Positions 1 through 25,552 of a stretch of 25,552 nt of DNA are shown here, piece by piece (position 1 is the first letter of the stretch; each line of letters begins with the position of its first letter). The translations under genes and the position numbers were made by a program. Origin of the DNA: a virus; the IMG/VR virus record IMGVR_UViG_3300008117_000267, positions 1 to 25,552 of that record; one strand, written 5' to 3'. The notes below the pieces were generated by a model. That model ran no database searches. It was given only the letters and a program-made list of their open reading frames with translations, and was not told the origin of the DNA.

Positions 1-1
1 T

Positions 2-376
2 GCTTCATCTATTTCTGGAAGTTCAGTTACTTATGCTGGTGGTGGCGGTGGAGGTGCTGGAGGTCCAGCAGGGGGCGGTGCTGGAGGATCTAGTATTGGT
101 GGTGCTGGCGGAGCTGCAAGTAATGGTAGTGCCGCAATTATAAACACAGGATCTGGTGGTGGAGGTGCATGTGGATATTCCGATTCACCAGCAGTGATTA
201 TACCATCTACTATTGTAGCCGGAGGCGCTGGGTCTTCAGGCGTGGTCATTGTATCTTATTCATCTCCTACAACTTTATTTACAGGTGGAACCGTAACAAC
301 ATCTGGCGGTAATCAAATTCACACATTTACGGGTCCGGGTTCATTAGCTTCTCTTAATGCTTATTCAATTAATTAA
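2..376 (+). CDS. Glycine-rich tail fibre/tail protein, C-terminal part
   Basis: The reading frame is open from the left window edge to a TAA at 376, so only the C-terminal 124 residues are present. The first ~65 residues are a Gly/Ala/Ser-rich stretch (runs such as GGGGGGAGG), followed by a short beta-rich end with a GGxIHTFTGPG-like motif. Such endings are typical of phage tail-fibre, collar and receptor-contact proteins with glycine-rich surface domains. It lies directly upstream of another tail-associated gene. Methionine at 194 is internal, not a start. The exact tail component cannot be named from this fragment. Confidence 0.75.
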   Translation, partial: ASSISGSSVTYAGGGGGGAGGPAGGGAGGSSIGGAGGAASNGSAAIINTGSGGGGACGYSDSPAVIIPSTIVAGGAGSSGVVIVSYSSPTTLFTGGTVTTSGGNQIHTFTGPGSLASLNAYSIN

Positions 377-387
377 CAAATAATCCT

Positions 388-395
388 TATAAATA
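388..395 (+). promoter_or_regulatory. T4-type late promoter box
   Basis: TATAAATA is an exact match to the T4 late promoter -10 box, which is recognised by the phage late sigma factor (gp55 family). It lies 35 bases before the tail-associated gene at 430, with no classical -35 element. The same NATAAATAC/G form recurs at 16044, 16544 and 21122. Confidence 0.7.
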
Positions 396-429
396 CATGT
401 ATCACTATTTTTAATGGGAGTAGAAACAA

Positions 430-813
430 ATGGCACATTTCGCTAAAGTAAATTCAGACAATATCGTAGTTGAAGTTCATGCAGTTGACAATTGGAACTG
501 TGTTGACGGAGAAGGTAACGAATCAGAAGCAGCCGGCCGTGCATGGCAAGAAAGCGTATTCGGCGTTCAAGAAGGCATTCGTTGGATTCAAACATCATAT
601 AATCACAATATTCGTAAAAACTATGCTGGTATCGGCATGACATATGACGAAGGTCGTGACGCATTTATTCACCCAAAACCATATCCAAGTTGGGTATTAA
701 ATGAAACAACTTGCCGTTGGGAAGCACCAATACCAATGCCAACGCCAGGTGAAGGTGAATTCTATAATTGGGACGAAGAAACAACATCTTGGGTATTAAA
801 CACAATAGAGTAA
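430..813 (+). CDS. Tail-associated structural protein (marine T4-like family)
   Basis: 127 residues starting MAHFAKV, with a GGGAG ribosome binding site about 10 bases upstream. The layout (MAHFAKVN..N.VVEV at the N-terminus, a QTSYN..IRKNYAGIG motif mid-protein, a DAFIHPKPYPSWVLNE motif, and a C-terminal YNWDEETTSWV) is that of a small protein I recognise as widespread next to tail-fibre genes in marine myo- and podoviruses. The repeated W/Y-rich SWVLN segments suggest a beta-structured virion or fibre-associated protein. It has its own late promoter and is followed by a terminator, so it ends the structural block. The precise role is unknown. Confidence 0.75.
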   Translation: MAHFAKVNSDNIVVEVHAVDNWNCVDGEGNESEAAGRAWQESVFGVQEGIRWIQTSYNHNIRKNYAGIGMTYDEGRDAFIHPKPYPSWVLNETTCRWEAPIPMPTPGEGEFYNWDEETTSWVLNTIE

Positions 814-830
814 TATTATATTTCACAAGA

Positions 831-856
831 AACCCACCTTTTGGTGGGTTTTTTAT
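831..856 (+). terminator. Rho-independent terminator
   Basis: AACCCACC, loop TTTT, GGTGGGTT, then TTTTATT. This is a perfect 8-bp stem followed by a T-run, 18 bases after the stop of the tail-associated gene. It is the clearest terminator in the window. Confidence 0.93.
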
Positions 857-938
857 TGCCTCACATTCCTACCAATAGGTGTATAATTGACCCAAATCAA
901 CTAGCATTCAAATAGTTTTATTATCACCTTAAAATCAC

Positions 939-967
939 TTGACATGTAGCATAAATTAGTGTATGAT
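939..967 (+). promoter_or_regulatory. Sigma-70-like promoter for the 990-9341 operon
   Basis: TTGACA (939-944), a 17-base spacer and TATGAT (962-967), located in the gap between the terminator and the first gene at 990. The match is close enough for host RNA polymerase, which suggests early or middle expression of this operon. Confidence 0.8.
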
Positions 968-989
968 ACTATATTATTAGGAAAATTAA

Positions 990-1199
990 ATGAATATATT
1001 AGACAGTTTCGTTAGGCCTATTGAGATGTTTGATGTAAATAACAAAAAACATCGTGAGTATTATTTTGATTATATGAAAACGAATTCATGGGGTTATTGC
1101 CCTGTGCAACTCAAAGTACCAACTCAAGTGGTAAGTTTATCCACTTATGCTCGTGAACAATTAATACAATATTACATTAATAAAGAATTTACAAAATGA
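990..1199 (+). CDS. Hypothetical protein, first gene of operon
   Basis: 69 residues, rich in aromatic and basic residues (a YYFDYMKTNSWGYCP segment mid-protein). I do not recognise a domain. It is the first gene after the promoter at 939 and its stop overlaps the start of the oxygenase at 1196 (ATGA), so the two are probably translationally coupled. The start follows an AGGAAAATTAA leader with a modest AGGA ribosome binding site. Confidence 0.7.
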   Translation: MNILDSFVRPIEMFDVNNKKHREYYFDYMKTNSWGYCPVQLKVPTQVVSLSTYAREQLIQYYINKEFTK

Positions 1200-1756
1200 T
1201 TAATAAAGACCTAGAATCTTATGTGACCGTGTTTCAAGGAGCTATTCCTCAGGAAATATGTCGTCAAACTTGTAGTGAATTAGATAAAGTGGATTGGCAA
1301 CAACATACATTCTATAATGTCAATACCGATTCATACCATTCAACTGAAAAAGAATTATCGGTGTTTTTTAATGATGTTAAAACAAAACCTCAACTCATGC
1401 AAATGACACACACTTTACTTACACAGTATATGAAAGATTTGAATTTTCCATGGTATAGTGGCTGGGCTGGTTTTACTGATATTCGTTTCAATCGTTATAC
1501 TGAACAAACCAATATGAAATTACATTGTGACCATATTCAATCAATGTTTGATGGTAAAATAAAAGGTATACCCACATTAAGTATTGTTGGTAATCTTAAC
1601 TCAAACTATGAAGGTGCTGAATTCGTAATGTGGGACCAGGTTATTCCTTTGGGTGAAGGTGATGTGTTGATATTTCCATCAAACTTCATGTATCCACATT
1701 TAGTCAAAGATTGCACCAAAGGCACCCGTTATTCATTCGTATCTTGGGTTTATTAA
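1196..1756 (+). CDS. 2-oxoglutarate/Fe(II)-dependent oxygenase (prolyl-4-hydroxylase type)
   Basis: 186 residues forming a double-stranded beta-helix dioxygenase. The Fe-binding HxD is His110-Cys-Asp112, the distal His is His168 (in YPHLV) and Arg178 (in GTRYSF) fits the 2-oxoglutarate-binding position. The stretch GAEFVMWDQVIPLGEGDVLIF style (residues ~140-162) is the usual strand pair before the distal His. Such enzymes are common in marine T4-like phages; the substrate (protein side chain, nucleic acid or small molecule) is not known. It overlaps its neighbours on both sides (ATGA in, TAATG out). It is one of three oxygenases in this operon. Confidence 0.85.
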   Translation: MINKDLESYVTVFQGAIPQEICRQTCSELDKVDWQQHTFYNVNTDSYHSTEKELSVFFNDVKTKPQLMQMTHTLLTQYMKDLNFPWYSGWAGFTDIRFNRYTEQTNMKLHCDHIQSMFDGKIKGIPTLSIVGNLNSNYEGAEFVMWDQVIPLGEGDVLIFPSNFMYPHLVKDCTKGTRYSFVSWVY

Positions 1757-1899
1757 TGACAGACCAAGATGCTGAATTATATTATGGAAAGATGTTAGAT
1801 TATTTTGGCTATCTTCCAAACTTTGAAAGAGAACCAAGACGATTTGCTTATTATGTTAGGTTATACAAATATCTAAATAGAGAATCAACCACAAGTTGA
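1756..1899 (+). CDS. Hypothetical small protein
   Basis: 47 residues (MTDQDAELYYGKMLDYFGYL start). I chose the ATG at 1756, which overlaps the TAA of the oxygenase by one base, over an in-frame upstream ATG at 1711 that would sit deep inside the oxygenase gene. It is rich in Tyr, Phe and Arg with no recognised domain. Tight coupling with the upstream oxygenase suggests co-expression. Confidence 0.65.
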   Translation: MTDQDAELYYGKMLDYFGYLPNFEREPRRFAYYVRLYKYLNRESTTS

Positions 1900-1928
1900 T
1901 ATTATTAATAACCCAAAAGGTGAATAAA

Positions 1929-2075
1929 ATGTTAGAAAACAAAAAAGAAGATGTTAAAGATTTAGCAACTGAAGCTGCTGTATTGAGTTTAGTGCCAGAA
2001 GACATGCCTCCATGTAAAGACCAAGACAAGGCTTGCACAAAGAGATGGCTTGAATCAATATCAGATTGCGCTTAA
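1929..2075 (+). CDS. Hypothetical small acidic protein
   Basis: 48 residues, MLENKKEDVKDLATEAAVLS at the start, then two Cys-containing segments (PPCKDQDKACTKRW and a terminal SDCA). It is preceded by AAAGGTG about 8 bases before the ATG. The three cysteines could bind a metal but no family is recognised. It was found by reading the gap between larger genes. Confidence 0.65.
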   Translation: MLENKKEDVKDLATEAAVLSLVPEDMPPCKDQDKACTKRWLESISDCA

Positions 2076-2101
2076 AATAAACTTTATATAATGAATTTGT
2101 G

Positions 2102-2335
2102 ATGAATATATTACCTGAAGTTAAACAAACCATAGACAATATCAAAAACTCAAATTACTTTTGGGTTGATTTGCCTATGACCATTTCTATCAAATATCTC
2201 AAACGAATACCCTTTACAGTAGCCATTGGTTCCAATGAGCTACTTGCCTATGTGTTAGCACTCAATGAAAATGAGGCCTATGAAAAAGTATATGATTACC
2301 TCAATTCAGTAGATGATTCTGATATAATTCCGTAA
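2102..2335 (+). CDS. Hypothetical protein
   Basis: 77 residues from the ATG at 2102; a GTG at 2099 directly before it is an equal alternative. There is no strong ribosome binding site. The sequence looks like a small alpha/beta domain ending in an acidic tail (NSVDDSDIIP). No domain is recognised. It is co-directional with its neighbours in the operon. Confidence 0.6.
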   Translation: MNILPEVKQTIDNIKNSNYFWVDLPMTISIKYLKRIPFTVAIGSNELLAYVLALNENEAYEKVYDYLNSVDDSDIIP

Positions 2336-2360
2336 ACAATATAAAAGAAAACCTAATATT

Positions 2361-3020
2361 ATGATAAACATAAAACAAATGAAACCAGCAAGTAATATGA
2401 TAACGATTGTTGAACCAGAAATCTCTGGTATTTTCCCAACACCGGTTTATGTTTCGCACATGGATAGACCATTTACACCTTCAGAAATGGAAATATTCCA
2501 AAATGCTGAAAAGAAAACTGTGTCAAATGCTGGCAACATTACAAGTGCCAATAATTATATTCTTAATGAGCCTGGTTTAGAAAATCTTCGTAATATTCTT
2601 ACAGCACATGTAACAGAATTCGTTAAAAGAATTTATGTACCAAAACATGAGATGGTGCCATATATTACACAATCATGGACAAATTATACTAAAGAAAAAG
2701 AATGGCATCATAGCCATGAACATCCAAATAGTTTTGTTTCTGGTGTATTATACATCAATGCAAATGATGAATATGACAAAATTACATTTCAGAAAAAAGG
2801 CTATCAACAAATTAAACCCGTTTCAAGTGAGTTTAATTGGTATAATTCAGAGTCGTGGTTCTATACTGTTAGAACGGGTATGATTATAATGTTTCCATCA
2901 AGTACCACACACATGGTTGAAAACAAAGGTGGCGATAACACACGAATTTCATTGGCCTTTAATACTTTTTTCAAAGGCACCATGGGTGAAAACTCATCAT
3001 TAACTGAATTAATTTTATAA
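2361..3020 (+). CDS. 2OG-Fe(II) oxygenase superfamily protein (TIGR02466-like)
   Basis: 219 residues. The N-terminal IFPTPVY motif and the central WHHSHEHPNSFVSGVLYI segment (residues ~115-132) mark the putative 2OG-Fe(II) oxygenase family common in cyanophages and pelagiphages. Candidate ligands are His119/His121 in place of the usual HxD pair, His184 (in TTHMVENK) and Arg195 (in NTRISLAF). The substrate is unknown. The N-terminus has no strong ribosome binding site, so a start at a nearby internal Met is possible. It is the second of three oxygenases. Confidence 0.82.
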   Translation: MINIKQMKPASNMITIVEPEISGIFPTPVYVSHMDRPFTPSEMEIFQNAEKKTVSNAGNITSANNYILNEPGLENLRNILTAHVTEFVKRIYVPKHEMVPYITQSWTNYTKEKEWHHSHEHPNSFVSGVLYINANDEYDKITFQKKGYQQIKPVSSEFNWYNSESWFYTVRTGMIIMFPSSTTHMVENKGGDNTRISLAFNTFFKGTMGENSSLTELIL

Positions 3021-3029
3021 GGATATATA

Positions 3030-3281
3030 ATGCAATTACTTGAAGAAGATAGAAAGAAATTACATAATGCTTTAGTTGAGGCTAGCAATTCACTCACACG
3101 CATTGATGCTGAAAGAGATTTAATTAAAAACATCATCAATGATACAAACAAGAACTTTCAAATTCCAAAGAAAACAATTAAGAAATTGATTCGTGTTTAT
3201 CATAAACAAAACTTCTCCGAAGAAGTGACTACACACGAAGAATTTGAAACCCTTTACGAGACCGTAACTAAAACAAACTAA
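3030..3281 (+). CDS. dsbA: DsbA-like dsDNA-binding late transcription regulator
   Basis: 83 residues. The C-terminal half (KKTIKKLIRVYHKQNFSEEV, then a THEEFETLYETV ending) lines up with T4 DsbA (residues around FNRLLALYHKDNRDVFEAET and ELYDTVF). T4 DsbA is a small double-stranded-DNA-binding protein that enhances late promoter function. The N-terminal ~45 residues are a predicted helical segment. A ribosome binding site (AAGGA) precedes the start, and the stop overlaps the next start (TAATG). This supports the T4-like assignment and fits the late promoter boxes in the window. Confidence 0.72.
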   Translation: MQLLEEDRKKLHNALVEASNSLTRIDAERDLIKNIINDTNKNFQIPKKTIKKLIRVYHKQNFSEEVTTHEEFETLYETVTKTN

Positions 3282-3439
3282 TGGTTATTACATGGGTATT
3301 AGTTGTGGTGTTAAATCACCAAATACTATACACCGAAGAATTTGATAGTTTTGAAGGGTGTCAAAAGCAATCACACTCAAAACTTACAGATATGAATAAC
3401 CGAAAAGTTTATGCTGAATGTAGAAAGATAGTAAAGTGA
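3281..3439 (+). CDS. Small membrane/exported protein with paired cysteines
   Basis: 52 residues: a hydrophobic N-terminus (MVITWVLVVVL) followed by EEFDSFEGCQKQSHSKL and a second Cys near the end (AECRKIVK). It resembles the protein at 14875, sharing the pattern F(D/N)S-x-x-(G/E)-C-Q-x6-K and a later Cys, which suggests a paralogue with one disulphide in the periplasm. The start overlaps the stop of dsbA; the end overlaps the GTG of the next gene. Confidence 0.65.
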   Translation: MVITWVLVVVLNHQILYTEEFDSFEGCQKQSHSKLTDMNNRKVYAECRKIVK

Positions 3440-3666
3440 AAGATTTTGATATTAAATGGATAGCCACAGCCTTGTTTATTACATCTGGCACATTCATTTC
3501 ACTTAAATTACCTGGTATGCAATACGCATTTCCTGTATTGGTTACAGCTCATTCAATATTGGTCTATGAATTCTATTTCAAACAATTCAATAAGCCTTTA
3601 TTGATACATAATTTATATTTTGCTATTGTAAATGCTTTTGCAACCTATATTTGGATGGTTCAATGA
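3436..3666 (+). CDS. Small integral membrane protein
   Basis: 76 residues from a GTG that overlaps the preceding TGA (GTGA). About three hydrophobic segments can be seen (residues ~8-25, 30-47 and 55-74), joined by short polar turns. There is no recognised family. It lies in a run of three consecutive small membrane proteins (3436-4065). Confidence 0.68.
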   Translation: MKDFDIKWIATALFITSGTFISLKLPGMQYAFPVLVTAHSILVYEFYFKQFNKPLLIHNLYFAIVNAFATYIWMVQ

Positions 3667-3824
3667 CACCATCACAAAGAGCATTATATAAGGCGATTTC
3701 ATATCGTATTGTTGTTTTAGCTGCAACAATACCTTGGGTTGGGTTTCATACAGCTATATGGTTATCCATAATGATGACAGTTTTATATTATATACACGAA
3801 AAGATTTGGCATAAAATTAAATAG
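3663..3824 (+). CDS. DUF2061-like small membrane protein
   Basis: 53 residues. The pattern ALYKAISYRIVV at the N-terminus and a C-terminal YYIHEKIWHKIK matches DUF2061 membrane proteins (two hydrophobic helices, conserved Lys-x-x-Ser-Tyr-Arg and His-Glu-x-x-Trp). The function of the family is unknown. It overlaps the upstream stop by ATGA. Length is near the family's usual ~60-70 residues. Confidence 0.75.
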   Translation: MTPSQRALYKAISYRIVVLAATIPWVGFHTAIWLSIMMTVLYYIHEKIWHKIK

Positions 3825-3834
3825 GGAGATAATT

Positions 3835-4065
3835 ATGAAGGTAGTGAAAGTATTATTAGCAACAGCGTTATTCTTTGGTTTGGTCGCAGTTATTCCGTTT
3901 GGTATTATTTGGTCATTAAACACTCTATTCTATACTGAAATTCCATACACTTGGCAGGCTTGGGCTGCTACAACGATTCTATCAACAATCGTATATGGCT
4001 CATCAGCTGCAAGTAATTATTCAAAGAAGAAAAAACAAAGAACCAGTTGGGGGTATTATGCCTAA
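3835..4065 (+). CDS. Small membrane protein with basic tail
   Basis: 76 residues with two hydrophobic helices (residues ~5-28 and 40-57) followed by a basic tail SKKKKQRTSWGYYA. A GGGAG ribosome binding site lies 7 bases before the ATG. No family recognised. Its end overlaps the next gene by 8 bases. Confidence 0.7.
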   Translation: MKVVKVLLATALFFGLVAVIPFGIIWSLNTLFYTEIPYTWQAWAATTILSTIVYGSSAASNYSKKKKQRTSWGYYA

Positions 4066-4297
4066 AAACGAAATGCTAGGTCACCTAATTCATTCAAAAC
4101 CAAACTCAAATCAGTTTGATGAAATGAATGTTCGTAAAGAATTTCTACGATTAATTAATGATTTCAAAGCTGATATGAATGGCGCAATCAATACCATATC
4201 TGATAGTAATGTTCGTAGTACCTTATCAGGTATATTTGGTAATCACATCGTTAAATTAGAAAACAAAATCTATTCATTGGAAGAAGAAATTAAATGA
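4058..4297 (+). CDS. Hypothetical alpha-helical protein
   Basis: 79 residues from the ATG at 4058, preceded by GGGGG 9 bases upstream; an in-frame ATG at 3995 lies deep inside the preceding gene and is less likely. The C-terminal third (KLENKIYSLEEEIK) has heptad-like spacing suggesting a short coiled coil. No family recognised. ATGA overlap with the next gene. Confidence 0.65.
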   Translation: MPKNEMLGHLIHSKPNSNQFDEMNVRKEFLRLINDFKADMNGAINTISDSNVRSTLSGIFGNHIVKLENKIYSLEEEIK

Positions 4298-4560
4298 TTC
4301 TTGAAGCAGCAACGGTTGGTATGATGTATATGGCTGATGCCACACCGACCAAGTCACCAGCTGATTTTCTAAACCCAATATCTATTGCTGTATCTGTTGC
4401 TGAAAAAGTATCTAATCATGTTGAAGAAAAAAATCAGCCAAAAGCTAAAACAGCTTTACCGCAAGAAAAGATAGATAAGTTTGAGGTTATGGCAAAAGAA
4501 GATTTTATTAAGGATGACCCATATAAAGATATGTGGAATAAAGATTGGATAAGGAAATAA
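4294..4560 (+). CDS. Hypothetical protein
   Basis: 88 residues. There is a weakly hydrophobic N-terminus, then an Ala/Lys-rich middle and an acidic, Trp-containing end (DDPYKDMWNKDWIRK). No recognised domain. It starts inside the upstream stop (ATGA) and is followed one base later by another small gene. Confidence 0.6.
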   Translation: MILEAATVGMMYMADATPTKSPADFLNPISIAVSVAEKVSNHVEEKNQPKAKTALPQEKIDKFEVMAKEDFIKDDPYKDMWNKDWIRK

Positions 4561-4561
4561 T

Positions 4562-4720
4562 ATGTCATATGCAGATATGCTCAAAGATTTATTAGCAAAG
4601 AAAAACGAAAAGAACAATCAAGGCAAGAAAAAGAATGACCTGGATACAGGTAAAGGTCAAGTAAAAGACCAAGTTACTTCACACAAACCAGCCAAGAAAT
4701 CAGCTGGTCGTGGGAGATAA
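4562..4720 (+). CDS. Small lysine-rich basic protein
   Basis: 52 residues; about a quarter are Lys, with KKNEKNNQGKKKN at the centre and a C-terminal KKSAGRGR. The composition suggests binding to nucleic acid or an unfolded linker protein. It was found by reading the gap between larger genes. Function unknown. Confidence 0.6.
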   Translation: MSYADMLKDLLAKKNEKNNQGKKKNDLDTGKGQVKDQVTSHKPAKKSAGRGR

Positions 4721-4724
4721 TGAT

Positions 4725-4925
4725 ATGATTAAAATAGATATGAAAATTACCCGTGAATGGAATGTCCAAGAGTGGAAGAGTTATTGGTTCAAAAGCTTCA
4801 AATGTTTTAATGTGCAAATAGTCAAAGATACCACACAATGGGTTCGTTTCCATGTGGCCTATCGTTTTAATACTTTCATTTTGAATGTTAACCTACTTGG
4901 CTATGAATTTGACCTATACATATGA
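4725..4925 (+). CDS. Hypothetical protein
   Basis: 66 residues from the ATG at 4725, which has GGGAG 9 bases upstream; a GTG at 4710 is in frame but inside the upstream gene. It is rich in Trp/Phe (EWKSYWFKSFKCF) and likely a small beta-sheet domain. No family recognised. ATGA overlap with the next gene. Confidence 0.6.
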   Translation: MIKIDMKITREWNVQEWKSYWFKSFKCFNVQIVKDTTQWVRFHVAYRFNTFILNVNLLGYEFDLYI

Positions 4926-5113
4926 TAAACAATTGGTTTCCACCTGATGACGATGAACCGCCATTCTTAATGCCTGGTGAATTAGACCGCATGAAGCAAG
5001 AAGCTCGTGCTAAAATGCGTGGTCGCTCTGGTCAATCACTTGAAGATGCCATTAAAGACGCTATGGCACAACCACCAGTTCCAATTATATTGAAAGACCC
5101 AACCAAAGAGTGA
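4922..5113 (+). CDS. Hypothetical protein, proline-rich ends
   Basis: 63 residues: an acidic N-terminus (FPPDDDEPPF), a charged helix (LDRMKQEARAKMRGRSGQ) and a Pro-rich C-terminus. No family recognised. It is coupled upstream by ATGA and downstream by a GTGA overlap. Confidence 0.6.
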   Translation: MINNWFPPDDDEPPFLMPGELDRMKQEARAKMRGRSGQSLEDAIKDAMAQPPVPIILKDPTKE

Positions 5114-5307
5114 GAATATATTTAAGAGGATTACCAGTAGAAGACGAATTAAGAAATAAACCATTGGTTGGTTCATTCTATCATGCTAAAAATGGTAAGT
5201 TTTCCCGTGAAGTATTTCCAACCTATGGTATTGCTAAGAAATGTTATAATGACCTTGGTGAAGCATGGATAGATAACGAAGAATTTTATTTTGAGGTCAA
5301 TGAATAA
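5110..5307 (+). CDS. Hypothetical protein
   Basis: 65 residues starting at a GTG inside the upstream stop (GTGA). It has a mixed alpha/beta look (MRIYLRGLPVEDEL start, acidic FYFEVNE end), without a recognised domain. Its last base is the first base of dexA, so translation is probably coupled to the exonuclease. Confidence 0.62.
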   Translation: MRIYLRGLPVEDELRNKPLVGSFYHAKNGKFSREVFPTYGIAKKCYNDLGEAWIDNEEFYFEVNE

Positions 5308-5882
5308 TGTTTATGTTTGATGTAGAAACTCTTGGTAAAGAATCTAATTCTGTCATTCTATCCATGGCCTGTATTCATTTTGATCCTGACAGTAAACCAA
5401 CACCACAACAATTAAGAGATAATACTTTTTTCTGTAAGTTTGATGCTTCAGACCAAATCAAAAGGCTACATCGCACCGTTGGTCGCACCACTATGGATTG
5501 GTGGGCAAAACAATGTGATAATGTCAAGGCTAAATCATTTAGGCCAAATGTTGCGATTGATGAACGGTTTGAAGACGGCTACGAAAGAATGAGGCGCTGG
5601 GCTAAAAGTAAAAATGAACCTGATTCTTATGTATGGGCTCGTGGTAATTTAGACCAATTAGTCCTTGATTCTATGGAAGAACAATTACAAATAGAACCTA
5701 TCTTTCCATTCAAAAGATGGCGAGATGTTCGTACCGCAGTAGATTTTCTCACAGGCACCACCAATGGGTATTGTAAAGTGAATTATCCTGGTTTTGACCC
5801 TTATTTACATATTACAAAACACAACCCAATTGATGACTGTGTGCTTGATGTCATGCAATTAATATATGGAGTAAAAGAATAA
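5307..5882 (+). CDS. dexA: DexA-like 3'-5' exonuclease
   Basis: 191 residues of the DEDD exonuclease superfamily. Asp5 and Glu7 (FDVETLG) form the first metal site; a WWAKQ motif follows the substrate loop; WARGNLDQLVL carries the middle Asp; and His172 with Asp176/177 (HNPIDDCVLD) forms the Exo III part. The order and spacing match T4 exonuclease A (DexA, 227 residues), which trims DNA 3' ends during host and phage DNA turnover. Some related bacterial proteins act on RNA, so the substrate is not certain. It overlaps both neighbours by one base (TAATG). Confidence 0.85.
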   Translation: MFMFDVETLGKESNSVILSMACIHFDPDSKPTPQQLRDNTFFCKFDASDQIKRLHRTVGRTTMDWWAKQCDNVKAKSFRPNVAIDERFEDGYERMRRWAKSKNEPDSYVWARGNLDQLVLDSMEEQLQIEPIFPFKRWRDVRTAVDFLTGTTNGYCKVNYPGFDPYLHITKHNPIDDCVLDVMQLIYGVKE

Positions 5883-6097
5883 TGTATGAACTATTTTATA
5901 ATACACTAGAATTTTTAATTAACAAAACTGAACCGATTAATCAAACCTATGTAAAGTATGTACCTAAAATCATACGATTCATTCTATGGCCATTGACCCA
6001 AGTTATTTTAGGTTTGACCGTGACGATTGCGGTTGTGATTGCGGCCATATATAAATTAATACAAACTATTAAGAAGGTCTATGACAAGTATGAGTGA
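5882..6097 (+). CDS. Small membrane protein
   Basis: 71 residues with one clear hydrophobic helix (residues ~33-57, ILWPLTQVILGLTVTIAVVI) flanked by basic residues and a Lys-rich C-terminal amphipathic segment. A holin-like role is possible from topology alone, but nothing in the sequence proves it. The start overlaps the dexA stop. Confidence 0.6.
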   Translation: MYELFYNTLEFLINKTEPINQTYVKYVPKIIRFILWPLTQVILGLTVTIAVVIAAIYKLIQTIKKVYDKYE

Positions 6098-6121
6098 TTG
6101 TTCTTATTGTAAAGCAATCAA

Positions 6122-6670
6122 ATGATACAAGTTTATGACCATTTTTTAAGTAAAGAAGACGAAGATTTTATTGAAAATCATGTCACGAGTGGTTATTTTC
6201 CTTGGTATCTTAAAAATGAAACAGTTAGGCCTGATAATCGGTTTGTGAGTGATACTAGGTTTGTAGATTTTCCTTGGCTATCACATGAAACGCATATTGA
6301 TGGAAAAGAAAATTCATCTTACCTGGAGATACCAAATAGAATTATTGAAGTCCTCAATAGTAAATTTAACATCATATACAAAGAAATTAGGCAATCACGA
6401 TTGAATTTAGTATTCAAAAGTAATGACGATAGAAAAAGTCCACCTCATTGTGATTTTTATGATGACAATATAGATACGATGATATATTATGTCAATGATT
6501 CGGATGGAAACACCATGTTTTATGCTGATGAAAATGCTAATACGATATTGCAAGAAGTTGAACCAAAGAAAGGCCGCATAGTTATTTTTTCAAGTAAAAC
6601 ACTACATGCAGCCACTAGACCAAAAGAAAATCATACAAGAATAGTTATTAATTTTAACATGGTAAAATAA
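6122..6670 (+). CDS. 2-oxoglutarate/Fe(II)-dependent oxygenase
   Basis: 182 residues. His109-x-Asp111 (PPHCDF) and His162 (LHAATRP) are the iron ligands and Arg173 (NHTRIVINF) the 2-oxoglutarate ligand. The spacing is textbook and the end ('HTRIVINFN') is typical of phage hydroxylases. It is the third oxygenase of this operon and differs from the other two, so the set is not a simple duplication. The substrate is unknown. The start overlaps the stop of an 11-codon micro-ORF at 6090. Confidence 0.86.
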   Translation: MIQVYDHFLSKEDEDFIENHVTSGYFPWYLKNETVRPDNRFVSDTRFVDFPWLSHETHIDGKENSSYLEIPNRIIEVLNSKFNIIYKEIRQSRLNLVFKSNDDRKSPPHCDFYDDNIDTMIYYVNDSDGNTMFYADENANTILQEVEPKKGRIVIFSSKTLHAATRPKENHTRIVINFNMVK

Positions 6671-6671
6671 A

Positions 6672-6794
6672 ATGAAAAATTGCCTACACCGTGAAATCGT
6701 AACCATCTATAAAACCTATAACGGACACACCCACATATCATGGAAGTGCCGTGCTTGTAATAAAGAATTTATACCAAAAGGGAGTTATCAATGA
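6672..6794 (+). CDS. Small putative zinc-binding protein
   Basis: 40 residues: MKNCLHREIV... then WKCRACNKEF. Cys4, His6 and the Cys26-x-x-Cys29 knuckle could form a single zinc site. It overlaps the thioredoxin start by ATGA, so it is probably co-translated with it. Below the usual length cut-off but well placed in the operon. Function unknown. Confidence 0.65.
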   Translation: MKNCLHREIVTIYKTYNGHTHISWKCRACNKEFIPKGSYQ

Positions 6795-7036
6795 GTAAAA
6801 AAGTATTAAGGTTCACCGCCTCATGGTGCCAACCATGTAAGATGTTAGCTAAGACATTAGAAGGTATCACCACCGACTATCCAATAGAAACCATAGACAT
6901 TGATGAGAATCAAGAATTAGCCATCCAATATGGTATCCGAGGTGTTCCAACACTTGTCATGCTTGAAAATGATACAGAGGTTAAAAGAATCTCTGGTGTC
7001 CAAACCGAAGGGTTCCTCAAAGACTGGTTAGTATGA
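6791..7036 (+). CDS. Thioredoxin-like protein
   Basis: 81 residues, shorter than host thioredoxin (~105), with the active site Trp12-Cys13-Gln-Pro-Cys16 and the cis-proline motif GVPT (Pro53). Likely a minimal thioredoxin fold acting as disulphide reductant, for example for a phage ribonucleotide reductase or as a replication factor. The CQPC variant differs from the standard CGPC and may shift its redox potential. GGGAG ribosome binding site upstream; ATGA overlap with the next gene. Confidence 0.88.
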   Translation: MSKKVLRFTASWCQPCKMLAKTLEGITTDYPIETIDIDENQELAIQYGIRGVPTLVMLENDTEVKRISGVQTEGFLKDWLV

Positions 7037-7659
7037 AAATCTATACAAACAGACCTAAAAACAATTGGCTATCGCCCTATACGATTATAGAGAAGGTAAT
7101 ATTTTGGCGTGAAATTGATTATGATGAGCCATTCGTAAAAAACATTCTCAAATATACCAAACTAGGTTGGTTTTGTGATAAACTTCATACCATTCGTAGC
7201 TTCATAAACCGTGATATAAAATACATTCATATTGATCCATGGGATGCCTGGTCAATTGAACACACCCTATCACCGATTATTCTACCTTTACTTCAAGAGC
7301 TCAAAAGAGTGAAGCATGGTGCACCGTTTATTGCTGATGAAGATGTACCAAAGAATTTAAGAGTTGGTGCCAAAGGAACAGGCAATTCAGATGTCCATAA
7401 GCTATTTGAAGATAACGACAACACCTTCTTTGAGCGTTATGATTATATTTTAGATGAAATGATATGGACTTTTGAGCAGTTATCTATGGATGACCATGAA
7501 GCTCCATTCTATGACCATACCGAATCAAGTAAAGAACCTGACCTCAATAAATCAGTCCGTAAGCTAAAAGTAGACCGTAAGGGATTAAAGGCTCATAATG
7601 CTCGTATTCAAAACGGGTTAAGATTATTTGGTAAATATTACCGTAGCCTCTGGGATTAG
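7033..7659 (+). CDS. Conserved marine-phage protein of unknown function
   Basis: 208 residues. A YIHIDPWDAWSIEHTLSPII motif and the following HGAPFIADEDVP segment belong to a protein I recognise as common in T4-like cyanophages and pelagiphages, but with no known role. An acidic mid-region (FEDNDNTFFERYDYILDEMIW) precedes a basic C-terminus. It is coupled to thioredoxin by ATGA. Confidence 0.75.
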   Translation: MKIYTNRPKNNWLSPYTIIEKVIFWREIDYDEPFVKNILKYTKLGWFCDKLHTIRSFINRDIKYIHIDPWDAWSIEHTLSPIILPLLQELKRVKHGAPFIADEDVPKNLRVGAKGTGNSDVHKLFEDNDNTFFERYDYILDEMIWTFEQLSMDDHEAPFYDHTESSKEPDLNKSVRKLKVDRKGLKAHNARIQNGLRLFGKYYRSLWD

Positions 7660-7660
7660 A

Positions 7661-8224
7661 ATGTTAAAAGATGAAATTGAAGAATGTCTATTACAAAAGC
7701 TAATTTATCCTGATGATACTCAATTATACCAAAGAGGAATAGCTGATAAGATTGAGCAAGAATGTAATAGAATATTAGTCAATTCATTCAATAAAACAGA
7801 GTTAGCCCGAAGCCGTAGAAGTGTTGAAGATATAACAGTCAATGATTATTATGTTGACCATAAGACTTCCGATGTATCCCTAAAATTTAAGATGCCAAAC
7901 CTAATTAGCATTGATAGGCTAAAAAGGTTAGATAAACCTCTTCTATATAATTTTGTCAAGTATGATAGCCATCAAAAGAAAATATTGGGTATAATGGTGC
8001 TAGATGTTTATGAATTGAATTGGGAACACTTAAAAATAGAGAATTTAGGTGCAGGCCAATTACAGATAAAGAACATGGAAGACTTCTATCAATCTCCAAA
8101 ATCTAATATATCAAAAGAAGAATGGCTCAATGAATTACACCAAAACGCCATCTCATTCTATAATAAATTATTAGGCAAGACACAAAGACGAATCCAGGCA
8201 TGGAAAGTTAGTTTGCCTCAATAA
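7661..8224 (+). CDS. Hypothetical protein, possible PD-(D/E)XK nuclease fold
   Basis: 187 residues from the ATG at 7661, just after the upstream stop; an in-frame GTG at 7628 would overlap the previous gene by 32 bases. The region VEDITVNDYYVDHKTSD followed by basic MPNLISIDRLKRL could be the D...xxK core of a restriction-endonuclease-like fold (compare phage-encoded restriction-like nucleases), but the motif is loose. Treat nuclease activity as a guess. It ends the block before a new promoter-like element. Confidence 0.65.
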   Translation: MLKDEIEECLLQKLIYPDDTQLYQRGIADKIEQECNRILVNSFNKTELARSRRSVEDITVNDYYVDHKTSDVSLKFKMPNLISIDRLKRLDKPLLYNFVKYDSHQKKILGIMVLDVYELNWEHLKIENLGAGQLQIKNMEDFYQSPKSNISKEEWLNELHQNAISFYNKLLGKTQRRIQAWKVSLPQ

Positions 8225-8244
8225 AACGATGGTTATGATAGGAT
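8213..8244 (+). promoter_or_regulatory. Promoter-like element before the metallophosphoesterase
   Basis: TTGCCT (8213-8218), 15 bases, then TATGATAGGAT (8234-8244). The same arrangement, TTGCC plus 15 bases plus TATGATANNAT, occurs at 12068 and 15094, each just before a gene, so it is probably a real phage promoter class rather than chance. Confidence 0.55.
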
Positions 8245-8250
8245 AGCCCT

Positions 8251-9024
8251 ATGAAAATCGCCTATTGTTCCGACCTACATTTAGAGTTTGCCGACCTCAC
8301 TCTGACCAATGAAAACCAAGCCGATGTGTTGGTGCTCGCCGGTGATGTATGTGTAGCGAAACACCTCCAAACCAAAGAAGTATTTCAGAATTTTTTCCAA
8401 AGAGTTTCCAAAGAATTTCCAAAGGTGCTCTATGTCATTGGTAACCATGAGCATTATCATTACTTGTTTAATGACACCGTGGCTGACATAGAAGATGCTC
8501 TATTCCATTTACCCAATATCCATGTGCTTGACAATGCAACCATAACCATAGATGACATTACTTTTATTGGTGGTACCATGTGGACAAATATGAATGAAGA
8601 AGACCCCATGACCATAGGTGCCGTTACTGACTTTATGCCTGACTGGAGAATCATCAAGTATTTTGATGGAGTGAACTATCGTAAATATACACCTCAGCTA
8701 TCCATACAAGAGTTTGATAGAACTGTCCAGTATATAAACATTGTGACCAATCCAAAAGACAAGAAGTTTGTGGTGATTACACACCATAGCCCATCATTCC
8801 GATCCTGCCATGAGAAGTGGTCTGGTGATATTGGTAATGGCGCCTTTCACACCAACCTAGATGAGTTTATTACATATCGTCCACAGATTAAGGCCTGGAT
8901 CCATGGACATACCCATGACCCTTGCGAATATGATATAAGTACCACAAGAATCGCCTGTAACCCAAGAGGTTACCCTAAAGAGAACCAGCATAACCAATTT
9001 CAATTAAAATACATGGAGGTGTAA
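8251..9024 (+). CDS. Calcineurin-like metallophosphoesterase
   Basis: 257 residues with the full dimetal motif set: Asp8-Leu-His10 (SDLHLEF), Gly-Asp32, Gly-Asn65-His66-Glu67, a His-His pair in VITHHSPS, and Gly-His-x-His in the IHGHTHD segment (residues 218-222). The family hydrolyses phosphomono- or diesters; phage members include lambda phosphatase and 2',3'-cyclic phosphate or nucleotide processing enzymes. The substrate here is not evident. It has its own promoter-like element. It is distinct from the PlcP-type enzyme at 23188. Confidence 0.85.
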   Translation: MKIAYCSDLHLEFADLTLTNENQADVLVLAGDVCVAKHLQTKEVFQNFFQRVSKEFPKVLYVIGNHEHYHYLFNDTVADIEDALFHLPNIHVLDNATITIDDITFIGGTMWTNMNEEDPMTIGAVTDFMPDWRIIKYFDGVNYRKYTPQLSIQEFDRTVQYINIVTNPKDKKFVVITHHSPSFRSCHEKWSGDIGNGAFHTNLDEFITYRPQIKAWIHGHTHDPCEYDISTTRIACNPRGYPKENQHNQFQLKYMEV

Positions 9025-9025
9025 T

Positions 9026-9262
9026 ATGACCAAACAATTAGACCTATTCAATAATGAGATAGAACTCCAACAGATAGTCATAGACCTACACAATATTGCT
9101 CGTAGGGTAGAGAATAATGGTAATCCAGATGGAATAGGGTATAGTATTAGAAGTATCGCTGATAAACTCAATGAATATAGTAGAGTAAAGGCACTTAAAT
9201 ATAAGTTAAAAGAGTCCATAGAAGAATTCGGTGAGGTATATCAAGAGCTAAAAGATGAATAA
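9026..9262 (+). CDS. Hypothetical alpha-helical protein
   Basis: 78 residues, highly charged and helical, ending KLKESIEEFGEVYQELKDE. A strong GGAGGT ribosome binding site lies 8 bases before the ATG. No family recognised. Its end overlaps the 28-residue membrane peptide at 9255. Confidence 0.65.
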   Translation: MTKQLDLFNNEIELQQIVIDLHNIARRVENNGNPDGIGYSIRSIADKLNEYSRVKALKYKLKESIEEFGEVYQELKDE

Positions 9263-9341
9263 GTATATAATAGATATAATCATTATCGCCATATTAGTAA
9301 TCTACCTAGGTGGACTAGCCCTATCCTTGATGGATAAGTAG
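9255..9341 (+). CDS. Single-pass membrane mini-protein
   Basis: 28 residues, MNKYIIDIIIIAILVIYLGG then a short polar tail. One transmembrane helix fills most of it. It overlaps the upstream gene by 8 bases in another frame and ends exactly where the long inverted repeat begins. Function unknown; similar mini-membrane genes occur at 12533 and 14801. Confidence 0.6.
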   Translation: MNKYIIDIIIIAILVIYLGGLALSLMDK

Positions 9342-9443
9342 GTAATCACCTCATGGGAGAGTATTACCATTGGCGGGCGAAATCCCTGCCAGCGGAAGCG
9401 CTAATAAAACTAGGTGGTAGTATTCTCCCATGAGGTAGTAACC
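9341..9443 (+). ncRNA. Y-shaped structured RNA candidate (long closing stem with inner hairpin)
   Basis: Two 29-base arms (9341-9369 and 9415-9443) pair at 27 of 29 positions, three of them G-U wobbles. The wobbles mean the arms match better as RNA than as a DNA palindrome. Inside, 9371-9377 pairs with 9385-9391 (TGGCGGG with CCTGCCA, 7 bp, loop CGAAATC) and GCG-GAAG-CGC (9392-9401) gives a small second hairpin, followed by an unpaired AATAAAACTAGG. No T-run follows, so it is not a simple terminator. It sits between a stop codon and the zinc-protein gene at 9480, with no open frame. Function unknown: an RNase III processing site, mRNA stabiliser or free small RNA are all possible. Confidence 0.65.
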
Positions 9444-9479
9444 AATCTGGAAAGAAACCACTAGGATCCGTGAAGAAGC

Positions 9480-9776
9480 ATGCCAGGCGTCTATAAGCTA
9501 AAAAATTGTAAGTTTTGCAGTAAAGAACACCGTAAGAAAGGCCCCTACTGTGGCCAGTCGTGTGCAAGTAAAGATAAAGAGCCAACAGAGGCCATGCGAG
9601 AGGCCATGCGCCAAGTGGCTACAGAGTATAACCAAACACCTGAAGCGGCTGCGAAGCGCCGTCAGTTTGGTACATCACTGGCCACTATGAATGGCGATGA
9701 CTTTGCTGTGGATATTCCGACCATACAAGACCTAGACGAGTTACCGCCTGGTTATGACCGTGGAGAGAATTGGTAG
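9480..9776 (+). CDS. Small protein with N-terminal zinc finger
   Basis: 98 residues. Cys10-x2-Cys13-x10-Cys24-x3-Cys28 (CKFC...YCGQSC) looks like a single treble-clef or zinc-ribbon knuckle. A helical, basic middle (EAMREAMRQVATEYNQTPE) and an acidic C-terminus follow. Such zinc-knuckle proteins are frequent in phages but the role here is unknown. It runs head-on into the minus-strand gene ending at 9778 with no terminator between. Confidence 0.68.
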   Translation: MPGVYKLKNCKFCSKEHRKKGPYCGQSCASKDKEPTEAMREAMRQVATEYNQTPEAAAKRRQFGTSLATMNGDDFAVDIPTIQDLDELPPGYDRGENW

Positions 9777-9777
9777 C

Positions 9778-9933
9778 CTAGTAGTCCGCGGTGTCTTGGA
9801 CTTCTATATCGTAATCCTCATCCACTTTGAATAGGTCTTTCAGAGGCATTGTATAAACATCTTTAGCCTCCTTCTCAATCTTCTTTAATTCAGCGTCAGT
9901 TGGTCCACCGACTTCAACATACTTCTTAGCCAT
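9778..9933 (-). CDS. Hypothetical small acidic protein (minus strand)
   Basis: 51 residues, MAKKYVEVGGPTDAELKKIE at the start and an acidic end (DEDYDIEVQDTADY). An AGGAG ribosome binding site lies 6 bases before the ATG. It is the last gene of a minus-strand operon led by the promoter at 10463-10491. No domain recognised. Found by reading the complementary strand between larger genes. Confidence 0.7.
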   Translation of the reverse strand: MAKKYVEVGGPTDAELKKIEKEAKDVYTMPLKDLFKVDEDYDIEVQDTADY

Positions 9934-10010
9934 ACTATCTCCTTTTATTAGTCAAGCACTCTAGGTCAAATATAGGCACCCTAGTTTGGCCTATCTAAAG
10001 CGCTTGAGTA

Positions 10011-10032
10011 ATACCTCTAGCGGTAGAGGTAT
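10011..10032 (-). repeat. Perfect 9-bp hairpin over the stop codon
   Basis: ATACCTCTA, loop GCGG, TAGAGGTAT. It spans the stop codon and last codons of the minus-strand gene 10017-10313. There is no T-run, so it is more likely an mRNA 3'-end stabiliser or weak attenuator between this gene and the next one (9778-9933) than a full terminator. Confidence 0.6.
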
Positions 10033-10313
10033 CCACCAGCCCAATCGGCTATAACCTTAAGCTTTTCAATGTCATTCACAAGGTTAAAGCGAACACCTTT
10101 GGCAGGGCTCTTCCATGATTTAGCCTTGTATAGGTCACCATTGTTTTTATCCACGAAAGCATGGACTGAGCGTTGGTTATTGACCATAATGATTTTAATA
10201 TAGCGGTTACCTTCTTCGGTCACAAAGTTATAATCAAGGGTTGAACCCTTTTTATAGTAGTTGGCCTTTAGAATGGCGCATAGTTGGTTGGTTAGGTCTT
10301 TGATGTTATTCAT
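10017..10313 (-). CDS. Conserved phage protein of unknown function (minus strand)
   Basis: 98 residues. The C-terminal half has a KSPAKGVRFNL motif preceded by VNNQRSVHAFVDKNNGDLYKA, a pattern I recognise from small proteins in many T7- and T4-like phages; it looks like a compact beta-sheet domain. GGGAG ribosome binding site. The start overlaps the stop of the upstream minus-strand gene (ATGA). Function unknown. Confidence 0.78.
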   Translation of the reverse strand: MNNIKDLTNQLCAILKANYYKKGSTLDYNFVTEEGNRYIKIIMVNNQRSVHAFVDKNNGDLYKAKSWKSPAKGVRFNLVNDIEKLKVIADWAGGYLYR

Positions 10314-10432
10314 TCTGCTTCTCCCTTGTAAAGGTCAATACCGAGTATCACACCTGTTTTATTGTAAACAGCCTTAGCATACGCTGTGGCTTCGTTTAAT
10401 GTCTTGAATATCTTACCATCGCAAATTAACAT
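10310..10432 (-). CDS. Hypothetical mini-protein, first gene of minus-strand operon
   Basis: 40 residues from the ATG ending at 10432 (MLICDGKIFKTLNEATAYAK...), which sits 9 bases after AAAAGG; an ATG three codons earlier (10441) is possible but abuts the ribosome binding site. The 'G-K-x-F-K-T-x-x-E-A-x-x-Y-A' pattern is seen in short phage proteins of unknown role. ATGA overlap with the following gene 10017-10313. Confidence 0.65.
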   Translation of the reverse strand: MLICDGKIFKTLNEATAYAKAVYNKTGVILGIDLYKGEAE

Positions 10433-10462
10433 ATTTTTCATCCTTTTCAATTCTATGTAACC

Positions 10463-10491
10463 ATTCTAACATAAAACGGCAACAATGTCAA
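10463..10491 (-). promoter_or_regulatory. Sigma-70-like promoter for the minus-strand operon
   Basis: On the minus strand: TTGACA (10491-10486), 17 bases, TAGAAT (10468-10463), followed by GGTTAC. It is nearly the same promoter as the one before the RNase P-like RNA (14246), including the TGTTAGAATGGTTA core, so both probably respond to the same polymerase form. Confidence 0.82.
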
Positions 10492-10513
10492 GCACTTTTC
10501 GCTAAAAATAAAT

Positions 10514-10571
10514 GCCCTTTAGAATCAAGAGCTTAGCTGGAGCCCCCTATAAGTCATTGATTTATAAGGGC
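10514..10571. repeat. Inverted repeat between divergent promoters
   Basis: GCCCTTTAGAATC (10514-10526) is an imperfect inverted match (10 of 13) to GATTTATAAGGGC (10559-10571). CCCTATAA (10545-10552) also pairs with TTATAAGGG (10562-10570), so the right arm has two exclusive partners. It lies between the minus promoter (10463) and the plus promoter (10581), outside both expected transcripts, which suits an operator. Confidence 0.45.
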
Positions 10572-10580
10572 AAATAATGC

Positions 10581-10608
10581 TTGACTTTTGCCCGGATTGT
10601 GATATAAT
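10581..10608 (+). promoter_or_regulatory. Sigma-70-like promoter for 10639 onward
   Basis: TTGACT (10581-10586), 16 bases, TATAAT (10603-10608) with an extended TGA before it. The first gene starts 31 bases downstream of the -10 box. Confidence 0.8.
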
Positions 10609-10638
10609 GGTCCTGTAAAATTGAGAAGGACAAAGAAA

Positions 10639-10770
10639 ATGAGTTACCGAGAAGAATTAATACTTGAAATAGAAACCGTGAAGGATATCATAGGCATGGC
10701 TCCAGGTGTGGCGCCAGAATATACTGTGATTCTAAACAAGCTTGAAACCAAATTACAGGAGCTAAACTAA
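10639..10770 (+). CDS. Hypothetical small protein
   Basis: 43 residues, helical and charged (MSYREELILEIETVKDIIG start). AAGGAC ribosome binding site. It is the first gene after the promoter at 10581. No family recognised. Confidence 0.65.
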   Translation: MSYREELILEIETVKDIIGMAPGVAPEYTVILNKLETKLQELN

Positions 10771-10771
10771 T

Positions 10772-11089
10772 ATGATGCTAGTAATAAGAACACAGTTCCA
10801 AGAAAACTATGCAGCCCATCAAGGGTTCAACGGAGAGTACCGTTGGAAAATGAAGGGTGGCTCAGAGTATAAGGTGCAAAACCTCCCACTTAATGTTGAC
10901 TACGCTTCAGTTGTGGAGATGGCTGGTGTTGAACATGATAACGAATATACCAAAGAGGCTATCGTGGACTGGTCAGTTGAGCCAGATGACTACCTCTCAT
11001 GGTTTGAGAAAAGCCAGTTGGAATACGAAGGCGCCATTGTGGCACCTGAACCAACCCTAGATTATAACGAGCTAAAAAATGCAAATTAA
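10772..11089 (+). CDS. Conserved phage protein of unknown function
   Basis: 105 residues. The N-terminal pattern IRTQFQENYAAH, followed by EYRWKMKGGSEYKV, recurs in small proteins of many tailed phages (consensus roughly RTQ..ENYG.H ... YWKFKGG..Y.V). It is probably a small beta domain. The end overlaps the next gene by 11 bases. Function unknown. Confidence 0.7.
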   Translation: MMLVIRTQFQENYAAHQGFNGEYRWKMKGGSEYKVQNLPLNVDYASVVEMAGVEHDNEYTKEAIVDWSVEPDDYLSWFEKSQLEYEGAIVAPEPTLDYNELKNAN

Positions 11090-11219
11090 CCTGACCAAAA
11101 AAGAAGCTAACCTAATCATATACTTAGCTAATATGAAGGTGGACACTCCACAATATGCTGATGTAAATCAAGAGCTTAGAGCCATCCTAAAAAAGATTGA
11201 GGAAGCCCTTGACAAATAG
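11079..11219 (+). CDS. Hypothetical small helical protein
   Basis: 46 residues (MQINLTKKEANLIIYLANMK start), resembling short phage proteins with an N-terminal T-x-x-E-x-x-L-I helix. The start lies inside the upstream gene. The end contains the -35 box of the next promoter. Confidence 0.65.
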   Translation: MQINLTKKEANLIIYLANMKVDTPQYADVNQELRAILKKIEEALDK

Positions 11220-11237
11220 GCAATAATATGTTAGCCT
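11209..11237 (+). promoter_or_regulatory. Sigma-70-like promoter before 11266
   Basis: TTGACA (11209-11214), 17 bases, TAGCCT (11232-11237), followed by GGTTATAC. The -10 box is weak, but the flanks (TGTTAG..TGGTTAT) match the promoters at 14246 and 10463. Confidence 0.6.
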
Positions 11238-11265
11238 GGTTATACAATTAAAAAGGATAAAAAAT

Positions 11266-11517
11266 ATGTCAAAAACACTACAAGAAAAACTACAATGGGA
11301 ATTACAATGCTACGGATGTACCGCAGCTGCCATAGATAAAATGGTCAAAGAACAGGCCTTCCCAGGTACGGAGTTGATGTTCGCTGCTGGTATCCTATCA
11401 GATGCTCAAGAAACCATCTCCGGTGAGTATGGCGAACCAGACACCGAGACCGCTCGCCAATTCATTAACCGTGCCAAATACATTATATTCAAACAAATGG
11501 AGAAGGCTCGTGGTTAA
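11266..11517 (+). CDS. Hypothetical protein
   Basis: 83 residues with a CYGC motif (residues 15-18) and a helical body that includes FPGTELMFAAGILSDAQE and EPDTETARQFINRAKYII. AAGGAT ribosome binding site. It resembles small helical phage proteins; no function is assigned. It overlaps the GTG start of the next gene. Confidence 0.65.
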   Translation: MSKTLQEKLQWELQCYGCTAAAIDKMVKEQAFPGTELMFAAGILSDAQETISGEYGEPDTETARQFINRAKYIIFKQMEKARG

Positions 11518-11695
11518 TCCTAATGCAGAGCTAAGGCTCGCTGCCAAAGAAGAAAACGAGAAGGTCATCCAAAACATGTATGATGACCTAGTCCTCCTAC
11601 CCAACCTCATGGCGGATCCAAGATTCTTTGGTCCCGATCCAATAGATTGTGACCCTGGCTGGGTGTGGGAACGGAACGGAGATTTCAATGGGTAA
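11510..11695 (+). CDS. Hypothetical protein
   Basis: 61 residues from the GTG at 11510, which has GGAGAAGG 4-11 bases upstream; an in-frame ATG at 11402 lies deep in the previous gene. A helical N-terminus (NAELRLAAKEENEKVIQNMY) and a Pro/Asp/Trp-rich end. No family recognised. Confidence 0.6.
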   Translation: MVNPNAELRLAAKEENEKVIQNMYDDLVLLPNLMADPRFFGPDPIDCDPGWVWERNGDFNG

Positions 11696-11840
11696 AATGA
11701 AAGAACTGGTCATTGAGGTATTAGAAGCCCTAGAGGTGAACGACTATGAAACGGTGGCCAACCAGTTTGGTATGACTATAGCTCAGGTGGTGCAGATAGC
11801 CAAGGACTATGGGGACATTGACGATGGGCAAGCGCCATAG
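11688..11840 (+). CDS. Small helix-turn-helix-like protein
   Basis: 50 residues from the ATG at 11688 (ACGGAG ribosome binding site); the longer in-frame form from 11649 is inside the previous gene. The segment DYETVANQFGMTIAQVVQIA (residues ~18-37) reads as a helix-turn-helix, typical of small DNA-binding regulators. It stands just before the repeat region at 11937, which could hold its target sites. Confidence 0.62.
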   Translation: MGKMKELVIEVLEALEVNDYETVANQFGMTIAQVVQIAKDYGDIDDGQAP

Positions 11841-11884
11841 TATTGGCGAAAAAGCGTCCAGGACAGTTGGAAGGAGTCCTCTTG

Positions 11885-11980
11885 ATGAAGGTCTATACCT
11901 CTAACATCTTTTTGACAGCTATACAAACGACTTATTGTCCAGCGAATTTCGCTTTTCATTTAGAGGATCCTTACCACTAA
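11885..11980 (+). CDS. Possible leader/mini-protein overlapping the first tandem repeat
   Basis: 31 codons from an ATG with a strong AAGGAG ribosome binding site 8 bases upstream. The C-terminal part (CPANFAFHLEDPYH) is encoded by the first tandem repeat. A good ribosome binding site is the only support; the peptide resembles nothing I know. Confidence 0.4.
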   Translation: MKVYTSNIFLTAIQTTYCPANFAFHLEDPYH

Positions 11981-12072
11981 TATACTTTATGTCCAGCAAA
12001 ATGCACTTTTCATTTCGTGGATACTTACCCTTATCCAGGCAAATTACGCTTTTACTTTCGTGGATACTTGCC
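11937..12072. repeat. Three tandem ~40-base repeats
   Basis: Copies at 11937-11975, 11991-12029 and 12033-12072. Copies 1 and 2 match at 32 of 39 bases; copy 3 differs by one inserted base and about seven changes. The shared core is roughly TCCAGC, AAATnnCGCTTTT, then TTTCGTGGATACTTACC. TCCA and TGGA at the ends can pair. Copy 3 ends in the TTGCCA of the promoter at 12068. The 265-base stretch 11841-12105 holds these repeats and the possible mini-ORF, nothing else. Confidence 0.8.
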
Positions 12073-12099
12073 ACAAATTTACTATGGATATGATAGGAT
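12068..12099 (+). promoter_or_regulatory. Promoter-like element after the tandem repeats
   Basis: TTGCCA (12068-12073), 15 bases, TATGATAGGAT (12089-12099). The arrangement is the same as at 8213 and 15094. The -35-like box is part of repeat copy 3, so the repeats may control this promoter. Confidence 0.55.
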
Positions 12100-12105
12100 A
12101 CTACT

Positions 12106-12357
12106 ATGACACAAGACTTTATATTTGATGACCCGGACTTAACCGACATAGAGCGAGCCGTCTATTTTTCAGAGATTCTCACTCAAGGGTTCAAGAATGT
12201 ACCTCAAAGGCGTCAAGAAATCATCATGGACCATATAGTGTTAAAGACACCTAGGCGAATGATTGCAGAAGACCAACAGAGGTGTGAATCGGTTATAGCT
12301 CAACAAGAGGCCAAAGGAATATATCAAGCTCGTGAAGCGATAAAGAGGATGCTATGA
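12106..12357 (+). CDS. Hypothetical helical protein
   Basis: 83 residues, acidic N-terminus (FIFDDPDLTDIERAVYFSEI) and a basic, helical C-terminus. The start follows the promoter-like element by only six bases, so the mRNA is nearly leaderless. No family recognised. ATGA overlap with the next gene. Confidence 0.65.
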   Translation: MTQDFIFDDPDLTDIERAVYFSEILTQGFKNVPQRRQEIIMDHIVLKTPRRMIAEDQQRCESVIAQQEAKGIYQAREAIKRML

Positions 12358-12536
12358 CAGAACCAGTTAAAAAAAGATACACCATAGAGTTATCAGAGAC
12401 CGATATGGACTTACTCTATGACGCCTTAATGTTTATACAGGACCATTGTAAAGATGATGGACAGGCTCTATACACTACAAAGGATTACAATAGTTTAATG
12501 GATTCATTTAATAATATGATAGGAGTTTCAGAATGA
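12354..12536 (+). CDS. Hypothetical small protein
   Basis: 60 residues (RYTIELSETDMDLLYDALMF near the start), one beta-strand followed by helices, a layout often seen in short phage proteins. Coupled by ATGA on both sides. Function unknown. Confidence 0.65.
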   Translation: MTEPVKKRYTIELSETDMDLLYDALMFIQDHCKDDGQALYTTKDYNSLMDSFNNMIGVSE

Positions 12537-12625
12537 AGTTTGGTAAAATATATCTTATAGCGGTATTATACACCGTTGCGGTTGTATTAAGTGTGAAGTG
12601 TATCCATTTCATATTAGGAGCATAG
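12533..12625 (+). CDS. Single-pass membrane mini-protein
   Basis: 30 residues: MKFGKIYLIAVLYTVAVVLS then a short tail with one Cys. AGGAG lies 8 bases upstream. One membrane helix. The start overlaps the upstream stop. Function unknown. Confidence 0.6.
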   Translation: MKFGKIYLIAVLYTVAVVLSVKCIHFILGA

Positions 12626-12626
12626 T

Positions 12627-12986
12627 ATGATATTAACAAAAGGTGTCTATTACATTGGGGATTTGTGTTATGTTATGCACAATGAATGGGACGAAGTGTG
12701 TGACCTCACACGAGGTGACCAATACCCTAACGAAGGTCAGTTTAGGCTATCAGACGGAAGACAGTTTGCTATGTTTCATACTGCCTATGGTGATGGTGAA
12801 TACTATGATACCCAAGGTCGTGCCTACTGTGTGGACTCTGGTAGTATAGGTTGTATTAAAGTGGATAACCTCACGGAAGAGGTGGACGAGAACCTAGGGA
12901 ATGTGGTGGAAATGCCCCATGATTTCTACTGTTATTCTGATAGTAAGACCATCTTCTTTGGCCATGTGGTGATTGAAACTGAATAG
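12627..12986 (+). CDS. Conserved phage protein of unknown function
   Basis: 119 residues. The N-terminal GVYYIGDLCYVMHNEWDEV and the central FHTAYGDGEYYDTQGRAYCV followed by DSGSIGCI are hallmarks of a beta-rich protein I have seen widely in tailed phages and plasmids. No biochemical role is known. AGGAG ribosome binding site upstream. Confidence 0.75.
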   Translation: MILTKGVYYIGDLCYVMHNEWDEVCDLTRGDQYPNEGQFRLSDGRQFAMFHTAYGDGEYYDTQGRAYCVDSGSIGCIKVDNLTEEVDENLGNVVEMPHDFYCYSDSKTIFFGHVVIETE

Positions 12987-13016
12987 GAAAAATTTTCGTA
13001 GAATAAAAGGATTAAA

Positions 13017-13277
13017 ATGAGTTATATTGTATTGTTTATTGCGTCATTCTTTTTGGTGGGACTTCTAGGTCTCCAAAGTAAGAATGTCCAGCACTCAAGG
13101 TATCTGGCAGCAGCCACTACTTCCATGGCGATTTCTATCTCTAATTTTATATTTGTGAAATCGGTGGCTGTGGGTGGTTATGATACCTTGATTGTGGTGA
13201 TGGTCGGTGGCGCTTCGGGTATTATGGCGGCGATATATGCCCATGACCACCATTTAATGAAAGGAGATAAAAAATGA
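13017..13277 (+). CDS. Small membrane protein
   Basis: 86 residues with three hydrophobic segments (residues ~2-20, 30-48, 55-74). A basic loop follows the first helix and the C-terminus is His/Lys-rich. AAAGGAT ribosome binding site. No family recognised. Confidence 0.68.
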   Translation: MSYIVLFIASFFLVGLLGLQSKNVQHSRYLAAATTSMAISISNFIFVKSVAVGGYDTLIVVMVGGASGIMAAIYAHDHHLMKGDKK

Positions 13278-13405
13278 AGCTAAAAACTTTTCTACGGAAC
13301 ATCTATATTTCCATGGTAATGTATACCAATAATCTATATAACCTATGGGAATTAATTTTTGTGTTTTGTGTTGGGGTTGTATTTGGTGGATACCTTCTTT
13401 ACTAA
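13274..13405 (+). CDS. Small membrane protein
   Basis: 43 residues with one hydrophobic helix near the C-terminus (LIFVFCVGVVFGGYLLY) and a basic N-terminus. AGGAG ribosome binding site inside the upstream gene; ATGA overlap. Function unknown. Confidence 0.62.
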   Translation: MKLKTFLRNIYISMVMYTNNLYNLWELIFVFCVGVVFGGYLLY

Positions 13406-13425
13406 AAAATAGGGAGTAGTAGCTG

Positions 13426-14052
13426 GTGTACCTTTGTACCGAAATATTTCAAAGACTTGATGAGTATCAAGGGTTGTTTGTAGGTTATCAAAGGCACCAA
13501 GAGATTGCCAGTAACCTACAAAAGGTATTGAAGCCATTCCATGTCAAGGTCAATGTCAAGACCGATAACACCCTAGACAAGACCGATTTGGCTGTAGGTG
13601 GTGAATTCTATTATGATAGAACTTATCAGCCAATCCATATACACCTACATTTTCCACCCAAGGCTCACGGAAAATACCTCTGGAAAGATAAGTGGGAACA
13701 TTTTCGTTTTTTGGTGGGACAGGTGCTTCAGCACGAACTGATACACCAGCATCAATGTCAATTTCCAGACCACTTGGATGGAAATTATTATGATATGAAC
13801 ATTGACAATAAAGACATTAATTATTTCTCTGAACTGGATGAGATAGACGCATTTGGCCATGATATAGCCATGGAGATAAGGTACTATTATCCTGATGAGA
13901 ACCCATATTCGGTATTAAAAACAGTATCAAGGCGTAAGTATATTTACTCTTATAAGTATTATACAAGAACTTTCAAAGGGCTGGATTGGGATAAAATTCG
14001 CCATCGTTTAATTAAAAAAGCCAATAATTGGTTACCATATACACACATATAA
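13426..14052 (+). CDS. HExxH metallopeptidase-like protein
   Basis: 208 residues from a GTG with AGGGAG 9 bases upstream. His103-Glu104-Leu-Ile-His107 (QHELIHQHQ) is a gluzincin-type zinc motif on a predicted helix; the later acidic helix EIDAFGHDIAMEI could give the third ligand. The N-terminal part is beta-rich and the C-terminus is basic and aromatic. The layout recalls SprT-like or other small intracellular metallopeptidases found in phages, but family placement is uncertain and activity is unproven. Confidence 0.7.
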   Translation: MYLCTEIFQRLDEYQGLFVGYQRHQEIASNLQKVLKPFHVKVNVKTDNTLDKTDLAVGGEFYYDRTYQPIHIHLHFPPKAHGKYLWKDKWEHFRFLVGQVLQHELIHQHQCQFPDHLDGNYYDMNIDNKDINYFSELDEIDAFGHDIAMEIRYYYPDENPYSVLKTVSRRKYIYSYKYYTRTFKGLDWDKIRHRLIKKANNWLPYTHI

Positions 14053-14067
14053 AAAAAAGGAGACATT

Positions 14068-14256
14068 ATGGGAATAGAGTGGGTTTACTTAGCAGGTTGT
14101 TTAATCATTGGTTACTGTGCCTATTCTGGTGGTAAAACTGATGGTGTTAATTTGGGTATTGAACACACTCTTACCCTACTTGAAAAACATAAAATGATTG
14201 ATATTGATGACCCAAAGTTTGATAAGATATTCGCCTCTAAAAAGGTTGACAATTAA
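14068..14256 (+). CDS. Small membrane protein (marine-phage family)
   Basis: 62 residues: an N-terminal membrane helix (WVYLAGCLIIGYCAYSGG), then a G-x3-G..TLTLLEKHKMIDIDDP pattern I recognise from many marine phages (consensus G..xG....T...L...G.ID..D). AAAAGGAG ribosome binding site. Function unknown. It precedes the RNA gene promoter. Confidence 0.72.
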   Translation: MGIEWVYLAGCLIIGYCAYSGGKTDGVNLGIEHTLTLLEKHKMIDIDDPKFDKIFASKKVDN

Positions 14257-14274
14257 TCGCCTTTGTGTTAGAAT
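14246..14274 (+). promoter_or_regulatory. Near-consensus sigma-70 promoter for the structured RNA
   Basis: TTGACA (14246-14251), 17 bases, TAGAAT (14269-14274); transcription would begin near 14281. The -35 and adjoining bases (TTGACAATTAATC) equal those of the E. coli trp promoter. It overlaps the last codons of the gene ending at 14256. Confidence 0.88.
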
Positions 14275-14280
14275 GGTTAT

Positions 14281-14556
14281 ACTATTAACCCCAATTTTAG
14301 GTGGGTAGCCCTAGAAGCAGAGAGGTCTGGATCCGAGATAAAAACGGATGCGTAATGAGCTATTGACGAACTGGCGGGTATAGCAAGTAACCTCATACCG
14401 AGCGCAGTAGAACATTTTGTTCGCCTTATAGAAATTATAAGTGAGTGTGAAAGGGCATTTGCGTCCTGTGGCGCACTATAAACTACCACGAAATGCCGCC
14501 AGATGAACGCTTTGCTAGTTTATTATGGATCTATAAAACGCAAATAAACTAGCCCT
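14281..14556 (+). ncRNA. rnpB: Structured RNA with RNase P RNA signatures
   Basis: No open frame fits this 323-base gap, which has its own promoter and an end stem. Five segments match bacterial RNase P RNA in order: AGGTCTGGATCC (14323-14334, like the GAAAGUCCGG region), GCGCAGTAGAA (14402-14412, like GUGCCACAGAA), GTGAGTGTGAAAGGG (14441-14455, like GGUAAGGGUGAAAGGG) right after hairpin CTTATA-GAAAT-TATAAG (the P12 place), GTGG..TATAAACTACCAC (14468-14489, like GUGGCACGGUAAACCCCAC), and CCAGATGAACGC (14499-14510, like CCUAGAUGAAUGAC). CTGGCGG (14371-14377) pairs with CCGCCAG (14496-14502) to close the specificity domain. P13-P17 and P3 seem missing, and the 3' strand of the catalytic P4 helix is unclear (candidate GGATCTATAA, 14527-14536). 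RNase P RNA matures tRNA 5' ends. A degenerate or decoy form is possible. Confidence 0.65.
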
Positions 14557-14565
14557 TTATTATTA
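14514..14565 (+). terminator. Terminator-like stem at the end of the RNA gene
   Basis: GCTAGTTTATT (14514-14524) pairs perfectly with AATAAACTAGC (14543-14553), followed by CCTTTATTATT. The stem is long but AT-rich and the T-tract is broken. Alternatively it belongs to the RNA itself (a P18-like stem). Confidence 0.6.
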
Positions 14566-14579
14566 TGAACAGGTGACTT

Positions 14580-14804
14580 ATGACAGAAGAACAACAATTA
14601 GAAGAAATTTCTATCAAAGTGGATGAGTTTTTATTAAACTTACTCCAGAATTATAAACTATCACCATTAAACTTATCAGCGGTCGTTTCTGGTCGTGTGT
14701 ATATGTTTAATGAATCAGCAGGCACAACCGAACAATATAAACAATTATTGGAACATGTGCTTGAAATCCAACCATCAGATATTAAACCGGTGACTATACA
14801 ATGA
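14580..14804 (+). CDS. Hypothetical protein
   Basis: 74 residues, helical N-terminus (EEQQLEEISIKVDEFLLNLL), then a segment SPLNLSAVVSGRVYMFNESAG. The N-terminal layout resembles small phage proteins of unknown function. AGGTGA ribosome binding site. ATGA overlap with the next gene. Confidence 0.65.
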   Translation: MTEEQQLEEISIKVDEFLLNLLQNYKLSPLNLSAVVSGRVYMFNESAGTTEQYKQLLEHVLEIQPSDIKPVTIQ

Positions 14805-14878
14805 ACAAAGCAGACATTATTGCATTAGTAGCTATTATCGCTTCAGCTATTTTAATTTTTATAGTGGAGAAACTATGA
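14801..14878 (+). CDS. Single-pass membrane mini-protein
   Basis: 25 residues; residues 5-22 (DIIALVAIIASAILIFIV) form one membrane helix. ATGA overlap both with the gene before and the gene after supports real translation. Function unknown. Confidence 0.58.
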   Translation: MNKADIIALVAIIASAILIFIVEKL

Positions 14879-15093
14879 ATACCATCTATGCTTTATTGCT
14901 TATAACTTCCACAGGAATTTCAGAAGGTTATACTTTTAATTCTTTGAGTGAATGTCAAACAGTAGCCTCAAAGATTAAACAACACGAAGCTGTTTGTGTA
15001 GAAAAGAAGGTTGTCAATCCCGATGTCCAAATGAGGCAAATGATGTCTATGTTCAAGGGTATGGTTGCCGAAATGAAAGATATGCAAAAATAA
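14875..15093 (+). CDS. Small exported/membrane-anchored protein with paired cysteines
   Basis: 72 residues: hydrophobic N-terminus (MNTIYALLLITSTG), then GYTFNSLSECQTVASKIKQ and a second Cys (AVCVEKK), ending in a Met-rich helix (MRQMMSMFKGMVAEMKDM). The Cys pattern is shared with the protein at 3281, suggesting a small exported family with one disulphide. GGAG ribosome binding site. Confidence 0.66.
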   Translation: MNTIYALLLITSTGISEGYTFNSLSECQTVASKIKQHEAVCVEKKVVNPDVQMRQMMSMFKGMVAEMKDMQK

Positions 15094-15125
15094 TTGCCAC
15101 AAAAATCTTTTCGGTATGATATAAT
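15094..15125 (+). promoter_or_regulatory. Promoter-like element before the Api92-like gene
   Basis: TTGCCA (15094-15099), 15 bases, TATGATATAAT (15115-15125), followed by GG. It is the third copy of the TTGCC/TATGATANNAT arrangement and includes a perfect TATAAT with an extended TGA. Confidence 0.6.
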
Positions 15126-15153
15126 GGTTGTATTAAATTAATGGAGAAATCAA

Positions 15154-15789
15154 ATGCCCAATTGGTGTAATAATTCAGTCACTATCTCAAGTAATAAAGA
15201 GAACATTGATAAATTTGAAGCCTTTCTTAATGAGAAGAATGGTAAAGAATGGTTTGATTTCTTCTTGCCATGTCCTGAAGAATTGACAGATGTTGATTCT
15301 CCTAACAAAACTAAAAATGTTGAAGCTTTAACCGAAAAATATGGTCACGCTGACTGGTATTCTTGGTCAGTAGAAAATTGGGGAACCAAATGGAATTGTG
15401 ATGCTCAAGATTGGAGCCGAGAAGAAAATTCTATTTCATTTTGGTTTGATTCAGCATGGGCACCACCAACAAACCTTTATGCAAAAATTACTAATGAAGA
15501 ATATGATGTAGAAGGTTATTACCTTGAAGAAGGCATGGGATTTGTTGGTAAGTTTTCAGATGGTTATGATGATTATTACGAATATACTGATTCCGAATCG
15601 TTAAATGACATTCCAGAAGACATTGTTGAAAATTGGAACCTCCGTGAAAACTTGGAAGAGTGGGAAGCAGAAAATGCTGAACAGGAAGAAGACGAGGAAT
15701 ATGACGAGAAACGCATGGATGTTGTTGGAAGCAACGGAAATGACGGATTACACTATGATGAAATTGATGAGGACAAAAAAGATGAGTAA
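15154..15789 (+). CDS. Api92-like protein with ferredoxin-like domain (DUF1281-like)
   Basis: 211 residues. The start MPNWCNNSVTI followed by a helix (NIDKFEAFL) and a W-rich beta region (WYSWSVENWGTKWNCDA) is the signature of the Api92-like ferredoxin-fold family, found in phages and mobile elements. The last ~60 residues are extremely acidic (EAENAEQEEDEEYDEKR), which could mimic DNA or act as a flexible tail. The function of the family is not established. GGAG ribosome binding site; the end overlaps the next gene. Confidence 0.82.
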   Translation: MPNWCNNSVTISSNKENIDKFEAFLNEKNGKEWFDFFLPCPEELTDVDSPNKTKNVEALTEKYGHADWYSWSVENWGTKWNCDAQDWSREENSISFWFDSAWAPPTNLYAKITNEEYDVEGYYLEEGMGFVGKFSDGYDDYYEYTDSESLNDIPEDIVENWNLRENLEEWEAENAEQEEDEEYDEKRMDVVGSNGNDGLHYDEIDEDKKDE

Positions 15790-16048
15790 ATTTACAAATG
15801 AAGACGCAAAAAATCAAATCATACACGAACTCCGCAGAGGAATTATGAATGTCGTGTTTACAAAAGCTGACGGAAGTGAACGGAAACTGATTTGCACACT
15901 TTCTGAAGACAAAATTCCTGCTGACAAGATGCCCAAAGGCAACGGAAACGCAAAAAATGATACTGTTTTGCCGGTTTTTGACATGGAAAACAATTCTTGG
16001 CGAAGTTTTCGCTGGGATTCAGTCCAAAAAGTTGATTTTTTAGGATAA
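15782..16048 (+). CDS. WYL_2/DUF2693-like Sm-fold protein
   Basis: 88 residues from the ATG at 15782 that overlaps the upstream stop; a longer in-frame form from 15605 lies inside the upstream gene. The core VVFTKADGSERKLICTLSED matches DUF2693 (WYL_2, an SH3/Sm-like barrel common in T4-like phages). The C-terminal MENNSWRSFRWDSV is also typical. Function unknown; nucleic-acid binding is plausible. Confidence 0.75.
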   Translation: MSKFTNEDAKNQIIHELRRGIMNVVFTKADGSERKLICTLSEDKIPADKMPKGNGNAKNDTVLPVFDMENNSWRSFRWDSVQKVDFLG

Positions 16049-16051
16049 ATA
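16044..16051 (+). promoter_or_regulatory. T4-type late promoter box
   Basis: GATAAATA followed by CAAAA, 27 bases before the basic protein at 16078. One base differs from the T4 consensus TATAAATA; the same form recurs at 16544 and 21122. Confidence 0.6.
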
Positions 16052-16077
16052 CAAAACCCTTTTTACGGAGATAGATT

Positions 16078-16275
16078 ATGGCACAGGCAGGACAAGGAAA
16101 AATTCATCCAGGTCGCAGAAAAGCAAATCCTATGATGACAAAGAACGGTAAACCAAGATTAGGTCCGTTAAATTTGAAACAATTGACAGATTTGCTACAA
16201 AAAACAAGTGCTAAAAAAGTAAAAGCTAAAATTCAACGATATATTTTGAGAAGGACAAAACCAACGAATGATTAA
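16078..16275 (+). CDS. Small basic conserved phage protein
   Basis: 65 residues, about a third Lys/Arg. The stretch HPGRRKANPMMTKNGKPRLG and a following GPLNLKQLTDLLQKTSAK are strongly conserved in T4-like marine phages as I recall, but without known function. The composition suggests RNA or DNA binding. ACGGAG ribosome binding site. It overlaps rpsU by 8 bases, so it may be translated with the ribosomal protein. Confidence 0.72.
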   Translation: MAQAGQGKIHPGRRKANPMMTKNGKPRLGPLNLKQLTDLLQKTSAKKVKAKIQRYILRRTKPTND

Positions 16276-16522
16276 GAAGTTTAATAAAGCAAAGAAGACA
16301 TTTGGACTCAAAGTTGAGCTAGATGAAAGATTACCTTTTGAAAAAGCAATTAGACTTTTTAAGCGTAAAGTAGAAGATTCTGGTTTATTGAAAGAAGTTA
16401 AAGACCGAATGGAATTTGAGAAGCCATCGGTCGCTCGTAAAGTAGCAAAAAATCGTGCCGTTAAGAGATGGCAGAAAAAGCAAGAAAAAACCCACCTTGA
16501 AGGTAAATCTAAAAAGTATTAG
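16268..16522 (+). CDS. rpsU: Ribosomal protein bS21
   Basis: 84 residues, slightly longer than bacterial S21 (~71). The core PFEKAIRLFKRKVEDSGLL, EVKDRMEFEKPSVARKVAKN, then AVKRWQKK matches bS21 (PF.vAlRrFKR..E.aG.l.E...r..yEKPs..RkrkkaaA.kR). bS21 sits near the mRNA exit of the 30S subunit and helps initiation; phage copies are known in marine viruses and may replace the host protein to steer initiation toward phage mRNA. The extra C-terminal GKSKKY tail and the ~20-residue N-terminal extension are not in the host form. Confidence 0.9.
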   Translation: MIKKFNKAKKTFGLKVELDERLPFEKAIRLFKRKVEDSGLLKEVKDRMEFEKPSVARKVAKNRAVKRWQKKQEKTHLEGKSKKY

Positions 16523-16543
16523 ACCCTTTTGGTCAAATATTTA

Positions 16544-16551
16544 CATAAATA
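16544..16551 (+). promoter_or_regulatory. Late promoter box of the curli operon
   Basis: CATAAATA followed by GATAG, 80 bases before csgF. It implies that the curli and envelope genes are expressed late in infection. Confidence 0.58.
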
Positions 16552-16631
16552 GATAGTAAAAAGTCTTATTATCTATATCCCTTACACCACGAGTGTAATT
16601 GCCCCTGAAGTTTCATCCGAAATAAAAACAT
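16552..16631 (+). promoter_or_regulatory. Structured leader of csgF
   Basis: The leader has two hairpins: AGATAGTAA with TTATTATCT (16551-16575 region) and TTACAC-CACGA-GTGTAA (16582-16598). No Shine-Dalgarno sequence precedes the csgF ATG (GAAATAAAAACATATG), so initiation may depend on the leader or on a special 30S form. No known riboswitch fits. Confidence 0.4.
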
Positions 16632-17090
16632 ATGAAAACTTTAATACAATTAACAGTTGCTGGTATTCTATTATTGCTGATTTGCAAAGAAGTGAATTCA
16701 GCTCCTTTACCAGATTACACATTTAAGAGTCCGTCATTCAACGGCAATGGTTACTCTAGCCATGTTTTAACGATGGAGAACCAAGAACACAGCCGTAGAG
16801 AATCTATAAAGAAAGAGATTCAAGCTGGTTTAGATAAAGCGAAGAATGATGCACAAAACACGAACTTACAGAAGTTCCTGAATAATTTAGAATCAAGGAT
16901 TTATGCACAGATTAGTCAAAACTTGGCTACAGCTATGTTTGCAAATGGAGGTTCTTCCTCTGGCACATTGAACTTTGAAGGTAATACAATGTTTTGGACT
17001 AAAGACAGTTCCAATGTGTATTTGACCGTAACTGATACAATAGGAACTCAAACAAGTATAACGATACCATTAGGACAATTTCAATTCTAA
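16632..17090 (+). CDS. csgF: Curli assembly protein CsgF
   Basis: 152 residues (E. coli CsgF 138). A signal peptide (residues 1-24, ends VNSA) is followed by YTFKSPSFNGNG (residues 29-40), which aligns with the mature N-terminus of E. coli CsgF (FQFRNPNFGGN), the part that inserts into the CsgG pore and makes a second constriction. The helical segment NLQKFLNNLESRIYAQISQ and beta-rich C-terminus fit the rest of the family. It acts at the outer membrane in curli secretion. It overlaps csgG (TAATG). Confidence 0.86.
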   Translation: MKTLIQLTVAGILLLLICKEVNSAPLPDYTFKSPSFNGNGYSSHVLTMENQEHSRRESIKKEIQAGLDKAKNDAQNTNLQKFLNNLESRIYAQISQNLATAMFANGGSSSGTLNFEGNTMFWTKDSSNVYLTVTDTIGTQTSITIPLGQFQF

Positions 17091-17899
17091 TGAAAAAGAT
17101 ATTTGTTTTATTTCTGTTAGTATTACTAACAGGTTGTGCTACTACAAAGGTTTTAACCGAACCTCAAAAGCCAACTATTACTAAAAACTTGATGCAAAAA
17201 GAGTTTGATATTTTACCACCACCAAATGGTAAAAAAGTAGCGGTAGCTGTTTATAGTTTTGCTGATAAAACCGGCCAAAGAAGACCGAGTGCTACAATGG
17301 CTCAATTATCAACAGCCGTCACACAAGGTGCAGAAGCGTTTCTCATTAAAGCTTTACAAGATGTTGGTCGTGGTGAATGGTTTGATGTAGTAGAAAGAGT
17401 TGGCATTGATAATCTAACCAAAGAACGAATGATTATTCGCCAAATGCGTGAAGCTTATGAAGGCGATAAGGCTAAACCTTTATCACCAATGATGTTCGCT
17501 GGTATGATTATTGAAGGCGGTATTGTTGGATACGATTCAAGCACGAAAAGTGGTGGTTCAGCTGCAAGAATGTTGGGCATTGGACCACAAACTCAATATT
17601 CAGAAGATATTGTAACAATTAGTTTAAGAGCTGTAAGTGTCAACACAGGTAAAGTATTGGTATCTGTGACCACTCAAAAAATTATATATTCTGCTTCTGA
17701 TAGTTTAGCAGTATTAAAATTTGTGAAAAATGGAACACAAGCATTTGAATTTGAAAGCGGATTGACTGTCAATGAGCCAGGAACTTTAGCAGTAAAAGCT
17801 GCAATTGAAGCCGCTGTGGTTGAATTAATTAAAGAAGGACAACAAAAGGGTGTTTGGGATTTTGCAGTAACATATGTTGCACCCGAAAAAAAGGAGTAA
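17090..17899 (+). CDS. csgG: Curli secretion channel CsgG
   Basis: 269 residues (E. coli 277). Lipoprotein signal with lipobox LLTGC (Cys16). The motifs KKVAVAVYSFADKTGQRRPS, GRGEWFDVVER, ERMIIRQMR, the central IEGGIVGYDSS and the beta-hairpins SEDIVTISLRAVSVNTGKVL are all characteristic of CsgG. Nine subunits make a 36-strand pore across the outer membrane that lets curlin subunits out. A full-length copy suggests a working pore. Confidence 0.95.
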   Translation: MKKIFVLFLLVLLTGCATTKVLTEPQKPTITKNLMQKEFDILPPPNGKKVAVAVYSFADKTGQRRPSATMAQLSTAVTQGAEAFLIKALQDVGRGEWFDVVERVGIDNLTKERMIIRQMREAYEGDKAKPLSPMMFAGMIIEGGIVGYDSSTKSGGSAARMLGIGPQTQYSEDIVTISLRAVSVNTGKVLVSVTTQKIIYSASDSLAVLKFVKNGTQAFEFESGLTVNEPGTLAVKAAIEAAVVELIKEGQQKGVWDFAVTYVAPEKKE

Positions 17900-17902
17900 C
17901 AA

Positions 17903-18691
17903 ATGAACAAGATAATTAATCTGTTCATGGCTATGTTTTTATTGGTAAGTGTTAGTGTATTTGGTGCTGACAACAGTATCTACATTGACCAGAGTGGTGA
18001 TAATTCTACAATTGATATTACGCAGACAGGATCAGGTAATGTGATTCGTGGCATTCAAGGTGTAGGAACAGGAAACACAACACCAGCTAAATTGTATGGT
18101 GGTTCAAGCACAATTGACATTCAACAAATTGGTTCAACCAATACATTGAATTTAGGTTTTAATGCTTCAACAGCCACAGGTCGTGCTTATGGTATTGATT
18201 TAACATACTATGTAACTGGTAATTCTGGTACAGCAACTATCAATTCTAATAATGCTGGAACAGGAACATCTGGTTCTAACTTTATTGATGTTCGTCAAAC
18301 TGGTAATTCAGCTTCAATTAACTTAAATGTTTTAGGTAGCAAAAATAATTTCACAGCTGTAACATCTGGTGGTTCTGGTAATAGTATCACCGCTACAATC
18401 AGCGCTGATGAGAGTGTAAATAATATTTCAATGACTGGCGGCGGTGGCAACACATTAACACAAACCACTTCAAGCAATAAGGCCACAAATAATATTACAA
18501 CAGTTGGTGCAAGTAATGGCATAGTATTAACACAATCTGGAACAGCTGGTACAAATGGTCACGCATTTACACTTAACTTAACTGGTTCAAGTAACACATT
18601 TGGTATTACTCAATCTGGAACTATTGATACAACAGTTAATGTATTAAGCACTGGTAGTGGTAATACATGGAACATCACAACAGGTAACTAA
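17903..18691 (+). CDS. Secreted curlin-repeat protein (CsgA-like)
   Basis: 262 residues: signal peptide (1-22, ends VFGA), then IYIDQSGDNSTIDITQTGSGN and further Ser-x-x-(I/L)-x-(I/V)-x-Q-x-G-x-x-N repeats (IDIQQIGSTNTLNL, IDVRQTGNSASINL, VLTQSG, FGITQSG). These spaced Gln/Asn ladders are the amyloid core pattern of curlins. It is longer than CsgA (151) with less regular repeats. AAAGGAG ribosome binding site. Likely client of the CsgG/CsgF pore, giving an extracellular amyloid or a surface beta-solenoid. Confidence 0.82.
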   Translation: MNKIINLFMAMFLLVSVSVFGADNSIYIDQSGDNSTIDITQTGSGNVIRGIQGVGTGNTTPAKLYGGSSTIDIQQIGSTNTLNLGFNASTATGRAYGIDLTYYVTGNSGTATINSNNAGTGTSGSNFIDVRQTGNSASINLNVLGSKNNFTAVTSGGSGNSITATISADESVNNISMTGGGGNTLTQTTSSNKATNNITTVGASNGIVLTQSGTAGTNGHAFTLNLTGSSNTFGITQSGTIDTTVNVLSTGSGNTWNITTGN

Positions 18692-18701
18692 TAAGTTTGA
18701 T

Positions 18702-19814
18702 GTGAAACATCTTCTTACATTATTTCTCTTACTATGTGGTTGTTCATCAGCCTTGGCGGCAGTTGGTAACATCACAGACCAAGTAAACACTCCGCCAAGC
18801 ATCCTTCGTAAATCTTCCACTCTCACCGGTGCCAAAGGTACTGGTGTTGAGATGGCAGATGCTATCAAAACTACACAAGGTAAAGTTGGCATTACATTTG
18901 CTGATGATACCAAAGTCCAAGTAAATGAAAATTCAAAGTTAGTCATTGATGAGTTTGTATATGACCCAAATAATAAAAAGGGCGGTAAGTTAGCCGTTAA
19001 TGTAGCACTTGGTACGGTTCGTTATGCGTCTGGTCAAATCGCACACAATAATCCACAATCTGTTGCAGTTAATACTCCATCAGCCACTATCGGTGTTCGT
19101 GGTACCGATTTTACAGCCACAGTTGATGAATTAGGTCGTAGCACAATCATTCTTTTGCCAAGTTGTCCTCGTGGTTGGACTGATATTAAAAAAGATTGTG
19201 TAACTGGAAAGATTGAAGTGACCACAGATGAAGGCAAAGTGATTATGGACCAGGCCTTTCAAGCTACACGAGTTGAATCAAAAGAAACAAAACCATTTAA
19301 GCCCGTAATCGTCAACCTCACAGAAGACCAAATATCTAACATTCTTATTTTATCGCCACCAAAAGAATTATTGGAATCAGATAAAGATAAAACAGAAAAG
19401 AAAAAAGATATGAAAGGTGTTCTTGATGTTGATTTTTTAAGAGAACAAGGTTTATCTAACGCTTTTGAGAAACAAGAAAAAGAAGTTTATCAGGATAAAT
19501 TAAGTCGTAACTTTCTTGACCAAGATTTCTTAGCTAATGTGTTAGATATTATTAATGCACAATTGGCCGCACAATTAGATTTACTTCGTAAAACGAAATC
19601 AGGACTTTTACCAGATTATGTGCCAACTTCAGGGGTTGTGGTTGAAGTTGATGACAATTCAGTCACATTATGTCGTGAAGGTAATGGTGATGTTCAATGT
19701 ATCACTACACCTAAAAATCAAAATACTACTGTAACACAAATACAAGGTCCAGTAGAAATTAAAAATAGGATAAACACCGGTGGCAACACGATTATTAACG
19801 CTACTCAAAATTAG
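18702..19814 (+). CDS. FecR-domain periplasmic or lipid-anchored protein
   Basis: 370 residues from the GTG at 18702, which gives a clean signal peptide; a GTG at 18657 would overlap the curlin gene. LLLCGCSS could be a lipobox (lipoprotein) or cleavage may follow ALA. The FecR domain spans residues ~60-140 (ITFADDTKVQVNENSKLVID, later LAVNVALGTVRYASG and TPSATIGVRGTDF). A charged helical region (~220-280) and a C-terminal NTTVTQIQGPVEIK follow. FecR domains sense or bind envelope ligands. The end overlaps the next gene by 35 bases. Confidence 0.85.
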   Translation: MKHLLTLFLLLCGCSSALAAVGNITDQVNTPPSILRKSSTLTGAKGTGVEMADAIKTTQGKVGITFADDTKVQVNENSKLVIDEFVYDPNNKKGGKLAVNVALGTVRYASGQIAHNNPQSVAVNTPSATIGVRGTDFTATVDELGRSTIILLPSCPRGWTDIKKDCVTGKIEVTTDEGKVIMDQAFQATRVESKETKPFKPVIVNLTEDQISNILILSPPKELLESDKDKTEKKKDMKGVLDVDFLREQGLSNAFEKQEKEVYQDKLSRNFLDQDFLANVLDIINAQLAAQLDLLRKTKSGLLPDYVPTSGVVVEVDDNSVTLCREGNGDVQCITTPKNQNTTVTQIQGPVEIKNRINTGGNTIINATQN

Positions 19815-21126
19815 TTTATTGCTAATATGTTTTAACGCATATGCAGTTGATAATGCTATTAAGATGGCCTATAATTTCACCACAGTATCTCAAACTGTGG
19901 TATTTGATAGTGCTATGCAATCTGGTGGAACATTAACGCTATCTGCTCAAATAGCTGATGGTGGTGGTAGAAATCCTGGTGACCCAATTACACTCAAATT
20001 GGTATTCTATAATAGTTCTAATGCTGTCATTACAACCGTTCAACAAGCATACACGATGGTTCTTGGTGTAGCTGCATCCACATATTCTGTAACCGCTACA
20101 AACTGTGGCGGAAGTTGTGCAAGTGTGGCTTATGTAAGTGTGCAATTTTATGGTAAAGATGGTGGTTTTTGGGCAGGAAATTACGGGCCATATATTCAAT
20201 CTCCTGTGTTGACATATAATGGTGGCGGTAATATACTTTACAATCCACAATTCGGTATCTACAATACAAACACTTATGCACAAGGTTGGACAAGTTCGGC
20301 TGGTTGGCAAAATTGTGCCTTATATTCTGGTGCAGCTACTTGTGTGATTGATAATGGCGCTCAAGTAAATGGTGGTACATATTCAGCTACGGGTGGTACA
20401 ACATCAGGAACTTCAGGTGGTTACACAGCGGCTCCAGCTGCACCAACTTACAGTTCAAGTATCACCACAGAACAACAAAGTCGTAAGACAAGTGAATCTG
20501 CTCAAAGAACAAGTCAATCAGGAAATGGAATCTATATTGACCAAATTGGTGATAACAATAATATTACAATTCGCCAAGGTATAACGATTGGTGGAAAAAA
20601 CAGAATTGAATTGTATGCAAATGGAAATAATAACACGCTTAATTTGAATCAAGGTTATAATGCAGACGGTTCTATTCCAATTTCTGAATTTAATAACCAC
20701 TATCAATATTTGAATATATCTGGTGCAAGTAATAATGTGACCACAAAACAAATAAACGGAACTTCAACTGTTGGCCATTTCATGGAAACAACCATAAGTG
20801 GTAATACGAATACTATTAATGCAACACAACAAGGAACAGGAAGTAAAACACTATTCTTAAATGTGAATGGTGGCTCAAATGGTGTTACTGTAAATCAAAA
20901 AGAAGGTGGGCAACATTATTTGGACTTATCTTTAACAGGAAATGGCCACACAGTTAATGCTACCCAACAAGGAACAGGTAATCATGCAGCTACCATAAGT
21001 TTTACAAACTCTGGTGGGGCATCAACATTAAACATGAATCAATCTGGTTCAACAAATCAGACATATTCAATAAATCAAAGCTGTGCTAATGCTTCTGGTT
21101 GTTCCACGACTATCACACAACCATAA
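19780..21126 (+). CDS. Two-part secreted protein with C-terminal curlin repeats
   Basis: 448 residues starting at a GTG inside the fecR-like gene; signal peptide (1-22, ends AYA). Residues ~25-230 form a beta-sandwich-like, Cys-containing domain (TATNCGGSCASV, GWQNCALYSGAATCV). A low-complexity Gly/Ser/Ala linker follows, then curlin-type repeats from ~247: NGIYIDQIGDNNNITIRQ, nearly the same as the start of the mature protein at 17903, then INATQQGTGSK and VNATQQGTGNH units. A CsgB-like nucleator or a surface-anchored partner of the first curlin is the best guess. Confidence 0.78.
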   Translation: MATRLLTLLKISLLLICFNAYAVDNAIKMAYNFTTVSQTVVFDSAMQSGGTLTLSAQIADGGGRNPGDPITLKLVFYNSSNAVITTVQQAYTMVLGVAASTYSVTATNCGGSCASVAYVSVQFYGKDGGFWAGNYGPYIQSPVLTYNGGGNILYNPQFGIYNTNTYAQGWTSSAGWQNCALYSGAATCVIDNGAQVNGGTYSATGGTTSGTSGGYTAAPAAPTYSSSITTEQQSRKTSESAQRTSQSGNGIYIDQIGDNNNITIRQGITIGGKNRIELYANGNNNTLNLNQGYNADGSIPISEFNNHYQYLNISGASNNVTTKQINGTSTVGHFMETTISGNTNTINATQQGTGSKTLFLNVNGGSNGVTVNQKEGGQHYLDLSLTGNGHTVNATQQGTGNHAATISFTNSGGASTLNMNQSGSTNQTYSINQSCANASGCSTTITQP

Positions 21127-21129
21127 ATA
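21122..21129 (+). promoter_or_regulatory. Late promoter box inside the envelope operon
   Basis: CATAAATA followed by CACAG, directly after the stop of the curlin-repeat gene and 23 bases before the autotransporter-like gene. Confidence 0.55.
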
Positions 21130-21151
21130 CACAGTTAATTAAAGGAGTTTT

Positions 21152-23188
21152 ATGAAAAAACTATTAGCCTTTATATTATCAATGGTGATTGGGTCGGCCT
21201 ACGCAGCCAACGGAATTTTATTAAACGAGTATGTTAAAGCTGGCGTCAATGAATTGACCGGTACACTAGGTTCAGGTGGCAACACATCTCCTGGTTTATT
21301 ATATGATAATACAGGTACTGGTACATTTAATACATCATATGATTACTTAACACCAGGAACTCCATTTGATGGATATACCGTTCGCCTTGAAGATTCTTCT
21401 GGTACATTGATTAGAACATACACAAACAATAACTCTGGCAACACCAGAGCTATTACAGGTGCATGGGTTGGTTCTCCTTCATCATCAAGTGCCATTTGGT
21501 CAGGAACAAATTCTGATTTTGATATTCAACACACTTATTCACTACCAAGTGGACAAAAGTATATTGATATTGATACGCAGATTACAGCTAACATAATAAT
21601 ACCTAAACTTTGGTTTGGTCGTTTTATTGATCCTGATGCTCGTGCAGATGCAGGTGACACTTCAGCAACAGATAATGTATTAGGTTATGGTGCTATACCA
21701 AGATACAATGTAGCATTCTCTGAAGCTATATCATCACGGTATGCTTTAGGTTTATATTCGTCAGCATCTAATGTTCGTGCAGGTATTACCGGATGGTCAA
21801 CAGACCCTAAAGCATATTATGCTAACGGCACAACAGGTTACGGTTCATATACAGATAACACATATGGTCAAGGTGATGACACAATTGGTTTAGGTTTCTT
21901 GGTTGAAAATGTGGCAGTAGGTGATATTATTAATTTCCGCTACGCATACATTTTTGGTCCATCTGCTTTTGGTGCAGCTACAAGTGCGATTGACGGTGGT
22001 GCTGGTGGTGGAACACCAGGTACTGTTCCTGGTGGTGGTACATTGACCGATGTCGGTTCAGCTACAGACGCAGCTGCTTCATCATCTGGTCCAACATTAG
22101 TAAGCACAGCAATATCAACAATTACTATTTCATCTACTGATGCTGTGAATATCAACTTACCTGTGGTAATTGGTTCTATTGCTCACCATGAAGCATCATA
22201 TACTGGCGGTATTCAAATCGTTGCTCGTGAAACAACCACAACAACGACAACACCAATGACAACAACTGTTGTGACTAAAGAAAGAACAACTTCAACATGG
22301 AGTGATAGTTCAACAACCTATGTTGATGCTACACCCGTTTCTACTGACACCTTATGGAATAGTGTTTCAACGGCTATTACAAACGATAGTTTTTCAGGTC
22401 GTATTGACCAACAAGAAAAATTATCAACACTTAACATTGGCATTAATCGTAGTTTGAATTCTGACCCATTTCGTAAAGACTTAATAGATTCAGGCAAAGG
22501 TCGTATGTTCCTAATTGGTAATAAATTGAATTCAAATATGAATAACGGCTATGATGCTAATTCAGATAGATTTGGTATTGGTGTTGAAAAAGATATTAAT
22601 GAAAATTGGATTTTAGGTGCTCAATATAACCGTGTAAATACTATTATGAAAGGTGTTGACAGCGATACTAGACAAGGTAAAAATCATTTTGGTTTATACA
22701 GTATTGTAAATAAGAACGACTGGATACTTAAAACGGATTTGGCTATTGCTGATAACAACATTACATCAAACCGAAATGTTGAAAATCTATTTTTCAATGC
22801 AAGTAAAACAAACGGTAAAGATATATGGTTAAGTAATCGTTTATACACACCTGAAATGAAAGGTTTTAGACCTTATGCTGGTGTAACACTTGCTAATAAT
22901 AAGCGTGATGGTTACGAAGAAACAGGAAGTGTGCAAACTTATAGAACAATAAGTAAAGTGTCTAATGGGCAAAATTATGCTGAAATTGGATTAAGATATG
23001 AAAAACGCATAGATAAGCTTACATTAGCAACTGAAGGTGGTATTACTTCTGATAGTTATAAAGATGTTAGTGGTTCTATGGCATACACATTTAATAAAAA
23101 CAGCCAAGCATCATTATATGTTAATCATCAAGCTAAAGATGATTTATCAACAAATACAATAGGTGTTATGGGTAGAATTGATTTTTAA
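21152..23188 (+). CDS. Autotransporter-like outer-membrane beta-barrel protein
   Basis: 678 residues with a signal peptide (1-18, SAYA) and strong AAAGGAG ribosome binding site. Residues ~20-290 form a beta-rich passenger-like domain with weakly repeated Gly/Thr/Asn stretches; a Gly/Pro-rich linker (TPGTVPGGGT) follows at ~290. The last ~240 residues (from ~440) show alternating strands (FGIGVEKDINENWILGAQYN, later FRPYAGVTLANN and YAEIGLRYEKRI) and end in Phe, as needed for Bam-assisted outer-membrane barrel insertion. It fits a phage-encoded surface adhesin or receptor-altering protein. The stop overlaps plcP. Confidence 0.82.
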   Translation: MKKLLAFILSMVIGSAYAANGILLNEYVKAGVNELTGTLGSGGNTSPGLLYDNTGTGTFNTSYDYLTPGTPFDGYTVRLEDSSGTLIRTYTNNNSGNTRAITGAWVGSPSSSSAIWSGTNSDFDIQHTYSLPSGQKYIDIDTQITANIIIPKLWFGRFIDPDARADAGDTSATDNVLGYGAIPRYNVAFSEAISSRYALGLYSSASNVRAGITGWSTDPKAYYANGTTGYGSYTDNTYGQGDDTIGLGFLVENVAVGDIINFRYAYIFGPSAFGAATSAIDGGAGGGTPGTVPGGGTLTDVGSATDAAASSSGPTLVSTAISTITISSTDAVNINLPVVIGSIAHHEASYTGGIQIVARETTTTTTTPMTTTVVTKERTTSTWSDSSTTYVDATPVSTDTLWNSVSTAITNDSFSGRIDQQEKLSTLNIGINRSLNSDPFRKDLIDSGKGRMFLIGNKLNSNMNNGYDANSDRFGIGVEKDINENWILGAQYNRVNTIMKGVDSDTRQGKNHFGLYSIVNKNDWILKTDLAIADNNITSNRNVENLFFNASKTNGKDIWLSNRLYTPEMKGFRPYAGVTLANNKRDGYEETGSVQTYRTISKVSNGQNYAEIGLRYEKRIDKLTLATEGGITSDSYKDVSGSMAYTFNKNSQASLYVNHQAKDDLSTNTIGVMGRIDF

Positions 23189-23937
23189 TGGATATTAAAA
23201 AATATAAAACAATTTGTATATCAGACACACATTTAGGCGCTCGTGATTCTAAAGCTGACCTACTTAACAATTTTCTAAAACATCATACCTGTGATAATCT
23301 GTTTCTCATAGGTGACATTATAGATGGTTGGAAAATACAACAAAATAAATGGAAATGGAAACAAAGCCACACAAATGTAATTCGTAGAATATTAGGTTAT
23401 AGTAAGCGTGGTGTTAAAGTCACTTATGTGACTGGTAACCATGATGAGTTTTTAAGGCCATTTATTAATCAGTTTGCTCTTGGCAATATTGTTATTTGTA
23501 ATCAAGCTGAATATCGTGATACAGATGATAATTTATTTCTAATCACTCATGGTGATATGTTTGATGGTATCACACGCATGGCTAAATGGTTAAGTTTTCT
23601 TGGTGATTCAGCTTATGATTTAGTTTTATGGATTAATACTAAATTTAATTACATACGCCATCGCTTTGGATTTGGTTATTGGTCATTGAGCAAATTTCTT
23701 AAACATAAAGTAAAAAAGGCTATTGATTTTGTATTTAAGTTTGAAGTCAATGTGACCGATTATTGTAGGCGTAAGAATTATGATGGTGTGATTTGTGGAC
23801 ACATACATACACCAGAGATTAAAATGGTTGGTGATATGATTTATATGAATGATGGTGATTGGGTAGAATCATGCTCAGCTCTGGTTGAACATGAAGATGG
23901 CAAGTGGGAAATAATTTATTGGAATAAAATATTATGA
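23188..23937 (+). CDS. plcP: PlcP-type metallophosphoesterase (phospholipase C-like)
   Basis: 249 residues with all dimetal motifs: Asp13-x-His15 (SDTHLG), Gly-Asp43 (IGDIIDGW), Gly-Asn84-His85-Asp86 (GNHDE), His121 (HGD) and Gly-His205-x-His207 (CGHIHTPE). The segments AKWLSFLGDSAYDLVLWIN, then GYWSLSKFLKHKVKKAI and NDGDWVESCSALVEH are typical of the PlcP group (often annotated as UDP-2,3-diacylglucosamine diphosphatase). PlcP removes the phosphate head group from phosphatidylethanolamine/glycerol to give diacylglycerol. Its partner Agt follows with an ATGA overlap. LpxH activity is a less likely alternative. Confidence 0.85.
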   Translation: MDIKKYKTICISDTHLGARDSKADLLNNFLKHHTCDNLFLIGDIIDGWKIQQNKWKWKQSHTNVIRRILGYSKRGVKVTYVTGNHDEFLRPFINQFALGNIVICNQAEYRDTDDNLFLITHGDMFDGITRMAKWLSFLGDSAYDLVLWINTKFNYIRHRFGFGYWSLSKFLKHKVKKAIDFVFKFEVNVTDYCRRKNYDGVICGHIHTPEIKMVGDMIYMNDGDWVESCSALVEHEDGKWEIIYWNKIL

Positions 23938-24926
23938 AAATATTAGTAGTTACTGATAATTTGAGAGACCAAGTTAATGGCGTTGTCACCACATACAAAA
24001 ATATTGAGGATATTGCTATTCGTAATGGCGATAGTATTGTTTATCTTGACCCCCGGCAGTTCCGTTATATTGATTGTCCTTTATATCCTGAAGTCAAACT
24101 TTCCTTTCCTACATTCTTTTTCAAAAAGATTAAGAAGATGGGTGCGGATAGGATACACATCGCTACGGAAGGGCCATTAGGTTTATGGGCTAAATTCTAT
24201 TGTGATTATAATAAAATACCATACACAACAGCCTATCATACCAAGTTTCCAGAATTTCTAAACAAACTCATATGGTTTCCTAAATTTATCACATATCGTT
24301 ACCTTAAATGGTTTCATAAGCATTCAAAAGCAGTTTTAGTTCCATCAAAATCAATGAAAGATGAGCTTGATGCTCGTGGCTTCAAAAACATAACAGTATG
24401 GACTCGTGGCGTTTCAAAAGAACTTATTCAAATTAGACCTGATTCAGAAAAATCACAGCCATTAAAATTATTATATGTTGGTCGTGTTTCAAAAGAAAAG
24501 AATTTAGATGTTTTGTGCCGATTAGAGAATGAGTATGATATTACCATAGTTGGTGATGGACCAATACTTAAAAATCTAAAACAAAGATACAAAAAAGTTA
24601 ATTTTGTTGGTTATAAATTTGGCAAAGAATTGTCAGAATATTATGGCAAAAATGATGTATTTTGTTTTCCAAGCTTGACAGATACATTTGGTATTGTTAT
24701 AATAGAAGCACTATGTAATGGATTACCCGTTGCAGCTTATCATGTTACAGGCCCACAGGACATTATTGAATATGGCGTTACAGGTTATATGGTTCAAGTT
24801 GGCAACAAGTTAAGTAGGGCAATTGAAATGTGTAAATCATTAGATAATACCAAGGTTCAATCAATATCAATAAGTAAATGGACTTGGGAAAATTGTTACG
24901 ATATATTTTTGAAAGCGATTAAATGA
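23934..24926 (+). CDS. agt: Agt-type GT4 glycosyltransferase (glycolipid synthesis)
   Basis: 330 residues, GT-B fold. Residues 75-83 (HIATEGPLG) and 100-107 (AYHTKFPE) are the acceptor-domain signature of bacterial diacylglycerol glycosyltransferases; VPSKSMKDELDARGF and LLYVGRVSKEKNLDVL mark the domain junction; Asp250-x7-Glu258 in SLTDTFGIVIIEAL holds the nucleotide-sugar. Agt adds glucose or glucuronate to diacylglycerol. With plcP this converts phospholipid to glycolipid, the known phosphate-saving exchange in marine bacteria. The start overlaps plcP and the stop overlaps the CHASE2 gene. Confidence 0.84.
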   Translation: MKILVVTDNLRDQVNGVVTTYKNIEDIAIRNGDSIVYLDPRQFRYIDCPLYPEVKLSFPTFFFKKIKKMGADRIHIATEGPLGLWAKFYCDYNKIPYTTAYHTKFPEFLNKLIWFPKFITYRYLKWFHKHSKAVLVPSKSMKDELDARGFKNITVWTRGVSKELIQIRPDSEKSQPLKLLYVGRVSKEKNLDVLCRLENEYDITIVGDGPILKNLKQRYKKVNFVGYKFGKELSEYYGKNDVFCFPSLTDTFGIVIIEALCNGLPVAAYHVTGPQDIIEYGVTGYMVQVGNKLSRAIEMCKSLDNTKVQSISISKWTWENCYDIFLKAIK

Positions 24927-25552
24927 AGAAATTATTATTAAGTCCTTGGACAGCCTTAATTACATTATTAGTAATTATATCAGTTATTTTTAATGGACCA
25001 ACTTTTGTTGAATCTGTTAAGCTAAGATATTTTGATACCTTAATTACAAAACAAAAACCAACTGTCAATAACATCTATACAGTTAATATTGATGATGCTA
25101 CATTAGACCGTTATGGTCAATGGCCTTTCAAACGAGACCAGCCTGAAGCTGACCGTTTAGGTGGTGATAAGGCACTTGCTGATACTCTCAAAGACCATCC
25201 TGTTATCCTTGCTAACACACCAAGTCAAGTAACAAAAAATAAAGCCAAGAAACCAGGTTCTGCCGTAATTGGTGCAGAACATGTCAATACAATCTATAAT
25301 TATTCCGGTGTTATTGCTAACATTCCATTATTAGAAGAAGCGGCTGTTGGTGTTGGTATGATTAACACACTACCAGAAATTGATGGTGTCAATCGCCGTC
25401 TTCCATTATTTGTATCCTATAATAACGAAGTTTATCCATCATTACCATTAGAAGTATTAAGAGTGATGTCTGGTGATTCTACATTTCAAGTTAAGTTAAA
25501 TGAAAATGGTGTTGAGAAGATGAGAATACCATCTTTCAGACCAATTGCTACA
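24923..25552 (+). CDS. CHASE2-domain membrane sensor protein (partial)
   Basis: The reading frame is open from an ATG (overlapping the agt stop) to the right edge; 210 codons are seen. An N-terminal membrane helix (SPWTALITLLVIISVIF) is followed by KLRYFDTLITKQKP and VNIDDATLDRYGQWPFKRDQ, the hallmark start of CHASE2 extracytoplasmic sensor domains. CHASE2 proteins usually continue with membrane helices and an output domain such as an adenylate cyclase or kinase; that part is outside the window. FecR and CHASE2 genes are often neighbours in bacteria, matching the fecR-like gene in this operon. Confidence 0.82.
   Translation, partial: MKKLLLSPWTALITLLVIISVIFNGPTFVESVKLRYFDTLITKQKPTVNNIYTVNIDDATLDRYGQWPFKRDQPEADRLGGDKALADTLKDHPVILANTPSQVTKNKAKKPGSAVIGAEHVNTIYNYSGVIANIPLLEEAAVGVGMINTLPEIDGVNRRLPLFVSYNNEVYPSLPLEVLRVMSGDSTFQVKLNENGVEKMRIPSFRPIAT

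Follow-up and report, generated by a model that had tools for sequence, protein, structure and literature searches.

A phage-borne plcP-agt gene pair likely to encode phospholipid-to-glycolipid remodelling

The PlcP-Agt lipid-remodelling pathway of bacteria has been shown experimentally, as a plcP-agt gene pair, in Pseudomonas aeruginosa and SAR11/Phaeobacter (PMC8528852, PMC4796936, PMC8231724), and its representatives include PA3219-PA3218 of P. aeruginosa, plcP and agt/GTcp of SAR11 HTCC7211, and the Agt of Agrobacterium. Phages contain much phosphorus, an element often in short supply for their lake and ocean hosts, and the phosphorus genes known from phages serve uptake or the recycling of nucleotides. 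The closest systems described from phages include: (i) phosphate genes under the control of host PhoB (e.g., cyanophage pstS and genes of S-PM2d, PMC10976474), (ii) genes that act on host membrane lipids (e.g., cyanophage lipid desaturases, and pssA and other viral lipid genes of marine catalogues, PMC11360552), and (iii) the csgF-csgG-curlin-FecR-hypothetical-CHASE2 cyclase operon of the pelagimyophage HTVC008M and the methylophage Melnitz.

The pair considered here lies in a window (the whole stretch of DNA analysed, 25,552 nucleotides, positions 1 to 25,552 of the IMG/VR virus record IMGVR_UViG_3300008117_000267). It resembles the bacterial pathway in gene order, protein families and catalytic residues, and Pho-box-like sites are found in many of its phage relatives. 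It differs from the bacterial pathway in that the genes reside in phage genomes, the proteins form separate virus clades and a GT2 glycosyltransferase takes the place of GT4 in many phages; in addition, the window copy has no Pho box and is located inside a curli/CHASE2 operon. Similarly to the PhoB-controlled phage genes, many of the relatives have Pho-box-like sites, and pstS adjoins plcP in several phages; by contrast, PlcP and Agt are predicted to act on membrane phospholipid, and the box is of the TGTMAY 11-bp direct-repeat type, at a fixed distance to TAAATA, rather than of the cyanobacterial type. While the described phage lipid genes change acyl chains or make phospholipid, plcP-agt should remove phosphate and make glycolipid. 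A preliminary description had claimed a PlcP-type phosphoesterase that runs by an ATGA overlap into an Agt-type GT4, in the order of the bacterial lipid-remodelling operon. Both claims hold: the two open reading frames are as stated, and the plcP-agt1 pair on the P. aeruginosa plasmid pHPA0698-2 likewise overlaps by 4 nt. The description was also not aware of any account of the pair as a phage module; consistent with this, no report of a phage plcP-agt pair was found in the open-access full-text literature searched (subscription journals are not covered).

Table 1. Features of the plcP-agt locus and its surroundings (positions in the window).
Feature	Position	Strand	Evidence or remark
Upstream operon: csgF, csgG, curlin-repeat protein, FecR protein, 448-aa protein	16632..21126	+	Pfam/PHROGs
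ATAAATA, phage promoter-like element	21123..21129	+	23 nt before autotransporter start
678-aa protein with autotransporter beta-domain	21152..23188	+	Pfam Autotransporter 6e-13
plcP-like metallophosphoesterase	23188..23937	+	249 aa; Pfam Metallophos 5e-12
ATGA stop/start overlap, plcP to agt	23934..23937	+	read off sequence
agt-like GT4 glycosyltransferase	23934..24926	+	330 aa; Pfam Glycos_transf_1 1e-23
CHASE2-domain gene, N-terminal part, continues past window end	24923..25552	+	Pfam CHASE2 1.4e-15

The pair is part of a longer chain of overlapping genes (Table 1): plcP begins inside the stop of the autotransporter gene ahead of it (taATG at 23188), and a further ATGA overlap (at 24923) joins the GT4 gene to the downstream CHASE2 gene. 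In HTVC008M and Melnitz the upstream operon has the same order and is followed directly by the CHASE2 gene; unlike in these phages, the slot between the 448-aa (hypothetical) gene and CHASE2 is occupied in the window by autotransporter-plcP-agt. The CHASE2 gene shares 35-38% identity with the cyclase genes of the two phages and is a relative of phage adenylate/guanylate cyclases. The contig is a virus record with an operon in common with cultured phages; no capsid or terminase gene was identified within the window. The ATAAATA element may serve as a promoter of autotransporter-plcP-agt, and no Pho-box-like repeat precedes it. Compared to close relatives, dN/dS is 0.02-0.09 for plcP and 0.11-0.16 for GT4 (where computable), and both genes are under purifying selection.

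The phosphoesterase is PlcP-like and not LpxH, as shown by identity, tree and residues. Its identity to the PlcP encoded at the P. aeruginosa plcP-agt1 locus (L164, which we take to be PA3219 from gene context and PMC8528852, without an accession match) is 51% (255 bits), compared to 21% (29 bits) for Escherichia coli LpxH. NCBIfam LpxH models give the window protein 43.8 and 31.8 bits, against cut-offs of 134 and 190, respectively. LpxH forms a separate clade (support 100), with the P. aeruginosa sequence and all viral sequences on the other side, and the viral PlcPs form one clade of 34 rows (support 99). Thus, placement with LpxH, which had been set beforehand as refuting, is not seen. The metal ligands of the binuclear site of calcineurin-like phosphoesterases (D13, H15, D43, N84, H121, H205 and H207) are conserved in 64/64 PlcP-like rows. 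Seven positions are fixed differently between PlcP-like and LpxH rows, including H85 of the window protein where LpxH has R80 (a GNHD vs GNRD motif). Among plcP-bearing bacteria, 11/12 have a separate true LpxH above the cut-off. A search of solved structures by sequence gave no match for the phosphoesterase. A fold search with its model, which is only moderate (pLDDT 80, with a weak cap region), found LpxH as the nearest solved fold and no PlcP structure among the matches; this is expected, as no PlcP structure is solved. Mn-dependent release of diacylglycerol from PE/PG is inferred.

The GT4 is Agt-like and not an LPS glycosyltransferase, as shown by tree, motifs and identity. It has 38% identity to the Agt adjoining P. 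aeruginosa plcP and falls in a joint clade with bacterial plcP-linked Agt (support 99), while WaaB, WaaG, an MgtA-like enzyme and more distant GT4s fall outside; the viral GT4s form one clade (support 99). The grouping with LPS glycosyltransferases that the preliminary description had named as refuting is therefore not seen, and neither is one with the MgtA-like enzyme. The tree is a quick one without a mixture model, and one other bacterial GT4 (L275) is inside the Agt clade. The Agt motifs are present as GRVSKEKN (vs GRVAXEKN, a single A-to-S change) and FPSLTDTFG (vs FPSXTDTFG). The His104-Asp256 dyad of SAR11 GTcp corresponds to H102 and D250, a match that rests on the motifs rather than on an alignment with GTcp. 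The residues of SAR11 GTcp essential for donor/DAG binding (Gly16, Gly82, Gly85, Arg163, Arg190, Lys195, Thr257, Phe258, Gly259, Glu264 and Trp320; PMC8231724) are all found at corresponding places, with the Trp being W316 or W318. The model has a GT-B fold (pLDDT 92.8). While the window GT4 has the Asp that SAR11 GTcp needs, 21/52 viral GT4s have Glu, and some of these may use a different donor or have a different activity. GT4 matches occur in 444 plasmid records; of those sampled, the ones with the highest scores are glycosyltransferases adjoining plcP in Sphingomonas and Roseomonas. Synthesis of glycosyl-diacylglycerol by the window GT4 is inferred.

Occurrence of the pair in other viral contigs is confirmed. 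The plcP-GT4 order is found in ~70 fetched loci, near-copies counted, and, together with the low dN/dS, this argues that the order is not due to chance. Longer contigs with the pair carry a T4-type capsid (8/25) or a terminase (16/25). One human-gut 'phage' record (L003) encodes tyrosyl-tRNA synthetase and further genes of cellular type; on these grounds it was taken to be bacterial and left out of the viral counts. Among 128 distinct plcP loci, GT4 adjoins plcP in 50 and an unrelated GT2 in 37, with both in 0; the 119 loci of the plcP scan have GT4 in 43, GT2 in 37 and both in 0 (vs 13.4 expected). The two glycosyltransferases switch repeatedly along the tree, and GT2 is absent from the bacterial loci fetched. 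This mutual exclusion and switching are taken as functional coupling with plcP in phages. Neither glycosyltransferase is found in 34/128 plcP loci; possibly plcP alone is useful or a host glycosyltransferase serves.

The link to phosphate comes from the relatives. In four loci, plcP is preceded at 60-127 bp by pstS, in the cultured pelagiphage Mosig the two genes are divergent, a phosphate-selective porin gene adjoins plcP in relatives, and phoH is present in 16 loci. Of 126 plcP upstream regions, 20 contain a Pho-box-like repeat (TGTMAY-N5-TGTMAY; 0.42 expected), and none has it at another spacer of 1-12. The repeat is mostly exactly 11 nt ahead of TAAATA, and the 25 exact composite sites all precede plcP, pstS, the porin gene or one unknown gene, with none in reversed sequence. 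The motif was defined after the first matches were seen and the phages are related; thus, the test numbers are not independent. Pho-box prediction in phages, taken alone, is also noted to be unreliable (PMC10976474). TAAATA is enriched upstream of open reading frames in these phages. Most contigs tested showed no TAAATA ahead of gp23; its role as the late promoter of these phages is, thus, unproven. In the window, no Pho box is found on the coding strand, even with relaxed patterns, and only weak matches occur on the opposite strand. As the window copy lacks the box and is inside the curli/CHASE2-cyclase operon, phosphate control is not claimable for this phage.

The pair is likely a phage-encoded PlcP-Agt module for phospholipid-to-glycolipid remodelling, serving phosphate supply in the relatives. 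Sequence, homology, gene order, recurrence, glycosyltransferase exchange and motif statistics are shown, while enzyme activities, sugar, PhoB binding and purpose are inferred. PlcP, a metal-dependent phospholipase C, would split phospholipids of the host into diacylglycerol and a head group carrying the phosphate, and Agt would add a sugar from a UDP-sugar to the diacylglycerol; the glycolipid would preserve the bilayer as phosphate is released. In relatives, host phosphate starvation is predicted to switch the module on via a PhoB site, and this switch, with the link to phosphate uptake genes, suggests that the purpose there is phosphate for phage DNA. A point against remodelling is that no phage protein has enzyme or lipid data behind it. 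The preliminary description's remodelling interpretation is thus supported, with lipid change and activity still inferred, and its phosphate-release inference gains support from relatives (Pho-box-like sites, pstS and porin) and not from the window copy, which lacks the box.

The rival that best survives, raised in part in that description, is that the same enzymes have another purpose: an inner membrane/envelope change against superinfection, a tuning of lysis, or an aid to the autotransporter/curli-pore genes, with phosphate as a by-product. This is less likely overall, but an envelope role remains possible for the window copy. In the window lineage, the pair is in an operon with csgF/csgG and the CHASE2 gene (and, in the window, the autotransporter) without a Pho box; published work interprets the glycosyltransferases and curli genes of pelagimyophages as agents of surface modification, and curli pores as components of lysis (PMC7029224, PMC9004378). 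By contrast, related phages tie the same genes to pstS, the phosphate-selective porin and Pho-box-like sites, and bacterial PlcP is a phosphate-starvation enzyme. A lipid A/LPS module of LpxH and an LPS glycosyltransferase is very unlikely. Public records name the phage and bacterial homologs UDP-2,3-diacylglucosamine diphosphatase, and LpxH is the nearest fold; however, these identities are rejected by the sub-threshold model scores, low identity, separate clade and seven differing positions, by the true LpxH found separately in most plcP-bearing bacteria, and by a GT4 that is not near WaaB or WaaG. Chance neighbours (a calcineurin-like phosphoesterase and a GT4) or bacterial genes on a contaminated contig are all but excluded: both superfamilies are huge, glycosyltransferases and phosphoesterases are frequent in phages and some phage-labelled records are bacterial (L003), but the order is conserved in tens of divergent viral contigs, many with hallmark genes, both proteins form virus-only clades and the operon is that of cultured phages.

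Under the remodelling reading, a module known until now from bacteria is carried by many aquatic phages, with its activity inferred, and the many of these phages that have it behind a phosphate-starvation switch may draw phosphorus for their DNA from the membrane of the host. If true, the module makes the host membrane an additional phosphorus pool and connects the PhoB control of the host with a promoter of phage type; some, at least, of the viral genes annotated as lpxH/LPS biosynthesis (e.g., PMC10653327, PMC9611531) would then be phosphorus genes, an inference made without those sequences. A bolder reading, judged slightly more likely than not, is that T4-type aquatic phages own a phosphate-starvation regulon. 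In this regulon, a host PhoB site would be joined, with a constant spacing of 11 nt, to a phage late-type TAAATA promoter; the composite promoter would drive plcP and its exchangeable glycosyltransferase, pstS and the phosphate-selective porin; and membrane phospholipid of the infected cell would be the phosphate store for phage DNA.

Other genes are also found close to plcP. A fatty acid desaturase is encoded <=8 kb from plcP in 11 loci, and in one locus (L128) the gene between plcP and GT4 encodes a RimK-like ATP-grasp protein.

The plcP product of the window is, with high confidence, PlcP-like and not LpxH, as judged by identity, LpxH models, phylogeny and residues. Over 239 residues it shares 51% identity (255 bits) with a protein of the Pseudomonas aeruginosa plasmid pHPA0698-2, the gene of which has a glycosyltransferase (GT) downstream and an adjoining adenylate cyclase gene. 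This gene context, without an accession match, probably equates the plasmid protein with PA3219; PA3219-PA3218 are PlcP and Agt1 by mutants and lipidomics (PMC8528852). All metal ligands are retained in the window protein. Position 85 is His in 64/64 PlcP-like rows and Arg in 13/13 LpxH rows, and six more positions are fixed differently between the two. The LpxH rows (n=13, from plcP-bearing genomes and E. coli) form a single clade (100), with the window on the opposite side of the tree. LpxH identity is rejected: E. coli LpxH has just 21% identity (29 bits) to the window protein, which also fails the LpxH models. Entries for lpxH among the viral genes of marine and lake viromes (PMC10653327, PMC9611531) may be misnamed members of the PlcP family, although those sequences were not compared. 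A second metallophosphoesterase of the window (PHROG 1649) is by family unrelated to PlcP.

The second protein is very likely Agt-like, based on motifs, residues, identity and phylogeny. It carries GRVSKEKN, FPSLTDTFG, a His-Asp dyad and the residues essential in the SAR11 enzyme GTcp, mutation of which abolished activity (PMC8231724), and is 38% identical to the Agt adjoining P. aeruginosa plcP. The viral GT4 rows (n=37) form a single clade (99) joined to plcP-linked bacterial Agts (99), while WaaB, WaaG and an MgtA-like enzyme fall outside, as do further GT4s from the same bacteria, with the exception of one (L275); all trees come from quick searches in which no mixture model was used. Among 444 plasmid records matching the GT4, plcP-linked GTs held the top places sampled. 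At the column of GTcp Asp256, an Asp required in SAR11 GTcp, 21 of 52 viral GT4s have Glu and may differ in donor or activity.

The preliminary description had claimed plcP and GT4 open reading frames with an ATGA overlap; this held, with exact coordinates. The pair is part of a longer chain of overlapping genes; the contig, 25552 bases long, is a virus record of IMG/VR.

Coordinates of features in the window and in related loci
Feature	Source	Position	Remark
Metallophosphoesterase, PHROG 1649	window	8251-9024	
csgF, csgG, curlin-repeat protein, FecR protein	window	16632-19814	further upstream of plcP-GT4
Autotransporter-type gene, 678 aa	window	21152-23188	stop overlaps plcP start (taATG)
plcP, 249 aa	window	23188-23937	
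ATGA overlap	window	23934-23937	
agt/GT4, 330 aa	window	23934-24926	
CHASE2 gene	window	start 24923	overlaps GT4 end
Unknown-function gene (MRFEDLA...)	L110	4880-5524	
Unknown-function gene (MRFEDLA...)	L123	11999-12652	
RimK-like ATP-grasp gene	L128	10895-11785	
Fatty acid desaturase gene	L107	13184-13888	
Metallophosphoesterase relative	L103	12047	

The csgF, csgG, curlin-repeat and FecR genes are as in pelagimyophages; a 262-aa protein among them has weak CsgA/CsgB matches. In the cultured phages HTVC008M and Melnitz, csgF-csgG-curlin-FecR-hypothetical is followed directly by the cyclase, whereas in the window autotransporter-plcP-agt lies between. The autotransporter protein, inserted with plcP-agt into the curli operon, has a signal-like start and an autotransporter beta-domain; of the aligned relatives, only L094 gave a match to a similar gene. 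The curli/cyclase slot holds plcP-GT4 in five relatives (L006-L009 and L013) and plcP without GT4 in two (L017, L018); thus, the module comes and goes at this position.

The window plcP-GT4 belongs to a virus lineage, on the evidence of scans, capsid and terminase contigs, clades and identities. Viral scans returned 64 plcP loci (window-specific query) and 17 GT4 loci, and a profile scan at least 558 relatives among 600 candidates. On 25 longer contigs, a T4-type capsid occurs on 8 and a terminase on 16. In the PlcP tree, 34 viral rows form a single clade (99), and outside it falls a smaller viral set that includes pelagiphage Mosig along with some marine contigs. Identity of viral PlcPs reaches 99%, vs 47-56% for the closest ones recovered from bacteria. 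Purifying selection acts on both genes (dN/dS, where dS is estimable, 0.02-0.09 for plcP and 0.11-0.16 for GT4). A human gut record labelled Bacteriophage sp. (MT836169.1) was rejected as bacterial by gene content.

Once identical PlcPs were dropped, 128 loci remained, of which 50 have a GT4 near plcP and 37 a GT2 (PF00535), downstream on the same strand in every case checked; the rest have neither type or are truncated. Without GT-query loci, GT4 occurs in 43/119, GT2 in 37/119 and both in 0 (13.4 expected); the hypergeometric value of 8e-10 is overstated because the loci are related. Parsimony places at least 16 switches of GT label on the PlcP tree; when only well-supported branches are considered, 4 to 8 changes are still required (GT2 and GT4 vs all others). 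As one GT fold is replaced by another beside the same phospholipase, sugar transfer is likely the function kept, with enzyme activities inferred. Other neighbors include a RimK-like ATP-grasp gene that separates plcP from GT4 (L128, L109, L118, L106), a ribonucleotide reductase beta-like gene that overlaps plcP and replaces the GT (L030-L033, L035), and a fatty acid desaturase within 8 kb of plcP (L107 and 10 other loci), a possible sign of further membrane remodelling.

Phosphate genes accompany plcP in relatives: L121, L134, L147 and L150 have pstS-like genes 60-127 bp 5' of it, Mosig has one that adjoins it divergently, a phosphate-selective porin gene (PF07396, 1e-38) stands after plcP in L094 and before it in L019, and phoH is present in 16 loci. 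The Pho-box-like repeat TGTMAY-N5-TGTMAY occurs upstream of plcP in 20/126 loci, mostly 33-64 nt before the start, compared to 2 on the other strand and 11/1480 control ORFs, the 11 including seven pstS and one porin gene. The pattern was set after the first matches of an E. coli-type consensus scan; therefore, weight rests on the spacer and reversal controls. Spacers of 1-4 and 6-12 gave 0 (expectation at spacer 5, 0.42). Of 40 boxes, 25 have a TAAATA that starts exactly 11 nt downstream, and this exact composite has 25 matches in 3.57 million strand-bases and 0 in reversed sequence. The 25 sites precede plcP (15), pstS (7), a porin gene (1) and a gene of unknown function (2). TAAATA is also enriched 5' of ORFs generally in these phages and thus is probably a phage promoter element; it is similar to the T4 late -10, but no copy turned up ahead of most gp23 genes tested. 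PhoB binding at the sites of relatives is inferred without binding data, and according to one study, Pho boxes predicted in phages cannot be relied on in the absence of such data (PMC10976474).

No Pho-box-like repeat was found upstream of the window plcP, and ATAAATA lies 23 nt 5' of the autotransporter start. An envelope role is thus not ruled out for the window lineage, as its module may be expressed together with the curli/cyclase operon.

Bacterial PlcP-Agt and phage pstS under PhoB are already described. The claim that the pair is undescribed in phages agrees with the open-access literature searched, in which neither the phage plcP-agt pair and its virus clades, the GT2/GT4 exchange nor the Pho-box/TAAATA arrangement was found. 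The unknown-function gene preceded by the exact composite in L110 and L123 has no Pfam match, and the L103 relative of the PHROG 1649 metallophosphoesterase has a near-composite Pho site upstream.
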